This document shows, one piece after another, positions 1 to 64,000 of a stretch of 64,000 nucleotides of DNA. Both the position numbers and the translations under genes were made by a program. The stretch spans positions 3,968,001-4,032,000 of the forward strand of contig NZ_OY734020.1 of NCBI RefSeq assembly GCF_963455295.1, in the 5' to 3' direction. The notes under the pieces are model-generated. The model did no database searches. It had not been told where the DNA came from and saw nothing but the letters and a program-made list of their open reading frames with translations. The DNA comes from Candidatus Thiodiazotropha sp. CDECU1. GTDB lineage: Bacteria; Pseudomonadota; Gammaproteobacteria; Chromatiales; Chromatiaceae. Numbering within the stretch: position 1 is the stretch's first letter; each line of letters begins with the position of its first letter.

Positions 1-1030
1 GAGCCCCGAGCACCACATCCACCACCCGGGTGCTGGTCTCCACATTGCCCGCCGCAACGGCGGCTGGGCGTTTGGCATTCAACAGACAACCCGCAGGAAC
101 CCGCAACTGAATGGCTCGGAAGCTGCCTGCGCAAGCCGGTGTCTGGGGTGGCATCAAACAGCGAAACACATAGTAGACAGCAGCAGCGGCCACCGATAAG
201 GGGGCATTGATATTCCCCCCAACCTGATCGGCGGTGCCACTGAAATCGACCAGGATAGCTTCCGCTTTCACAACCAGTCTGACCTGAATGGGGATATCAC
301 GATTCCCCTGACCATCATCGTCCATGAAATCCTTGAAGCGATACTCTCCGGGAGGTATCTGTTGCAACGCCCCCCGCGCCAGACGCTCTGCATAGGCATT
401 GAGCTCACCCAGGCCGGACAGAAAGGCATCCCTGCCCCATTCATCAATCAACTGGGCGAGTCGCTTCAGACCGCTTCTATTGGCACTGACCTGGGCCGCG
501 AAATCACCTTCTGATTCTCCTGGATTGCGATTATCCCGGGTGATCGCGGTGAGAAAATCCCTATCGATAGCTCCACCTCTGACCAGTCTACCCGGCGGTA
601 TCACACGCCCCTCCTGATCGAGGGAGTGCGATACCGGCATAGAACCCGGCGAACTGGCACCGATATCGGCATGATGCGCACGGTTGACCAGAAAGGCCGT
701 CAGCCGGCCCTCCCAGAAGAGCGGCGCGATAAGCGTGACATCGGGCAGATGAGTCCCCCCCAAAAAAGGATCGTTTAATACCACCATGTCCCCCTCGCGC
801 CACTCCACCTTGGCGACGATGTCCGCCATGGCATAGGCCATGCTGCCGAGATGGACCGGGATATGGGCGGCCTGGGCGCATAGCTCGCCCTGGGCGTCGA
901 ACACCGCACAGGAGAAATCGAGCCGGTCACGAATGTTGGGGGAGAAGGCGGCGTTACGCAACACCGCTCCCATCTCATCGCAGACCGCCTCCAGGCGCGA
1001 GGCGAAGATACTGAGCTCGACCGGGTTCAT
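1..1030 (-). CDS. Hydantoinase B / oxoprolinase B-type protein, 3' end cut off by window edge
   Basis: The reverse strand is open from an ATG at 1030 to base 1 with no stop, giving about 343 residues of an N-terminal fragment. It starts [20 protein letters not shown] and contains [34 protein letters not shown] and [10 protein letters not shown], all typical of the hydantoinase B / HyuB family. In that family the B subunit works with an ATP-dependent HyuA partner to open hydantoins or 5-oxoproline. No HyuA partner lies in the window on the upstream side, so it may lie beyond base 1 or be fused elsewhere. The ribosome binding site is weak (GATGAG just before the start). The family call is firm; the substrate cannot be told. 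Confidence 0.85.
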
Positions 1031-1243
1031 ACTTGTCTCATCTAGGGCCTGTTAACACTAATCCAATTAGCTGATAGATTATTAAAAATATCTCGTACAG
1101 AACATCCCTGAAGATATATCCCAATCCAAAACATACACCTTATGGTAGGCGCCAGACAGTTATCTTTCGTAGAACCGGCAGAGATGCCGCGCAAGCCCCA
1201 CCAGCATACCCCAAGGGCACTTCCTTTGGGCACAGGGAAGTGC

Positions 1244-1280
1244 TGTCGGGGCGTCGGAGAAAGACAACCCTCAGGTGCCG
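1244..1280 (+). repeat. 37-nt dispersed repeat, copy 1
   Basis: This 37-nt segment matches the reverse complement of 55408-55444 with 4 mismatches, including a 22-nt block with none. An inverted repeat spans it: GGCGTC near the 5' side pairs with GGTGCC here (two G-T wobbles) and with GACGCC in the other copy. Pairing is therefore kept despite base changes. It follows directly after a separate hairpin at 1217-1243. Both copies lie in noncoding gaps. Confidence 0.7.
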
Positions 1281-1454
1281 AGATTCGATGGCCCAAAATC
1301 CTGCTACTCAAACTCAGTAGCAGTGGTACTATTTCCCCCACAACACCCCCTGTTGCAACCCGGCTATTGCACCGCTAGAATAGCTGACCATTCTACTAGG
1401 TTATTGATCGGATCTCTCTATCACGAGGATCACAACAAGAATTCATATCAAACG

Positions 1455-1460
1455 AAGGAG
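1455..1460 (+). promoter_or_regulatory. Ribosome binding site fixing the sodB start
   Basis: AAGGAG ends 9 bases before the ATG at 1470. The reading frame continues upstream to 1275, but this site and the normal SodB N-terminus place the true start at 1470. Confidence 0.85.
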
Positions 1461-1469
1461 TACCATTCC

Positions 1470-2051
1470 ATGGCCCATGAACTACCCGCACTGCCCTATG
1501 CAATCGACGCACTGGAACCTGTTATATCGAAAGAGACATTGGAGTTTCATCACGGAAAGCACCACAACACCTATGTGACCAATCTCAACAATCTGATCCC
1601 CGGTACAGAGTTCGAGAATGCCTCCCTGGAAGATATCATCATGAAATCATCAGGCGGTGTATTCAACAACGCTGCACAGATCTGGAATCACACCTTCTAC
1701 TGGAACTGCCTGCGCAGTCCCAACGATGCCAACGCCCCCAGCGGCGCACTGGCGGATGCCATCAACTCCACCTTCGGCTCCTTTGATGAGTTCAAAAAGC
1801 AGTTCGCCACCGCCGGCGCAACCAACTTCGGTTCCGGCTGGACCTGGCTGGTACAGAATGATGACGGCAGTCTGGAGATCTTCAACACCTCGAATGCGGG
1901 CTCGCCGATGACCTCGGGTAAAAAGGCCCTGCTCACCGCCGACGTGTGGGAGCATGCCTACTATATCGACTACCGCAATGCGCGACCCGCCTATCTGGAG
2001 GCCTTCTGGAAGGTGGTGAACTGGGACTTTGTCGCCGGCAATATGAGTTAA
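1470..2051 (+). CDS. sodB: Superoxide dismutase [Fe]
   Basis: The product has 193 residues, the same length as E. coli SodB. It converts superoxide to oxygen and hydrogen peroxide in the cytoplasm. The N-terminus [15 protein letters not shown] and the segments [36 protein letters not shown] and [16 protein letters not shown] carry the four expected metal ligands (His, His, Asp, His). The [11 protein letters not shown] and GSGWTWLV forms favour the iron-type enzyme. It is a single-gene unit with its own terminator just downstream. Iron- and RyhB-type control is common for sodB, but no Fur box could be assigned here. Confidence 0.96.
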
Positions 2052-2063
2052 CCCCTCTCTGCG

Positions 2064-2096
2064 CCCGTCAGCATGCCTCCGTGCTGGCGGGTTTTT
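2064..2096 (+). terminator. Intrinsic terminator of sodB
   Basis: CCCGTCAGCA (2064-2073) pairs with TGCTGGCGGG (2082-2091) around an 8-base loop and is followed at once by five T residues, 12 bases after the sodB stop codon. Confidence 0.92.
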
Positions 2097-2498
2097 GTCT
2101 CGGCCTATATCCTCTGCTCTCAGACCCGCCACACATGGATCAATCCTAGCTGTAGAAATCTAGACTTGATCTGGCATCTGTTAAGATCGGTTCCGATGTT
2201 ATCTGACAGTGGAGTAAGGCTGCCCAAGGTTTACTACCCCAAAGTAGACCTAATACAAAGCCTGTTGCACCGGCAGGGAACGGCCACAAGCGGACAGTTG
2301 CGGGTCAGAACATCAAAGACTGATCAGTGCCTGAAGGCGTCATCTGAATTATGTTTAATGACTTACATTACTAACCAAAAACAGACTTGAATTCTGGTGT
2401 ACAATTAGTCATGCAGCAGTCTATTTTTAGCGATCCTAAACTGACATTTGCAAGTTGTAAAAGCAATATTTTTTTACACCTCATCTCCAAACATGTTT
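2097..2498. other. Intergenic region between convergent sodB and the CadC-like gene
   Basis: About 400 bases with no supportable gene. A short hairpin (GGTTTACT / AGTAGACC near 2228-2251) is visible, and the last 100 bases are AT-rich. I see nothing else that can be assigned. Confidence 0.5.
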
Positions 2499-4208
2499 CT
2501 ATTCCGCCAAACTTGCTTGCTGGAGATTTTCAACAAGTCCTTCCCTGATTAATGGATCACGGAAGGGAAAGGCATAGTCCAGGCGTGCCATTGAAAAGCC
2601 CGGATTCGAGACCTCCAATTCCGCGACCTGCCACTCCATCTCATCCGTATTTCCGCTTTGGGCAAGGACTGCGATGAGCCACATGCGGGCACGCATGTGT
2701 GCTGGATTGATTTGCAAGGCCCTATTGAACGCTGCGATGGCCTCTCCATGGCGTCCCTGTAGATATCGGATCTCGCCAAGAATCTCAGCATAGGATGCAG
2801 GAATAACCGGATTGAGCCGTATCGCCGTCTGCAGAACAGTAAAGGCCTCATTAGGCTGACCCGCATAATTCATGATCCAGGCCTGCAATGCATATGCATC
2901 GGCATAATTCGGACTATAGTCGATCGCCCGCTGTGTAGCCGCGATGGCCTTCCTGTGCTCTCCCCTGAAAAGCGCAACCTGACCTGTCACAAAATGTATC
3001 TGTGGAATCGTGGGATTACTTAGCGCCGCTTTTTCTGCGTACTTCACGGCCAGAGACATTGAGTCAGATGGCTTTTCGCTCCACCCATCGATGGCCTCTC
3101 GTGAGTGGACCAGTGCAAGTCCGGCTATAGCACGGCCAAAATCCGGATCTATTTCAAGCGCCTGTGCAAAATATTCCCGGGCGGATCTATTACTGTCCGG
3201 GGTACGGTGGCCATAGGCTTCCAGGCCTCTCAGAAATAAGTCATAGGCTTCCACACTCTCGGTGGGATAGCGGCTGAAAATATTCTGCTCACCAGGTGAC
3301 AATTCAACACTCAGTGCTGCAATCACTGCGGTTGCTACCTGATCTTGTAGTCTAAAGACATCGCTTATCCCACCCTCATAACGCTCCGCCCATAGTGCTT
3401 GTTCACTGTCTGCCTCAAACAGCTGTGCATTGATCCTGACACGCTCGGATTGGCGTTGCACGCTGCCCCGCACCACATAATCTGTATTCAGCTCTCGGGA
3501 GATCTGCTGGGTTCCGGAGGTGGTGTCGCGATAGGAAAAGACCGAACCCGGTGCTATCACCTGCAGCCCCGAAACCTTGGAGAGATCTGTGATTAGGTTC
3601 GATGTTAGGCCGTTTGCAAAATAGTCCTGATCTGCTTCCCCTCCCAGGTTGTCGAACGGAAGGATGGCAACGGTGGGTCGCTCCCCGGGTCCAGTGCCCC
3701 TAAGTGCGATCTCCGGCTCAAGGGTTGCATCTTGCTGTAGCAGCATCCAAGCCATCGCTCCAGCGAACAGTGCCAGGAATAGCACAGCCCCGATCCATTG
3801 GCGACTGGACCGGGAGAATGGTCTGTCCGCCCTCTTCTCTCCAGCTTGAGACGCCTTCGGCTGCTGTCCGAACCACTCCACCTCGGCCATCAGACGATAA
3901 CCGGTCTTCGGCAGGGTTTCGATGACCCTCGGATCACGTGCATTGTCCGCAAAGGTCCGACGTAGCTTCGAGATGGTGTTGGTCAACGCATCCTCACCTA
4001 CCATACGCCCCTCCCAGATATGCTGTTCGAGTTCCGCTCGGCTGATGACACGCCCTCCCTTGGAGGCAAGGTAGACCAGGACCTGCATGGTCTTGGGTTC
4101 CAAACGAACCACCCGACCATCACCACTCACCCGCAATGCCGATGGTTCAACGTGAAAACCGCAGATCCTGAAGCTTCTCGCTTCACTCAGTTGTGGGAGG
4201 GATTCCAC
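2499..4208 (-). CDS. CadC-like membrane-anchored transcriptional regulator with TPR repeats
   Basis: This 569-residue protein has three parts. Residues about 15-110 form an OmpR/CadC-type winged-helix DNA-binding domain (RLEPKTMQVLVYLASKGGRV, TNTISKLRRTF, ETLPKTGYRL). Residues about 139-157 form a single membrane helix (IGAVLFLALFAGAMAWMLL). The periplasmic part starts with PTVAILPFDNLGGEADQDYFANG, a module common in CadC/cyclase-linked TPR proteins, and continues with TPR-like repeats at about 330-545. Regulators of this type bind DNA while held in the membrane and sense outside the cytoplasm. The gene is divergent from the cupin-Ank/Trx-soxYZ operon with about 200 bases between, so it is a good candidate regulator of that operon. 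The target is inferred from position only. Confidence 0.85.
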   Translation of the reverse strand: MESLPQLSEARSFRICGFHVEPSALRVSGDGRVVRLEPKTMQVLVYLASKGGRVISRAELEQHIWEGRMVGEDALTNTISKLRRTFADNARDPRVIETLPKTGYRLMAEVEWFGQQPKASQAGEKRADRPFSRSSRQWIGAVLFLALFAGAMAWMLLQQDATLEPEIALRGTGPGERPTVAILPFDNLGGEADQDYFANGLTSNLITDLSKVSGLQVIAPGSVFSYRDTTSGTQQISRELNTDYVVRGSVQRQSERVRINAQLFEADSEQALWAERYEGGISDVFRLQDQVATAVIAALSVELSPGEQNIFSRYPTESVEAYDLFLRGLEAYGHRTPDSNRSAREYFAQALEIDPDFGRAIAGLALVHSREAIDGWSEKPSDSMSLAVKYAEKAALSNPTIPQIHFVTGQVALFRGEHRKAIAATQRAIDYSPNYADAYALQAWIMNYAGQPNEAFTVLQTAIRLNPVIPASYAEILGEIRYLQGRHGEAIAAFNRALQINPAHMRARMWLIAVLAQSGNTDEMEWQVAELEVSNPGFSMARLDYAFPFRDPLIREGLVENLQQASLAE

Positions 4209-4256
4209 CAGGATTCAATCCTTGCAAAGTAGACTCAGCCCTTGGCATAGCCAGAC

Positions 4257-4284
4257 TTAACTTAATGTATTTAATGGATATTAT
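4257..4284 (+). promoter_or_regulatory. Candidate promoter of the cupin-soxYZ operon
   Basis: TTAACT at 4257-4262 and TATTAT at 4279-4284 are separated by 16 bases. Together they form a plausible sigma-70 promoter reading toward the cupin gene. The region is AT-rich, so other pairs are possible, including a TTGGCA at 4242. Confidence 0.35.
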
Positions 4285-4299
4285 AAAAATAACGGATAA

Positions 4300-4326
4300 C
4301 CAACGGATTTCCGTTGGGACTTTTTT
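4300..4326 (+). terminator. Terminator-like hairpin in the leader of the cupin-soxYZ operon
   Basis: A perfect 8-bp stem, CCAACGGA (4300-4307) with TCCGTTGG (4310-4317), is followed by GAC and six T residues. It reads in the plus direction 84 bases before the cupin start. It lies between divergent genes, so there is no upstream plus-strand gene nearby to terminate. It could act as a leader attenuator. Confidence 0.5.
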
Positions 4327-4409
4327 CAATACTAGCACTATTCCTCTTGATGACAGCGCCACACTTTGTGTGGGACAGCTCATTCAGTGATAACAAACAG
4401 GAGAATGAA

Positions 4410-4880
4410 ATGAAAACTACCGCCCTTATCATTAACTTGTGCGCGATGTATCTGGCTACGTCTGGCGCGGTCTTTGCCGAAAGTGAACAAACAAGCGGCA
4501 TGATGATGACACTCGAAGACCTCAAGTGGAAAGACAATCCCCGCGTGACCGGTTTAGGGGTCGCCCATATCATCGGCCACGGCAAGAAACCGGGACCATT
4601 CGTCTACCGGGTCAGATTCCCCAAGGGCCGTATCGTCCAGCCCCACAGTCATCCGGATGACCGAACCTATACGGTGATCTCGGGAACCTGGTACATCGGA
4701 TGGGGAGAAAAGTACGATCCCGAGAAGATGACAGCTTTGCCCGCAGGCAGCTTTTATACCGAACCGGCCGGGGTACCCCATTTCATTGCCACCCCAGACA
4801 GTGAGACGGTGGTACAGATAACCGGTACCGGTCCTACGGCAGCCCAATTCGTCGATCCGTCACATGCTCCCAAGAAGTAG
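4410..4880 (+). CDS. Secreted cupin-domain protein
   Basis: The product has 156 residues. It starts with a Sec-type signal peptide (MKTTALIINLCAMYLATSGAVFA), and the mature part is a single small cupin barrel. The metal-site pattern includes PHSHPDDRTYTVISGTWYIGWG and a second block at AGSFYTEPAGVPHF. The start at 4410 follows a good ribosome binding site (CAGGAGA), although the frame is open further upstream. It is the first gene of a run with the ankyrin-thioredoxin protein and SoxYZ, with a 6-base gap to the next gene, so a periplasmic role in the same sulfur process is likely. The substrate is unknown. Confidence 0.85.
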   Translation: MKTTALIINLCAMYLATSGAVFAESEQTSGMMMTLEDLKWKDNPRVTGLGVAHIIGHGKKPGPFVYRVRFPKGRIVQPHSHPDDRTYTVISGTWYIGWGEKYDPEKMTALPAGSFYTEPAGVPHFIATPDSETVVQITGTGPTAAQFVDPSHAPKK

Positions 4881-4886
4881 ACAGCA

Positions 4887-6446
4887 ATGGCTGAACTCCC
4901 ACACAAAGCTATCTTTTTGAGACGGATCAGAGAGGTCGTGGCGGCCGGTCTGCTTGCCATCCTATTGCCGACTGGAGCCACTACCCATTCGCTACCACTG
5001 CATGATGCTGTTCAATCAGAGGATGTCACGATTCTAAAAAGGGCAATTGCAGCTGAAGGATCGCTGGATGCCCAGGATCAGAACGGCTGGACTGCCTTGA
5101 TGTTCGCTATCGAGATAGGAGATACAGATAAAACATCAGTGCTGCTTGCGGCAGGGGCATCTCCTAATATCGGGGATCGACTGGGCAGGACGCCACTGCA
5201 CCTTGCTATGGAAAAACCGGTAGGCATCACACGATTGCTGATCCATGCTGGGGCCGATATGGACACACGCAATGCGGGCGGTGTAACTGCCCTCATGCAG
5301 GCAGCAGGCCTCGGACGACGGGATATAGTCGAGCTGCTATTGGAAGCACAAGCCCGTATGGACCTCAAGGACTATCAGGGCAATTCTGTAGTGGATTGGT
5401 CGCAACGCAGTAATCACAGAGAACTGCGAAGGATGCTGGAGCGGAAACTTGCGACTCAGGTTAAGGCTGAGCCAAAGACAAGCGGCACTGAATTCGCTGA
5501 AGAGGTTTTTGTTGATGTGCAGTTTCCACATTGGTTCAAAACGACCTTCCTGGAACTCGATGAGGAGCTTAAAGAAGCAGTTGGGAAGGGTAAACTAGGG
5601 TTGATGCTTTTCGTCAGCACGCGTCGCTGCAGCTACTGTAAGGCGTTTATCCAGAATGTCCTGAGCCTACCTGACATTCGCCAGCGCGTGGAGCGCTCCT
5701 TTAATGTGGTTGGACTAGAGATCTTCGACGACAGCGAGATGACCGATCCCGCAGGCCGCAGCTTCCGCGTAAAGGAGTTTGTAAGTGCCAACAAGGCCGC
5801 CTATACGCCAAGCATGATCTTCTATGGCGCGAATGGAGCGCAACAACTGAAGATCGTGGGTTACTATCCGCCGGTAAAATTCCGCGAGGTGTTGGACTAT
5901 CTGGAGGGAGCGCATTATCTACGTGAGCCTTTGCGTGACTATCTTGTCAAAACGGTCAACACATTATCGGAAACGACGAGCGGGATCATCAGCGATCCGG
6001 TGCTCTTTTCCAAACCACCCTACCAGCTTGATCGACACACCCGAGCTGCGAAACAGCCACTGTTGGTGCTATTCGAACGCCCCAATTGCGGTGCCTGTGA
6101 ACGCTTCCATCGAAGGGTACTTGCAGACCTGTCGATTCGGCGTCTCATGCATGAGTTTGAGACAGTCCAGCTCAATGCCTCGGACAGCACGACACGCCTC
6201 ATAAGCCCGAAAGGTGAACGCACTACTCCGTCGGAATGGTATGCCCGGCTCGACCTGGCATACAGCCCGTCAATGGTCTTTTTTGACGATACGGGCCGAG
6301 AAGTCCTGCGCTTGGATTCAGAAACCCAGCGTTTTCGCATGGAGGGAACACTCCAGCTGGTACTCGAGAAGGGTTATGAGAAGGATGCCCAACTGCAGCG
6401 CTGGAGGCGGGATAAGGCAATACAGCTGTTTAATCTCGAGAAGTAG
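4887..6446 (+). CDS. Ankyrin-repeat protein fused to two SoxW-like thioredoxin domains
   Basis: The 519-residue protein has a probable signal segment (residues about 14-33), then four ankyrin repeats (about 36-190; for example NGWTALMFAIEIGDT and GRTPLHLAMEK). Two thioredoxin-fold domains follow. The first has CSYC at 248-251 and a cis-proline block TPSM at 307; the second has CGAC at 401-404 and SPSM at 460. Both resemble SoxW-type periplasmic thioredoxins, which keep the SoxYZ carrier active by reducing disulfides. The gene lies between the cupin and soxY in one transcript direction. Ankyrin fused to two SoxW-like domains is an unusual architecture. SoxYZ as redox partner is inferred from context. 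Confidence 0.85.
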   Translation: MAELPHKAIFLRRIREVVAAGLLAILLPTGATTHSLPLHDAVQSEDVTILKRAIAAEGSLDAQDQNGWTALMFAIEIGDTDKTSVLLAAGASPNIGDRLGRTPLHLAMEKPVGITRLLIHAGADMDTRNAGGVTALMQAAGLGRRDIVELLLEAQARMDLKDYQGNSVVDWSQRSNHRELRRMLERKLATQVKAEPKTSGTEFAEEVFVDVQFPHWFKTTFLELDEELKEAVGKGKLGLMLFVSTRRCSYCKAFIQNVLSLPDIRQRVERSFNVVGLEIFDDSEMTDPAGRSFRVKEFVSANKAAYTPSMIFYGANGAQQLKIVGYYPPVKFREVLDYLEGAHYLREPLRDYLVKTVNTLSETTSGIISDPVLFSKPPYQLDRHTRAAKQPLLVLFERPNCGACERFHRRVLADLSIRRLMHEFETVQLNASDSTTRLISPKGERTTPSEWYARLDLAYSPSMVFFDDTGREVLRLDSETQRFRMEGTLQLVLEKGYEKDAQLQRWRRDKAIQLFNLEK

Positions 6447-6495
6447 TGAGTTAACCAGAGGCGCTCTGGTCAATAGAATATGAGGAGTTGAAACA

Positions 6496-6969
6496 ATGAC
6501 ACAGAAAATACAACGCAGGTTATTTCTAAAGGTCTCATTAAGCGCGGGATTGATTGGTACTGCCACTGCTGCAGGTTTATTGATCCCGCAGCGTGTATTT
6601 GCCATTTGGGATCAGAAGGCATTTAGTTCCAAGAAGGTTGAAGATGCTCTGATGAACGGTCTTGGTAGCGCTATTACGGAGATATCCGATGCTATCCATA
6701 TTGATGCGCCTGATGTTGCTGCAGATGGATCCACAGTCCCGATAAATGTTGCAACTACCTTGCCCAATGTGGAATCCATCGCCGTGCTTGCAGAAAAGAA
6801 TCCAAGGCCGTTGTGTAGCATCATTCATCCCGGTCCCGGTATTCGATCGAAGGTCGGAATACGCATCAAGATGGGTAAAACGGCAGACGTCATCGCTGTG
6901 ATCAAATCAAATGGGAGACTGTTTATGGCACGGCGCACTGTAAAGGTGACCGCCAGTGGCTGTGCGTAG
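6496..6969 (+). CDS. soxY: SoxY-family sulfur carrier with atypical C-terminus
   Basis: The 157-residue protein begins with a Tat signal (RRLFLK at residues 7-12, then a hydrophobic stretch ending near VFA). A SoxY-type beta-sandwich domain follows. In the Sox system, SoxY carries thiosulfate-derived sulfur on a C-terminal cysteine while bound to SoxZ in the periplasm. The usual tail is GGCGG. Here the protein ends in ASGCA, so the carrier cysteine (C156) is present but the trailing glycines are missing. A second cysteine (C107, in NPRPLCSI) sits where alanine or valine is usual. soxZ follows 54 bases later. The family is clear from sequence and neighbour; the exact activity may differ from canonical SoxY. 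Confidence 0.85.
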   Translation: MTQKIQRRLFLKVSLSAGLIGTATAAGLLIPQRVFAIWDQKAFSSKKVEDALMNGLGSAITEISDAIHIDAPDVAADGSTVPINVATTLPNVESIAVLAEKNPRPLCSIIHPGPGIRSKVGIRIKMGKTADVIAVIKSNGRLFMARRTVKVTASGCA

Positions 6970-7023
6970 CACATGAGCATTAATCACGCTCAACACCACT
7001 CAACCTATCAAGAGGTAATCAAG

Positions 7024-7341
7024 ATGAACAGGAAAACCATTAAACTTCGTGCAAAGCTCAAAAACGGTGTGACCACTGTCAGATCCTTGATGCTACACCC
7101 CATGGAGACAGGATTGAGAAAAGACAAGAAGACCGGAAAGGCAATGCCCGCCCATTATATTCAGGAAGTTGCATGCCGGCATAATGGGGAGTTGAAGGTT
7201 ACGACTGAGTTTGGAATCTCCGTCTCGAAAAACCCTTTTCTACAGTTTGAACTTGAAGGTGGTGAAAAGGGGGATATCCTGGAGCTGACATGGAGAGACA
7301 ATAGAGGGGAGACAGAATCTGCAACAACACAAATCAAATAG
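7024..7341 (+). CDS. soxZ: SoxZ, sulfur carrier partner protein
   Basis: The 105-residue protein lacks a signal peptide, as is normal for SoxZ, which is exported with SoxY as a complex. Segments such as TVRSLMLHPMETGLRKD, PAHYIQEVACRHNGE and ILELTWRDNRGETE match the SoxZ family. The start at 7024 follows AGAGGT; the frame is open upstream to 6973 but without a ribosome site. It is the last gene of the cupin operon. No soxA, soxX, soxB or soxCD is present in the window, so the catalytic Sox enzymes must be elsewhere if they exist. Confidence 0.9.
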   Translation: MNRKTIKLRAKLKNGVTTVRSLMLHPMETGLRKDKKTGKAMPAHYIQEVACRHNGELKVTTEFGISVSKNPFLQFELEGGEKGDILELTWRDNRGETESATTQIK

Positions 7342-7890
7342 TCTCAGGGGCCTCTGACGGAATCAGGGACTCCTCAAATATCAGCATACTCTAGTGTCTC
7401 AAATCAACCAAAAACTGCCTGTTTCCCAGAATCGGTAATTGGCGGCTAAGAGTCAGGATCAGTCGATCAGTACAGATGCACCCAATGACCGGTATGGTCG
7501 CGTAGCAGGCGTCTAGGCTGAAAACTTATTATGTCCGTTTTTTCTTGCGAGGAAGATACGACTGTCAGATGGCATCAAAATTAAAATTCCAAAATGTCAG
7601 ATTAAGTCCGTACTTCTACACCTAGCCGGAATTGGGTCAAGGCTCCCACCCTGAATCTTCTTAATAACGACAGTAAAAATGCATAGTCACGCAACCAAGC
7701 CCGTCTATGTTGGCTCTCTGGATTTACTAGAATTCTGCTTCTGAAGCATATGGCTAACGAGAATATGACTATGTGTTTGAAGAAGATATGCCTGACAGTT
7801 GCAGCAACCGGCATAGCGACACTGTTGATGCATAGTTTTTAATACGATAGTAAGATCTATAGGATTTTTACTAGGTTTCAGGTGAGCGCT
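7342..7890. other. Intergenic region downstream of soxZ
   Basis: About 550 bases with no supported gene. A 30-codon reading frame at 7750-7842 encodes a lysine-rich start and a short hydrophobic stretch resembling a cut-off signal peptide, but it has no convincing ribosome binding site. The rest shows no repeats or clear terminator. Confidence 0.5.
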
Positions 7891-8481
7891 ATGGCAATCC
7901 CACTTACAAAGAAAGAGATCGAGCAACTGCCGGTGCAGCCATATGATGACATGCGACAGGATTTACAGACTGGTGACCTGGTGTTCTGTTCCGGTTCCTA
8001 TTTCTTCTCGCAAGCTGTGCAAAAGTTCACCCATTCAGTGTGGAGCCATGTGGGCATGATCTACAGGGATCCGACGTTACAAAGGATCTTCGTATTGGAG
8101 AGTGAGACTTTTATCGGGGTGCGATTGGCCCCGCTATCCAAGTATCTTCGCGACTACCATGGCAAGAACCGTCCCTATAAAGGCCATATCGTGATTGCAA
8201 ACGTGAATCCGCCCGTGGATGAAGAGAGGCTCAACCAGGCTATCAGCTACGGCATGGACGAACTCACCAAACCCTATGACAATTTTGAGATTCTGCGGAT
8301 AGGGGTGCGTATTCTGTTCAAGATCAGCCGCCGTACCCAGGATCGGAAATATATCTGCTCTGAATTAGTCTACGACTGTTTCAACAGCGTTGGTGTACCT
8401 TTCAGTCTACGGGATGAATATGTCAGTCCGGACGATATCTGGCAGGATGATCAAGTCCAGCCAAAATATAGAATCTTTTGA
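7891..8481 (+). CDS. YiiX-like permuted NlpC/P60 (papain-like) amidase
   Basis: The product has 196 residues from the ATG at 7891, which follows AGGTGAG with 4 bases between. An in-frame GTG at 7882 is an alternative that lies inside that site. The family pattern is clear: GDLVFCSGSYFFS near the start, WSHVGMIYRD with the histidine, and YICSELVYDCF with the likely catalytic cysteine, in the permuted order of YiiX/YebB-type proteins. Members cleave amide bonds in peptidoglycan or lipids; the substrate here is unknown. No signal peptide is seen. The gene converges on pyk, with only 2 bases between the stop codons. Confidence 0.82.
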   Translation: MAIPLTKKEIEQLPVQPYDDMRQDLQTGDLVFCSGSYFFSQAVQKFTHSVWSHVGMIYRDPTLQRIFVLESETFIGVRLAPLSKYLRDYHGKNRPYKGHIVIANVNPPVDEERLNQAISYGMDELTKPYDNFEILRIGVRILFKISRRTQDRKYICSELVYDCFNSVGVPFSLRDEYVSPDDIWQDDQVQPKYRIF

Positions 8482-8483
8482 GG

Positions 8484-9923
8484 TCACTCCACGGTCATCA
8501 CCCGAATCAGGTCGGTACCCCCGGTCATCTGACTATGCCCGCTGGTGGCAATGGCGATATCGCCACCATCCAGTAATCCGCGTTTTCGTGCCTGCGCTAT
8601 TCCATAAGCGATCTTTGCTTCATCCGTACTCTCCTCGTCGTAGAGAACAGGTATCACCCCCCAGTTCATGCACAACCGCCTGGTCACCCTGGGCGACTGT
8701 GTAATGGCGAGAATGGGACACTCCGGCCGATGCTTGGAGATCAGCCTGGAGGTAAAGCCCGATTCGGTGAGGCTGATGATCGCAGCCGCCTTCAGTTGAC
8801 TGGCCATGTCGACCGTTGAGTGGCTGACCGCCTCGGTGACCACGTTGGAGGGGTGAGGAATGATATGCTGCAGATAACCGTATTCCCGCAGTGAAGCCTC
8901 GGTACGGATCGCCAACATGTCCATGGTTTTGACCGCTTCCACCGGATAGTCACCCATGGCCGACTCACCCGACAGCATAACCGCAGAGGAGCCATCCAGA
9001 ATGGCATTCGCTACATCACTCGCCTCGGCACGTGTCGGCTTTGGATTGTGCTCCATTGAGGCCAGCATCTGGGTCGCGGTGATCACAGGTTTGCCATTAC
9101 TCACCGTAATACGGATGATCTTCTTCTGCATGCTTGGCACATCCGCCATGGGCAGTTCCACACCCATATCGCCCCGCGCCACCATAATCCCATCCGCCGC
9201 CGCAACGATAGATTCGAGGTTATTGATACCGGCACGATTTTCGATCTTGGCAATAATCGGGATATCGACCTTTTTTCCAATGAGGATTTCCCGCATCCGG
9301 TTTACCTCATCGGCATCCTGAATAAATGACGCCGCGATATAGTCGACATCGTTTTCCGCCGCAAACGAGAGTTCCTGCAGTACGTCATCGCGATGCTCCG
9401 GCTCCACCACTGTCATGGAGAGCTGGGTATTCGGCAGATTGACTCCCTTGTTTTCCTTCAACACGCCACCCAAGACGACCTTGCAACGAACCTCCCGGTC
9501 AAGGATCGATTGTACCGTCAGCTCCAGCGCCCCATCATCAAGCAGGATCACATCCCCGGGATTCACCTCCTGGTGCAGGCGCTGGTAGGTCACTGAAACC
9601 CCTTGCTGGTCACCGCTACGACCATCGGTGAAGATGGAAAAGCTATCACCCGAGGTCAGTTCAATACTCCCCTGGGATATCTTACCGGTGCGGATCTCCA
9701 CACCCCGGGTGTCGATCATGATCGCAACCGGTATGTGCAGATTTTCAGACGCCTGACGGATACGTTGGATACGCTGACTGTGCTCTGCATAACTCCCGTG
9801 GGAGAGATTCAGCCGGGCAACACTCATTCCCGCCACGATCATCTCTTCTAGGGTATCGACCGAATCGGAAGCGGGACCGATGGTGGCCACTATCTTGGTC
9901 TTGCGTATTGGAAGTGCTGTCAT
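8484..9923 (-). CDS. pyk: Pyruvate kinase
   Basis: The 479-residue protein catalyses phosphoenolpyruvate plus ADP to pyruvate plus ATP, the last step of glycolysis. It starts MTALPIRKTKIVATIGPASD. Diagnostic segments include VARLNLSHGSY, IMIDTRGVEIRTG, IIAKIENRAGINNLESI (catalytic lysine), MVARGDMGVELP, KPVITATQMLASM and MLSGESAMGDYPVEAV. The C-terminal allosteric domain is complete. It is the last gene of a tightly coupled group: its ATG overlaps the TGA of the preceding hydrolase gene by one base. Confidence 0.97.
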   Translation of the reverse strand: MTALPIRKTKIVATIGPASDSVDTLEEMIVAGMSVARLNLSHGSYAEHSQRIQRIRQASENLHIPVAIMIDTRGVEIRTGKISQGSIELTSGDSFSIFTDGRSGDQQGVSVTYQRLHQEVNPGDVILLDDGALELTVQSILDREVRCKVVLGGVLKENKGVNLPNTQLSMTVVEPEHRDDVLQELSFAAENDVDYIAASFIQDADEVNRMREILIGKKVDIPIIAKIENRAGINNLESIVAAADGIMVARGDMGVELPMADVPSMQKKIIRITVSNGKPVITATQMLASMEHNPKPTRAEASDVANAILDGSSAVMLSGESAMGDYPVEAVKTMDMLAIRTEASLREYGYLQHIIPHPSNVVTEAVSHSTVDMASQLKAAAIISLTESGFTSRLISKHRPECPILAITQSPRVTRRLCMNWGVIPVLYDEESTDEAKIAYGIAQARKRGLLDGGDIAIATSGHSQMTGGTDLIRVMTVE

Positions 9924-10774
9924 CAGATCTGCTCTTTGTTGGCAAAGCGAATAAAATCATCCCAGTGATCCCTGTATCGATCAAGCTCCTGCATGAAACC
10001 ATTGTTATGGTCCCCGCTCAGCTCAACAAAACGTCTCGGGTCATTGGCTCTCTCAAAAAGGAGTCGGCCATGGTGGAAAGGAATAATCTCATCATTACGA
10101 CTATGAATGACCATTACCGGACTGTTGATGGTCACTATACGCTGCATTGTATTGTACTGGTATTTCGCCAACCAACGCACGGGCAGCCAGGGATAGAGCT
10201 CGGCCGCCATGTCGGGCACGGAGGTGAAAGTGGATTCCAACACCAGACCCATGGGCGATTTTTTCTCAGCCATATAAGCAGCAACCGCTCCACCGAACGA
10301 GCGACCGAAAAGCAGGATCTCTCCCTCCTGCACTCCCTTTGTCTCTGTCAGGTAGCGCCATGCCGCCTCTGCATCCCGGTAAATCCCCTTCTCGGACGGT
10401 CTTCCTTCACTCTTGCCATAACCGCGGTAATCAAAAATAAATACAGCCAGGCCTAATTCACTGAAAAGGGCCAGTGACTCCAAGCGATGGGATATATTGC
10501 CGGCATTGCCGTGAAAGAAGAGCAAGGTCCCCCGTGGCTGTTCATGGGGCAGGAACCAGCCATGCAGTTTTACATTATCCTCAGTCATCAGGTTAACCGA
10601 CTCAAAAGCCAATCCCACCTGGTGCGGCGTAGCAGCCACACGCCTGGATGGTAGATCTGGCAAATGAATCAGATTAGTCTGGTTCAGATAGAGGTATAGG
10701 GTGACTGCCAGAAACAGTAGCAGGATCAGCGATAGCAGGAGCAACATCTCGCGCAACACCGGCGGCAGTGTCAT
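9923..10774 (-). CDS. Alpha/beta hydrolase with N-terminal membrane anchor
   Basis: The 283-residue protein has an N-terminal membrane helix (LLLLSLILLLFLAVTLYLYL) and a serine-hydrolase fold. The oxyanion region is LLFFHGNAGNISHRLESL, the nucleophile elbow is LLFGRSFGGAVAA (GxSxG), the acid block is VIHSRNDEIIPF and the histidine is in SGDHNNGF. This matches the BEM46/YfhR-type membrane-associated hydrolases, whose substrates are mostly unknown. Its ATG overlaps the stop codon of the SDR gene upstream (ATGA), and its own stop overlaps the pyk start, so the three genes are likely translated in a coupled way. Confidence 0.88.
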   Translation of the reverse strand: MTLPPVLREMLLLLSLILLLFLAVTLYLYLNQTNLIHLPDLPSRRVAATPHQVGLAFESVNLMTEDNVKLHGWFLPHEQPRGTLLFFHGNAGNISHRLESLALFSELGLAVFIFDYRGYGKSEGRPSEKGIYRDAEAAWRYLTETKGVQEGEILLFGRSFGGAVAAYMAEKKSPMGLVLESTFTSVPDMAAELYPWLPVRWLAKYQYNTMQRIVTINSPVMVIHSRNDEIIPFHHGRLLFERANDPRRFVELSGDHNNGFMQELDRYRDHWDDFIRFANKEQI

Positions 10775-11526
10775 GGCCTGTTTCTCGCCTCGATCAGTGC
10801 CTGATACTCATCCGGGGCCAGAATCTGCCTGAGATCGATATAGCTGCCGCTTTCAAACTCTTTCAGGCGCGGCAAGGTTTCCAGGATCCGTTCAGCCCCC
10901 TCAACCGGCGAGAGAACGACACCATCCTTTCTTGCCTGCTGCAGCCGTTGCAATGCGGGAAACTCGGTGCTGTCCGCTTGGGTACACAAATAGTCCATCA
11001 TGCTCGATTCGATCAGGCCGGGGGCGATGGAAGCGATGTGGGTAGCCTGAAATTCGTGGGCATAGAGACGTCCGAGCATGTTCAGGGCACACTTCGACAG
11101 GGCATAACCGGCCCACCCCTTGTTGCCCAACACGGCAGCACCCGATGAGAGCAGCAGGATCTGATCGATTCTGATACCCGACTGGAGCAACCAATCCAGG
11201 ATGATCTTGTTCGACCAGAGATTGATATCCATGATCTGTTGCAGCTCATCCAATGAGGTCTTGCTGATATGTTTGATCTCACCCAGGATACCGGCATTGA
11301 GCACCACCAGTTGCAACGCCCCAACCCCTTGCAGCAGTTGCTCCAGCTTCTCCCCAATGGTGTCAAATCGGCTAAGATCACAGCGTAAATCCACCACATC
11401 ACCCGCCAGGTCACAGCCCCGCCGGCTACAGCCGAATACCTTGTAGCCATGGGCCAGCAGCACTTCACTAAGCCCTAAACCAAGACCACTGCTGTTACCG
11501 GTAATCAATGCGTTTTTCTTGTCCAT
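10771..11526 (-). CDS. Short-chain dehydrogenase/reductase (SDR)
   Basis: The 251-residue classical SDR has an N-terminal nucleotide-binding motif (ALITGNSSGLGLGLSEVL), the NAG motif (LVVLNAGILGEI), and the Ser-Tyr-Lys catalytic set in LLLSSGAAV and GYALSKCAL. The overall layout resembles sepiapterin-reductase-like SDRs. It is the first gene of the SDR-hydrolase-pyk group. The substrate cannot be inferred. Confidence 0.9.
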   Translation of the reverse strand: MDKKNALITGNSSGLGLGLSEVLLAHGYKVFGCSRRGCDLAGDVVDLRCDLSRFDTIGEKLEQLLQGVGALQLVVLNAGILGEIKHISKTSLDELQQIMDINLWSNKIILDWLLQSGIRIDQILLLSSGAAVLGNKGWAGYALSKCALNMLGRLYAHEFQATHIASIAPGLIESSMMDYLCTQADSTEFPALQRLQQARKDGVVLSPVEGAERILETLPRLKEFESGSYIDLRQILAPDEYQALIEARNRP

Positions 11527-11579
11527 ATCTAATCCATGTTGATCACTTCATCCTTGGAGCAATTACAGTCAGGGGCATG

Positions 11580-12032
11580 CTACGACAGCGATGCGATAAC
11601 CGCTCTTGTATAGTCATATGCCCGAGTCTCCCCACTCGCCCGCGGTCCCGCAACATTCAATACGTTTATCCCTTTGTCAGTGATGAATCTCCTGACTCTT
11701 TCCCCTGCTCGCTGCCTACTCAGCTCCTCGGCATCGATCAATAGGTAGGGTCTCTCTTCTGCAATACAGTAGCTGAGGGTCTGCTCCGTACCGCCTGAGA
11801 TATAACCAAAATAGATGATCAGTGTAGCGTCACTATCGATGACATTTTGCAGGGTTCGTTCACTGTATCCTGCATCGGCCAACTCGGTTACCGGATAGCG
11901 ATCGGGAATGACACCATCTTCAGCCAGGCGGCCTTGAGGGCACCATCCACCCACCTCGATGCCACATGCCATTGCCGCATCCAATGCGGCCCTGTCCACA
12001 CCTGTCTGCGCGCCTGATACGATTTTCAACAC
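11580..12032 (-). CDS. Putative molybdenum cofactor carrier protein (YpsA/cpYpsA type)
   Basis: The 150-residue protein starts MLKIVSGAQTGVDRAALDAA, the typical nucleotide-binding signature of the Moco-carrier-like / YpsA branch of the Rossmann-like families. GGWCPQGRLAEDGVIPDRYP and LIIYFGYISGGTEQTL are also diagnostic. Relatives were described as binding molybdenum cofactor, but their true role is often uncertain. A tungsten/molybdenum-pterin enzyme operon lies only about 2 kb away, which fits a cofactor role without proving it. A GDSL esterase gene ends 45 bases upstream on the same strand. Confidence 0.82.
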   Translation of the reverse strand: MLKIVSGAQTGVDRAALDAAMACGIEVGGWCPQGRLAEDGVIPDRYPVTELADAGYSERTLQNVIDSDATLIIYFGYISGGTEQTLSYCIAEERPYLLIDAEELSRQRAGERVRRFITDKGINVLNVAGPRASGETRAYDYTRAVIASLS

Positions 12033-12077
12033 GTTACAGATGCTGGAAATGCGCTGACCTGTTCAGATGATCGCTCT

Positions 12078-13136
12078 TCATTTGCGGCGCTTATCACTCC
12101 TATCTTCATCCTCATGATCCTTGGAGGGCTCTGGATCTTCCACATCACCCAGGTTGAGAATCTGCATAGCCTCCCGAGCAAAAATCCGGTGTCCGGCCCG
12201 GGTTGGATGAATGCCGTCCCAAAACAGATATCTCTTCGGCTTTTTACAGGCGTAAGGGGGTTGATTCGGCATCACGCAGGCGTCCATTACATTTTTCAGA
12301 CCAAACCCAGCGGGGTCGGTCTGGATATCATGCAGGATCTGAAAGACATCCAGTTGCGCAATCTCCATCCCGGGAAAGGCGATACTCAGCTCTTCTTGCA
12401 ATGCGAGCAGATTCATATTGAACTGGTGCGACGCCATGGCCGCTCCCAGAGCAGACCCGGGAAATAGCAGGTCGAGTCGTTGAATTGCAGGGGTCAGGGA
12501 GATATCGGGGGAGTTGACAATCAACAGCTTTGTCGCGCCGGCACCATGCAGAGCGATTATTGAATCGGCCAGAGACATCAACGCATCCTGTAAAATATCA
12601 TTACTGGCCTGACCCGTGGGATCAATGGAAAAGGCGGCAACAGCATCCCTAACGTCGTTGCCTCCCAGGGCTATTACATACAGCGCATCCATCGTTGCCA
12701 CACCCTGGGAATCGCTGAAAAAAGCGCCTAACTGGGCATTCAGATTGATATTGATACCGTCATCCCGCGCGCGCGCACCGCCGACAGCGTAGTTGGTTCG
12801 TTTCAATGCGTCCCCATTCTCTCCCTTGAAGGCGGGCTTTACACTGTCACCCAGGTCGAGCTTTTTTCCCAACTGCTCAACCCATGTGGCACCATTGCTG
12901 AAGTGGTTGCCGCCTCGCGCATAGGGTGCATCGGGTATTAAAAAATCATCGAGGGTCTCATAGGGGGGTTTGAGATTGATGCCGGACAGAAAAAATGCAT
13001 TACCCGGATCTGACAGGCTGTCACCGAAAACGACAACACCGGCATAAGGCTTATCCTTGGCAAGAACAAGGCATGGGATCAGTAGGATGGCGAGTAAGGC
13101 GCCTGACAATCTAAAACGTTGTTGTTCTCTTATCAT
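12078..13136 (-). CDS. Secreted GDSL/SGNH esterase or lipase
   Basis: The 352-residue protein has a signal peptide (LSGALLAILLIPCLVLA). The SGNH blocks appear in order: block I VVVFGDSLSDPGN with the nucleophile serine, block III IALGGNDVRD, and block V YLFWDGIHPTRAGHRI with the Asp-x-x-His pair. This matches the phospholipase/lecithinase/hemolysin group of secreted GDSL enzymes. The last 20 residues are highly charged (EDPEPSKDHEDEDRSDKRRK). A strong AGGAGG site precedes the ATG at 13136. The natural substrate is unknown. Confidence 0.9.
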   Translation of the reverse strand: MIREQQRFRLSGALLAILLIPCLVLAKDKPYAGVVVFGDSLSDPGNAFFLSGINLKPPYETLDDFLIPDAPYARGGNHFSNGATWVEQLGKKLDLGDSVKPAFKGENGDALKRTNYAVGGARARDDGININLNAQLGAFFSDSQGVATMDALYVIALGGNDVRDAVAAFSIDPTGQASNDILQDALMSLADSIIALHGAGATKLLIVNSPDISLTPAIQRLDLLFPGSALGAAMASHQFNMNLLALQEELSIAFPGMEIAQLDVFQILHDIQTDPAGFGLKNVMDACVMPNQPPYACKKPKRYLFWDGIHPTRAGHRIFAREAMQILNLGDVEDPEPSKDHEDEDRSDKRRK

Positions 13137-13225
13137 TATTTATCCTCCTTTTTTTATTAGTAGCCCTATTCTAACAGCAGTAGAGAAATCAGTTTATACC
13201 CGGACACTCTCCTGCAAGGATATCT

Positions 13226-13522
13226 TCACCCTCCTCCACGCCTGAAGCAGAGATCAAATCTCGACCAAAACCTTGCGACTTCATCTCTATCAGAATTTTT
13301 AAACTGAAACTCGACCTGTAACGACGGCATGCTGAGTGAACCAATCTTCAGTGGATTGTTCATATGCAATTGTAAACCAGCCCTGAATGTCTGATGGAAG
13401 ATAGCCACTTCTGTTTCGGTTTCATCAATCTCGATCTGGTAGTACCGCGTGAGTGGCAACAAACTGCGTAAAAACTCTGCGTGGGAAATCGTCATTGTCC
13501 GGCTGGCGCTAGACTGCATCAT
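13226..13522 (-). CDS. Small protein of unknown function
   Basis: The frame gives 98 residues with protein-like composition, containing ISHAEFLRSLLPLTRYYQIEIDETETEVAIFH. I do not recognise a family. It lies 57 bases downstream of the moaD-like gene on the same strand, so it may be the last gene of the aldehyde oxidoreductase operon. No good ribosome binding site precedes either the first ATG or the in-frame ATG at 13495, which leaves the start uncertain. Confidence 0.5.
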   Translation of the reverse strand: MMQSSASRTMTISHAEFLRSLLPLTRYYQIEIDETETEVAIFHQTFRAGLQLHMNNPLKIGSLSMPSLQVEFQFKNSDRDEVARFWSRFDLCFRRGGG

Positions 13523-13579
13523 TTAAGCCCTGTGCGTGGCGAGGCGACTCAAGGGTGCGACGTAACTGGCGTGCGCCAT

Positions 13580-13840
13580 CTAGCCGCCGGCAACCGGCGG
13601 CCAGAGAGCGATCACATCCCCATCCTGCAACTGATAGGTCTGGCGCTGAGAGGGAGGCATGAACACGCCGTTGCACACAACCAGGTGGGCCTGTTCGCGA
13701 GGGACCTGGTAGCGATCCATTACATCAAACACGGTTGCACCTTCAGACAGCTTCACCTTGACGGCATGATTGAGTGCGCCCGCTGGTAGATAGTCCATTA
13801 ATGAAGCATAGAGTTTGAACTCGACTGTTACTTCGGACAT
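13580..13840 (-). CDS. MoaD/ThiS-family sulfur carrier protein of the AOR operon
   Basis: The 86-residue ubiquitin-fold protein ends in VAGG, the diglycine tail that is adenylated and thiocarboxylated in MoaD/ThiS carriers. Its core (VTVEFKLYASLMDYLP, LSEGATVFDVMDRYQVP, QLQDGDVIALWPPVAGG) fits the MoaD group. It lies 4 bases after the FAD protein of the aldehyde oxidoreductase cluster, so it is probably devoted to pterin-dithiolene synthesis for that enzyme. Equivalent genes occur beside aor genes in Aromatoleum. Confidence 0.88.
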   Translation of the reverse strand: MSEVTVEFKLYASLMDYLPAGALNHAVKVKLSEGATVFDVMDRYQVPREQAHLVVCNGVFMPPSQRQTYQLQDGDVIALWPPVAGG

Positions 13841-13844
13841 CGAC

Positions 13845-15092
13845 TCAACTTACACCCTGCACGGATCCCAGATAAGCCTCCATCAACCGGGTTGGATCCT
13901 TCATCAATCGATCCTTCCACTCACCCAGGGGGACGCGACTGCGTATCAACCCCCTGAGCACACCGATATGCTGGGTATGCCCGAGGGTACTGGCACCGAT
14001 CAGATAGTCTCCGTTGAATTGCAGCTGCATATAGCGAAACTCACTCTCATCCAAAAGGGTTGCCTGCTCACCACCCTCAATCCCCATCCACTGACCGAAT
14101 GAGCTCGAAATCAGGCCCAGGGTATCCAGGACATTCATATTGAGGCTGCCGTGATGGGTTATCGAATCCGCCTTGACCATGTTGATTGCGGCAATGCGAC
14201 CATGTTCCACCGAGGTGGGTTGAATCGCCTGTACCGTATCGGCACCGGTGGAGAAATCCCGCCCCTGGGCCACATCCCCGGCAGCAAAGACATCTTTCCA
14301 GTTGGACTGCAGATGTTCGTTCACCAGGATACCCTGATCGGTCTCAATCCCTGAACCGGCCAGGAAGTCGATATTCGCGCGCACACCCATGGCGGTGATC
14401 ACCAGCTCTGCTGAGAGGCTTTCACCACTATCCAGGTTGACGCTCACACCATTACCCATCTTGGTAAAGCCCACTACGCCGCTGCTGGTGAGGATTCTTA
14501 CGCCCCTGTTTTCACACCAGCTCTTCAACAGATTGCCGGCAACGTTATCCATCATACGCGGAACCATCCGGTCACCCTTCTCCACGACGGTGAGTTTCAC
14601 GTCCCGCTCCACCAGGGATTCGAGGATGATGCAACCGATGAATCCGGCCCCGATCAGTACCACCGGCGATCCCGGTTTGGCACGGGCGACGATGGCCCGG
14701 GCATCCTCCAGGGTCCAACAGTTGTGGATTCCGTCCAACTCTATGCCTGGGATTGGCGGCTTCAACGGCGTCGCGCCGGTAGCGATCAACAGACGATCAT
14801 ATTCCAGGCTGCTTCCATCGGACAGGGTGACCCGATGCTGTTGCGGATTCACCTCGGTCACCGGCATCCTGATATGTTCGATGCTGTTCTGCTGGTAGTG
14901 ACCCTCGGTCTTACGCAGATAGGTACCCGATTCATCTATCTGTTCTACCAACAGGTAGGGGATGGCCATCCGGGAATAGGGAGGCTCAGGCTCCTCACCG
15001 ATCAGAGTAATCTGACCGGTGGGGTCCTCACTGCGTAGGGTTTCACAGGCGGTAACGCCTGCTGGCCCGGCACCGATTACGATATAGTGCAT
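13845..15092 (-). CDS. aorC: FAD-dependent NAD(P)H oxidoreductase subunit of the AOR cluster
   Basis: The 415-residue pyridine nucleotide-disulfide oxidoreductase-type protein has an N-terminal FAD site (YIVIGAGPAGVTACETLR), an NAD site (SPVVLIGAGFIGCIILESL) and a second FAD segment (VNEHLQSNWKDVFAAGDVAQG). In the AorABC enzyme of Aromatoleum aromaticum, a similar FAD subunit links the tungsten subunit to NAD. The order here (ferredoxin, AOR, FAD protein, MoaD-like) matches that arrangement, so the symbol is given by analogy. The gap to the AOR gene is 18 bases. Confidence 0.82.
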   Translation of the reverse strand: MHYIVIGAGPAGVTACETLRSEDPTGQITLIGEEPEPPYSRMAIPYLLVEQIDESGTYLRKTEGHYQQNSIEHIRMPVTEVNPQQHRVTLSDGSSLEYDRLLIATGATPLKPPIPGIELDGIHNCWTLEDARAIVARAKPGSPVVLIGAGFIGCIILESLVERDVKLTVVEKGDRMVPRMMDNVAGNLLKSWCENRGVRILTSSGVVGFTKMGNGVSVNLDSGESLSAELVITAMGVRANIDFLAGSGIETDQGILVNEHLQSNWKDVFAAGDVAQGRDFSTGADTVQAIQPTSVEHGRIAAINMVKADSITHHGSLNMNVLDTLGLISSSFGQWMGIEGGEQATLLDESEFRYMQLQFNGDYLIGASTLGHTQHIGVLRGLIRSRVPLGEWKDRLMKDPTRLMEAYLGSVQGVS

Positions 15093-15110
15093 CTGACATC
15101 TCTCCCTGTA

Positions 15111-16964
15111 TCAGGTCAGGCCGAGCCGTTGGCGGGTTTCATCGGTGAGTGCACCGTCCGCGGACCAGCCGCGTAGTTCATAATACTCGGGCAGCATCTT
15201 GTCCAGGTCATTGACACGCCCCTCAGCAGGTCCGGTTTTCGCCGCCTCTTTGAGTAAACGTTGCGGCAGGGTGTCATCCGCAGCGGTCAGACCGGCACGC
15301 AGATTGAAGTCCCGTTCCATGTTCCATACCCGTTCACCCAATTCCGCCAGGCGCTCCGCACTCCAGTCGCCTTCACAGGCTGCATCCACCTGGGGTGCGA
15401 TATCCTCCAACGACCAGGCAAAGGTGGTGAACAGACACAGACCACTGGAATCCACCGCGGCGGTGGCATCCTGAAATGCCTTTACCAGTCCGGCCTTACC
15501 CTCGGTCTCCAGTGGATCGGTCTTCTCCGGAATGCCAAGGACTTCAGAAGCCACGGTATAACCCCGCAAATGGCAGGCGCCACGATTCGAGGTGGCATAG
15601 GCAAGCCCCATCCCCTGTATGCCCCGTGGATCATAGGCGGGGAACTCCTGTCCCTTGACCGTCATGGAGAGTTCCGGGTGTCCGTACTTTTCACACAGAC
15701 GTTTCGACCCCAGCCCAAGGTCCTTGCCGAAGCCCTCGCCTGAAACCAGCGTCTCGGCACCCCAGACCAGTGCCTCCGCAGAACCGAAGTCCAGCTCCTT
15801 GCCACCGGTTTGTTCGGTGGTAATGGCACCGATCTTGTAGAGTTCGATGGCGGCAGCGAGGGTGGCACCGAAGGAGATCGGATCGAAACCGTCCTCGTTG
15901 CAGAGGAAGTTAACATAGGTCAATGCATCCAGGTCATCGACACCGGTATCCGGTCCCATGGCCCAGGCCGCTTCATATTCCAGGCCACCGGAATTGCCCC
16001 AGTACTCGGGCTTGTTCTCAATGGAGAAATGCCCCCTGTCGATGGTGGAGATCCTTCCACAGGCGATGGTGCAACCGAAGCAGCCGGCATTGGTGGTCAG
16101 GTTGGGTTTGCCATCGGAGGCTCTATTCTCATGCATAGCCTCACCTGAGACCTTGTCAGCCCCCTCGAACTGTACTTCCTTCATGTTACGGGTCGGCAAG
16201 GCGCCCATCTCATTGATCACGTTCATCAACACCTGGGTACCATAGGTGGGCAGTCCCTGTCCGGTGACCGCATTATCGGCAAGCACCTTTTTGCCATCAT
16301 TGACCGCCTGCATGAATTTTCCAAAATCCTTGACATTGCCGACCCCATTGGTGCCGCGGATCGCCACTGCCTTGAGATTCTTGGAAGCCATGACGGTGCC
16401 GACACCGGACCTGCCCGCCGCCCGGTGCAGATCATTCACTACAGCCGCATAGAGACAGCCCGCTTCCGCCGAACGCCCAACAGCGGCAATACGCAGCATC
16501 GGGTCCTGGTGCTTGGCATGCAGCCACTCATCAGTGTGCCAGACACTGGTGCCCCAGATCTCTTCGGCGGAGAGCAGCTCCACTTTGTCGTTGACGATAT
16601 AGAGATAGACCGGCTTTGGGGATTTACCTTCAAATATGATCATATCCCATCCGGCGAAGCGCATTTCGGCACCGATGAATCCCCCGGAATTGGAACAGGC
16701 TATACAATTGGTGAGTGGCCCCTTGGTAACCACCGAGTAGCGGCCGCTGGTTGCAGCCATGGTCCCGGTCAAGGGTCCAGTGGTCATTATCATCTTGTTT
16801 TCGGGACTCAGGGGATCGACTTGCGGATCGATCTCCTCGACCAGATATTTACTTGCCAAACCCCGTTGCCCAAGATACTCCTGTGCCCATTGTCGATTGA
16901 GTGCCTCGGTGGTGCAGGTACCTTGAGTCAGGTTGACGCGAAGAATTTTTCCAGCCCATGACAT
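15111..16964 (-). CDS. aorB: Aldehyde ferredoxin oxidoreductase family protein (tungsten/molybdenum)
   Basis: The 617-residue protein begins MSWAGKILRVNLTQGTC and has N-terminal cofactor segments typical of AOR (KYLVEEIDP, MTTGPLTGTMAATSGRY, GGFIGAEMRFAGWD). The [4Fe-4S] cysteines C295, C298 and C302 lie in NAGCFGCTIACGR, and a fourth cysteine is in DSSGLCLF. AOR enzymes oxidise aldehydes to acids, or run in reverse, using a tungsto-bispterin. Length and order fit the catalytic subunit AorB. Its preferred aldehyde is unknown. The ferredoxin gene lies 17 bases upstream. Confidence 0.93.
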   Translation of the reverse strand: MSWAGKILRVNLTQGTCTTEALNRQWAQEYLGQRGLASKYLVEEIDPQVDPLSPENKMIMTTGPLTGTMAATSGRYSVVTKGPLTNCIACSNSGGFIGAEMRFAGWDMIIFEGKSPKPVYLYIVNDKVELLSAEEIWGTSVWHTDEWLHAKHQDPMLRIAAVGRSAEAGCLYAAVVNDLHRAAGRSGVGTVMASKNLKAVAIRGTNGVGNVKDFGKFMQAVNDGKKVLADNAVTGQGLPTYGTQVLMNVINEMGALPTRNMKEVQFEGADKVSGEAMHENRASDGKPNLTTNAGCFGCTIACGRISTIDRGHFSIENKPEYWGNSGGLEYEAAWAMGPDTGVDDLDALTYVNFLCNEDGFDPISFGATLAAAIELYKIGAITTEQTGGKELDFGSAEALVWGAETLVSGEGFGKDLGLGSKRLCEKYGHPELSMTVKGQEFPAYDPRGIQGMGLAYATSNRGACHLRGYTVASEVLGIPEKTDPLETEGKAGLVKAFQDATAAVDSSGLCLFTTFAWSLEDIAPQVDAACEGDWSAERLAELGERVWNMERDFNLRAGLTAADDTLPQRLLKEAAKTGPAEGRVNDLDKMLPEYYELRGWSADGALTDETRQRLGLT

Positions 16965-16981
16965 AGCTATTTACCTCCAGA

Positions 16982-17461
16982 TTATGCGCTTGCAGCGCTG
17001 CCGGCGTCGGTTCTACCCGCCCAGGCACGCATCTTTTCAAATCCCGTCTGATCCGCGTCCACATAGGTGATCGCAGCCGTCGGACAGGCCTTGGCACAGG
17101 CCGGATCTCCGCCACAGAGATCACATTTGATAACCTTTCCGTTATCACTGCTGTAGTTGACCGTGCCAAAGGGACAGGCAATGGTGCACACCTTGCAACC
17201 AACGCACACCGAGTCATTGATTACCTTTGCACCTGAGTCGGCATCCAGTGTGATGGCATCGACAGGACAGGCCTGCATACACCAGGCTTCTGCGCATTGG
17301 GTACATGTATAGGGAACAAAACGCCCTTCATGGTGAAACGTAAAAACCCTGATTCGCGATTTAGCGGGGTTGAATACCCCCTCATTTTCATAGGAACACG
17401 CCAATTCGCATTGTACGCATCCGGTACATTTTTCCGCATCGATCAAAAGGGACCTGAGCAT
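16982..17461 (-). CDS. aorA: Polyferredoxin electron-transfer subunit of the AOR cluster
   Basis: The 159-residue protein has four cysteine-rich [4Fe-4S] patterns: CTGCVQCELAC, CTQCAEAWCMQACP, CVGCKVCTIACPFG and CDLCGGDPACAKACP. The layout matches the HycB/AorA-type ferredoxins that carry electrons for AOR, formate and DMSO-reductase enzymes. It is the first gene of the operon with the AOR, FAD and MoaD-like genes. The C-terminal 20 residues lack motifs. Confidence 0.9.
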   Translation of the reverse strand: MLRSLLIDAEKCTGCVQCELACSYENEGVFNPAKSRIRVFTFHHEGRFVPYTCTQCAEAWCMQACPVDAITLDADSGAKVINDSVCVGCKVCTIACPFGTVNYSSDNGKVIKCDLCGGDPACAKACPTAAITYVDADQTGFEKMRAWAGRTDAGSAASA

Positions 17462-17917
17462 ATTGTTCTCCTTCCCAACTTTAAAAAAAATTAAGGCATA
17501 GTAATTTTATTGATTAACTTGGTCTGACTTCTAACCCGGCAAAACACAGACGTTTTAATTATTGTCTGTACGAGTGATCACCTCCTCAGTAAAAAGCAGC
17601 TACCAAGGCTTATGGGCGAGTCGAATTGGCGTAGAAGATGTTTGATCACTCACAAGTATCTCCGTTATACAGCCGGAATCTGGTGAGTGCACAGTTGAAG
17701 GTTAGTTGGGAAATTTTTAGAGATCAAATATTTCAGTGAAAAAAATCGGCGGCTGATAATTGCGGGAAAATAGGGACAAATAATGACAAATGGTCATAGT
17801 TAAATGACAAAATGTCACTACGCGATAGTTCTGATATTTACAACATTCTAATAAAGCAAACCAAGATTTGACTGATACCTTATTGAACTATGCATAAAGC
17901 ACCCAGTGGTACCGATT
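17462..17917. other. Promoter region of the AOR operon
   Basis: This 456-base gap lies upstream of the ferredoxin gene and downstream of the LysR gene on the same strand. It holds a 9-bp inverted repeat (GAGTGATCA at 17572-17580, TGATCACTC at 17643-17651) and the paired TGAC palindromes listed separately. No sigma-54 element was found by eye, and no open frame looks coding. Confidence 0.5.
17784..17817. promoter_or_regulatory. Two in-phase TGAC...GTCA palindromes upstream of the AOR operon
   Basis: TGACAAATGGTCA (17784-17796) and TGACAAAATGTCA (17805-17817) start 21 bases apart, about two helical turns. They lie about 360 bases before the AOR operon start. Spacing and symmetry suggest cooperative binding of a regulator, identity unknown. 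Confidence 0.4.
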
Positions 17918-18817
17918 TCATAAACCATCACGCAACAGTTGGATAAACGCCTCAGCGGCGGCGCTCTTCAGATTGGAGCGGGTTCGTGCAATCCACAGGG
18001 TACGATTGATTCGCAGACCCTGAATCTTTATGTGATACAGACTGCCGGCCTGCAGGGCGTCGTCTACGGCAAAACGCGGCAGGAAGCTGACATGACCGCC
18101 ATGTTGCAGCATCTCCACGATGGTATCCGTCGATCCCACCTCCATGGTAACGGGCAGCCGTTCGATGCCGATGTCCTTAAGCGCCTTGTCCAGAGTGATT
18201 CGCATCGAGGACTGGGGCTCGCGCAGTACATAACGCAGACGTCCCAACTCGGTCACTGGCAACAATCCACTGGCCCAGAGTGGATGCCCTTTGCCACATA
18301 CCAGTACCAACTCATCGTCGAGCCATTTCTGCACCAGTATTTCCGGGTGATCCGGCGCTTGCTCCAGCAGCGCCAGATCGGAAAGCCCCGTCGCCAGACG
18401 ACGCTGAATATGCCGGCTGTAACCCATGCGACTCTCGATCTCATACTCAGGATAATTTTCCGAGAAACGCAGCAACAGGCTCGGCAACAGACGCTCACCG
18501 ATAACAAATGTCACTTCGAGACGCAGCTTGTTACGCCCCGAGCGCAGATTCTCCAGGTCATCCAACAGTGAGGCCTGATGATCGAGCACCAGGCGCGCAT
18601 AGGCATACACCCTCTGCCCCGCAGGCGTCAGTTCGAGACTGCGTCCCTGACGCTGCATCAAACTTACCGCATAACAGCTATCCAGGGCGCGCAACCGTTT
18701 GGTCACCGCCGGCTGGCCAATATGCAGCAGGCGCGCGGCCTCAGACACACCACCCTGTTCGACAACCGCCCTCAGGGTCGCCAGATGTTTTAGGTCAGGT
18801 AGACTAGAATATTCCAT
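17918..18817 (-). CDS. LysR-family transcriptional regulator
   Basis: The 299-residue protein has an N-terminal winged helix-turn-helix (LATLRAVVEQGGVSEAARLLHIGQPAVTKRLRALD) and a substrate-binding domain of the LysR type. It is divergent from the SLC13-type permease and is its likely regulator. The ATG at 18817 lies inside an ATTCC-N5-GGAAT palindrome that recurs before the permease gene, which suggests autoregulation. If so, translation may begin slightly later, but no better start is visible. The inducer is unknown; the permease suggests an anion. Confidence 0.9.
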   Translation of the reverse strand: MEYSSLPDLKHLATLRAVVEQGGVSEAARLLHIGQPAVTKRLRALDSCYAVSLMQRQGRSLELTPAGQRVYAYARLVLDHQASLLDDLENLRSGRNKLRLEVTFVIGERLLPSLLLRFSENYPEYEIESRMGYSRHIQRRLATGLSDLALLEQAPDHPEILVQKWLDDELVLVCGKGHPLWASGLLPVTELGRLRYVLREPQSSMRITLDKALKDIGIERLPVTMEVGSTDTIVEMLQHGGHVSFLPRFAVDDALQAGSLYHIKIQGLRINRTLWIARTRSNLKSAAAEAFIQLLRDGL

Positions 18818-18825
18818 AAAGGAAT
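18811..18825. promoter_or_regulatory. Probable LysR operator, regulator side
   Basis: ATTCC-ATAAA-GGAAT forms a 5-5-5 palindrome that overlaps the start of the LysR gene. The same pattern is found at 18941. Confidence 0.5.
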
Positions 18826-18940
18826 ATTAAGACATTATTATTTATTTGAAAACACCCAAGAGGTCCGGCAGGATACACGACTTTCCCGGCTATCTATCGG
18901 CCACAATCGCAAGATACCGCTCCATTTTAGCCCGAATGTA

Positions 18941-18955
18941 ATTCCATATCGGAAT
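18941..18955. promoter_or_regulatory. Probable LysR operator, permease side
   Basis: ATTCC-ATATC-GGAAT repeats the 5-5-5 palindrome seen at 18811. It lies 94 bases upstream of the permease ATG and 130 bases from the first copy. Confidence 0.5.
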
Positions 18956-19048
18956 GTGCATTATTGCACTTTTGGTCCGGATCCAACTCCGGTGGCTGCT
19001 GTTTGTGCAGCACCGCAACAACCATTAACAGATAAAAGCAGTAACATA

Positions 19049-21034
19049 ATGACCCCACCGAACGATCAGCAATCGACACCCGACCAAGACCAGCCCCAGT
19101 CACGCAAACAACTCATCGCAAGCATCGTTTTCCTCATCGGCGCCCTGCTGCTGGCGTTTATCTCTCCCACTATCGAGATCGCCTGGGTTGGGGCCATCCT
19201 GATGCTCACCATCTACCTGTTTGCCTTCGAGGTGGTCGGGGTGGATGTTGCGGCTGCCAGCATCATGGTGCTGCTCGGTCTCTCATCCCTGCTAGCTCCA
19301 GTGATGGGCCTCAATCAGGGCCTGGTGGATAACAAACATCTGTTCGACGGCTTCTCATCCAATGCCGTCATCTCCATCATTGCAGTGATGATCATCGGTG
19401 CCGGTCTCGACAGGACCGGCATCATGAACGGCGTGGCCTCATTTATCCTCAAGATCGGAGGGACCACGGAGAACAGAATCATTCCCATCATCTCCGCCAG
19501 CGTGGGTTTCATCTCTTCGTTCATGCAGAATGTGGGAGCGGCCGCGCTATTCCTACCTGTGGTATCGCGTATCTCCGCCCGCTCAGGACTGCCCATGTCA
19601 CGCCTGCTGATGCCCATGGGCTTCACCGCGATACTAGGCGGCACCATGACCATGGTTGGCTCCAGCCCGCTGATCCTGCTCAACGACCTGATTCTCACCT
19701 CCAACAAGGCACTGCCCGCCGATCAGCAGATGGAGACCTGGGGACTCTTCTCGGTGACTCCCATCGGCATCGCCCTGATTGCCTGCGGGATCATCTACTT
19801 CGTACTTGCCGGACGCTTCGTGCTGCCGAAAACCAAGAGTGAAAGCAGCACCAGCGGTACCGATCCCATGCAGTATTTCCAGGATGTGTACGGTCTGCGC
19901 TATAGCCTGTCAGAGGTGATCGTCACCGACAACAGCGGCCTGATCGGCAAGCAGCTGGATGATATCGAAACCGCCTACCGGGTGCGGGTCATTGCATCCA
20001 AGCTCTCCGGCGAGGCTAACCGGATCGGCCCGGGCGCCTTGGCCCGGGATGTGGACCTGGAGGCGGGCATGGTGCTGGGCATAGTCGCCGACCCCGACTC
20101 CCTGACCGATTTCATCGATGTCTTCAAGCTGAAAAAGCGCCCGATGCTGCGTACCTTCTCCAATGACCTCTCCGCCAACAAGGCCGGTATTGCCGAGGTG
20201 GTGATTCCGCCGAGCTCCTCACTCATCGGTAAGAGCGCACGCGACGTCTGGATGCGAAAAACCTATGGCCTTGCCATGATCGGTCTGCATCGCAATGGTG
20301 AGACCATGCGCGAGGGTGAGGATATCCGCAACATCCCCTTCATGGCCGGTGATACGCTGGTGGTGCATACCCCCTGGGACGTTCTCCCGAGGATTGAAAA
20401 AGACAAAAATTTTGTGGTCGTCACCACTGAATATCCCCATGAGGAGCTGCGACCACACAAAGTGGGTTGGGCCATGCTGTTTTTTGCCATTGCACTCTCC
20501 ATGGTGCTGTTTACCGACATCCGCCTGTCGGTCGCCCTTCTCACCGGCGCCATGGGAATGGTGCTATCCGGGGTTCTGAATATTGAAGAGGCGTATGAGG
20601 CGGTCAGTTGGAAGACAGTATTTCTGCTCGCCTCCCTGATACCCCTCGGTCTCGCCGTGGAGACTACCGGTACCGCAAAATGGATCGCAGAGCAGGTACT
20701 CTGGGTGGTGGGAGACATGCCGATCTGGGTCATACAGTTATCGGTCGCGGTGCTCGCCACATTCTTCACCCTGGTCATGTCCAATGTGGGCGCAACGGTG
20801 CTGTTGGTGCCCTTGGCAGTGAATATCGCCATCGGCGCGAATGCCAATCCTGCCCTGTTCGCGCTCACGGTGGCCATCGCCACCTCCAACTCCTTTCTCA
20901 TTCCCACCCACCAGGTGAATGCACTGATCATGGGACCGGCTGGATATCGTGTGTCTGACTTCATGCGCGCAGGCGGCATCATGACACTGTTATTTCTGTG
21001 TGTGATGATGCTGGTGATGAACCTGGTGTTTTAA
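19049..21034 (+). CDS. SLC13/ArsB-type anion permease with two TrkA-C domains
   Basis: The 661-residue membrane protein has two hydrophobic halves around a central soluble part. The N-terminal half starts RKQLIASIVFLIGALLLAF and contains conserved loops such as SSFMQNVGAAALFLPV and GGTMTMVGSSPLILLND. The middle (about residues 290-460) shows two RCK_C/TrkA-C-like modules (GLIGKQLDDIETAYRVRVIA, SLIGKSARDVWMRKTYGLAMIG). The C-terminal half repeats the permease pattern (TLVMSNVGATVLLVPLAVN). This is the SLC13-type organisation used for sulfate, dicarboxylates or other anions. ATG 19049 is preferred over an upstream in-frame GTG at 18956 that touches the operator. Confidence 0.85.
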   Translation: MTPPNDQQSTPDQDQPQSRKQLIASIVFLIGALLLAFISPTIEIAWVGAILMLTIYLFAFEVVGVDVAAASIMVLLGLSSLLAPVMGLNQGLVDNKHLFDGFSSNAVISIIAVMIIGAGLDRTGIMNGVASFILKIGGTTENRIIPIISASVGFISSFMQNVGAAALFLPVVSRISARSGLPMSRLLMPMGFTAILGGTMTMVGSSPLILLNDLILTSNKALPADQQMETWGLFSVTPIGIALIACGIIYFVLAGRFVLPKTKSESSTSGTDPMQYFQDVYGLRYSLSEVIVTDNSGLIGKQLDDIETAYRVRVIASKLSGEANRIGPGALARDVDLEAGMVLGIVADPDSLTDFIDVFKLKKRPMLRTFSNDLSANKAGIAEVVIPPSSSLIGKSARDVWMRKTYGLAMIGLHRNGETMREGEDIRNIPFMAGDTLVVHTPWDVLPRIEKDKNFVVVTTEYPHEELRPHKVGWAMLFFAIALSMVLFTDIRLSVALLTGAMGMVLSGVLNIEEAYEAVSWKTVFLLASLIPLGLAVETTGTAKWIAEQVLWVVGDMPIWVIQLSVAVLATFFTLVMSNVGATVLLVPLAVNIAIGANANPALFALTVAIATSNSFLIPTHQVNALIMGPAGYRVSDFMRAGGIMTLLFLCVMMLVMNLVF

Positions 21035-21240
21035 GCTGCAACGAACCCAATTCCATTACAGGGATTTGTGTGCAATGTCTGTTTTAAGTAGTATGAAGAT
21101 CAACCCAATACCCTAAACAGGGCTGGCCATATCAAACCAACAACAAAGGCCAGCTATTGATAACGCACTGTTATTGATTATCTTTTTTTGCATCACAGCC
21201 AGTTGGCATTGCACAGCACGATTATAGCTCTGATCAAATC
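21035..21240. other. Short gap after the permease gene
   Basis: About 200 bases without a recognisable terminator or gene. TA-rich sequence precedes the next frame. Confidence 0.4.
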
Positions 21241-21702
21241 ATGAATGATTCACGGATCGTCAAACGTTACAACGCCTACTATAGGGGCTGGTGCCTTGCC
21301 TTTGGTGAACACAATGCTGACTATGATGAAGAGCGGGATATCAGTTGGCTTTTCGGAGAAGACCGGATCGGCTTGATACTCTCCCCCAACCTGCGCAAAC
21401 AGGCACAGCATGAGTTGCTGGGACATCACGATGAGATTCCACAACTGAAGCTGACCGACCACAGCGTGATGCTGAACCAATATGAACATTCACTCAAGGA
21501 TGATGTGGACAAAAAAAATATCTTTCGATTTAAGGAGTTTCTAATGCAGGGAGAGGAGATGCATATGTTTCTATGCAGCCACCTGGTCTATCCCTCCCGC
21601 ACCCGCATTCTCACCTTTGCCACCAAAAAGCCTCTGAACATCATGTACAAAGAGATGCAGCCATTGAATTTGATTATTGATCAGTTTCCACCGGTCCGGT
21701 GA
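21241..21702 (+). CDS. Protein of unknown function (153 residues)
   Basis: The frame encodes MNDSRIVKRYNAYYRGWCLA and continues with protein-like composition, rich in charged residues and histidine (LLGHHDEIPQLKL, MHMFLCSHLVYPSRTRI). I do not recognise a family. There is no signal peptide or membrane helix. The ATG lacks a clear ribosome binding site. Its last 22 bases overlap the end of the convergent DUF1641 gene. Confidence 0.55.
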   Translation: MNDSRIVKRYNAYYRGWCLAFGEHNADYDEERDISWLFGEDRIGLILSPNLRKQAQHELLGHHDEIPQLKLTDHSVMLNQYEHSLKDDVDKKNIFRFKEFLMQGEEMHMFLCSHLVYPSRTRILTFATKKPLNIMYKEMQPLNLIIDQFPPVR

Positions 21703-22124
21703 AGATCGCGCATACTGTCACTCCAATACTTACCCAATAGGGACAGGGATCTAAGCCCTTCCTGGGTGCCAGGCTCCATGGCCAGTTTCACAAGATCCAC
21801 CACACCACCCTTGGCCGGGGGAGAGGTGGCTATATCACGGCTCATTTTACTCAGGGCCGTGGACAGACCATGCAGCAGATGCTGGCTCTCAGGTGTGTCC
21901 AGCACCTGCAGCAAACGCATCAGCCCCTCATTGCGAGTAAGCCTGTCGAGCAGGGTGATGCCTTCACTCAATGCGGAAGCGACACGGGAGACGATGTCAT
22001 CCGATAGGGCATCCCGCGCCGATAAAACCAGGGTTGCAAGCTCGGAAAGCTGCTCCAGCTCATGGGCGAGCTCATCGCGATCCACAGGTGTTGCGGTTTG
22101 AGGTGATTCAGTCTGTGCAGTCAT
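21681..22124 (-). CDS. DUF1641-domain protein next to an Sqr-like flavoprotein
   Basis: The 147-residue protein starts at ATG 22124, about 8 bases after GAGGAGG; an in-frame GTG at 22130 is too close to that site. The sequence (DELAHELEQLSELATLVLSARDAL, LTRNEGLMRLLQVLDTPESQHLL, GVVDLVKLAMEPGTQEGLRSLSLL) fits the DUF1641 family. Members are often encoded with sulfide:quinone oxidoreductase-like or formate dehydrogenase genes, and their function is not established. It is the last gene of the long minus-strand run. The gap to the Sqr-like gene is 12 bases. Confidence 0.85.
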   Translation of the reverse strand: MTAQTESPQTATPVDRDELAHELEQLSELATLVLSARDALSDDIVSRVASALSEGITLLDRLTRNEGLMRLLQVLDTPESQHLLHGLSTALSKMSRDIATSPPAKGGVVDLVKLAMEPGTQEGLRSLSLLGKYWSDSMRDLHRTGGN

Positions 22125-22136
22125 AACCACGCCTCC

Positions 22137-23270
22137 TCAAAGTAGACCGCGGACGCTGGTCCAATACATCTTGTTATAGCTCATCTTGAACCAATGCATT
22201 GATTTGTTCGGCGTCTTCAGGTCGGGTGGATTTTCATAGTTGAACATCGCATAGGTCGCTCGATCATGACCGGCCTCGATGAAACAGTAGACCTTGCCAT
22301 CATAGTCACGCACCGGCGTACCGATCTTGATGATCGAAGAGATATTCTCGGCCACCACTTCCGCCTCGAAGTGTGCCGCGGAACCGGTCTTACTGACGGG
22401 AAGATTGGTGGTATCACCCAGTACGTAGACATTGTCATAGCCTTCCATGGTGAGTTTGTAACGATCGGTGGGTATCCAGCCTCCGTCACCCATATGGTCC
22501 CGTTCTATCACCTCCATACCCCGGTGTGGCGGAATGGAGATAAGCAGATCGTACTCTGTCTCGGTACCTTCCTCGCTCTTTACCACCTGGTTCTCCACAT
22601 CCACCTCCTTGACGTTGAACAGGGTTTCGTATTCGATACCGATACGATCAAATTCCGGTTTCGCCCATTTGGCCACATTCTCAATCGTATGGATGCGCCC
22701 GATCGGGTAGTGATACTTGATATGCACCTTGTCACGGATACCGCGTGTCTTGAAATAGTCGTGCAGGGAGAATGTCACTTCGACCGGTGCGATAGGGCAC
22801 TTGTGCGGAACGCCTACGACAATCGCAACCTTGCCACCTTCAAACTCTCTTAGACGTTTGAACATCTTTACCGCTGCCGCCTCGGAGTAAAAGGTCTCGG
22901 AACCTTCCGCCAGACCAGGCACCTCTTCGGGAACGATGCGTGAGCCGGTTGCAATCACAATCACATCATACTCATGGGTCCGCCCGCTCTTGGTTTTAAC
23001 CTTGTTCTGATCCAGATGAAACTCCTCCACCGGATCCACATGAAACTCGATGGATGGCTCTAGCAGACTCAACTGATCGCGATACAGCTCATCAGGCATC
23101 ATCTGTCCGAACGCGACATACAGCAAGCCTGGCTGGTACATATGCTTATCGGAGGCTGACAGCATGGTGATTCTGACCTTACGCTTTCGAATCTCGACGG
23201 CCAGTCGCCGCGCAAGGTTATTGGCCAGTATGGTACCGCCACAGCCACCACCGACGACTAAGATTCTCAT
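22137..23270 (-). CDS. Sulfide:quinone oxidoreductase-like FAD protein
   Basis: The 377-residue flavoprotein has an N-terminal FAD motif (ILVVGGGCGGTILANNLARR), a central IVIATGSRIVPEEVPGL and a second FAD segment NVYVLGDTTNLP. Two cysteines match conserved SQR positions: C158 in HKCPIAPVE and C328 in VYCFIEAG. The extra cysteine near residue 128 of classical SQR is missing. SQR oxidises sulfide to zero-valent sulfur and passes electrons to quinone at the membrane. The neighbours TusA, DsrE and DUF1641 support a sulfur role. It could also oxidise another sulfane-sulfur donor, since one active-site cysteine is absent. Confidence 0.85.
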   Translation of the reverse strand: MRILVVGGGCGGTILANNLARRLAVEIRKRKVRITMLSASDKHMYQPGLLYVAFGQMMPDELYRDQLSLLEPSIEFHVDPVEEFHLDQNKVKTKSGRTHEYDVIVIATGSRIVPEEVPGLAEGSETFYSEAAAVKMFKRLREFEGGKVAIVVGVPHKCPIAPVEVTFSLHDYFKTRGIRDKVHIKYHYPIGRIHTIENVAKWAKPEFDRIGIEYETLFNVKEVDVENQVVKSEEGTETEYDLLISIPPHRGMEVIERDHMGDGGWIPTDRYKLTMEGYDNVYVLGDTTNLPVSKTGSAAHFEAEVVAENISSIIKIGTPVRDYDGKVYCFIEAGHDRATYAMFNYENPPDLKTPNKSMHWFKMSYNKMYWTSVRGLL

Positions 23271-23392
23271 TGTATTCTCCTAATCCGCTATTCCCAGGAT
23301 AGTTCTGACTGCGGGTCAGAAAAATCCCAGTGATTTATCCAGCCAAACCATTGATCGCTCTGCAACCAATTCTCTGATCTGCCGCCTGTTAA

Positions 23393-23623
23393 CTACTTGA
23401 GCTTTCGCACCTTCAAGTGCCAAACCTCTCCGACCTTTTCGCTGCTGACCATTTCGTGACCGACCTTTTTGATCCACTCCGGAACATCGGCTGCCGTTCC
23501 ATTGTCTGTCGACAACAGTTCCAGCATATCCCCCACATTGGCCTGTTTCATATAGGTGATGAGTTCCATCAGTGGCCCAGGGCAAAACGTATTACATGCA
23601 TCGATGGTTTTAAATTCACTCAT
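23393..23623 (-). CDS. TusA-family sulfurtransferase
   Basis: The 76-residue protein carries the family motif CPGPLMEL, in which the cysteine of the CPxP element binds sulfur as a persulfide. The remainder (VGDMLELLSTDNGTAADVPEWIKKVGHEMVSSEKVGEVWHLKVRKLK) is a standard TusA fold. In sulfur oxidisers TusA passes sulfur between rhodanese, DsrE proteins and the Dsr or Hdr systems. It lies between the dsrE-like and Sqr-like genes, as in known dsrE-tusA modules. Confidence 0.93.
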   Translation of the reverse strand: MSEFKTIDACNTFCPGPLMELITYMKQANVGDMLELLSTDNGTAADVPEWIKKVGHEMVSSEKVGEVWHLKVRKLK

Positions 23624-23664
23624 TCAACAATCCTCATACTGACATTGCATTAGCCGCCAAAGAT

Positions 23665-24057
23665 TTAAAATGTGAGCAGCTGTCCACCTTCTGCATCGCT
23701 CAGGAAACGGGTCAGTCCGGTCGCCGGCCCAAGCACCGGATCGAGCGCCTCTTCAGAAACCTTCAATAAATCAAGCGCCATCGAACAGGGTAATAGTTTT
23801 GCATCGCCCAATTCCGCCGCACTTTGAAACAGCTGTTTAAACGGCGGCACTCCCGCCTCGTTTTCCATCAGTTCGCCAAACCGACCCTCCACCGGAACCT
23901 TGTGTGTCGAATCCTTGATGAAAAAGGGCAGGGCATTCATTGAAAAGAACACCGTAACCTGGTCACCTGTGGCAGCCGCCACCGAAGCGAACATCGCGGC
24001 CATCTGCAACTTCTCGCGGGTTCCGCTCAAGCAAACGATATGGTAACTTTCGGGCAT
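23665..24057 (-). CDS. DsrE-family sulfur carrier protein
   Basis: The 130-residue protein starts at ATG 24057 after GAGGTACAGATT; the frame is open upstream to 24087. The sequence has the DsrE/DsrF-like fold (YHIVCLSGTREKLQMAAMFASVAAATGDQVTVFFSMNALPFF) and a cysteine in LLPCSMALDLL at the position used for sulfur transfer in DsrE-type proteins. It is followed by TusA and the Sqr-like gene, so it probably relays sulfane sulfur in the cytoplasm. It lies directly after an orphan IS3-type orfA. Confidence 0.87.
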   Translation of the reverse strand: MPESYHIVCLSGTREKLQMAAMFASVAAATGDQVTVFFSMNALPFFIKDSTHKVPVEGRFGELMENEAGVPPFKQLFQSAAELGDAKLLPCSMALDLLKVSEEALDPVLGPATGLTRFLSDAEGGQLLTF

Positions 24058-24080
24058 AATCTGTACCTCATCAATTCCAT

Positions 24081-24350
24081 TCACCACTTCTTCGACACCA
24101 CTCTCTTTAACGCTTGATTACGTAATGTGAGATCGGCAACAAGGGAGCGCAGACGCTGATTCTCCTCCTCAAGCTGCTTCAATCGTTTCGAATCATTGGC
24201 TGATTGATCTGCATATTTCGTCCGCCATTTATAAAATGTTGCATCAGAGATACCATGCCTGCTACATAGTGCAGTTATCTTCTCACCTGACTCCTCGGCC
24301 TCCTTCAAAATCGCCATGATCTGCTCTTCGGTGAAACGTAATCTGCTCAT
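24081..24350 (-). CDS. IS3-family transposase OrfA without OrfB
   Basis: The 89-residue protein starts at ATG 24350 after GAGGTAAAAGTG. It shows the helix-turn-helix of IS3/IS407-type OrfA (RFTEEQIMAILKEAEESGEKI, CSRHGISDATFYKWRTKY) followed by a leucine-rich coiled coil (KRLKQLEEENQRLRSLVADL) and ends in the usual SKKW. The partner orfB with the DDE catalytic domain is absent: dsrE starts 24 bases further on. I found no terminal inverted repeats. It is a relic at the join between the thiocyanate/ABC genes and the dsrE-tusA-Sqr group, although the reading frame itself is intact. Confidence 0.88.
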   Translation of the reverse strand: MSRLRFTEEQIMAILKEAEESGEKITALCSRHGISDATFYKWRTKYADQSANDSKRLKQLEEENQRLRSLVADLTLRNQALKRVVSKKW

Positions 24351-24439
24351 CACTTTTACCTCGCGTCCATACCAGCACACGACAAATACTAATCATCAAG
24401 CGTTTCAGGTTGAATCAACGCAGTAAAAGCCACTAGATA

Positions 24440-25288
24440 TCATTCATCTCCACGATGCCAACTGAAACGTTTGATTAACAAAACACAGGAGCTATCGAGG
24501 ACGTAGCCGATAACGCCTATGATGAGAACCCAAGCCATGAGATGGTCATATGAGAGACCCTCACGGGCATCCTGAATCGAGTAGCCTAGACCTGAAGTCA
24601 CGCCGAGAAATTCCGCAGGGACAATTACGATCCATGCCACACCAAGCGCAAGACGTATTCCGGTAAGCACATCGAACGTGATCGCCGGTACGATAATCCG
24701 GGTTACGATATGCCAGGGTTTGGCGCCTAGATTTCGCGCTACCTTGAACCACGCAGGGTCCACCTTGGCCAGGCCTGCCGCAGTCGCGAATGCCACCGGC
24801 CACACCGATGCGATCGCTATAAGAAAGATTATCGCCTGATTCCAGGTGGCGAATACGATAACCGCGATCGGCTCCCATGACAGCGGACTGATCATGCGCA
24901 GCAACTGAAATGGCGAATTACTCAACTCGCGGAATCTTCTACTGCGTCCCATTAATATACCGATAGGCACACCGATGCAGATGGCGATCAGCAAACCGCT
25001 ACCCAGACGGTAGCCACTGGAGAGTATCGCGCTTTGTATGGTTCCCTCCTCCCACAATACCGGCATCGCCTTTAACGCCGGTATCGGTCCGAAATCGGCA
25101 AAGTGTTCGGTGGAGGGATTGGAGGAGATAAGAAAGATACCAAACCACCAGATAACAAACAGTATCGCGATACCGATAAAAAAATTCGACAGCCCCCGCC
25201 ATGAAGACTTCAAAACACGCGATGACATGGATTCGCCAGCCCCGGCGTTCAGCACATTCACCCTGATTGGCGCAGTGTCATTGCTCAT
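24440..25288 (-). CDS. ABC transporter permease, nitrate/taurine type (copy 2 of a tandem pair)
   Basis: The 282-residue permease has about six membrane helices and the BPD transporter signature region (EFLGVTSGLGYSIQDAREGLS). It is closely related along its full length to the gene just upstream (25359-26186); PFQLLRMISPL and AKVDPAWFKVARNLGAKP are shared exactly. Together the two may form a heterodimeric channel for the Tat-exported binding protein and the ATPase of this operon. Thiocyanate, or a related small anion such as cyanate, is the likely cargo given the hydrolase genes upstream. Confidence 0.9.
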   Translation of the reverse strand: MSNDTAPIRVNVLNAGAGESMSSRVLKSSWRGLSNFFIGIAILFVIWWFGIFLISSNPSTEHFADFGPIPALKAMPVLWEEGTIQSAILSSGYRLGSGLLIAICIGVPIGILMGRSRRFRELSNSPFQLLRMISPLSWEPIAVIVFATWNQAIIFLIAIASVWPVAFATAAGLAKVDPAWFKVARNLGAKPWHIVTRIIVPAITFDVLTGIRLALGVAWIVIVPAEFLGVTSGLGYSIQDAREGLSYDHLMAWVLIIGVIGYVLDSSCVLLIKRFSWHRGDE

Positions 25289-25358
25289 TGTCTTGCAACC
25301 TCTCGATCAGGGACGATCAGGGAGGACAGCCGCACATGCAATTTTCTTATCCCATCAA

Positions 25359-26186
25359 TCACGACTCACCTCTATGCCAGCTGAATCGATTGATCAGCAG
25401 TACGCAGGCACTATCAAGCAAGTACCCAATAGCCCCAATAACCAATACGATTGCGGTGAGGTGGTGATAAGAGAGGGTTTCTCTGGCATCTTCTATGGAG
25501 TAACCAAGACCTGAGGTCACGCCTAAATACTCCGCCGGCACAAGTACTATCCAGGCTACCCCCAATGCCAGCCGGATACCCGTAAAGACATCAAAGCTGA
25601 TCGCCGGCAGAATAATCTTGGTCAGTAGATGTATGGGTTTGGCACCCAGGTTGCGGGCCACCTTGAACCAGGCCGGATCCACTTTCGCCAAACCAGCTGC
25701 CGTTGCAAAGGCCACCGGCCAGAGGGATGCGATCGCAATAAGGAAGATGATCGATTGGTTCCAGGTGGCGAATACCACCACTGCGAGTGGCATCCACGCC
25801 AAAGGACTGATCATACGTAACAGTTGAAACGGTGAATTGCTGATCTCACGGAAGCGTTTGCTGCGCCCCATGAGGATACCAACCGGTACTCCGATACAGA
25901 TCGCAATGAGCAGTCCAATACCCAAACGATAGCCACTGGCGGCCATCGCATTCTGAATCGTCCCCGCGGACCATAACTCTGGGAATGCCTTGAAGGTGGG
26001 GATTGGTCCAAAGGCGGCGAAGTGTTCCGTGGATGGATTGGTGGCAATGAAGTAGCCGCCAATCCACCACAAGGTAAATAGAACCGCCAACCCACCGAAG
26101 AAATTTGTCAAACCACGCCCTGATGATTTCAGGGCGCGGTAGGACCTGGATTCGCCGACCTTGAAAGATGCGGCATCTCCACTCAC
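25359..26186 (-). CDS. ABC transporter permease, nitrate/taurine type (copy 1 of a tandem pair)
   Basis: The 275-residue inner-membrane permease belongs to the NitT/TauT family. It includes GLLIAICIGVPVGILMGRS, the coupling-loop region AEYLGVTSGLGYSIEDARE and six predicted helices. Its ATG overlaps the stop of the substrate-binding protein gene by 4 bases. A second, very similar permease follows 70 bases downstream, which points to tandem duplication. Confidence 0.92.
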   Translation of the reverse strand: MSGDAASFKVGESRSYRALKSSGRGLTNFFGGLAVLFTLWWIGGYFIATNPSTEHFAAFGPIPTFKAFPELWSAGTIQNAMAASGYRLGIGLLIAICIGVPVGILMGRSKRFREISNSPFQLLRMISPLAWMPLAVVVFATWNQSIIFLIAIASLWPVAFATAAGLAKVDPAWFKVARNLGAKPIHLLTKIILPAISFDVFTGIRLALGVAWIVLVPAEYLGVTSGLGYSIEDARETLSYHHLTAIVLVIGAIGYLLDSACVLLINRFSWHRGES

Positions 26187-27475
26187 AGTTCAACCACCTC
26201 AACTCTGGAGTAGGGGTCGCCGGTCTTGGGCACGCTGGGATCGTTTTTCCACTTTGGATTCGCTTCCAAGGCATTCTTGACAAAGGTGTAGTTAACCAGG
26301 TCGTCAGCCACATGCTGCGGTGTGAGATTATCGAGGAACCCGGCATCTCCTGTTAGCACGGTCTCTTTCAGATCGGAGACAACAAGCTCAGTGGCTGAGC
26401 GATAGGGCCAGCTTTGGAAGTTGATTCTATCCATACCCCACTCCGGATGTTTGATAGCTACCGGATTGTTGTAGTAGGCGGGATCGTAGAACAGCATTGC
26501 CCGCTCGATGATCTTCTTCGGGAACGGCAGATATTTCTTTCCATCGCGAGAGAGCAGCTGCGCCATCTCCTGTCTGTTCTCTCCGAGATGAATCTGTGCG
26601 GCGATGATTGCATTGTGCACACCCTGTGCCCATGCCGCCCGATCCGGATCCATCGCGTCCGCCTCATGCATAACCACCACACAGCAGGGATGTCCCTTCC
26701 AGACATCACCGGTGAATCGCAGCACCTTGCCACCTGCCTTGATCTCGCCAAGGGCATTGAACGGCTCGGCCACGCAGTAACCGTCAATCGACTTGGCTGC
26801 AAGCGCGGGTGGCATATCGGGTGGATTCAACACCAGGAAGTTACATTCATTGGGACCCAGCTTGGCGGTTTGCGGCCGTATCACTGGGGTTATACCCGCC
26901 TCCTTCATGATCTTCTGGGAAACGATATTATGAATCGAGTACCAGTAAGGTACGGCAAACTGCTTACCCCCAAAATCCTTGGGCGAGTTGATTCCACTGT
27001 CCTTGTGAACGATGATCGCGGAACCATTGGTGTGATCCCAGGCAGTTATCTTCAACGGATACTTGTTGTTGTAACGCATCCAGATCGGGATCGGGATAAG
27101 CATGTGGGTCAGGTTGAATCGATGTGAGGCAAAGGCCTCCACCAGGGGTGACCAACCACGGATCAGGGTTGGGCGAACCGATTCGATCCCCTCTTTTTTG
27201 AAAAAGCCCAACTCATGGGCGACCAGCAGAGCCGCAGCATCGGTGATCGGTATATATCCGATACGCACCACCGGATCCCACTTCTTCTCCTGGGCGAACG
27301 TTGCCGCAGAGGGTATCAGGCTGCTCATCGCCGCAAGACTACCCATCTTCAGAAAATCGCGCCTGTCGACGCCACTACCCAAGACATTCTTGAAAAGCGG
27401 ATCATAATCCAAGACAAGTTCTGGATCGTCAATACCATCTCCATACTTATCGACTATCTGCTTAGACTTATTCAT
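26183..27475 (-). CDS. Tat-exported ABC substrate-binding protein, NitT/TauT (NrtA-like)
   Basis: The 430-residue protein has an unusually long n-region (37 residues) before a Tat motif (DRRDFLK at 37-43) and hydrophobic stretch (MGSLAAMSSLIPSAATFA). The mature part follows the NrtA/SsuA-like pattern (VRIGYIPITDAAALLVAHELGFFKKEGIESV). It should bind a small anion in the periplasm for the two permeases downstream and the ATPase upstream. A good GGAGG site precedes ATG 27475. The specificity for thiocyanate is inferred from the linked hydrolase operon. Confidence 0.9.
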   Translation of the reverse strand: MNKSKQIVDKYGDGIDDPELVLDYDPLFKNVLGSGVDRRDFLKMGSLAAMSSLIPSAATFAQEKKWDPVVRIGYIPITDAAALLVAHELGFFKKEGIESVRPTLIRGWSPLVEAFASHRFNLTHMLIPIPIWMRYNNKYPLKITAWDHTNGSAIIVHKDSGINSPKDFGGKQFAVPYWYSIHNIVSQKIMKEAGITPVIRPQTAKLGPNECNFLVLNPPDMPPALAAKSIDGYCVAEPFNALGEIKAGGKVLRFTGDVWKGHPCCVVVMHEADAMDPDRAAWAQGVHNAIIAAQIHLGENRQEMAQLLSRDGKKYLPFPKKIIERAMLFYDPAYYNNPVAIKHPEWGMDRINFQSWPYRSATELVVSDLKETVLTGDAGFLDNLTPQHVADDLVNYTFVKNALEANPKWKNDPSVPKTGDPYSRVEVVEL

Positions 27476-27522
27476 CTTCGGTATCCTCCGTTAGGTAATC
27501 GGATATTCCGACTTATGTAGGG

Positions 27523-28350
27523 TCAGGCGTGCTGCGTGACGCTATGTGGACTGGAATCATCGCCAGCATCCTTGCTGGAGGAGTTCGGGTATTCGTTGGC
27601 GGCACTTTTAAAGGCTTCCATCAGGCGTGCGCGCATCGCCTGTACAGCCGGATCCTGCCTTTCTCGCGGGTCGGGGAGATTGACTTCTAGCTCGTCGTAG
27701 ATCTTGCCGGGAGAACCTGCCATGATCAGCGCCCGATCAGCCATCAATACCGCTTCATCGATATCGTGGGTAACAATCACAACGTTGAAACCGAGGCGTT
27801 TGGCAATGGATCGAACATCCTTTTGTAAGGATGAACGGGTGAAGGCATCGAGTGCGGAGAAGGGTTCGTCCAGCAACAATAATTCAGGCTCCATCACCAG
27901 CGAGCGTGCGAGTGCAACCCGTTGTTGCTGACCGCCCGACAGATCCTGGACGTTGTTGTCGGCGTAATCCTGAAGATCGACCAAACTGAGTGATTCATCG
28001 ACCCGTTCACGCATTCGCATATCATCCCAGCCAGCAAAATGGAGGCCGATACCGACATTTTGCGAAACCTTCATCCAGGGAAAAAGATGGGGCGCCTGAA
28101 ACATCATGACCCATTGCGGCGAAGGCGCTGTCACCAGGGTATCATCAAGACGAACGGAACCATCCGTCGGTTTCAACAGGCCTGCCAGAATATGCAACAG
28201 GGTTGATTTACCACAACCGGAGCGCCCGATTATAGCGAGTATCTCGCCCTGCCTCGCTTCCAGATTAACCTTGTCAAAAGTGATAGGGCTTTTCGAGGTG
28301 TAGCGATGGCTAAGCTCCTCTATCTTGATGCGAACTCCGCGTATAGACAT
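27523..28350 (-). CDS. ABC transporter ATP-binding protein, nitrate/taurine type
   Basis: The 275-residue ATPase has a Walker A motif GRSGCGKST, the Q-loop region VMMFQAPHLFPWM, the signature LSGGQQQRVALARSL and Walker B LLLLDEPFSALD, followed by the H-loop VIVTHDIDEAV. It energises the permease pair. A ribosome site AGAGGAT precedes ATG 28350. The gap to the activator gene upstream is 86 bases, so it probably shares its transcript with the scn genes. Confidence 0.93.
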   Translation of the reverse strand: MSIRGVRIKIEELSHRYTSKSPITFDKVNLEARQGEILAIIGRSGCGKSTLLHILAGLLKPTDGSVRLDDTLVTAPSPQWVMMFQAPHLFPWMKVSQNVGIGLHFAGWDDMRMRERVDESLSLVDLQDYADNNVQDLSGGQQQRVALARSLVMEPELLLLDEPFSALDAFTRSSLQKDVRSIAKRLGFNVVIVTHDIDEAVLMADRALIMAGSPGKIYDELEVNLPDPRERQDPAVQAMRARLMEAFKSAANEYPNSSSKDAGDDSSPHSVTQHA

Positions 28351-28436
28351 TCAATCTATCCTCTGTATCAAACGGATGGACTGCTCTCGATCGAACCACA
28401 CACAATCCATTCGATAGCAGTAAGACAGTTTCATGA

Positions 28437-28892
28437 TCAGGCGCTGTTCAGACGTCGCTCAACCTCTTCCATACGGTGCTCCAATTCATCCTCATCAAAT
28501 AATCCACGTCGGATCAAGGTATGGGCCAGTGCCAATAACTGACTTTCAGGGAACGGCACTTCGGTATAGTGCTCATTGACCAGTTGATCCTCTTCCCAAC
28601 GGCGCTCCACAGCATCGAGTTTTTTCTGCTCCTCTTGCGGATTACGATCATGCTTGGGTTTACAGACGTTGAAGGTCTCCCAATAACCGCCGGAGAGCAT
28701 ATCGCAGGTCGCTTCCAGGGTGATCCGCCAGGGAGGGTCCGGGTTGTCCACGCCATACTGTTCACACAGGTCATCCCAGACTCTTCCTTTTCTTTTAACC
28801 TCTTCCAAAAGTGAAACAGGTGATGAGCCATCGAGTTGGCGATCGCGCATCTCTTTATCGAGTTCGAAATATTTAGGATTTATCTCAGCCAT
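28437..28892 (-). CDS. Thiocyanate hydrolase activator, P15K-like
   Basis: The 151-residue protein lies 8 bases after scnC. Its sequence (VWDDLCEQYGVDNPDPPWRITLEATCDMLSGGYWETFN) resembles the N-terminal part of nitrile hydratase beta-type subunits. In Thiobacillus thioparus a small protein called P15K, encoded beside scnBAC, is needed for active, cobalt-loaded thiocyanate hydrolase. Size and position match that role. The C-terminal third is rich in acidic residues and may be a coiled coil. The assignment rests on context and a modest sequence resemblance. Confidence 0.75.
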   Translation of the reverse strand: MAEINPKYFELDKEMRDRQLDGSSPVSLLEEVKRKGRVWDDLCEQYGVDNPDPPWRITLEATCDMLSGGYWETFNVCKPKHDRNPQEEQKKLDAVERRWEEDQLVNEHYTEVPFPESQLLALAHTLIRRGLFDEDELEHRMEEVERRLNSA

Positions 28893-28900
28893 GGGATTTC

Positions 28901-29596
28901 CTAATGACCATATGGATTGACTGCGGGACGTATTGGACGCGGGTCATTGGCAGTCTTACCGGGTTTTGGCAGGGCTACACCGATCAAACAGTCCCGGGTT
29001 ACGATCTCGGCCAACTGATCTTCGCTCCATCCCTCGGTCCCTTCGGGGCGAACCGGTAGAACAATGAAACGTGATTTCTGATTCGAGTCCTCCACCCTGA
29101 CCTCTACTTCATCGGGCAGTTGCAAGCCAAACTCCGCAAGTACCTGACGTGGCCAGCGCACCAGACGACGTCGATAGTTGGGTGTCCGATACCATTCAGG
29201 CGACTGCCCGAGAATGGGACGCGGGTAACATGAACAGAGTGTGCATACGACCACGTGTTTTAAGGTTGGCGTATCCTCGAGCACACGTAGATTGCAGTAG
29301 TCACTGGGGGTGCCAAAATGAGATGGCATACTGTTGACCCAATCAATCCCCACATCGAGGCTGGCCTTGACGCCATCCTCTATACAAAGCTTCTTGTATT
29401 CCGGGTCCAACCAAGCCTTTGCCACCATACGTGCCGCGGGAAGAGGACCAAGGGTATGCATATACTCGGTCCAACTTTGGTGGTCTTCAGCGCTGAACAG
29501 GCCTTTCTCGATCGCCAGTTCACGAACGGCGATTTCGAGCACCTCGAACTCGCTGACCTCATCGACCATTGGTGCAGGTTTGTGTTTCTCCGCCAT
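28901..29596 (-). CDS. scnC: Thiocyanate hydrolase gamma subunit (cobalt site)
   Basis: The 231-residue protein is the catalytic subunit. The cobalt-binding motif VCTLCSC is at residues 117-123, with C118, C121 and C123 as ligands. In the enzyme family two of these cysteines become oxidised to sulfinic and sulfenic acid. The Thr after the first cysteine marks the cobalt rather than the iron type. The rest (KPAPMVDEVSEFEVLEIAVR, FGTPSDYCNLRVL, YPRPILGQSPEWYRTPNYR) matches ScnC of Thiobacillus thioparus closely, with 10 fewer residues before the motif. The enzyme hydrolyses thiocyanate to carbonyl sulfide and ammonia. A ribosome site AGAGGATAAG precedes ATG 29596. Confidence 0.96.
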   Translation of the reverse strand: MAEKHKPAPMVDEVSEFEVLEIAVRELAIEKGLFSAEDHQSWTEYMHTLGPLPAARMVAKAWLDPEYKKLCIEDGVKASLDVGIDWVNSMPSHFGTPSDYCNLRVLEDTPTLKHVVVCTLCSCYPRPILGQSPEWYRTPNYRRRLVRWPRQVLAEFGLQLPDEVEVRVEDSNQKSRFIVLPVRPEGTEGWSEDQLAEIVTRDCLIGVALPKPGKTANDPRPIRPAVNPYGH

Positions 29597-29655
29597 TAGC
29601 TTATCCTCTTTAATTCTTTACCCTAACGTCTACGTGCTGTATGTCGTATGCACAC

Positions 29656-30024
29656 CTACAGTGGTTCAAGCCAACGCTCAGGCAGTTCGGTCTCAACCGT
29701 GTCGCTTGAGAATGCATCGGGATAGTCCGGCCAAAGATCCGTTTGCTTGAAAACAAGGCTGTAAAACCAGACGACTTTATCCGTGTTGTCCCACGCCTCA
29801 TCTTCCGGCGCAGGGCTTTCATAGACCAGTTCGGCAACAGTTGCAGGCGCGCCACGTGTATAGACTTGCGTACGGGTATAAAAAATATCCGGTAGATCCT
29901 TGACCCGTACCTTGTCACCCACCTTGAACTTGGGTTTACCCGCTTCGCTCTTAAAACATTGTGGATCACCGACGTTTGTCGCCTTCTTTACGTGATGCTC
30001 TCGATCATAATGTGGTTTACTCAT
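29656..30024 (-). CDS. scnA: Thiocyanate hydrolase alpha subunit
   Basis: The 122-residue protein corresponds to the C-terminal half of a nitrile hydratase beta subunit. It has KFKVGDKVRVKDLPDIFYTRTQVYTRGA and ends ELPERWLEPL, a pattern shared with ScnA. Its start overlaps the scnB stop by 8 bases. The order scnB-scnA-scnC is the same as in Thiobacillus thioparus. The protein forms the structural scaffold with ScnB around the cobalt subunit. Confidence 0.94.
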   Translation of the reverse strand: MSKPHYDREHHVKKATNVGDPQCFKSEAGKPKFKVGDKVRVKDLPDIFYTRTQVYTRGAPATVAELVYESPAPEDEAWDNTDKVVWFYSLVFKQTDLWPDYPDAFSSDTVETELPERWLEPL

Positions 30025-30448
30025 AGCGTTTTCTGACCTCGTCTATCTTGTCGGATAACTCGGTGACTGTGATGTATTGCTTGTCAACCAGAATTCTTGC
30101 AGCGGTCAGTAACCAACGACCGTAATAGGGCAGCCCCAAATAAGCTGTCTGTCCTACATCCACATTCTGTCTGCGACGCCGCTCCTCGGCGTTCCAGACA
30201 CCGCGCCATGCCAGTACCTCGCAAGTGACGAAGGTATTGTGCTCCCACACCTCTTCCTCCTTCTCTTCCCATGTAATCGGGACATCAGGTTCACCGCCGA
30301 CATCATGTGCCATACGTGTATAGGCCCTATAGTGTTCGTTATCCACCTGATCTGGAGATGGCGCGTGGGTTTCCTGATGCAGAGACGGCTGGAGTTGTTT
30401 AACGATCTCCAGGTGTTTCATCACTTTTCGTCTGATGGTTGATGACAT
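30017..30448 (-). CDS. scnB: Thiocyanate hydrolase beta subunit
   Basis: The 143-residue protein matches the N-terminal half of nitrile hydratase beta subunits and ScnB (MAHDVGGEPDVPITWEEKEEEVWEHNTFVTCEVLAWRGVW, split over two blocks). It is the first gene of the scn operon. AGAGGA lies 11 bases before ATG 30448, slightly far; a second in-frame ATG at 30424 lacks a site. The promoter is about 180 bases upstream, inside the module at 30631-30698. Confidence 0.92.
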   Translation of the reverse strand: MSSTIRRKVMKHLEIVKQLQPSLHQETHAPSPDQVDNEHYRAYTRMAHDVGGEPDVPITWEEKEEEVWEHNTFVTCEVLAWRGVWNAEERRRRQNVDVGQTAYLGLPYYGRWLLTAARILVDKQYITVTELSDKIDEVRKRYE

Positions 30449-30866
30449 AGTTGCGTAAACTCCTCTATTAGGTTTTTAATTAAGCATACCTTTATTTACC
30501 TAATGTCTTTTTTTCTCATATAAATATTTGGTACTTCAGTAAACAATGATGCGTGGCTTTACCACATGCAAAATAGTTTCTTAAGTAATGCTTAAATTAC
30601 CAAGCACTCGCCTATCTATCGTGTTAAATCAAACTATTTACCAGGTCACAATATTTGTCCAAGACCTAATTCTGATTAGCTCTATAGGCGATGACTATGA
30701 AGTGAGATACTTGACTAACGGTTTTACATACAATTGCTAATTTAAAGCCTTAGAAATATTTTTTTTACGAAATACACTTCCAAATTCAGTTATTGGTCTA
30801 CACTAAGTCTCACCATGGTGGAATAAGGGATATCCGCTTTTTTTATAACTTCCATAGGGGTTAGCT
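30449..30866. other. Divergent regulatory region between scnB and the cynR-like gene
   Basis: This 418-base AT-rich gap contains the scn promoter module (30631-30698), a predicted untranslated leader of about 180 bases for scnB, and about 170 bases before the regulator gene. No coding frame or small RNA could be supported. Confidence 0.6.
30631..30698 (-). promoter_or_regulatory. scn operon promoter module with LysR-type operator
   Basis: Read on the minus strand, the module has an ATA-N9-TAT palindrome (plus-strand ATAGGCGATGACTAT, 30684-30698), then TTGGAC (30662-30657) and, after 16 bases, TAAATA (30640-30635). The palindrome centre lies about 31 bases upstream of the -35 centre, near -64, the usual LysR activation site. 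The whole 68 bp recurs without gaps at 34983-35050 (58 identical), before the CbiM-like gene. ATA-N9-TAT is the pattern bound by NAC-type LysR proteins. Confidence 0.75.
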
Positions 30867-31850
30867 ATGGATAGAAATATCATGTGTCCCCGTTCACTAC
30901 GCTATCTTTTAGCTGTTGCTGAACATCACAGCTTTACCCGAGCGGCCGAAACACTATTTGTGTCACAGCCCACTCTCTCCCAGCAAATCAAGCAGTTGGA
31001 AGAGTCTCTTGAGACCCAGTTGTTGGATCGTTCAGGCCGTAATGTGCACCTTACTGACGCGGGGGAGGTTTATATCAGTTATGCCCGCCGAGCCCTTGGT
31101 GAACTGGACGCCGGAAAGCGGGCCATACAGGAACTTCAGGACCTGAGCAGAGGCTCACTCAGCCTGGGCATGACTCCCATCACGGACTATCTTGCCGCCC
31201 CTTTAATAGATAAATTCAATAAACGCTTTCCCGGCATATCCGTAGGCACCTACGAAATGCCACAGGATGATATTGAAAGCGGCATCTTGTCTGGGAACAT
31301 AGATATTGGTATTGCGTTTACCAATACCCTTACCGTTGCAGCTAACTATGAATACATAGAGACACAACACCTGTTCATGGAACCACTCAATATGGCAGTA
31401 GGGTCAACCCACCAATATGCCGGCATGGAGACTCCTTTGGGACAGCACTCTTTCGAACAGGAGCCGCTGGCACTCCTGAATAGCGACTTCGCATTACGCA
31501 GACACATCGATCTCTATTGTCTGGAACACGACATTAAGCCGCAGATCGCAATCGAAACAAACTCCCTGAGCACAATAATAGAGGTTCTCCGACTGGGACG
31601 GCTTGCCACCATTCTTCCCAACACAATCGCGTGTCAGCAAACCGAGATATTTCCAGTAATGCTGATTCCAGAGCTACCTCACCATACAATCACACTCATC
31701 AGCAGACAGGACTCATATAAGAGCCCTGCATCACTTGCATTCAAGGAACTGGCGGCTGAATGGGGCACAGACGGTTGTCACGATACACCCGTTAAGCGCA
31801 CAGGCCCCTGTCCCATGTCAGAAGTCTGCGTACCCAACGCACACAACTGA
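30867..31850 (+). CDS. CynR-like LysR-family activator
   Basis: The 327-residue protein closely follows the CynR pattern: YLLAVAEHHSFTRAAETLFVSQPTLSQQIKQLEESL for the helix-turn-helix, then LLDRSGRNVHLTDAGEVY, and in the effector domain IDIGIAFTNTL and EVLRLGRLATILPN. E. coli CynR controls the cyanate operon. It is divergent from scnB and convergent with the GlcF-like gene. AGGGG precedes ATG 30867. Both flanking minus-strand operons carry the same LysR-type box, so it is the natural candidate activator of both, with thiocyanate, cyanate or a breakdown product as inducer. The last 30 residues extend beyond the usual LysR domain. Confidence 0.88.
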   Translation: MDRNIMCPRSLRYLLAVAEHHSFTRAAETLFVSQPTLSQQIKQLEESLETQLLDRSGRNVHLTDAGEVYISYARRALGELDAGKRAIQELQDLSRGSLSLGMTPITDYLAAPLIDKFNKRFPGISVGTYEMPQDDIESGILSGNIDIGIAFTNTLTVAANYEYIETQHLFMEPLNMAVGSTHQYAGMETPLGQHSFEQEPLALLNSDFALRRHIDLYCLEHDIKPQIAIETNSLSTIIEVLRLGRLATILPNTIACQQTEIFPVMLIPELPHHTITLISRQDSYKSPASLAFKELAAEWGTDGCHDTPVKRTGPCPMSEVCVPNAHN

Positions 31851-31908
31851 TTATTGACACAAACCTAACCAGTGATCTGAAACAGGCCTACAGCATTACC
31901 TGCGTCTA

Positions 31909-33210
31909 CTATCCGGCCTCACTTTGAATATCATTCAAAGATGACGGTATCGGCCCTCCTGTCACCCAGTCCAGCAATTCCACTGTATGTACTACTGGAA
32001 TCCTGGAGCTCGACATCAGGTGCATCATGCAGCCAATATTGCCTGCAGCAACAGCCGAGGGCGACCCCGCTTCAAGCGCTTTTAATTTATTCTCTTTCAG
32101 GCGTGTGGAGATCTCTGGCTGTAATAGATTGTAGGTCCCGGCAGCACCACAACAGGTATGCGAGTCCCGTGGCTCAAGCACCGTGAAGCCCGCCGTTTTC
32201 AGTAACCGCCTGGGTGTAAACCTCACTCGTTGTCCAAATTGCAATGAGCAGGTTGCATGGTAGGAAATTCGTAATCCCGGCTTGACCCTATAGTCCAACT
32301 CCATCTCTGAAAGCAGTTCGGTAACATCCTTGGCCAGTCCTGCGATTGTCTCTGCCTGTGATGCCAGCGAGTGATTACGGAACATATATCCATAGTCCTT
32401 AATGACCGTACCACAACCGCTGGTATTGATCACAATCGCATCCAGACCATCACCATCGATCTCGCTCATCCAGGCGCGTATATTCTTCGCCGCCGCCATC
32501 AGACTCTCTTTTGACTTACCCATATGATGGGTAACGGCGCCGCAACACCCGGCGCCTTGCGCGACAACAACCTCACAGCCATGCCGACAGAGAATCCGAA
32601 TCGTTGCGTCGTTGATATCTGTGTTCAATGCTCGTTGCGCACATCCTGTCAACAATGCCACGCGACGCTTACGTTCGCCCTTTGCGGGAAATACTTGAGG
32701 TTCATCGTTGGGGCTGGGTGGTGGCAACCTATCTGGTGTGTACTCCACCATGCCACGAATCGGATTTGGCAGCATCGATGCTGCCGGCTTTAGGATTTTT
32801 GCCGTTTGCATCGCCAGGCGAAAGCGATTCGGATAGGGCAGCAGCTTTGCCAACAACCAGCGTGACAACCGATCCAGCGGTTTTCGCTGGTGCCTCAGTT
32901 CAATACTCTCCCGGGCATGATCCAGCAGGTGCTGATAGTGCACACTGGATGGACAGGTGGACATGCAGGCAAGGCAGGAGAGACATCGATCGATGTAATC
33001 CACTGTCTTCTGCAGCGGTTTGCCCTCGCTTTCTAGTAGTTCCTTGATCAAATAGACGCGTCCACGGGAACTGTCATACTCATCACCCAATAACTTATAA
33101 GTGGGACAGTTTGGCGTGCAATAGTCGCATTGCAGGCACGCGCGCAACTCCACTTCTGAACTTGCGATGGCAGGTAGTGTCAGCTGCTGTTGGTTAAAAT
33201 TGGTTTGCAT
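31909..33210 (-). CDS. GlcF-like iron-sulfur protein (glycolate oxidase subunit family)
   Basis: The 433-residue protein has two N-terminal [4Fe-4S] motifs (CLQCDYCTPNCPTY and CLSCLACMSTCPSSV) and two CCG cysteine-rich domains (GCAQRALN...GAGCCGAVTHH and ATCSLQFGQ...HTCCGAAGTYN). This is the GlcF layout, related to heterodisulfide reductase HdrD. GlcF normally acts with GlcD and GlcE, but neither is in the window: the regulator gene converges on its end. It is the last gene of the CbiM-like operon and lies 34 bases after the methyltransferase. It may serve glycolate oxidation with distant partners or another 2-electron thiol/hydroxy-acid reaction. Confidence 0.85.
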   Translation of the reverse strand: MQTNFNQQQLTLPAIASSEVELRACLQCDYCTPNCPTYKLLGDEYDSSRGRVYLIKELLESEGKPLQKTVDYIDRCLSCLACMSTCPSSVHYQHLLDHARESIELRHQRKPLDRLSRWLLAKLLPYPNRFRLAMQTAKILKPAASMLPNPIRGMVEYTPDRLPPPSPNDEPQVFPAKGERKRRVALLTGCAQRALNTDINDATIRILCRHGCEVVVAQGAGCCGAVTHHMGKSKESLMAAAKNIRAWMSEIDGDGLDAIVINTSGCGTVIKDYGYMFRNHSLASQAETIAGLAKDVTELLSEMELDYRVKPGLRISYHATCSLQFGQRVRFTPRRLLKTAGFTVLEPRDSHTCCGAAGTYNLLQPEISTRLKENKLKALEAGSPSAVAAGNIGCMMHLMSSSRIPVVHTVELLDWVTGGPIPSSLNDIQSEAG

Positions 33211-33244
33211 AGGCCCTCCGCTTAAGGAAGTACTGTCAATTCAC

Positions 33245-34066
33245 TCATGCGCGACCCAGGAGATATGTGTAGTAGTTGCATGCTGCAAAGAAGGTTTCAG
33301 ACTCCATTGCCTGTTGCTGCACAGACAACCAATGCTCGACTTCACCAGCTGTCATCAGACCGGAGCTCGAGACATAGGGGGCATAGGTTTCCGCAAACGA
33401 CTTGAAATAGCTTGCCTTCCCGATCTCCACCACAGCATCCCCCCATGCGGTTTTGAGTTGCAGTCCGATATCAGCCAACATCCCTGGCAACTCACGCATA
33501 ATCCTGGGATTACAGAAAGATGCATTGGCAAGAGCGCTATCCATTTGACAGCCGAAATCGTAATCCGGAAAGGCATAGGTCAAGGATGAATAGTCACCGT
33601 CGAAGATGACCACAGTTCCACCAGACTTAACCACTCTTGCCATCTCTTCGAGCACACGCACCGGGTCGGTAACATGGCTTATCAGGGTATTTGCTATAAC
33701 GGTATCAAAACCTGCAGATGGAAATTCAAGATGATGTGCATCACCGGTTCGAAATTCCAACCTTTCATCGATAAACTCTTGTTGAGCCAATGCTTTGGCC
33801 GCCTTGATGAACGGAATACTTTGATCAACCCCAACCGCACTGCCTGTAAACTCTTCCCGGCGCACCAAGGAGCGAATCATCGCACCAGTACCACAACCCA
33901 CCTCCAGTACCTGAGCGGGATTGGCACGCAACAACTGGGATGAATATTTCTCGATGAGATTGGTAAACACACCGTCCTTTGCACGGCTTTCCAGACGGGT
34001 TATCAGGCGATCGATTGCCTCATCATCGAGATCATTGACGAATCTGTGTGGGTCTCGCGCGGCCAT
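33245..34066 (-). CDS. Class I SAM-dependent methyltransferase
   Basis: The 273-residue protein has a SAM-binding motif I (VLEVGCGTGAMIRSLV), an acidic motif (VGVDQSIPFIKAAK), FRTGDAHHLEFPSAGFDTVIAN and a post-motif region (RVLEEMARVVKSGGTVVIFDGD), typical of UbiE/Methyltransf_11 enzymes. The substrate is unknown. It lies in the same minus-strand group as the CbiM-like permease and the GlcF-like gene, under the duplicated promoter module. Sulfur nucleophiles such as thiocyanate or sulfide are conceivable substrates, but nothing in the sequence proves it. Confidence 0.85.
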   Translation of the reverse strand: MAARDPHRFVNDLDDEAIDRLITRLESRAKDGVFTNLIEKYSSQLLRANPAQVLEVGCGTGAMIRSLVRREEFTGSAVGVDQSIPFIKAAKALAQQEFIDERLEFRTGDAHHLEFPSAGFDTVIANTLISHVTDPVRVLEEMARVVKSGGTVVIFDGDYSSLTYAFPDYDFGCQMDSALANASFCNPRIMRELPGMLADIGLQLKTAWGDAVVEIGKASYFKSFAETYAPYVSSSGLMTAGEVEHWLSVQQQAMESETFFAACNYYTYLLGRA

Positions 34067-34168
34067 TTCACAGACTACCTACAATCTCACTTACACCAAA
34101 AACATTCCAATCCAACTACCAGGTGAAAAACCTGAGACCTCTTCCTGGTAGAGGTCTCAGTTCACCAT

Positions 34169-34849
34169 TTAGGCAGCCGCTCGATAGAGACGAGAATGAA
34201 AAAGTCTGTTGTCCTTGAGTTGATGCAGGTTTTTTGCTGTTGCAAGAATAGCAAGATCCAGTAGTGGCTCTATTAAAATAACTGTCATATAAGCAACACT
34301 GAATGTACCTACCTGAACAAGATTTTCCGCACCGAATCCATTCCCATAGAATGCCCAGAATGCCACCCAAGCGACAACCCCACCCTGATAGGCTGTGGAG
34401 AGCGCGAGTGCCTGCGCATATTTAACATCTTTATACGCAGTCTTCGCTGGGATCAGGCGGCGCGCCAACGCATCAACAACCAGCAGCGGCACTAACAGAG
34501 AGGTTACATTCATACCATATTGCGGCAGGTCCGCAGGTGCAAATAGTAGCCCTTGAGCAAGCAATCCCATAGCCAGGCCAATTGCTGCTGGACCTGCGCC
34601 AAAGATTAGAAACAGCGTAGCGCCAAGAATAAAGTGTACCTCGGATACACCTACCGGATAGTGCGGTAATACTTGAAAAAAGCAGAACACGAGTAGTGTC
34701 GTGATTGCGCTGCGCATCGCCAGTATAGTGACACTGTTTTGTTTAATTGTACTCAACGTGAGTTTGGCCGCATATCCAATTGCGCCTGCAGCCGTCACAA
34801 CGCCAAGTGCCATTTTTGCGCCCTCAACAATGCCTGGTTCAATATGCAT
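34169..34849 (-). CDS. CbiM-family cobalt/nickel permease component
   Basis: The 226-residue membrane protein begins MHIEPGIVEGAK. CbiM/NikM proteins bind the metal through the N-terminal amine and His2, and both are kept here. A further histidine is in GVSEVHFILGATLFLIFGAGPAAIG, which corresponds to the second metal-binding block. About six to seven helices are predicted. No CbiN, CbiQ or CbiO partner is nearby, so it may work alone or with shared energising subunits. Given the cobalt-dependent thiocyanate hydrolase and the shared promoter module, cobalt is the likely metal. A GGAGAGGGG site precedes ATG 34849. Confidence 0.82.
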   Translation of the reverse strand: MHIEPGIVEGAKMALGVVTAAGAIGYAAKLTLSTIKQNSVTILAMRSAITTLLVFCFFQVLPHYPVGVSEVHFILGATLFLIFGAGPAAIGLAMGLLAQGLLFAPADLPQYGMNVTSLLVPLLVVDALARRLIPAKTAYKDVKYAQALALSTAYQGGVVAWVAFWAFYGNGFGAENLVQVGTFSVAYMTVILIEPLLDLAILATAKNLHQLKDNRLFHSRLYRAAA

Positions 34850-34982
34850 CTGTACCCCCTCTCCTCATACTTGTGGATCAACTGTTGAAACGATATTTAG
34901 CAACCTCCAGCCTGTTGCGACATGCTTGCAATGAAATACTGACGCCGTCTCGCACAAACCTCGAGATAGCTACCATTAGATT

Positions 34983-35050
34983 AAACTATTTACCAGGCAC
35001 CACTATTTGTCCAAGACCTAAACCTGATCAACTCTATAGGGGATGTCTAT
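34983..35050 (-). promoter_or_regulatory. Second copy of the LysR-type promoter module, upstream of the CbiM-like gene
   Basis: This segment aligns to 30631-30698 over 68 bases with 10 differences and no gaps. It keeps the ATA-N9-TAT box (35036-35050), the TTGGAC -35 (35014-35009) and the TAAATA -10. Only 187 bases separate the box from the CbiM-like start. The unconserved bases fall mostly between the elements. Confidence 0.75.
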
Positions 35051-35197
35051 AGCAACTGAACTATCAGCCCAAATAACCGTAAGAGATTGAGATTACAAAG
35101 AAAAGAAGAAAGGGATATTGCTCGTGAGACTTGAACTGGATCTATAGCGAATAGTTATGAGAAAAAAGAATACAGACTAAAACACCAATAGCATGTA
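35051..35197. other. Short gap before the metalloprotease gene end
   Basis: About 150 AT-rich bases between the promoter module and the stop codon of the metalloprotease gene. No clear terminator or gene is visible. Confidence 0.4.
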
Positions 35198-37426
35198 TTA
35201 ACTTTGTTGCTGCCCAGGTATATAAAGCGTGGTCCGCAAGATAACGACCAACAATATAGCGAACAGAAACCAATCCAGTTGACCGCCACCACCGGGACTA
35301 TCAAACTTATCCGCACCGTCAGCGTCGCTGAAAACCACACCGTGCTCAAGGTCCTCCCCGTCCAGTGGCTGGCAATCGTTGCCAAGGGTAGCCTCTGAAC
35401 CTGCAATACTCAGGGTGTCATCGGAGATTGCAAAGAAGAGATTGTCTGAACAACTGAGCATGACCCTGGCATACCCTATAGAAACATTCGGCAATTCAAT
35501 AGTTGCGAAGCCATCGTTGGGAAACTCACCCAGGGATAACTGTTCGTATCCGCTATCATGCATATCACAAAACGTTTCAGGGGAACTCCCGGGACTCAGG
35601 CTAAGCAGTGAAACTTGTACGCTTGAACAACTCGTTTCAGTACCTGCGGTTGCCCACTCCAGGGTGTGCGAAGTACCCCCCATAAAGGTCGATGAACGAT
35701 TCAATCCTCCGCCAGTGATCCGGAACGGTCCCTGATTGCCATCCACCTGAATGGCAATGTCATCGTTAGCGACACCACTCGCACCATCCCTTACAGTAAG
35801 TCTGAAGTTGAGGGTTCGGCTGGATTGAGGCAGGGTCTCACCGATCTCATCCTGCTGCGTCAACAATTGACTCAACCTCGGAAAATATCGCACAGGCGTT
35901 CGTTTTGGAAGAAATGACCTGAACAACGGATTGCTTGCATCGGGCAGATCAGTACCGATGGTCGATGCGTCAGTGGCTCCATTAACCCCCCCCGCATCCA
36001 TCTCATCCCATTGATAGGAGAGAGCGTCCCCATCCACATCGGCAGCCGTACCGCTCAACCTGAACGGGGTGGCTGCAGGTATGATTCTGACTTCATCCTC
36101 GCCCTCCTGGCCGGCATCCGCACTTGGGGCGTTGTTTTCTGTGATTGTCAGCTGGCCGCACTGATTACCTTCACCCTGAGTGATAAACTCGTTCATCTGC
36201 TGAATACTGATGGCATGAAAGGTAGCATCAGAATTGGCTTGCAGGTCCTCCTCGGCACAAATCCCCGCATAGCTCATGATGGTTGATCCGCTACCTGGCT
36301 CCATGGCGGCACTTGCAACCCTGTTCACTCCACCGCAACTTGCTGTCGTTCCATTGAACGAGTGCGATGCATTCAGTTGATGACCCAGTTCATGAGCAAC
36401 AAAATCGATGTAGAAACCATCGTTATCAGGCGTCGGTGTCCCTGTATAGGCCTGTGCTTTGTAGACGGTACACAACGAACCCACGCTGGCCAAACCACCA
36501 CCGACCGTCCCGAACAGGATGCCGATATCATAGTTGTCAGCACCTAAAATAAAATCGAGTTGCTCTTGATTCTCGATCAGCATCAGACTGATACCGGCCG
36601 CAGTCTGGGTGTAGGGATCTGTATCAGGATCGGTAAAGATGATGCGATCGTTATTCCCCACCAATTGAAACTGTACTGCCAGATCGCGACCATAGACCTG
36701 ATTCACTCGATTGATGGTGGTAACGATTTGCGCCAGGGCAGCGCTGACAGAACCGCCAAAATAGGCGCTATATTCACCGGTTGCCGCCACGGCCAGGCGA
36801 TAGATCCGTCGATGGGCGCCACTCACAGTTCTGCTTGCAAGGATGGGAGAAACGAATGTGGATAGTTGGTTGGCGTGGGCTTGTCCATCTCTATGCATAC
36901 AGACCAAGGGTGATGTCTGGCCGGCCTGAACAGCTGCGTAATCCCGCTTGTAATAACTCCGATAACCGCCGTCACCATCCGGATCGATGAACACGCTACC
37001 CGCCGGGGTGGTGAGCATGGCATGAAACCCGGCCGGCGTCAGATCCAAACGTCCACTGCTGGCGGGATTATCCACCCCCCTGACCCTGTAGGTACGAATC
37101 TCGGGATAACGCCGGGCCAATGATTCGGCCATCACAGGTGACTCTTCCACCATGAAGCGCTGCATCGAACCATAGGGCAAAGGCAACTCGAGTTGAACAG
37201 CCGATGAGCTGCTCTCCTGCAAAGGCGCCTGCAGTAGCCGTTGCCTCAAGGCGGAGCTGTCCGCTTGAAGTTTACGATAGTAGACGGATGACAGGTCGAC
37301 ACCCTTTGCCGCCAGCTCAGGGATGTCGGCATCCTGCCAGATTGCAGCTGATGTGATAGTGGGAAGAAACAGTACCAGTGTTGTCAGAATCCATCTTATA
37401 ACCTTCACTATAGATTCCCGCATCAC
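35198..37426 (-). CDS. Secreted reprolysin-like zinc metalloprotease with GlyGly-CTERM-like anchor
   Basis: The 742-residue protein has a signal peptide (ILTTLVLFLPTITSA). The zinc site HELGHQLNASH is at 345-355, followed by IMSYAGIC, a Met-turn-like block typical of metzincin proteases. Downstream are Ig-like/PKD-type segments (APSADAGQEGE, LSYQWDEMD). The C-terminus has an acidic stretch, then GGGGQLDW, a hydrophobic helix and a basic residue, resembling the GlyGly-CTERM signal processed by rhombosortase. The protein is thus likely exported, anchored and cleaved for release. The substrate is unknown. It stands alone, with gatB ending 62 bases upstream on the same strand. Confidence 0.87.
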   Translation of the reverse strand: MMRESIVKVIRWILTTLVLFLPTITSAAIWQDADIPELAAKGVDLSSVYYRKLQADSSALRQRLLQAPLQESSSSAVQLELPLPYGSMQRFMVEESPVMAESLARRYPEIRTYRVRGVDNPASSGRLDLTPAGFHAMLTTPAGSVFIDPDGDGGYRSYYKRDYAAVQAGQTSPLVCMHRDGQAHANQLSTFVSPILASRTVSGAHRRIYRLAVAATGEYSAYFGGSVSAALAQIVTTINRVNQVYGRDLAVQFQLVGNNDRIIFTDPDTDPYTQTAAGISLMLIENQEQLDFILGADNYDIGILFGTVGGGLASVGSLCTVYKAQAYTGTPTPDNDGFYIDFVAHELGHQLNASHSFNGTTASCGGVNRVASAAMEPGSGSTIMSYAGICAEEDLQANSDATFHAISIQQMNEFITQGEGNQCGQLTITENNAPSADAGQEGEDEVRIIPAATPFRLSGTAADVDGDALSYQWDEMDAGGVNGATDASTIGTDLPDASNPLFRSFLPKRTPVRYFPRLSQLLTQQDEIGETLPQSSRTLNFRLTVRDGASGVANDDIAIQVDGNQGPFRITGGGLNRSSTFMGGTSHTLEWATAGTETSCSSVQVSLLSLSPGSSPETFCDMHDSGYEQLSLGEFPNDGFATIELPNVSIGYARVMLSCSDNLFFAISDDTLSIAGSEATLGNDCQPLDGEDLEHGVVFSDADGADKFDSPGGGGQLDWFLFAILLVVILRTTLYIPGQQQS

Positions 37427-37488
37427 TGATCCCTTTTCACTTTTGACAATTGTTGCACGGCATCGATAACAACCAAACCTATCGGCGA

Positions 37489-38922
37489 TTAACCTTTTAA
37501 CTTGGCCAGCAATATCTGGTTGACCTGACCCGGGTTGGCCTTGCCCTGGGTCTGCTTCATTACCTGCCCAACGAAAAAGCCAAGCAGTTTATCCTTGCCG
37601 GCCCGGAACTGTTCAACCTGTTTGGGATTGGCGGCAATCACTTCATCGATAATCTGCTCAATCTGACCGCTATCGGTTATCTGCTTCAATCCCTTTGCCT
37701 CGATTACCGCATCTGCATCACCCTCACCATTCCAGATGGCCTCGAATACCTGTTTCGCAATCTTCCCGGAAATAGTGTTATCCCCAATGCGTTGCAGCAA
37801 GCCGCCAAGCTGCTTCGGGTTGACTGGGGATTGGGTCAGATCCAAACCCGCCTTGTTCAGCGCCCCTGCCAATTCAACCGTGACCCAGTTGGCGGCCATC
37901 TTGGCCTCAGCGCCGCTGGCGACCACCTGTTCAAAGTAGTCTGCTATTCCTCGGCTAAGGGTCAAGCTCTGCGCATCCGCTGCATTCAGTTCGTATTCGG
38001 CTTCAAAGCGCTGCCGTTTCTGATCAGGCAGTTCAGGCATATCCTCCCTGGCACGCTGTAATCGCTGCTCGCTGATCTCGACCGGCAGCAGATCTGGATC
38101 GGGGAAGTAGCGGTAGTCGTTGGCCTCCTCCTTGCTGCGCATGGAGCGGGTCTCATCCCGGTCGGCATCGTAGAGCCGCGTCTCCTGGACAACCTCGCCT
38201 CCCCCCTCGACCAGATCGATCTGACGCTCCAATTCAAAATTCAAGGCACGTTCCATGAAGCGAAACGAGTTGATGTTCTTCAACTCGGTTCGCGTCCCGA
38301 ATTCCTCCTGACCGAAGGGACGGATGGAGAGATTGGCATCGACCCGGAATGATCCCTCCTGCATATTGCCGTCGCAGATACCCAGATAGACTACCAGCTG
38401 ATGGATCTTACGGGCGTAGGCCACGGCCTCCTTGATGGAGCGCATATCCGGTTCGGAAACGATCTCCAACAGCGGGGTCCCGGTACGATTGAGGTCGATA
38501 CCACTCAAACCATGAAAATCTTCATGCAGTGACTTTCCCGCATCCTCCTCAAGATGGGCACGGGTGATACCGATCACCTTATGCGCGCCATCCTCCAGGT
38601 CTATGCCGATCGAGCCCTTGCCCACGATCGGCAGTTCGAACTGGCTGATCTGATAGCCTTTGGGAAGGTCGGGGTAGAAGTAGTTCTTGCGGGCAAATAT
38701 GGATCGAGGGGCAATCTCGGCATTCACCGCAATACCGAATTTGAGCGCCATGTCGACTGCTGTCTCATTCAGCACCGGCAGAACGCCGGGAAATCCCAGG
38801 TCGATGATACACGCCTGGGTGTTCGGGTCCGCACCATAGGCGGTGGAGGCGCCGGAAAAGATCTTCGACCTGGTCGCTAATTGAGTATGAATCTCAAGCC
38901 CGATAACGGTTTCCCACTGCAT
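37489..38922 (-). CDS. gatB: Asp-tRNA(Asn)/Glu-tRNA(Gln) amidotransferase subunit B
   Basis: The 477-residue subunit binds the mischarged tRNA and activates it for transamidation. [25 protein letters not shown] is the typical N-terminus; [18 protein letters not shown] and [25 protein letters not shown] are diagnostic, and the C-terminal GatB/YqeY domain ([16 protein letters not shown]) is complete. It is the third gene of gatC-gatA-gatB. Glutamine, supplied through GatA, is the ammonia source. Confidence 0.97.
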
Positions 38923-38993
38923 GTCTGTTCTCTAATTTTGCGTTATGAAGTTTGAATTATGAATCGAGGTGTGTGCTCCGCGCACAGCATTGT

Positions 38994-40448
38994 TTAAGCA
39001 AAACCCTCAGGCATCTGTTGATGCCAATCCGTCTCTTGCTGAAGCCGATGGGCCAGATTCAGTAATTTTCCTTCATTGAAGTAGTTGCCGATTATCTGCA
39101 ATCCAACGGGCAATCCCGCTACCGGCTGTACCGGAATGGAGATGCCTGGCAACCCGGCCAGATTGGTGGCGATGGTATAGATATCGTTCAGGTACATGGT
39201 CACCGGGTCATTCATCTTTTCGCCCAGGGCAAAGGCTGTGGTGGGCGCGGTCGGCCCCATGATCACGTCTACCGTTTCAAAGGCCCGTTCGAAATCGTCG
39301 GAGATGAGGTGCCGGGTCTTCTGCGCCTTCAGATAGTAGGCATCGTAGTAACCGGCGGACAAGGCGTAGGTGCCGATCAGGATACGACGCTTGACCTCGG
39401 CACCGAAACCCTCGCCCCGGGAGCGTTTGTAGAGGTCTTCCAGATCCTTGGGATCTTCGCAGCGGTAACCGAAACGCACCCCATCGAAGCGGGACAGATT
39501 GGATGAACACTCTGCCGGTGCAACCACATAATAGGTCGGCACCGCCAGACCAGTATTTGGCAGGCTGATGTCGATCACCTCGGCTCCCATCCCTTTGTAG
39601 AGATCTATCGCCCCCTCGATGGATGCCGCAACAGCGCTGTCCAGTCCGTCGCCGAAATACTCCCTGGGCAGCCCTATCTTCAGCCCCTGCAAGGAGTCGT
39701 TCAGAGTTGCCGAATAGTCGGGCACGGGGTGGTCCGCACAGGTCGAATCCTTGCTATCGAATCCCGCCATCACCTGCAGCATCAGGGCGGCATCCTCGGC
39801 ACTGCGCGTCATCGGACCGGCCTGATCGAGACTGGAGGCGAAGGCGATCATGCCAAAGCGGGAGACCCGTCCATAGGTGGGCTTGAGGCCGGTAATGCCA
39901 CACAGCGCCGCCGGTTGGCGAATCGATCCGCCAGTATCCGTGCCGGTAGCGGCCACAGCCAGTCTCGCAGCGACTGCCGCGGCCGACCCCCCTGAAGATC
40001 CGCCGGGCACCCTGTCCCTGTCCCAGGGATTACGCACCGGCCCGTAGTAACTGGTCTCATTGGAAGAGCCCATGGCGAACTCATCCATATTCGCCTTGCC
40101 CAGGGAGACCACACCTGCCTGCTTGAATCTCTCAACCACCGTTGCATCGTAGGGAGAGATGAAATTATCCAGCATTTTGGAGCCGCAACTGGTCTTCACC
40201 CCCTGGGTGCAAAAGATATCCTTCTGCACCAGAGGAATCCCGGTCAAGGGACCTGCCTGTCCCGACCTGATCGCCCTATCGGCGGCTTCGGCCTCTGCCA
40301 GAGCCTGATCAGGGGTGGTTGTGATCAGGGCATTGAGATCTCCGTTCAAGCGTTCGACGCGATCGATAAAATGGCGGGTCAGTTCAACACTGGAGAACTC
40401 TCCAGCTTGCATAGCGGCGCCCAGTTCAGCAATGGATTTACTCTGCAT
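38994..40448 (-). CDS. gatA: Asp-tRNA(Asn)/Glu-tRNA(Gln) amidotransferase subunit A
   Basis: The 484-residue amidase frees ammonia from glutamine for the tRNA-dependent reaction. The Ser-cisSer-Lys triad is visible in [10 protein letters not shown] (lysine) and [17 protein letters not shown] with [15 protein letters not shown] (serines). ATG 40448 gives [20 protein letters not shown]. It lies 71 bases before gatB and 72 after gatC. Confidence 0.97.
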
Positions 40449-40520
40449 GGTGTAATTTGTGTCCAGTGGGTATCTGTGAGATTACTTTCTGTTCAGCCCA
40501 GTCGCTGATGGTTCGGCCCA

Positions 40521-40808
40521 TCACTCGATGACCTTGGGTACCAGATAGAGGCCGTTTTCCACCTTGGGCGCCACAACCTGGTTGGCCTCGCGGCAATCAT
40601 CTTCGGTCACCTCGTCCACGCGCATGCGCTGGGCCATATGCAGGGGATGCGACATGGGTTCGATGGCCTCGGTATCAGCCGCTTCCAGCTGTTCCACCAG
40701 ATCGAGGATATTGCTGAGATCCTCGACGTAGGCATCGATATGGGACTCATCCAAGGCCATTCGCGCCAGATGAGCTATTTTTTCAACATCGGACTTATCC
40801 AGTGACAT
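40521..40808 (-). CDS. gatC: Asp-tRNA(Asn)/Glu-tRNA(Gln) amidotransferase subunit C
   Basis: The 95-residue protein (MSLDKSDVEKIAHLARMALD, EAIEPMSHPLHMAQRMRVDEV) is the small belt subunit that stabilises GatA-GatB. Length and order are normal. It is the first gene of the operon. Confidence 0.96.
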   Translation of the reverse strand: MSLDKSDVEKIAHLARMALDESHIDAYVEDLSNILDLVEQLEAADTEAIEPMSHPLHMAQRMRVDEVTEDDCREANQVVAPKVENGLYLVPKVIE

Positions 40809-41277
40809 CCACTTGCTACCTACTCTGAAAAATGGGCAAATCTACCATATTCTCTGCACCGATACATGATACTTGAACAGTCAGCGGTCCTATATAGATA
40901 TAAGCTGATACCCGGATCAGGCCGGTATGCACTGAGCATCGAGACAAGAGCCCAAAGCCATCGGCTGCAATCCACACCCTTAAAACACCACATAAGCAGT
41001 TATAAATAACTGACACACAAGAGAAAAATCAATTGGACGCTAGATATTAAAGTGTGATCCAAATTCCACTTCTGAAAAGTAACAATTAGGCTACAATATA
41101 ATTAATGACTGCATTGGGATATAATTCCCAACATAGAGCGCAGATGGATCTGTAGGAAACTGCATAAGATTAAATACCGCCCTGACAGGCGATAAATATC
41201 AAAGACAACCAGACATAGCTGGGATATAGAGTAGACAGATCAATCCGAAATCAGAATAACCCGGTTAAACAACGCCC
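40809..41277. other. Intergenic region upstream of gatC and the DUF6502 gene
   Basis: A 469-base divergent gap. It is AT-rich in its centre (41030-41110) and must contain promoters for both directions, but I cannot assign them. No gene, repeat or structured RNA is evident. Confidence 0.4.
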
Positions 41278-42099
41278 ATGGACGAGATCCGAAAGACACT
41301 CACTGCATCCATCCTCAAACTGCTCAGACCCCTGGTCAGGCTGATGTTACGCAATGGCTTTACCTATGGTGATTTTGCCGATCTGAGTAAATGGACCTTT
41401 ATGGATGTGGCATCCAAGGAGTTTGGTATTCCCGGTCGAAAACAGACGGTTTCAAGGGTCTCCGTCATCACCGGCCTGACCCGCAAAGAGGTCAGCCGAC
41501 TGCAAAAAATCGACACCCCCGATGACAGCGCCATCGCTCATCAATACAACCGTGCCGCCAGGGTCATCTCCGGTTGGCTGCGAGACCCTAGGTTCCAGAC
41601 CAAAAAGGGCGCGCCGGCTCCACTCTATTTCGACAAGGGAAAAGCAAGCTTCAGCGAATTGGTCAAGGAACACAGTGGTGATGTACCACCACGCGCAATC
41701 TATGATGAGCTTGTCAGGGTTGGCACCATAGCCAAGGATGAGAGCGGCAAGATTACCCTCCTCAGTGATGGCTATGTTCCACGTACCGGGGAGACGGGTA
41801 AACTACATATTCTCGGCACTGATGTGCAACTTTTGCTCGATACCATCGATCATAATCTTCAACAGGGCTCCCTAACACCCTATTTTCAACGTAAGGTCGC
41901 CTACGACAACCTTCCCATGGAGGCACTGCTGGAATTTCGCAATATGAGTGCTGAAAAGTCCCAGGCCCTGTTGGTGGAGTGCGACAAATATCTGTCGCAG
42001 CACGATCGAGATCTCAACCAGGATAGCGACGGCACAGGCCGAAAACAGGCAGGTATCGGTATCTACTATTTCGAACAGGATGTAATAAAGGATGAATAG
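41278..42099 (+). CDS. DUF6502-family protein
   Basis: The 273-residue cytoplasmic protein (ILKLLRPLVRLMLRNGFTYGDFADLSKWTFMDVA, GRKQTVSRVSVITGLTRKEVSRL) fits the DUF6502 family. The second segment looks like a winged-helix or DNA-binding region, so a regulatory role is possible. The gene overlaps the start of the DUF5666 lipoprotein gene by 8 bases, a recurrent pairing in gammaproteobacteria. The function is unknown. No strong ribosome site precedes the ATG. Confidence 0.82.
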   Translation: MDEIRKTLTASILKLLRPLVRLMLRNGFTYGDFADLSKWTFMDVASKEFGIPGRKQTVSRVSVITGLTRKEVSRLQKIDTPDDSAIAHQYNRAARVISGWLRDPRFQTKKGAPAPLYFDKGKASFSELVKEHSGDVPPRAIYDELVRVGTIAKDESGKITLLSDGYVPRTGETGKLHILGTDVQLLLDTIDHNLQQGSLTPYFQRKVAYDNLPMEALLEFRNMSAEKSQALLVECDKYLSQHDRDLNQDSDGTGRKQAGIGIYYFEQDVIKDE

Positions 42100-43483
42100 A
42101 CCTATTCTTAAGATCCTGATTTCGTTGGCACTGGGGGCATCCCTTGTCACACTCTACAGTTGCGGTGGCGCGGGTGGCACACAAGTCGCCGATGGCGGTA
42201 TCGGTGGAACAGGCATTACCCAGGGCAGGGTCACCAGTTTCGGCTCGGTCTTCGTCAACGGCATTGAATTCAATACCGACAGTGCCAGTTTCACTGTCAA
42301 TGATCTCACTGGGAGCCAGGATGATCTGGCTATCGGTATGGTGGTTCGCATCAGTGGCAGCAGCGATACCACAAACGCAACCGGGACTGCAGACTCGATA
42401 ACCTATGACAGCCTGATTGAAGGTGTGATCAACAATAATAACATCATCCTGAACAACACCCTTACGGTGATGCAGCAAACAATAATCGTGGATGGGGATA
42501 CGGTGTATGACAATCCCATCGATGCCACACTGCTTGAAGACCTGCCGCCCAACAGCGAGGTGGAAGTGAGCGGCTTCACCAATGGCAACGGCACCATATT
42601 GGCTACCCGTATCGAAGTCATATCCCTCGCATGGGCTGGTGATGAGCTGGAAGTCTCTGGTGTGGTCAGTGCCATTTCAGGGGACACCTTCCGGATCGGC
42701 AGTCTCGTGGTCGATGGCTCAGGCATACCGTCCATCCCACCGGAAGGAACATTTGTCGAGGTCGAGGGAAATCGTTTTTCCGGGGGTCTCTTCGTAGCGG
42801 AATCCATCGACATCGAATCCGAAAGTGATAGTGCGGTAGCCGAGGATGGTGAAGAGGTTGAGATCGAGGGTCAGATCACCCAGGCCCTTGACGTGAATAA
42901 CCTTTTCACCCTCAACAGTCAGCTTGTAGATGCTTCTGGAACCACCCTGAGCGGCGCCACCAGCCAACTCACCATAGGGCGTGTGGCAGAAGTTGAGGGG
43001 GTCATGAATGGGAATATCCTGCTCGCCGAAGAGATTGAGCTGAAGGCCGCAGCCGCTGATAGAGGTGAAATCAGCGCTATCCTCGGGATTGACAATGTGG
43101 ACGTCAGCGCAGGCACAGTAACGCTTTTAGGACGCACCATCAGGGTAGACAACTCGACCATCATGGAGAACGATGAGGAGGACGAAAGCGCCTCCTTCAC
43201 CTTGGATCAGCTGACCTCTAGCGACTATCTGGAGGCCAAGATCTACACCGACAACAACACCCTTGTGGCGAGTAAACTGGAGTTGGAACAGATCCCGTCC
43301 AACCACAACGCCGAGGTGGAAGGTATAGCTAATCTAGTGGATTCATCCACAATCGAGATATTCGGTATCACCATCGACACCTCCGGTGTGGACGACTACA
43401 GCTTCAGCAACCAGATTATCGAGGTGAAGGGAGACTTCGTTAATGGGGTCCTGATTGCCGACAGCATCAAGGAGGATGACTGA
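42092..43483 (+). CDS. DUF5666-repeat lipoprotein
   Basis: The 463-residue protein has a lipoprotein signal peptide with lipobox LYSC (LALGASLVTLYSCGG). The rest is built of repeated DUF5666 beta-barrel-like modules, recognised by recurring blocks such as GRVTSFGSVFVNGIEF, VVRISG, VEVSGF and GEISAILGIDNVDVSAGTVTLLG. It is acidic and likely sits in the outer membrane or periplasm. Translation is coupled to the DUF6502 gene. Its role is unknown, but the fixed pairing suggests one process. Confidence 0.87.
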   Translation: MNRPILKILISLALGASLVTLYSCGGAGGTQVADGGIGGTGITQGRVTSFGSVFVNGIEFNTDSASFTVNDLTGSQDDLAIGMVVRISGSSDTTNATGTADSITYDSLIEGVINNNNIILNNTLTVMQQTIIVDGDTVYDNPIDATLLEDLPPNSEVEVSGFTNGNGTILATRIEVISLAWAGDELEVSGVVSAISGDTFRIGSLVVDGSGIPSIPPEGTFVEVEGNRFSGGLFVAESIDIESESDSAVAEDGEEVEIEGQITQALDVNNLFTLNSQLVDASGTTLSGATSQLTIGRVAEVEGVMNGNILLAEEIELKAAAADRGEISAILGIDNVDVSAGTVTLLGRTIRVDNSTIMENDEEDESASFTLDQLTSSDYLEAKIYTDNNTLVASKLELEQIPSNHNAEVEGIANLVDSSTIEIFGITIDTSGVDDYSFSNQIIEVKGDFVNGVLIADSIKEDD

Positions 43484-43491
43484 CTAATCAG

Positions 43492-43541
43492 CAGGCATCA
43501 ATGGGGCTATCGCGATAACGATGCGCTGCCCCTGATGCCTG
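43492..43541 (+). terminator. Long hairpin after the DUF5666 gene, possible terminator
   Basis: CAGGCATCA (43492-43500) and GGGGC (43503-43507) pair with GCCCC (43528-43532) and ATGCCTG (43535-43541) across a 20-base loop. It starts 8 bases after the stop codon but lacks a run of T residues, so it may instead be a stability or repeat element. Confidence 0.45.
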
Positions 43542-43701
43542 TAGGTGTTTGCGTCGAGGCAGTTAATTCTGCCTAATGTGCTCAATTCCCCATCCCCATC
43601 CTTGCCCAACTCCTGTACCATTGATAGATTAATCCACTTTCGGTTTGGCCTGAGATGGATTTAGTCTCGGCCCAGCCTTTACCAACAGAGAAAAAGACTA
43701 G

Positions 43702-44757
<1,056 letters not shown>

Positions 44758-44817
44758 TGTATGAGCCCCCTGCGACCGGATGGGGAGGGATCAACGCAGG
44801 GAGCCAGCGAAATGAAA

Positions 44818-44823
44818 GTGGAG
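44818..44823 (+). promoter_or_regulatory. Ribosome binding site supporting an ATT start for mreC
   Basis: GTGGAG lies 10 bases before the ATT at 44834. There is no ATG, GTG or TTG in this frame between the stop at 44813 and a GTG at 44879; the only CTG is at 44876, inside the conserved N-terminus. Confidence 0.45.
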
Positions 44824-44833
44824 TCATTCAGCC

Positions 44834-45757
44834 ATTAAACTCATCTTTACACAGGGTCCATCGATCACCACCAGACTGGTGGTGGCAGTACTGCTGTCCA
44901 TCTCAATCATGGTCCTGGACCATCGTTACAACCATCTGGAATCACTGCGTTCCGGGCTCTCGGTGCTGCTCTTCCCGGTACAATATCTCGCCTCGCTGCC
45001 CCTGCTCCTGAGTGAGTCAGCCAGCGATGCCATCACCAATCGCAACAAATTGGAGTCGGAACGGAACAAATTGCATGCAGAGAATCTTCTGCTGCGTGCA
45101 AGGCAGCAGAAATTCGAAGCGCTGGAAGCGGAAAACATGCGCCTTAGAGGTCTTTTAGACTCTTCATTCAAGGTTGGTGACCGGGTCTTGATCGCGGAAC
45201 TGATATCCGTGGAACAGGACCCTTTTAGGCAACAGGTCCTAATCAACAAAGGGAGTACTTCAGGGCTTTTCGTCGGCCAACCCGTGGTCGATGCGAGTGC
45301 CGTGGTCGGCCAGGTCACCCATATCAGCCCCTTCAATGCCAGCGTTCTGCTGATTACCGATGCCGCCCATGCACTGCCGGTGCAGGTCAATCGCAACGGT
45401 CTTCGTACCATCGCCCTGGGCACCGGTCTGATCAACCGCCTGGAACTGCCTCATCTGCCCAATAATGCCGATATCAAGGTTGGCGATCTGTTAACCACCT
45501 CGGGCATGGGGGGCAGCTTTCCTCCCGGCTATCCTGTGGCCGAGGTTATTGATGTGAAACGGGAGCCCGGGCAGCCCTTTGCCTCCGTTATCGCTCAAAC
45601 CACAGCCCATCTGGACCGCATTCGTGAGGTCCTGCTGGTATGGACCCTGGACCCCGGCATGGGTACTCTGGCCGATCACACCGAGGAGACCGGGGAGACC
45701 GGGGAGACCGAAGAGACATCTGAGACATCTGAGCCGACCGGGGAGGGAGCCGAGTGA
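44834..45757 (+). CDS. mreC: Rod-shape determining protein MreC, probable ATT start
   Basis: The protein has 307 residues when read from ATT at 44834. This start gives IKLIFTQGPSITTRLVVAVL, which aligns with the conserved MreC start (E. coli MKPIFSRGPSLQIRLILAVL). The first usual start codon, GTG at 44879, would remove 15 conserved residues, including part of the membrane anchor. After the helix comes a coiled coil (about 60-95) and the two beta-barrel MreC domains. The C-terminus carries an acidic TGETEET-type repeat. MreC links MreB and PBP2 in the periplasm. A sequencing error at the start codon is the simple alternative. Confidence 0.87.
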   Translation: MKLIFTQGPSITTRLVVAVLLSISIMVLDHRYNHLESLRSGLSVLLFPVQYLASLPLLLSESASDAITNRNKLESERNKLHAENLLLRARQQKFEALEAENMRLRGLLDSSFKVGDRVLIAELISVEQDPFRQQVLINKGSTSGLFVGQPVVDASAVVGQVTHISPFNASVLLITDAAHALPVQVNRNGLRTIALGTGLINRLELPHLPNNADIKVGDLLTTSGMGGSFPPGYPVAEVIDVKREPGQPFASVIAQTTAHLDRIREVLLVWTLDPGMGTLADHTEETGETGETEETSETSEPTGEGAE

Positions 45758-46242
45758 TCAGTCAAACCCAATCCCGTCGCTATGTCATCACTTCAACCCT
45801 GCTGGTCGGTTTCATCCTTACCATCATGCCACTGCCTGAGTGGGCCTCCACCTATCGGCCACAGTGGGTCGCTCTGATCCTGATCTACTGGTGTATGGCC
45901 ATGCCTGAACGCATCGGTGTGGGTATCAGCTGGACTACGGGTCTGTTACTGGATGTACTCACCGGTACCCTGCTTGGCCAACATGCCCTGGGATTCTCGG
46001 TAATCACCTATATTATGTTGAAGCTGCATCTTCGGGTCCGCGTCATGCCATTGCGACAGCAGGTCTTCACGATTTTTGTACTACTGCTGCTCGAACGTCT
46101 GTTGGCTTTGTGGTCAACTGGAGCAGCAGGCTATCCAACGCCATCGCTCCTGTATTGGATAACTCCGCTGGTAAGTACCCTGCTCTGGCCTTGGGTTTTT
46201 ATTATTCTTCGGGATGTTCGACGCCGTTTTCACCTCAGCTAG
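45754..46242 (+). CDS. mreD: Rod-shape determining protein MreD
   Basis: The 162-residue inner-membrane protein has about five helices (ITSTLLVGFILTIMPLPEWA, TYIMLKLHLRVRVMPLRQQ) and ends RDVRRRFHLS. It starts with GTG 45754 overlapping the mreC TGA by 3 bases. It helps recruit the elongation machinery. Confidence 0.93.
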   Translation: MISQTQSRRYVITSTLLVGFILTIMPLPEWASTYRPQWVALILIYWCMAMPERIGVGISWTTGLLLDVLTGTLLGQHALGFSVITYIMLKLHLRVRVMPLRQQVFTIFVLLLLERLLALWSTGAAGYPTPSLLYWITPLVSTLLWPWVFIILRDVRRRFHLS

Positions 46243-46251
46243 GAGATATTG

Positions 46252-48096
46252 GTGCCTCAATCCTCGATCAAGGACTATCTGCATGAGAGTCAGTTGTTCC
46301 TGGGACGCGCAATTGCCTCAGGTACACTTGTGCTTGTGGTTCTGTTCATCCTGATTGGGCGCCTGTTCTACCTGCAGGTAGAGAATCACGATCACTACAA
46401 AACCCTGTCCCAGGATAATCGGGTAAAGCTTGAGCCACTGCCACCGACACGGGGCCTGATCTATGACCGAAACGGCGCCATATTGGCGCAAAATCTACCC
46501 GCATACAGTCTGGAGATCACCCCGGAAAGGACTGAAAACCTTGATTTCACCATCCAAAAATTGAGTGAAATCATCGATATAAATGAAGATGACATCAACA
46601 GATTCCATCAGTTGCGCAGGCAGCGTAGACGATTCGACAGCATACCGATCCGGGTGCGCCTGAAAGATGAAGAAGTTGCCCGTATCGCTGTCAATCGCCA
46701 CCGATTTCCCGGTGTTGAGGTAAAAGCGAGCCTGCTACGCGACTACCCGCAGGGCATGAAGACCGCCCATCTGCTGGGGTATGTCAGCCGCATCAATGCC
46801 CAGGAACTTCAGATCATCGATACTTCCAACTACAGAGGTACCAATTTCATCGGCAAGAACGGTGTTGAAAAGAGTTACGAAGGCCTGCTGCATGGTAGCG
46901 TCGGTCTGCAACAGGTGGAGGTCAACGCCAAGGGCCGGGTACTGCGGGTATTGGAAAATCGGCCACCGCAACCCGGGGACAATCTGCGGCTGTTTCTGGA
47001 TATGGATCTGCAGGCTACCGCTCTCGAGGCGCTGGGGGAGTACAACGGCGCAGTCGCCGCCATCGATATCCAGACCGGGGGGGTGCTGACCCTGGTGAGT
47101 AAACCGGGATTCGATCCCAATCTGTTTGTGGAGGGGATCAGTGCCAAAGCCTACCAGGCCTTGGAACAATCCCTCGATAACCCCCTCTTCAACCGTGCTA
47201 TCCGCGGTCAATACCCGCCAGGCTCCACCGTCAAACCCTTCATAGGCCTCGCCGGACTGGAGTATGATGTGGTTGGTTATCATCAGGAGAACTACTGTCC
47301 AGGTTACTACCAGCTCCCAGGGAAAGACCACAAGTATCGCGACTGGAAAAAATGGGGGCATGGCAAGGTCAATATGCAACGGGCGATCGTGGAATCCTGT
47401 GATGTCTATTATTACGAACTGGCGCGGACACTGGGCATCGACAGACTCTATGAGTTCCTTTCCGGTTTCGGCTTCGGACACCCCACCAAAGTCGACCTGG
47501 ATGGAGAATTGTCTGGCTTGATGCCGAGCCGCGAATGGAAACAGAAGAGGCAACGGGAGCCCTGGTATCCGGGTGAGACCCTGATCGTGGGCATTGGACA
47601 GGGCTATTTTCTCGCCACCCCGTTGCAGCTCGCATCCGCCACGGCAACCCTGGCGAATCGCGGCCACCGTATCCGTCCCAGGGTGGTCGATAGCATTGAA
47701 AAGTCCGATGGCACACAGGTGGAGAGCCCTAAGATCGTGGACGACCTTCATCAGCTCGACCCTATGCATTGGGACCAGGTTATCCATGCCATGACTGAGG
47801 TTGTGGAAGGTATCCGTGGTACTGCCCGTTCAATCCACACTGATCATTATCGTATTGCCGGCAAGACCGGCACGGCTCAGGTATTCAGCGTAAAACAGGA
47901 TGAGGAGTATGATGAAGAGACGATCGCTAAACGGAAACGTGATCATGCGCTCTTCATCGCCTTCGCCCCCGTTGAAGATCCGCGAATCGCCATCGCCGTG
48001 GTGGTGGAGAATGGCGGCCATGGCGGTTCCGTGGCCGCACCCATAGCCCGCAAGGTCATGGATCGCTATCTCGTCGGAGCCGCTGATGAGGGGTAG
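46252..48096 (+). CDS. mrdA: Penicillin-binding protein 2
   Basis: The 614-residue class B transpeptidase starts at GTG 46252, six bases after AGGAG; a TTG at 46249 is too close. It has an N-terminal membrane helix, then the dimerisation domain and the catalytic motifs PPGSTVKPF (SxxK), SCDVYYYELA (SxD-type) and GKTGTAQVF (KTG). It cross-links peptidoglycan during cell elongation and pairs with RodA, whose gene overlaps its end by 11 bases. Confidence 0.96.
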   Translation: MPQSSIKDYLHESQLFLGRAIASGTLVLVVLFILIGRLFYLQVENHDHYKTLSQDNRVKLEPLPPTRGLIYDRNGAILAQNLPAYSLEITPERTENLDFTIQKLSEIIDINEDDINRFHQLRRQRRRFDSIPIRVRLKDEEVARIAVNRHRFPGVEVKASLLRDYPQGMKTAHLLGYVSRINAQELQIIDTSNYRGTNFIGKNGVEKSYEGLLHGSVGLQQVEVNAKGRVLRVLENRPPQPGDNLRLFLDMDLQATALEALGEYNGAVAAIDIQTGGVLTLVSKPGFDPNLFVEGISAKAYQALEQSLDNPLFNRAIRGQYPPGSTVKPFIGLAGLEYDVVGYHQENYCPGYYQLPGKDHKYRDWKKWGHGKVNMQRAIVESCDVYYYELARTLGIDRLYEFLSGFGFGHPTKVDLDGELSGLMPSREWKQKRQREPWYPGETLIVGIGQGYFLATPLQLASATATLANRGHRIRPRVVDSIEKSDGTQVESPKIVDDLHQLDPMHWDQVIHAMTEVVEGIRGTARSIHTDHYRIAGKTGTAQVFSVKQDEEYDEETIAKRKRDHALFIAFAPVEDPRIAIAVVVENGGHGGSVAAPIARKVMDRYLVGAADEG

Positions 48097-49219
48097 GAGT
48101 TACACCACCTTCTATGAATCACAGCCGGCACAGGCGAGTGGCTTACTGGCTTGGTTGCACCTCGATATCCCCCTGTTGACTGGTCTGCTGCTGCTGTCAG
48201 GTTTTGGTTTGACCATCCTCTACAGCGCTGGCGACCAGGAGATGGTACTCCTGCAAAAGCAGTTGATACGCCTGGGATTCGGCTTTGTTGCCATGTTTGC
48301 CCTGGCCCAGATCCACCCGGCCAATATACGCCGTTGGGCCCCCTTTCTGTACACTATCGGGATCCTCATGTTGATCTCGGTGATTCTCTTCGGCGAGCAG
48401 GGAAAAGGTGCCCAACGATGGCTGGATCTGGGTTTTATTCGCTTTCAACCCTCGGAAATGTTCAAACTCACCCTGCCGATGCTGATCGCCTGGTATCTGG
48501 CTGAATATCGCCTGCCACCCAATCCCTCCCGTTTGATAATCGCGGGCCTGTTCACCCTGCTGCCGGTCTTACTGATCGCAAAACAGCCGGATCTGGGCAC
48601 CGCCCTGCTGGTGGCCACCGCGGGGACATTCGCCCTGTTTCTAGCCGGCATCAGCTGGCGGGTGATAAGCGCTATCGGTCTGTTAATGGCCGCCCTCGGC
48701 CCGGTAGCCTGGTACTTCATGCACGATTATCAACGCCAGCGCGTGTTGACCTTCCTGAATCCGGAGAGCGACCCATTGGGTACCGGCTATCATATCATCC
48801 AGTCAAAAATCGCCATCGGCTCAGGAGGCATCAGTGGCAAGGGCTGGCTCAACGGCACCCAGTCTCATCTGGAGTTTCTTCCTGAACGACACACCGATTT
48901 TATCTTTGCCGTCATCTCCGAAGAGTTTGGCCTGGTTGGGGTGCTGGCGCTCCTCACACTCTATCTCTTTATCATCATGCGCGGACTCTATATCGCCACC
49001 CAGGCCCAGGACACCTTTGGCAGGATCCTGGCCGGTTCACTGTCACTGGTTTTTTTCGTCTATCTTTTCGTCAATGCAGGTATGGTCACAGGATTGCTAC
49101 CGGTAGTGGGTGTACCCTTACCGCTAATCAGTTATGGAGGGACATCCCTGGTGACCATTCTTGCCAGCTTCGGTATGCTGATGTCCATCCATACCCACAA
49201 AAAACTACTGCCAACATAA
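48086..49219 (+). CDS. mrdB: Peptidoglycan glycosyltransferase RodA
   Basis: The 377-residue SEDS-family membrane protein has about ten helices. Typical blocks are LLLLSGFGLTILYSAGDQ, GAQRWLDLGFIRFQPSEMFKLTLP, KQPDLGTALLV, FLPERHTDFIFAVISEEFG and GVPLPLISYGGTSLV. It polymerises glycan strands with PBP2. The ATG lies within the end of mrdA. Confidence 0.97.
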   Translation: MRGRSYTTFYESQPAQASGLLAWLHLDIPLLTGLLLLSGFGLTILYSAGDQEMVLLQKQLIRLGFGFVAMFALAQIHPANIRRWAPFLYTIGILMLISVILFGEQGKGAQRWLDLGFIRFQPSEMFKLTLPMLIAWYLAEYRLPPNPSRLIIAGLFTLLPVLLIAKQPDLGTALLVATAGTFALFLAGISWRVISAIGLLMAALGPVAWYFMHDYQRQRVLTFLNPESDPLGTGYHIIQSKIAIGSGGISGKGWLNGTQSHLEFLPERHTDFIFAVISEEFGLVGVLALLTLYLFIIMRGLYIATQAQDTFGRILAGSLSLVFFVYLFVNAGMVTGLLPVVGVPLPLISYGGTSLVTILASFGMLMSIHTHKKLLPT

Positions 49220-49225
49220 ACGATC

Positions 49226-50224
49226 ATGCGAACCATAACCCGACTGCTGCTCTTTTTCACCCTCACCTTGACCACGGTGGCGTGTGCCCATACCCAAAAG
49301 CAGACCACCGAGTACAAAAAATTCGCCCTGGAGATGGCCAAAAAGCACAATTTCAATGCCCTCCAGGTAGAACGCCTGTTGACCAGCACAACCTTCAGGG
49401 ATGACATCATCGCTGCCATAACACGGCCCGCAGAATCCAAGGCCTGGCATGAATACCGTCCGATTTTTCTCAAGCCGGACCGGATCGCCGGGGGGGTCAG
49501 GTTCTGGCAGGAGAATGAGGCCCTGCTGGCCTCCGTCAGTCAAGAGTATGGGGTACCGGCTGAGATTATCGTCGCCATCATCGGCGTGGAGACCCGTTAC
49601 GGTAAACATACGGGCCGCTACCGGGTCGTCGACGCCCTGACCACACTCGCCTTCGGCTATCCAAAACGGGCGGATTTCTTTCGCCGCGAGCTGGAAGAGT
49701 TCCTGTTGCTGACAAGAGAGGAGGGTGTGGACCAGGAGAGTGCCATGGGTTCCTATGCCGGCGCCATGGGTAAGCCCCAATTCATCTCCAGCAGCTACCG
49801 CCAATACGCCGTGGACCATGATGCTGACGGCCGGCGCGATCTCTGGAACAGCAATCCCGATATCATCGCCAGCATCGCCAGCTATTTCAAAACCCATGGC
49901 TGGAGAACCAACCAGCCCATCACCCTGCTTACTCAAGGAGGAGAGGATCTACAGCGCTTTGTCGACGCCGGTATGAAGCCCAGCATCCAGGTAGGCAAGC
50001 TGCTGGCCAAGGGGGTACGCCCAGTAAACGGTGCGCCGCCTGCGCCCGAAACACTCACCAGTCTGATTAAGCTGGATGCGGGTGAAAATCATGAATATTG
50101 GCTGGGACTGCACAATTTCTATGTCATAACACGCTACAATCACAGCAACCTCTACGCCATGGCCGTCTATCAACTGAGCCGGGAGATCCATACCGCCAAA
50201 CAGGCGGCTGATGCAGCCAGGTAG
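49226..50224 (+). CDS. mltB: Membrane-bound lytic murein transglycosylase B
   Basis: The 332-residue lipoprotein (lipobox TVAC after a short signal peptide) has the MltB-type SLT domain. The catalytic glutamate lies in AIIGVETRYGKHTGRYRV. Supporting segments are ESAMGSYAGAMGKPQFISSSYRQYAVDHDADGRRDLW and the C-terminal NHSNLYAMAVYQLSREI. It cuts glycan strands to 1,6-anhydro products. The gene lies 6 bases after mrdB and next to rlpA, the usual order. Confidence 0.95.
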   Translation: MRTITRLLLFFTLTLTTVACAHTQKQTTEYKKFALEMAKKHNFNALQVERLLTSTTFRDDIIAAITRPAESKAWHEYRPIFLKPDRIAGGVRFWQENEALLASVSQEYGVPAEIIVAIIGVETRYGKHTGRYRVVDALTTLAFGYPKRADFFRRELEEFLLLTREEGVDQESAMGSYAGAMGKPQFISSSYRQYAVDHDADGRRDLWNSNPDIIASIASYFKTHGWRTNQPITLLTQGGEDLQRFVDAGMKPSIQVGKLLAKGVRPVNGAPPAPETLTSLIKLDAGENHEYWLGLHNFYVITRYNHSNLYAMAVYQLSREIHTAKQAADAAR

Positions 50225-51085
50225 ATGAAGAAGCGCAACAGCATATATTTGCCAGACAGGATTTCAATCAAGGCCGGTTTCACCGCGCTGATCGGCATGC
50301 TATTGATCACTGCCTGTAGCACCAGCAAGATAGGACCCGGCCCCAAGCAGGATGGCATCAGCCACCGCCATCCCCCGCCTGCGAATATGGCATCCATCCC
50401 CGATGCGGTACCCAAGGACGACCCCAAAAGCCGCTATGGCAATCCTGAAAGCTATGAGGTGTTCGGCAAGCGTTACTACACACTGCGCAGCGGTCGGGGA
50501 TACAATGCCCGCGGCATTGCATCCTGGTATGGCAGTAAATTTCATGGCCAACGCACCAGCAGCGGTGAAAGCTACGACATGTATGCCATGACTGCAGCAC
50601 ACAAGACCTTGCCCCTGCCAAGCTATGTCCGGGTCACGAACCTGAAAAATAACCGCAGCGTGGTGGTCAAGGTCAATGATCGCGGCCCATTTCATGACAA
50701 CCGCCTGATCGACCTCTCCTATACGGCAGCCTGGAAGCTGGGCATCACCGGCGAGGGAACGGGGCTGGTGGAGGTGGTGAGTCTCGATCCGAAGAGTCCG
50801 CTACAGCCGCTGAAGACAAAACCGGTAAAGCTGAGAAAAGGCAACATGCTGCCTGAACTGTTTCTCCAGGTTGGCGCTTTCGGCAGTTCCGAGAATGCCC
50901 AGCGTCTGAAAAAAAGGCTCGAGGAACATTTAAAGACCGGCGTACTCATAGAAGACAACGATCACCCGGAGCGCCCGGTCTATCGGGTACAGGTGGGCCC
51001 GATTGCCAGTGTGGAGCTTGCTGACCATCTCAGCCAACAATTGGCCAAGCTCGGCATTGCCGACCCACATGTTGTCATTCGCTAG
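50225..51085 (+). CDS. rlpA: Septal ring lytic transglycosylase RlpA
   Basis: The 286-residue lipoprotein (LLITACS) has a double-psi beta-barrel domain at about residues 95-180 (GIASWYGSKFHGQRTSSGE, VVVKVNDRGPFHDNRLIDLS) with the catalytic aspartate in NDRGPF. A C-terminal SPOR domain (LFLQVGAFGSSENAQRLKKRL) binds denuded septal glycans. Its ATG follows the mltB stop directly. Confidence 0.94.
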   Translation: MKKRNSIYLPDRISIKAGFTALIGMLLITACSTSKIGPGPKQDGISHRHPPPANMASIPDAVPKDDPKSRYGNPESYEVFGKRYYTLRSGRGYNARGIASWYGSKFHGQRTSSGESYDMYAMTAAHKTLPLPSYVRVTNLKNNRSVVVKVNDRGPFHDNRLIDLSYTAAWKLGITGEGTGLVEVVSLDPKSPLQPLKTKPVKLRKGNMLPELFLQVGAFGSSENAQRLKKRLEEHLKTGVLIEDNDHPERPVYRVQVGPIASVELADHLSQQLAKLGIADPHVVIR

Positions 51086-51110
51086 CGGAATAATAGAATA
51101 ACCCACCACT

Positions 51111-52289
51111 ATGCCAAGTAGATTATCCTTACCCATGCACCATCTATCACCGACCAGATTTGTGAAAGTCACTTTGTTATGGCTCTTCAGCCTAGTTGCA
51201 CTTTCAACCCATGCCACCACCCCCACCCCGGCCCCGCCGGAGGTCTCTGCCTCAGGCTATCTTCTGGTGGATTTTCACAGCGGCAAGGTACTCGCCGAAA
51301 AGGGAGCCAGTAATCGTCTTGAGCCTGCCAGCCTGACCAAAATCATGACCGCCTATGCGGTATTCCGTGAGTTGAAGCAGGGCAATATCAACCTGGAGGA
51401 TAGGGTACTCATCAGTGAGAAGGCCTGGCGTACACCGGGATCACGCATGTTCATCGAGGTGGGAAAAAAGGTCAAAGTGCTCGATCTTGTCAAGGGAATG
51501 ATCATTCAATCCGGCAACGATGCCTGTGTTGCCCTCGCCGAGCATATCGCCGGGAGTGAGGCCACCTTCGCTGAATTGATGAACAACCATGCCAGTGAAC
51601 TGGGAATGACCGACACCCATTTCGTCAACAGTACCGGGCTTCCCCACGATGACCACTATACGACGCCTGCGGACATCGCCAAGGTGGCGGCAGCCACAAT
51701 CCGGGATTTTCCTGAATACTACCCCTGGTATAGCGATAAGTCTTATATATTCAACGATATAACTCAGCACAACCGGAACAAGCTCCTGTGGCGGGACGAC
51801 AGTGTGGACGGCATCAAGACCGGTCACACCGAGGCGGCGGGTTACTGCCTGGTGGCATCAGCTCAACGGGAAAACATGCGTCTCATCTCAGTGGTGATGG
51901 GCACCAAGGGTGAGGAGGCAAGGGCCAAGGCTAGCCAAAGCCTGCTCAATTATGGTTTTCGCTTCTTTGAAACCCACCAGCTCTACGCGGCGGGGGAGGT
52001 ACTCAATCGGACCCGCATCTGGAAGGGGGAAAAAGAGAAACTGCCCCTGGGCCTGAACCGGGACCTGAACGTAACCATTCCTCGTCATCAGTATCAAAAT
52101 CTCGATGCCCGTATGGAGATCGAACCGAAGATCATGGCCCCGATCAAACAGGGTGATGTCCTCGGTCACGTCAACATCACCCTGAACGGAGATCCCGTTA
52201 CCGAGGCACAGCTGGTGGCGCTGAAGAGCATCGCTGACGGTAACATCTGGCAGCAGATCAAGGACAGCGCCCTGTTGTGGCTGGAGTGA
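51111..52289 (+). CDS. dacA: D-alanyl-D-alanine carboxypeptidase (PBP5 type)
   Basis: The 392-residue secreted protein has the low-molecular-mass PBP motifs PASLTKIMTAY (SxxK), IQSGNDAC (SxN) and DGIKTGHT (KTG), and ends with a short amphipathic anchor (WQQIKDSALLWLE). It trims the terminal D-Ala of stem peptides. The start may be ATG 51111 or the in-frame ATG at 51135, which gives a tighter signal peptide. Confidence 0.95.
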   Translation: MPSRLSLPMHHLSPTRFVKVTLLWLFSLVALSTHATTPTPAPPEVSASGYLLVDFHSGKVLAEKGASNRLEPASLTKIMTAYAVFRELKQGNINLEDRVLISEKAWRTPGSRMFIEVGKKVKVLDLVKGMIIQSGNDACVALAEHIAGSEATFAELMNNHASELGMTDTHFVNSTGLPHDDHYTTPADIAKVAAATIRDFPEYYPWYSDKSYIFNDITQHNRNKLLWRDDSVDGIKTGHTEAAGYCLVASAQRENMRLISVVMGTKGEEARAKASQSLLNYGFRFFETHQLYAAGEVLNRTRIWKGEKEKLPLGLNRDLNVTIPRHQYQNLDARMEIEPKIMAPIKQGDVLGHVNITLNGDPVTEAQLVALKSIADGNIWQQIKDSALLWLE

Positions 52290-52302
52290 AGGCCGATCCA
52301 TC

Positions 52303-52572
52303 ATGAGCCAGGATGAAGAGACACTGCTGAAATTTCCCTGCGACTTTCCTATCAAGGTGATGGGCAAGGCGGAACCGGGTTTTGAGGCAATGGTTGTGGA
52401 ACTGGTGGGCCGGCATACTGAAGAGCTGCTTGAAACAGCCATCAACAGCCGGCTCAGCAAAGGGGGAAAATGGGTATCTGTCACCATCACTCTGCGTGCC
52501 CAGAGCAAGGCTCAGCTGGATGCCATTTATCTCGATCTCAGCGCCCATGAAAAAGTGGTCATGGCCCTCTAG
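52303..52572 (+). CDS. ybeD: YbeD-like DUF493 protein
   Basis: The 89-residue protein (LLKFPCDFPIKVMGKAEPGFEAMVVELV) is of the YbeD family, a small ACT-like fold. It sits between dacA and lipB as in E. coli. The function is unknown. Confidence 0.9.
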   Translation: MSQDEETLLKFPCDFPIKVMGKAEPGFEAMVVELVGRHTEELLETAINSRLSKGGKWVSVTITLRAQSKAQLDAIYLDLSAHEKVVMAL

Positions 52573-52622
52573 TGTACACCCTGCCAACGACAGATCCTGC
52601 GACACCCGGGGAAAGGCTTGAC

Positions 52623-53270
52623 GTGCCTTCTAACCTCCTGATCCGACAACTTGGCATGCAGCCCTACCAAGCCACCTGGCATGCCATGCAGGACTACACC
52701 AATGGGCGGGATGCATCGAGTCCCGATCAGCTCTGGTTACTCGAACATCCGGCGCTGTTCACCCTGGGACAGGCAGGAAAGGCCGAACATATCCTGGACC
52801 CCGGTGACATCCCTGTGATCAAGTCCGACCGGGGTGGCCAGGTGACCTATCACGGCCCCGGGCAGCTCATCGCCTATCTGCTACTCGATCTGCGCCGGGC
52901 CCGCATTGGCATTCGCACCCTGGTCACTCATTTGGAACAAGCAGTGATAACACTGTTGAGGGAGTACGGCATAGGCGCAGCTGCACGCCGGGATGCCCCC
53001 GGTGTCTATATCGCTGACAGCAAGGTCGCCTCGCTTGGACTGCGGGTGCGCCGGGGTTGCAGCTATCATGGACTGAGCCTTAACGTGGACATGGATCTCT
53101 CCCCCTTCGAACGCATCAATCCCTGCGGTTTTCCGGGCCTGAATATCACCCAACTGGCCGATCAGAAGATTGATACCGATATCCCTTCGCTTGGCCTAAG
53201 ATTGTCCCACCACCTGGCGCAGGCCTTAGGCTACACTCTGACCTGCATCGATACAGAAGTAGACCCATGA
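52623..53270 (+). CDS. lipB: Octanoyl-ACP:protein N-octanoyltransferase
   Basis: The enzyme transfers octanoate from acyl carrier protein to lipoyl domains. From GTG 52623, preceded by GGGGAAAGG, it has 215 residues, the usual size. An in-frame GTG at 52572, overlapping the ybeD stop, would add 17. The active-site blocks are [28 protein letters not shown] (lysine) and [14 protein letters not shown] (cysteine). lipA starts within its last 4 bases. Confidence 0.94.
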
Positions 53271-54247
53271 GCCTCGACAAAGATATCCTGCCACCATCGC
53301 GCACAACGCCGGAGAGCCACCAACGGGGCAAGTCCAAACTGGCGCGTATCCCAATCAAGGTGGAACCCCAGGAGACCATCCCGCGTAAACCCAAATGGAT
53401 CAGGGCCAAGGCCCCGCTCGGCAAGGAGGTCAGCCGTATTCGTCGCATCCTGCGGGACAGGGGGTTGAGTTCAGTTTGTGAAGAGGCTGCCTGTCCGAAC
53501 CTTGGGGAGTGCTTTCATCACGGCACCGCCACCTTCATGATCATGGGGGATATCTGCACCCGCCGCTGCCCCTTCTGCGACGTGGCCCACGGCAAACCCC
53601 AACCCCTTGATGGGCAAGAGCCTGCGCAACTCGCCGAGGCCATAGCCGCCATGCAGCTCAACTATGTGGTTATCACCTCGGTGGACCGGGATGACCTGCG
53701 CGATGGGGGCGGCGCCCATTTCGCCCAATGTATCTCGGCAGTCCGCCAACACCGCCCTGAGACCAAAATAGAGATCCTGGTACCTGACTTTCGCGGTCGC
53801 GTGGATGCGGCGTTGAGGTCATTGTCGTCACATCCGCCCGACGTCTTCAACCACAACCTGGAGACGGTCCCGCGACTCTATAAACAGGCCCGCCCTGGGG
53901 CAGACTACCAAGGATCGCTGGATCTGTTACAGCGCTTCAAACAGCTACAACCGGATCTACCCACAAAATCGGGCCTGATGCTGGGATTGGGTGAGGCCCG
54001 GGAAGAGATACTCGAAGTCATGCAGGCACTGCGCCAACATGGTTGCGAGATGCTCACCCTGGGTCAATACCTGCAACCGAGCAAGGATCATCTGCCCGTG
54101 GCACGTTTCGTCTCACCGGAAGAGTTTGAGCAGCTGGGAGAAATTGCCAAGGAGATGGGATTTTCCAGTGTTGCCAGCGGCCCTATGGTGCGCTCATCCT
54201 ATCATGCAGATCTGCAGGCGAATCCTCTACTGCAGGAACAGTCATAG
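53267..54247 (+). CDS. lipA: Lipoyl synthase
   Basis: The 326-residue radical-SAM enzyme inserts two sulfurs into octanoyl groups. The auxiliary cluster motif [12 protein letters not shown] and the radical SAM motif [10 protein letters not shown] are both complete, and the C-terminal SSYHADLQA block with the conserved serine is present (RSSYHAD). It completes the lipoate pathway with lipB. Confidence 0.97.
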
Positions 54248-54261
54248 CCGAAACGCAGGAT

Positions 54262-55308
54262 TTAGCGCCTGCCGGATGGGTTCGCAGCCGGTGGTGTCAG
54301 ATGCGAATCATACCGTTCCATCAGATAGCAGAGACAATCCTGTCGAATGACGTTCAGGTCCTTGGTCAGCATGGAAGGCATCACCGAGCGATGCAGACAG
54401 AGCTGACCCTCCTCAATTGAGAAATAGTCACCCACCACCGCCTCTCCCTGTTCATCCCTGACATCCAGGACATCGAGTCCTACGCCATTGATCCAGCCGA
54501 AAAGGGTGCCGGCAGGCAGTTCGCGAAAATTGAGATGATCGATGTCGGGATCCAGCACGATATCACTCGCCTCCGGGGCAAAGCCGAAGCTGACACTCGG
54601 TGATATCTTGACCTGGGCCACGGTATGAAACAGATCGATATCGAGATGACTCACAGGATGCTGAGGATGCTCTGCCAGGTGCAGACAGGCCTCGAGATAG
54701 TCCCGCGCATGCTCTACACCATGGGCACTGCCGACCTTGCCACACTCCAGGGTTACCGAGGGGCAGAGATCCGCAAAGGCCATCGACTGCACCCCCTTGG
54801 GGCGCAAAAAATAGACCACGGTACGGGAAAACAGCAGCGCCAGATGAAAGAACTCGGTATCCAGCCGGTTGATGCAGGCGTAGTGGGGATTCAGGCCGGT
54901 GTTGTTATGTATGTCGACACTGGCAAAGGGCTTGCGCTCACGCATGCGCTCAACAACCTGTTGCATGATACGGTGTTCAGGTGTTTCTGCCACCTCACTA
55001 CCCCTCCAGATCCTGTTGTAGTCAGGCTGTCCGGGTAACAGCCGCAGCCCTTGGGCCGCCGCATCCACATTACCGATAAACAGGCTCAACGCCCGAGGCA
55101 GCTCCTTACCCCCTGCATAGCGGGTAAGCAGGGTGCGTATGGCCTCCCACCCGACTGTCTCATTGCCATGCATCAGCACAGACACAAACAGTGGTTCCTC
55201 TCTTCTCCCGGGGATATGGATCAGGCTCGGACCATTCAGTTGTTCGGCGAGCTGATTTGCCTCCAGCGCCAACAGATTTTCCGGTAGATGATCGAATTCC
55301 TGCAGCAT
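54262..55308 (-). CDS. Succinylglutamate desuccinylase/aspartoacylase-family zinc hydrolase
   Basis: The 348-residue enzyme has the zinc-binding HxxE pattern in LMHGNETVGWEAI, the third ligand histidine in SVDIHNNTGLNPHYAC and a glutamate in VTLECGKVGSAHG. This fits the AstE/aspartoacylase family. No arginine succinyltransferase genes are near, so AstE itself is not certain; a different N-acyl amino acid may be the substrate. It converges on lipA with 14 bases between the stops. Confidence 0.87.
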   Translation of the reverse strand: MLQEFDHLPENLLALEANQLAEQLNGPSLIHIPGRREEPLFVSVLMHGNETVGWEAIRTLLTRYAGGKELPRALSLFIGNVDAAAQGLRLLPGQPDYNRIWRGSEVAETPEHRIMQQVVERMRERKPFASVDIHNNTGLNPHYACINRLDTEFFHLALLFSRTVVYFLRPKGVQSMAFADLCPSVTLECGKVGSAHGVEHARDYLEACLHLAEHPQHPVSHLDIDLFHTVAQVKISPSVSFGFAPEASDIVLDPDIDHLNFRELPAGTLFGWINGVGLDVLDVRDEQGEAVVGDYFSIEEGQLCLHRSVMPSMLTKDLNVIRQDCLCYLMERYDSHLTPPAANPSGRR

Positions 55309-55407
55309 ACTTATAGTTTACCTGAATAGGACAGGGTAGCTCGCATTTCTCGCAACAATTGGTGCCACAAATTAGTCTACATCCAGAAACCGCGACTGTT
55401 GTACCCC

Positions 55408-55444
55408 CGGCGTCTGACGGTTGTCTTTCTCCGACGCCCCAACA
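55408..55444 (-). repeat. 37-nt dispersed repeat, copy 2
   Basis: The reverse complement matches 1244-1280 with 4 mismatches. In this copy GGCGTC and GACGCC pair perfectly around an 18-base loop. It lies in the 143-base gap between the aspartoacylase-like gene and the glutamate-cysteine ligase-like gene, just downstream of the latter. Confidence 0.7.
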
Positions 55445-55451
55445 AGAAAGA

Positions 55452-56873
55452 TTAATCCAACGGCCACTCATGCACCGGCTTACCACTCTCCTGCTGTTCC
55501 AGGTAGGCCTGTGTCAATGCTTGAAAATCCCTGCCGTGACGCGCCACCCATTGCCGCTGCCAGGTGGCGCCATTGATACCACGCACAACCCGTTGTTCAA
55601 TAATGCCCAACCAGTAGTCGATGGAGGCGGGCTCAATACCCAGGCTGCTCAATCCCTCTCTGGCCACAGCCAGCAGCTGATCCCGGATCAACTGTTCGGC
55701 ACTGCAGGTCTTCCAGTTGAACCAGAAAAACTCCGCTTGCAGACCCTGGCGTGCCGCATTGTAGAAGTTGCTTCGGGCACGGATAAATCCCATATCCTCT
55801 TCCGGCGATTTGTAACGTTCCGCCATGCCGGTCACCAAACCAAAATAAAACGCCGCATTGGCGATGGCATCTAGCACGCTGGGTCCAGCTGGCACCACTC
55901 GATGCTCGATCCTCAGATGGGGCTTGCCCCTGGCATCGAAACCGATCAGCGGACGGTTCCAACGCCAGATGGTACCGTTGTGCAGTCTCAGGTGGGAAAG
56001 ACTCTCCACTGCTTCATCCATCAACAGGGGTAGCAGTACCGGATAGCGCTTCAGATTGGCCTCAAAATTTTCCAGTATCGATTCATAGACATAACGGATG
56101 CCAAAACTGACTCTTTTGGTCAAATCCGAGGCCCCCACAGCGATCGATTGTTCAAACAGGGGGATGCGTGTCTCGTCCCATAGGTCGTGACCGAACAGAT
56201 AGGGGGCATTGGCACTCACGGCCACCATCGGCGCTGATGCAACTTTCGACAGGTTATAGAGCCTCGCCGCATGCCTTTCATCCACCTGTAAATGAATCTG
56301 AAACGAGGTTGCCGCCGACTCAAGCATGACATCGTGGTGTTGCAGATCCAGGGTTTCTCTACCCTCTATGTGGACTGACAAGGGTCTGCCGTGACGCAGT
56401 TTAAACACCTGGTCATTGAGGGCCTGGTAGCGGTTCAAAGGGGACATGTTATGCAGCGAAAGCGCCTCTTGCTGCAGGCTCGGCATGATGCCGATCATGC
56501 CCATTCTGGCACCCAAGGGATGGGCCAAACGGTTGCACTTATCCCAGACACACTGCAGCTCATCGGCCATTCGCTCAAATACATCACCCCGCAGCGGCCT
56601 GGCAGTACTGTTTATTTCAACGTTGAAGGTGGCCAGTTCAGGGACCACCAATGGCTCATCCAGCTTTTCCAACAAGGGCTGATTGAGCGGCGCCGGAGCC
56701 CCCTTCTCATCAAGCAGACAGGCCTCCAGTTCAAACCCCCCGATCGACCCTTCCGAGGCGAACACCCCCGCTTCAAACCACTCAGCAAGCAGCTCAGTCT
56801 CTCGCTTGAGACGGCGTTGAAACTCGGCAAAATCATCCGCAGAGAATTCACTCGAATCTATTTCCTGTCCCAT
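55452..56873 (-). CDS. Glutamate-cysteine ligase family protein (GCS2-type carboxylate-amine ligase)
   Basis: The 473-residue enzyme belongs to the GCS2 group, which makes gamma-glutamyl bonds with ATP. Recognisable blocks are GSIGGFELEACLLDEKG, ELATFNVEINSTARPL, SFQIHLQVDE and GKPHLRIEHRVVPAGPSVLDAI. Glutathione or a related thiol is the likely product in this organism, but the group also contains enzymes with other amines as acceptor. The downstream gap holds the dispersed repeat. Confidence 0.82.
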   Translation of the reverse strand: MGQEIDSSEFSADDFAEFQRRLKRETELLAEWFEAGVFASEGSIGGFELEACLLDEKGAPAPLNQPLLEKLDEPLVVPELATFNVEINSTARPLRGDVFERMADELQCVWDKCNRLAHPLGARMGMIGIMPSLQQEALSLHNMSPLNRYQALNDQVFKLRHGRPLSVHIEGRETLDLQHHDVMLESAATSFQIHLQVDERHAARLYNLSKVASAPMVAVSANAPYLFGHDLWDETRIPLFEQSIAVGASDLTKRVSFGIRYVYESILENFEANLKRYPVLLPLLMDEAVESLSHLRLHNGTIWRWNRPLIGFDARGKPHLRIEHRVVPAGPSVLDAIANAAFYFGLVTGMAERYKSPEEDMGFIRARSNFYNAARQGLQAEFFWFNWKTCSAEQLIRDQLLAVAREGLSSLGIEPASIDYWLGIIEQRVVRGINGATWQRQWVARHGRDFQALTQAYLEQQESGKPVHEWPLD

Positions 56874-56926
56874 GCCTTCTCCAATACCAAAACGCCTCTA
56901 TTGCACGTTGCATGCCGTCCTCAATT

Positions 56927-57613
56927 TCACGATTCATTGCTGGCACCCCTAGCGTGCTGCAGGATGAGTTGCTGTAACTGTGACAATCGCTGAGGTGTAC
57001 CTATATCCATCCACACCCCGCGGAAATACTCTCCTGATACCAAACCACGCTGCATGGCATCCCTCAGCAGAGGTGCCAATGGAAATGCGCTGGGGCTGCA
57101 GGATGCGAACAGTCGCGGATGATAGACGCCGATACCGCTGAAGGTCAGCCGTCTCTCCCCGCCCTGGCTCACCCGACCCTGTTGCAGATGAAAATCCCCC
57201 TGTTGATGGTGATCGGGGTTCGGCACCAGCACCAGATGGGCCATATCTCCCTGTTTCAAGGTTAGCTGTGAATAATCCAAATCACACCAGATGTCTGCAT
57301 TGACCACCAAAAAGGGCTCATCCCCCAACAAGGGAAGTGCATGATAGATGCCCCCGCCTGTTTCCAATGCCACCGCCTCGGGTGAGTAACGTATCTCAAC
57401 ACCCCAGGCGCTTCCGTCACCCAGCTCAGATTCGATCATCTCGCCCAAATGGGCATGATTGATAATCAGCTCGCGATAACCCGCCTCTGCAAGCCTTTCG
57501 ATATGGTGCACGATCAAGGGCTTGCCGGCGACCGGCAGGAGTGGTTTAGGCAGCTTATCGGTCATGGGCCGCATGCGCTCGCCACGCCCAGCAGCCAGTA
57601 TCATGGCTTTCAT
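56927..57613 (-). CDS. murU: NDP-sugar nucleotidyltransferase, MurU-like
   Basis: The 228-residue protein has the nucleotidyltransferase signature MKAMILAAGRGERMRPMTDK, followed by PKPLLPVAGKPLIVHHIE and VVNADIWCDLD. Size and sequence fit N-acetylmuramate-1-phosphate uridylyltransferase (MurU) of the cell-wall recycling route in pseudomonads and relatives. The usual neighbour amgK is not recognised nearby, so the symbol is tentative. Confidence 0.75.
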   Translation of the reverse strand: MKAMILAAGRGERMRPMTDKLPKPLLPVAGKPLIVHHIERLAEAGYRELIINHAHLGEMIESELGDGSAWGVEIRYSPEAVALETGGGIYHALPLLGDEPFLVVNADIWCDLDYSQLTLKQGDMAHLVLVPNPDHHQQGDFHLQQGRVSQGGERRLTFSGIGVYHPRLFASCSPSAFPLAPLLRDAMQRGLVSGEYFRGVWMDIGTPQRLSQLQQLILQHARGASNES

Positions 57614-58033
57614 TTTTTATTTAAGAGGTCGATTGCTTTAGCAACAATGTAACCGGTTCTTCTGATAAACGCATCCTGGAAACACAACCTCTATGTATAA
57701 AGACTATAGCGGAATGAATGATCCATGCGCCAGCGACACTGTCCGATATGCAGATTGGAGTCATGTTTAACGGGAAACCAATAACTGGTAGCACTGTAGG
57801 GTGGGGCCCTGCCCCACCAATTTACTAGCCCACACGCTGACCGCTGGCCGCTGGAACAATAATCGAATTATCCGGAGAATTCGGTCGGGCTGGGCCCCAC
57901 CCTGCCCGCTGACAGATGGGTGTGGAGGCGGTCTTTGGCTAGAGGGTGATTTGTTATTCACCGATGATAAAATAGATTGCTTTCAGGGTTCCAAGCGTAC
58001 CCTTGATCAAGGTGCGGTAAGACGCGCCCTACG
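57614..58033. other. Intergenic region between rho and the murU-like gene
   Basis: This 420-base stretch contains the palindromic repeat at 57798-57903 and no gene. The sequence near 58020, next to the rho stop, has a short GC-rich block without a clear terminator. Confidence 0.5.
57798..57903. repeat. Palindromic repeat element with 12-bp inverted termini
   Basis: AGGGTGGGGCCC (57798-57809) and GGGCCCCACCCT (57892-57903) are perfect inverted repeats 82 bases apart. The left end also forms a local hairpin (GGTGGGG with CCCCACC to 57818). The unit of 106 bp has no coding frame. This is the form of a small palindromic or MITE-like repeat common in proteobacteria. Confidence 0.6.
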
Positions 58034-59290
58034 CTAGCCCTTCATGGCATCGAAAAATTCGTCGTTGGTCTTACTCACCTTCAACTTGTCGTAGAGAAAC
58101 TCCATGGCGGCAAGTTCATCCATGGGGTGGAGGATCTTGCGCAGAATCCACATCTTCTGCAACTCATCCGGCTTCATCAGCAACTCCTCGCGACGGGTGC
58201 CGGAACGATTGATATTGATCGCCGGGAAGATGCGTTTCTCGGCAATACGCCGGTCCAGATGGACCTCCATGTTGCCTGTACCCTTGAACTCTTCGTAGAT
58301 AACGTCATCCATGCGTGATCCCGTATCCACCAGGGCGGTGGCCAGGATCGTCAGGGATCCACCCTCTTCCACATTCCGCGCGGCACCGAAGAAGCGTTTC
58401 GGCCGGTGCAGTGCATTGGCGTCGACACCACCGGTCAGGACCTTGCCCGAGGAGGGCACGACTGTATTATAGGCCCGGGCAAGTCGAGTGATCGAATCCA
58501 GCAGGATCACCACATCATGTTTGTGCTCGACCAGTCGTTTGGCCTTTTCGATGACCATTTCAGCGACCTGCACATGCCTGGTTGCGGGCTCGTCGAAGGT
58601 ACTGGATATCACCTCGCCCCTCACCGAACGCGCCATTTCGGTCACCTCTTCCGGACGTTCGTCGATGAGCAACACCATGACGTAACATTCGGGATGGTTA
58701 TGGGTAATCGACTGGGCGATATTCTGTAACATCATGGTCTTACCCGCCTTCGGTGGCGATACGATCAGACCGCGCTGCCCCTTACCGATGGGGGCGCAGA
58801 GATCGATGGTACGAGCGGTGATATCCTCGGTACTGCCGTTGCCTATCTCCAGGTGAAAACGCTTGTTGGCAAACAGGGGGGTAAAGTTTTCGAATAGAAT
58901 CTTGCTCTTGGCGTTTTCCGGTTTGTCGTAGTTGATCTCATCAACCTTGAGCAATGCAAAGTAGCGTTCACCATCCTTAGGTGGCCGAATCTTGCCTGAA
59001 ATTGTATCGCCGGTACGCAGGCTAAAGCGCCGGATTTGACTTGGAGAGACATAGATATCATCAGGACCGGCAAGATAGGAACTATCTGCGGATCGAAGAA
59101 AACCGAATCCATCCTGCAGGATCTCCAATACACCATCACCAAAAATACTTTCGCCTTTTTTTGCATGCGCCTTGAGAATCGCAAATATCAGATCCTGCTT
59201 TCGGGTCCGTGCCATTCCCTCGATTTTCATTTCGGTGGCGAGCTGAGCCAGATCGGCTACCGGCTTTTTCTTGAGTTCAGTGAGATTCAT
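58034..59290 (-). CDS. rho: Transcription termination factor Rho
   Basis: The 418-residue RNA helicase starts [20 protein letters not shown]. It shows the RNA-binding cold-shock-like part ([29 protein letters not shown]), Walker [18 protein letters not shown], Walker [17 protein letters not shown] and the Q/R-loop areas. It ends transcription of many RNAs. It lies 172 bases from trxA on the same strand, the usual gammaproteobacterial order. Confidence 0.98.
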
Positions 59291-59462
59291 AATTTTTCAA
59301 GGGTTGTTATGTTTGGGAAATTGTTTGAAGGGAGTTCAGCCACACCGGGCAATTTGAGATTATTGGTTGATTCGCTATTCAGGCGCTACCAGAACGAAAC
59401 GAGATGGTCCACAGAGAACTGTGCTTGGCAGACAGCGATGGCACGTCCGGCGCCTGAGATTG

Positions 59463-59789
59463 TTAAAGGTTACTATCGATAAATGCCACTAGCTGTGATT
59501 TTGAGACAGCGCCCACTTTCGTTGCCTCCACTTCACCATCTTTAAACAGCATTAACGTAGGAATTCCACGAATACCGTAGCGGGGTGGTGTGTTGGGATT
59601 CTCGTCAATGTTCAACTTGACCACTTTCAATTTGCCATCGTACTCAGTGGCAATGTCATCCAGCACCGGTGCAATCATCTTGCAAGGACCGCACCATTCG
59701 GCCCAGTAGTCGATCAGCACAGGCTGATTTGACTGAAGCACTACCGATTCAAAGGAATCGTCTGTTACATGAACAATCTGTTCACTCAT
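59463..59789 (-). CDS. trxA: Thioredoxin 1
   Basis: The 108-residue protein has the active site [13 protein letters not shown] and the cis-proline region [14 protein letters not shown]. It reduces cytoplasmic protein disulfides. It is upstream of rho on the same strand. Confidence 0.97.
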
Positions 59790-60013
59790 AGATTGAGGCT
59801 CTCCAACTGAATGATCGGGGATTGCTGTGCGGAATCATCCCGCATTTTAATATCTCGTTATGAATCCAGAAGGGCACCGTGAGACAAGCTTTCAAGACAA
59901 ATCGAGGGGGGCATCTGGATAGGACTGATTATTCAATCCCAAATTTGATCATATTTCAAGACCTAATTATATAAAAAAACAGCAACTAATCCACTACATT
60001 CTTTTTTTATGAC
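59790..60013. other. Gap between mlaB and trxA
   Basis: About 220 bases with an AT-rich segment near 59940-60010 and no gene. It must hold the trxA promoter and the end of the mla transcript, but neither is clear by eye. Confidence 0.4.
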
Positions 60014-60316
60014 TCAGGTACACCCATCCAACAGGGATTCAACCTGGCACAGACGAGCAATGGAGAGCATCGATTCCGGTACACCGGTGAATACAATCTT
60101 GGCATTTCGCTCGGATGCTTGCGCCATCCATTCCAGCACCAGCGCCAATCCTGCACTATCTGCATGATCGACCTGGGAGAGATCGACCTCCAGCTCTTCA
60201 AGCGTAGAAAAGAGTTCATAGGAGCGGTGCAACAGTCCATTGACACTGGAAAAGGTCATATCTCCCTGAACATGGAAACGGAAGGCTCCATCCCGTTCAA
60301 CTTTAGTGATACTCAT
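60014..60316 (-). CDS. mlaB: STAS-domain protein MlaB
   Basis: The 100-residue protein has a STAS fold with the conserved DHADSAGLALVLEWM segment around the regulatory serine or threonine. MlaB is the cytoplasmic partner of the MlaFE complex. It directly follows mlaD with 3 bases between, where mlaC would normally sit. Confidence 0.88.
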   Translation of the reverse strand: MSITKVERDGAFRFHVQGDMTFSSVNGLLHRSYELFSTLEELEVDLSQVDHADSAGLALVLEWMAQASERNAKIVFTGVPESMLSIARLCQVESLLDGCT

Positions 60317-60319
60317 AGG

Positions 60320-60802
60320 TTATAAATCATCCTTGATAGCGTTTTCTTCCGCCTTACTGAACAGAAACTGACCGATTATCTCTTCCAATACCAGGGCAGA
60401 TTGGGTCAGCATCAATTCACTGCCCCCCTGCAGACTCTCCAGACTCCCCCCGGGATCGAGCCCGATATATTGCTCACCCAGCAGTCCGGAGGTGTAGATC
60501 TTGGCGATACTGTCATCCGGAATCTTACTATATGCCGGATCGATAGACATGGTAACCACCGCTTCAAAGCTCTCCTGGTCATAATCGATATCGACCACCC
60601 GGCCGATTCGCACCCCAGCCATGGAGACTTGTGATCTCACCTTGAGCCCGCCGATATTGTCGAACCGTGCTTTGATTTCATAGCCTTCGCTGGCACTTAT
60701 GCTGGCCAGATTACTCACCTGCATGGCGAGAAAGAACAGCGCTACCAGTCCAGCTGCCATGAAGGCGCCAACGGTAATCTCCAATCCTCTTGTATTCATC
60801 AC
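60320..60802 (-). CDS. mlaD: Phospholipid transport MCE protein MlaD
   Basis: The 160-residue protein has an N-terminal membrane helix and one MCE domain (YEIKARFDNIGGLKVRSQVSMAGVRIGRVVDIDY, LLGEQYIGLDPGG). It forms the hexameric ring in the periplasm through which lipids move. Its ATG overlaps the end of mlaE by one base. Confidence 0.94.
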   Translation of the reverse strand: MMNTRGLEITVGAFMAAGLVALFFLAMQVSNLASISASEGYEIKARFDNIGGLKVRSQVSMAGVRIGRVVDIDYDQESFEAVVTMSIDPAYSKIPDDSIAKIYTSGLLGEQYIGLDPGGSLESLQGGSELMLTQSALVLEEIIGQFLFSKAEENAIKDDL

Positions 60803-61581
60803 TATTCTCCGAACATCAGTGCCGTTAAAACGAAATCCAGCACCAGTACCGCCAACGCGGAATGGACCACGGTACGCGTGGTCGATTGACTGACACCGGC
60901 TGAAGTGGGGATGGTGTCATATCCCTGAAACAGGGCGATCCAGGTACAGACAAAGCCGAACACCAGACTCTTGATTACCCCATTGATGATATCCTCGTTC
61001 CAGTCGATCTTGGCCTGCATCTGGCTCCAGAAGGCACCCTCGTCAACCCCCAGCAGCCCCACGCTGACAAAGAAGCCGCCGATGATACCTACCGCGCTGA
61101 ACATCGCGGCGAGTAACGGCATCGAGATAAATCCGGCATAAAACCGTGGCGACAGGATGCGGCGAATGGGATCCACCGCCATCATCTCCAGGCCGGAGAG
61201 CTGCTCGGTGGCCTTCATCAGACCAATCTCCGCGGTGAGGGCGGAACCGGCGCGTCCGGCGAACAGCAGGGCGGTAACCACAGGGCCCAATTCCCGCACC
61301 AGGGAAGCGGCGACCATCACCCCGAGACTGTCTTCTGCGGCAAACTGGGACAACACATAATAGCCCTGCAACCCGAGCACCATGCCGACGAACAGACCGG
61401 AGACAACGATTATCGTGGTGGTTCGCACACCGATACTCTGCAGTTGTGCGATCAGCAGTCCCAATCTTGGCAGCAGACTGGTGAGCCCCGCAAGGATCTG
61501 GATCAGCAACAGATGGCCGCGTCCAAGACGTTCCATCGCCGCCAGTCCCAGGCGGCCAAAGCGTGCCAGGGTATCGAGCAC
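60802..61581 (-). CDS. mlaE: Phospholipid ABC transporter permease MlaE
   Basis: The 259-residue permease of the MlaE family has the conserved [24 protein letters not shown] and [29 protein letters not shown] blocks and about five helices. It works with MlaF ATPase and MlaD to move phospholipids between the inner membrane and the periplasmic ring. It overlaps mlaF by one base. Confidence 0.95.
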
Positions 61582-62396
61582 TATCTCGCCCCCCGCATAC
61601 TCAGCAGATCATCATTCAGTGCCGGTGCTGCATAGTGAAAATGTACCGGACCATCGGGCAGCCCCCCCATGAACTGCTTGACCGCGGGGGATTGGGATAC
61701 ACCCAGGGCCTCCGGGGTGCCGGACTCGATCACCTTGCCCCCGGATAATACATAGATCATATCGGATATGCCTGCGGTCTCCTCCACATCGTGGGAGACC
61801 AGGACGCTGGTGAGCCGCGCCGCATCGTTAAGGCGCCGTACCAACTGCGCCAGAACCCCCATCGAGATCGGATCCTGGCCGGTAAAGGGCTCATCATACA
61901 TCACCATCATCGGGTCGAGAGAGATGGCCCGGGCCAGGGCCACCCGGCGCGCCATGCCGCCGGAGAGTTCGGAGGGCATCAGATCCCGGGCACCTCTCAG
62001 GCCGACCGCCTCCAACTTCATCAGCACCAGACGTCTGATCATCGACTCCGGTAGGTCGGTATGTTCCCGCAGCGGATAAGCCACGTTGTCATAGACAGTG
62101 AGGTCGGTGAGCAGGGCGCCGCTCTGAAACAGCATCCCCATGCGCATGCGCAACCGATAGAGCTCCCTGCGGGAGAGCTTGTGGACATCCTGCCCATCCA
62201 CTTCGATGCTGCCCAGGCTGGGGCGCAACTGCCCCCCGATCAGTTTCAGCAGGGTGGTCTTGCCGGTGCCGCTGGGCCCCATGATGGCGGTCACCTTGCC
62301 ATGGGGGATATCGATATCCACGCCGTTGAAGATGACCCTGTCGCCATGGGAAAAGTGCAGATTACGGATTTTGACCAGTGGTTCGTTACTGTTCAC
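61581..62396 (-). CDS. mlaF: Phospholipid ABC transporter ATPase MlaF
   Basis: The 271-residue ATPase has Walker [10 protein letters not shown], signature [14 protein letters not shown], Walker [14 protein letters not shown] and VSHDVEE. It is the first gene of the mlaFEDB operon and powers lipid transport for outer-membrane asymmetry. Confidence 0.95.
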
Positions 62397-62838
62397 TTTA
62401 CCCTTCTGACTGGAGGTCCCTGTGGATGGGGGAAGATCGGGGCATTGTGGCTGCGAGATGGAGGGGCGTCAAGGGATGGCTTGCCAATACAATAGGTAAC
62501 TGAGATACCAGTCAGGCTTTTGCAGGTGAGTGAAATCAAGTGGCATTTACATAGGGTAAGGATATGACGGAGAAAAAACTCAGGTATTAATCTACTACAG
62601 CCTGCTATGAAGGGGGTAGCAATACACCCCACTATTATTCAGAACAACCACTATGTAGATTATTTATTATCAATTTTTGAAGAATAGAGGTTGTTACGAA
62701 CAGCACAGACCCATTCATGCTTCATGGAGGCTTCATCATTTCCTACATCCCTGTAGGTCAAATGAAGAAAATAGAAAGCTGTATTTCCTGTTAAAGTGCT
62801 CTGATCATCCCAAGGACAGCCCTAATCAGGGCTTAACA
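62397..62838. other. Intergenic region upstream of mlaF
   Basis: A 442-base gap. Close to its left end are the promoter sequences needed for mlaF, not assignable by eye. A palindrome (AGCCCTAATCAGGGCT, about 62819-62834) just after the stop codon of the Ig-like gene may be a weak terminator. No gene is supported. Confidence 0.45.
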
Positions 62839-64000
62839 TTAAAAGCTATAATCTGCCCGAGTGGTATTCCCATTTGGCGTTGTAACTAAAATCGTCAATG
62901 GACCAATCCCATCGGCTGGAATATTAAACGTAAAAAGATCAGCGCCTACCGCATCGCCTAATCGGGCATTGAAATTAGTATTTGGCACCGTATACGAGTC
63001 ATCAATGTCACCTTCTTCAAGCGAAGCAGTAATGCCTGTATCCGCAGGCATTATCTGTCCATTTTGAGAGCCTACTATTTCGAATGTTACCGAACTACCA
63101 GGTGCCACTGTACCGGAAACTAGTGTGATTGTGGCGAAGCTCTCCGCCATGATAAGGACGACTGATTCACGTACATTAATGTTCTTTTCACTGCTGCAGA
63201 CAGGTGATGTGGTGGGCGTAACACCATAGCAGACGCCAGAATCCTCACCCTCCGCCACTGCCGTTTCCGCCGCGGCCACAGCAGCAGCATCACAGCAGAG
63301 TACGCCATTGTAGCCGAGATCGCTGTCGGCGCCATCATAGACTCCATTGGTGTTGAAATCCACAAACTCCTCGTAGGTGGGATGCTTCTCACCGTCCTCG
63401 TTATCATCCCTGAAGGCCTCGGGTATGTTCGCGTAAGCGGGATCTCCTGCATCCAGGACACCGTTACCGTTGGCGTCGATAAAACTCTCTTCCCCCAACA
63501 TGCTGGCGAGGATCGTAAGACGCCCCGCCATGCCGTCAGGCACGTCATTCTCCTGGGGCCGTGGATTTGCACTCGTCCAGTTGACACTGCACCTGCCGTT
63601 TTCGATCTGGCATTGGGGTTGGATCTGCCCGCCCTCGGTGGTGAAATAGACCGAGGCCCCGTCGGGCACCGGATTATTGAAATGGTCGGCGGCGTGGATC
63701 GTTATCGCATCTTCTACACCATTGTAACCCCAGGTCTCCGGATTGAATATCTCTGCACCTATGGTCATGCTGTTCTGGTCGGAAACACCGGTGGAGATTA
63801 CCAAACCATCCGATTGGGTGGAGATCAGCGGATTGGAGTCCAAGGATGCGGTGACCCGAACCGCTGTGGGGATAGTGCCGGATTTGACATCCGTGCCAAC
63901 CAATCCATTGGTATCGCTGACTGCGGTCTCAGCGCCTGCAGGTATGTTCGCCCCGCCCACATCGGTGCTCAATGAGAAATTGACCCGTTGTTGCGGCACC
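62839..64000 (-). CDS. C-terminal part of a large Ig-like surface protein, 5' end beyond the window
   Basis: The frame is open on the reverse strand from base 64000 to a stop at 62839, 386 residues, with no real start inside the window. It shows repeats of bacterial Ig-like (Big_1/invasin-type) beta-sandwiches (AITIHAADHFNNPVPDGASVYFTTEGGQIQ, PTAVRVTASLDSN) and calcium-binding-like loops rich in Asp and Asn (DANGNGVLDAGD, DFNTNGVYDGAD). The cysteine-containing patch near the middle (CCDAAA, GVCYG, PVCSSE) is unusual in such proteins. Likely a long exported protein for cell contact; the actual role is unknown. Confidence 0.8.
   Translation of the reverse strand, partial: VPQQRVNFSLSTDVGGANIPAGAETAVSDTNGLVGTDVKSGTIPTAVRVTASLDSNPLISTQSDGLVISTGVSDQNSMTIGAEIFNPETWGYNGVEDAITIHAADHFNNPVPDGASVYFTTEGGQIQPQCQIENGRCSVNWTSANPRPQENDVPDGMAGRLTILASMLGEESFIDANGNGVLDAGDPAYANIPEAFRDDNEDGEKHPTYEEFVDFNTNGVYDGADSDLGYNGVLCCDAAAVAAAETAVAEGEDSGVCYGVTPTTSPVCSSEKNINVRESVVLIMAESFATITLVSGTVAPGSSVTFEIVGSQNGQIMPADTGITASLEEGDIDDSYTVPNTNFNARLGDAVGADLFTFNIPADGIGPLTILVTTPNGNTTRADYSF

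Follow-up and report, generated by a model that had tools for sequence, protein, structure and literature searches.

Gene content of the locus

The window, by which we mean the whole 64,000-nucleotide stretch that was analysed, carries the genes of a thiocyanate hydrolase on its minus strand. The two halves of a nitrile hydratase (NHase) beta subunit are encoded separately, the N-terminal half by scnB (30017..30448; PF21006, 67.4 bits) and the C-terminal half by scnA (29656..30024; PF02211, 68.5 bits), names which we assigned from gene position. They are followed in order by scnC for the gamma subunit (28901..29596), which scored 389 bits with TIGR03887 (cut-off 291) and completes the assignment as thiocyanate hydrolase. 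We take the ScnC gamma subunit to be the cobalt-binding one. The gene directly after scnC (28437..28892, minus strand) is conserved at this place in most of the scnC loci displayed; Pfam and NCBIfam gave no match for it, and we presume from its position a P15K-type activator. Next comes a NitT/TauT-kind ABC transporter (24440..28350, minus strand), the gene order of which is likewise kept in most scnC loci displayed and the likely substrate of which is thiocyanate or an anion related to it. Its ATPase (27523-28350) and binding protein (26183-27475) are covered by PF00005 and PF13379, while the permeases (25359-26186 and 24440-25288) were named by eye.

A second minus-strand unit starts with a CbiM-type cobalt permease (34169..34849; PF01891, 67 bits, cut-off 23.1) that has the N-terminal Met-His; its scores with the NCBIfam CbiM models were far below cut-off. 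The motifs MHIEPG and SEVH were invariant across 30 aligned CbiM sequences, and we take Met1-His2 to be a metal ligand. The unit continues with a SAM-dependent methyltransferase (33245..34066; PF13847/PF08241) and a GlcF-like Fe-S (CCG) protein (31909..33210; NCBIfam GlcF, 412 bits, cut-off 333). The permease stands without a CbiQ partner. PF02361 gave no CbiQ match in the 11 scnC-positive genomes of the genus, that of the window included, and a full CbiMNQO ECF transporter was ruled out on this ground; CbiQ was present in three of the 22 genus genomes, all without scnC.

Between the two units a LysR-type regulator is encoded on the plus strand (30867..31850). With 367 bits it exceeded the cut-off of the NCBIfam CynR equivalog (277) and thus belongs to the CynR family. 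It was identical to E. coli CynR at 130 of 298 positions, and at 42 of 59 in the HTH domain.

Architecture of the 68-bp repeat

The alignment reported in the initial annotation was reproduced exactly: 30631-30698 and 34983-35050 share 58 of 68 positions without gaps, and the homology ends sharply, with 29% matches in the 70 bases adjoining the copies on each side. The next best ungapped match of the first copy on either strand of the window was 35/68. BLAST recovered the second copy from the whole 4.46-Mb genome with E 5.8e-16, the sole further match having E 3.2. These levels, together with the profile ranks given below, ruled out a chance repeat. Both copies run along the minus strand; 182 nt separate the end of the first from the scnB start, and 133 nt that of the second from the cbiM start.

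In both copies ATA-N9-TAT, as part of the dyad ATAG-N7-CTAT, and TTGGAC lie in identical register, as had been noted. The dyad is centred on module position 8 and a second half-site on about position 30. The initial annotation had further proposed TAAATA as the -10 element. This hexamer was seen within the genus; two bases behind it lies YATAGT (module positions 61-66, 18 nt after TTGGAC; AATAGT in the window), which we put in its place because of its cross-lineage conservation. The -10 varies between lineages. Upstream of scnB the resulting module S (30631..30698) comprises the dyad IR1 (ATAGTCATCGCCTAT, 30684-30698), the second half-site (about 30662-30676), the -35 TTGGAC (30657-30662), the -10 AATAGT (30633-30638) and a transcription start predicted near 30625. 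The corresponding positions in module M upstream of cbiM (34983..35050) are 35036-35050 for the dyad, 35009-35014 for the -35, 34985-34990 for the -10 and near 34977 for the predicted start.

The 15-bp dyad is thus located at about -66 with a second site 22 bp nearer to the predicted start, which is the spacing of the E. coli CynR operator with its centres at -66, -44 and -34 (PMC5002191). In line with this, the matrix described below gave the E. coli cynR-cynT gap a score of 26.1, the next best in 5 kb being -3.4; R1, a CynR site that PMC5002191 quotes, stands at its beginning. By its sequence the repeat combines an operator of the CynR type with a promoter, in agreement with the LysR-type site originally suggested. 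At gathering score Rfam listed no riboswitch in the window or in seven loci with CbiM, HupE, CbtA or NicO. A structured RNA was therefore dismissed; Rfam gave nothing in the window, and the seven related loci contained one tRNA and one SRP RNA only.

The putative operator across scnC loci

A matrix was used to survey 81 scnC loci and found 195 sites in 77 of them at a threshold of 17.9. In reversed loci the best score was 19.4 and the next 12.6, and the best of 8.7 million simulated positions scored 18.1. The same loci served first to refine the matrix and then to count the sites, so that its counts of loci, transporters and cynR dyads are not independent. The whole-genome ranking, the genus site search and half of the class-sample matches are independent of matrix training; the sampled genomes are related to one another. 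In L035, L052, L070, L074, L079 and L087 the matrix gave weak sites only (best 24.0-34.5), and it was the genomes of these loci, six of the 46 scnC genomes searched by locus in addition to the class sample below, that had no profile match at E 1e-3.

A search of the 81 loci for the module before cbiM-like genes, as recommended with the initial annotation, found an upstream site at 28 of 28 CbiM genes. Elsewhere the site preceded other transporter genes, i.e. five of six for HupE, four of 27 for CbtA and one of five for NicO. Most siteless CbtA and NicO genes (18 of 23 and three of four) follow scnC on the scn strand, perhaps as part of its transcript. The CbtA genes of L080, L082 and L084-L086 are on the strand opposite to scn without a site of their own.

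In some lineages sites were also present before a porin, an FNT channel, cyanase and the GlcF-like Fe-S protein, for which 23 of the 37 CCG genes found had one. In L049, from Thiobacillus thioparus, scnB, cbiM and a CCG gene are each preceded by a site. Common control of scn and cobalt uptake gains support from these data, but the regulon is not the compact one that had been proposed, nor is it local. Some sites precede genes without an obvious role. There were 41 unnamed sites, three of which had no ORF in reach; L024:7140, L041:1242, L045:7698, L081:1375 and L083:16992 are examples of singletons.

Could the two copies be alike merely through recent copying of a promoter, the second not being kept for common control? 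The sharp bounds of the homology would fit, and copying did happen in L023: 74 bases are the same in both copies, an alignment of module plus leader across 234 columns gives 78% identity, and next to the cbiM copy lies a decayed remnant of cynR. Yet within-genome copies in nine chosen Thiobacillus-type loci were alike at 46% of spacer positions, compared to 100% for the -35 and 83% for the dyad, and the site stands before all 28 CbiM genes of the surveyed loci and, elsewhere, before unrelated transporters. Copying was part of the history, as L023 illustrates, but given the contrast between spacer and -35 or dyad it is insufficient as the sole account, which we consider highly improbable.

Genome-wide occurrence

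A profile trained without the genus of the window ranked its two sites first (module S, E 1.5e-13) and second (module M, E 8.9e-10) in the 4.46-Mb genome. The second CbiM of this genome has no site. In the genus, scnC, cbiM and the sites were found together in the same 11 of 22 genomes. Among 369 genomes sampled from the class a profile match occurred in 10 and scnC in 10, and these were identical; five of them contributed no sequence to the profile, which is tuned to scn-type sites, and E. coli was the sole cyanase-only CynR genome examined for like sites.

Some matches, none of them part of the porin count, deserve individual mention. L134 and L137 proved identical to the scnB sites of L025 and L039, L169 and L170 are scnB sites of G414 and G214, and L135 and L136 are probably scnB sites on broken contigs. 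L143 is a cbiM site (score 51.4) on a contig different from scn, probably due to an assembly break rather than an unlinked copy, because the sequence of its partner, contig L093, starts within the methyltransferase gene. L128 (E 4.2e-13) is at a contig end, with its gene out of view. In L133 two divergent sites precede a CCG gene and an ORF that by eye is like the post-scnC gene. In L129, L138 (T. thioparus, E 5.4e-7) and L140 the sites look genuine and precede genes with no evident connection. L131, L139, L148, L149 and L150 were weak (E 1.4e-4 to 0.003), and for L132 the matrix gave no site.

A third dyad at the regulator gene

A third CynR-type dyad, missed in the initial annotation, covers the start codon of cynR (ATAGCTAACCCCTAT, 30854..30868, minus strand) and has no conserved -35 and -10. 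Over the first 24 columns it scored 27.8, over the full module only 14.7, and in the profile search of the genome it was a weak match (E 0.04). In 56 of 68 cynR genes a dyad overlaps the start codon of the gene itself, always at the same offset. It is likely an autorepression site.

T-N11-A dyads are common among LysR-type regulators. The sites might thus be read by a regulator other than the neighbouring CynR-like protein, the more so as some displayed loci, e.g. L024, have no cynR within the fetched flank. To this we attach hardly any weight: the dyad on the start codon of cynR itself is consistent with autoregulation, the matrix recognises the E. coli CynR site, and the stretch VSQPxLSQQI of the HTH is common to the regulator and E. 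coli CynR. The initial proposal of the CynR-like protein as the candidate reader, here of three sites, is strengthened by the start-codon dyad.

Discussion

On sequence grounds we consider it very probable that the repeat is a shared operator-promoter for thiocyanate hydrolase and a cobalt importer under the neighbouring CynR-family activator. Each copy would be a complete unit for the regulator encoded between them, with one dimer on the strong dyad centred near -66 and another at the half-site next to the -35. Upon binding of an inducer, most likely thiocyanate and possibly cyanate, RNA polymerase would be recruited to TTGGAC-N18-AATAGT. Module S would turn on scnBAC, the following small gene and the ABC importer, and module M cbiM, the methyltransferase and the GlcF-like gene, while the regulator would repress itself via the third dyad. 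With both promoters under the substrate signal, enzyme and presumed cobalt supply would rise together. The pairing is found again in numerous carriers of thiocyanate hydrolase, also in those whose importer is of a different protein family, which suggests that cobalt uptake and the cobalt-dependent enzyme are induced jointly.

The system resembles CynR-cynTSX of E. coli in the 15-bp dyad at about -66, the second site 22 bp nearer to the start and the adjoining divergent regulator. It differs in its targets, which in E. coli are carbonic anhydrase, cyanase and a cyanate transporter, whereas in the window thiocyanate hydrolase and cobalt uptake each have a promoter of their own; furthermore, the dyad overlaps the regulator's start codon here, but is about 10 bases off in E. 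coli. From this kinship one may ask whether the regulator responds to cyanate like E. coli CynR, with thiocyanate hydrolase as one member of a cyanate response, a reading which overlaps with ours as far as the inducer is concerned. Besides the family membership, the 52 CynS genes in the fetched loci, five with their own site, point in this direction. SCN- treatment raised cynT in E. coli, where the authors leave contamination by cyanate possible (PMC12096828). Conversely, the profile match coincided with scnC in all 10 genomes of the class sample, and the product of thiocyanate hydrolase is carbonyl sulfide, not cyanate (PMC5328954). Altogether we judge a cyanate response possible but rather unlikely, and favor control by a thiocyanate-responsive CynR-type activator.

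Cobalt genes beside scn genes are already published (PMC5328954): in T. thioparus and Thioalkalivibrio thiocyanodenitrificans a cobalt uptake gene, a methylase and cyanase adjoin the scn genes, and the cobalt uptake systems differ between the two. Unlike in the present analysis, these clusters are described by gene context in the excerpted text of that paper, which names no promoter, operator or cluster regulator. An operator shared by scn and cobalt genes was not found in the one open-access library that we searched. In Rhodococcus the cobalt transporter NhlF adjoins a cobalt nitrile hydratase, i.e. a cobalt importer again stands beside a cobalt enzyme of the NHase family; in contrast, the link here is a repeated operator and not neighbourhood alone.

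Going further, we lean with some reserve towards the view that the operator stayed constant while at least four unrelated families (CbiM, HupE/UreJ, CbtA and NicO) replaced one another as the cobalt importer, so that a substrate-sensing regulator and not a metal sensor would command the metal importer. The same operator would mark candidates for thiocyanate entry, i.e. an outer-membrane porin of about 460-560 residues and, in some lineages, the FNT channel, as well as the GlcF-like Fe-S protein, and hence define a complete thiocyanate programme.

Control of metal importers is mostly ascribed to metal sensors or B12 riboswitches. In the present loci it is the substrate of the cobalt enzyme that seems to command cobalt import, in a wiring that outlives the importer itself. 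How cells provide a demanding enzyme with its metal can be tested directly on this system. The sequence profile can serve to detect further members, and the sites point to candidate genes for the entry of thiocyanate into bacteria of importance for mine-waste treatment.

Organization of the locus and the repeated module

In the thiocyanate hydrolase cluster on the minus strand of the window, scnB (30017-30448) is followed by scnA, scnC, a small gene and a NitT/TauT-type ABC transporter. The CynR-like gene is on the plus strand (30867-31850), and cbiM (34169-34849, minus strand) precedes a methyltransferase and a GlcF-like Fe-S gene. Five of the eight best-matching scnC loci (91-94% identity) are titled Candidatus Thiodiazotropha, and the other three as symbionts of the clam Ctena orbiculata. 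Where the scn cluster ends, a transposase-OrfA-like ORF (24081-24380, named by eye) is flanked by the second permease gene and a conserved ORF (23665-24087).

The initial annotation had described two similar 68-bp copies before scnB (30631-30698) and cbiM (34983-35050). Both read on the minus strand; they were indeed identical at 58 of 68 positions without gaps and had sharp ends. No third BLAST match to the repeat in the 4.46-Mb genome was better than E 3.2.

Both 68-mers were scanned over 80 scnC loci of named genomes (the best 80 of 377), and a motif matrix was refined on these loci and the window. At a threshold of 17.9 the matrix yielded 195 sites in 77 of these 81 loci; 152 sites in 67 loci scored at least 40. 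The loci without a site (L026, L030, L036, L092) are contigs that open within the cluster or leave fewer than 200 bases ahead of scnB. At the same threshold the reversed loci gave one chance match of 19.4, the next scoring 12.6, and simulated sequence gave one of 18.1 in 8.7 million positions. The matrix and its counts of sites, upstream genes and cynR start dyads rest on the same loci, hence they are not independent. The consensus consists of ATAG-N7-CTAT, AT(C/A)R-N-AA, GTCTTGGA(C), 18 bases and YATAGT. Judged by its sequence the module is a predicted LysR-type operator fused to a sigma-70-like promoter.

Co-occurrence of the module with scnC

A separate profile drew on 65 sites in 40 loci, excluding the window and L014-L023. 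It ranked the two sites of the window first and second genome-wide (E 1.5e-13 and 8.9e-10), followed by the dyad on the cynR start codon (E 0.04) and one match elsewhere (E 0.046). Among 22 genomes of the genus, sites (E ≤1e-5), cbiM (E ≤1e-10) and scnC were all present in the same 11, and none of the three was found in the remaining 11 at these thresholds. In a class sample of 369 genomes, obtained under stricter filtering, the profile (E 1e-4) and scnC (E 1e-60) detected identical sets of 10 genomes. Five of them (G000, the genome of the window, and G010, G214, G414 and G429) had contributed no sequence to the profile; the G214 site resembles L034, a contributor. The chance of this coincidence is about 9e-20 under independent draws, a figure to be read as an indication of strength, as the genomes are related. 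Of 46 genomes reached via scnC loci 40 carried one to five profile sites (E ≤1e-3); the other six had no profile site at this cut-off and only weak matrix sites (best 24.0-34.5).

Genes downstream of the module

Genes were located by tblastn in the 81 loci, families were named by Pfam, and sites up to 600 bases upstream were counted. The proposed association with CbiM-like genes in scn genomes was supported, with a site upstream of 28 of 28 CbiM genes. Sites also preceded 5/6 HupE, 4/27 CbtA and 1/5 NicO genes, 23/37 CCG/GlcF-like, 10/13 porin and 3/4 FNT genes, 5/52 CynS genes and the one DUF4198 gene; some stand before genes with no obvious role. Among the genes lacking their own site, 18 of 23 CbtA and three of four NicO genes follow scnC on the same strand as the scn genes and may be read from a putative scnB transcript; five CbtA genes (L080, L082, L084-L086) and one NicO gene (L043) are on the opposite strand. 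A CbiM, HupE, CbtA or NicO transporter was present in 64 of the 81 loci, in 38 of them with a site directly upstream. That different importers occur under a single operator argues most strongly for cobalt supply as the link. CbiQ, the partner of CbiM, was not found in the 11 scnC-bearing genomes of the genus; cobalt transport by CbiM is therefore predicted from its family and the conserved MHIEPG.

A second CbiM in the genome of the window (G000:C1:4376754-4377431; L168:8758-9432), 73% identical, had no module match upstream. It is part of a cyanase-type operon with genes for a nitrate/cyanate-importer-like ABC transporter, a CobW-like GTPase, a WD40-like protein and a CynS-like protein (by eye).

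The module recurs upstream of genes for an outer-membrane protein that is roughly 460-560 residues long and has an Alginate_exp match below cut-off, seen at L018:1908 and in nine further genomes (family by eye for some). The site is 12-16 kb from the scn site in four of these (L144-L147) and on a different contig in five (L130, L141, L142, L166, L167). The protein is a candidate thiocyanate porin. The FNT-family genes with a module upstream (L043, L054, L064) possibly encode an anion channel for thiocyanate or cyanate.

Further sites were seen elsewhere. Members of one unnamed protein family follow a module-like site in two genomes (L129:950, G010:C27; L022:20208). TonB-receptor-like genes (by eye) follow weak module-like sites at L139:4496 in T. 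thioparus DSM 505 (E 7.7e-4) and at L150:999 (E 9.2e-4), which may reflect either chance or metal uptake. A clear site off the scn cluster of T. thioparus DSM 505 (L138:4761; G115:C18:81763; E 5.4e-7) had no identified target gene.

CynR as the candidate reader

The CynR-like protein of the window scored above the CynR equivalog cut-off, and its HTH shares 42 of 59 residues with that of E. coli CynR. With the matrix the E. coli cynR-cynT gap scored 26.1, the next best position within 5 kb being -3.4. The match starts with ATAAGTAAA, the R1 site as quoted from CynR footprints in PMC5002191. The same paper places the E. coli operator centres at -66, -44 and -34, and the half-sites of the module have the same spacing of 22 bp.

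Using the first 24 motif columns we scored 68 cynR genes (at least 45% identity, start in view). A score of at least 10 occurred near the start in 65 of them, and at a single offset overlapping the start codon in 56, many of these sites having also helped to shape the matrix; elsewhere in the loci 362 of 2.9 million positions reached this score, true sites included. In the window the dyad is kept at 30854-30868, with -35 and -10 absent, and is read as a putative autorepression site. Cyanate could be the inducer. In PMC12096828, SCN- raised cynT in E. coli, with cyanate contamination left open by its authors.

Proposed origin of the duplicated module

In Thiobacillus-type loci a module on the cynR start would drive cbiM, or HupE instead, and a separate copy would drive scnB. 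In several gammaproteobacterial loci one module, on the cynR start, appears to drive scnB. In the genus of the window the start-codon dyad survives, its promoter has apparently decayed, and scnB and cbiM are each preceded by a complete module. In the L023 regions 1895-2347 and 8496-9184 the module copies are identical over 74 bases and remain similar into the leader; upstream of the cbiM-side copy cynR persists as a decayed fragment. We infer that L023 is a retained intermediate, a fossil of the promoter duplication. No such fragment before cbiM was found in the window, L015, L018 or L020.

Relation to earlier work

Cobalt uptake genes adjoining scn genes, of kinds differing between two species, were published in 2017 (PMC5328954). 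Searches of one open-access library turned up no earlier description of a shared operator, nor of CynR controlling thiocyanate hydrolase. What we call new is the extension, as predicted from sequence, of a CynR-type regulon to a cobalt enzyme together with its metal supply.
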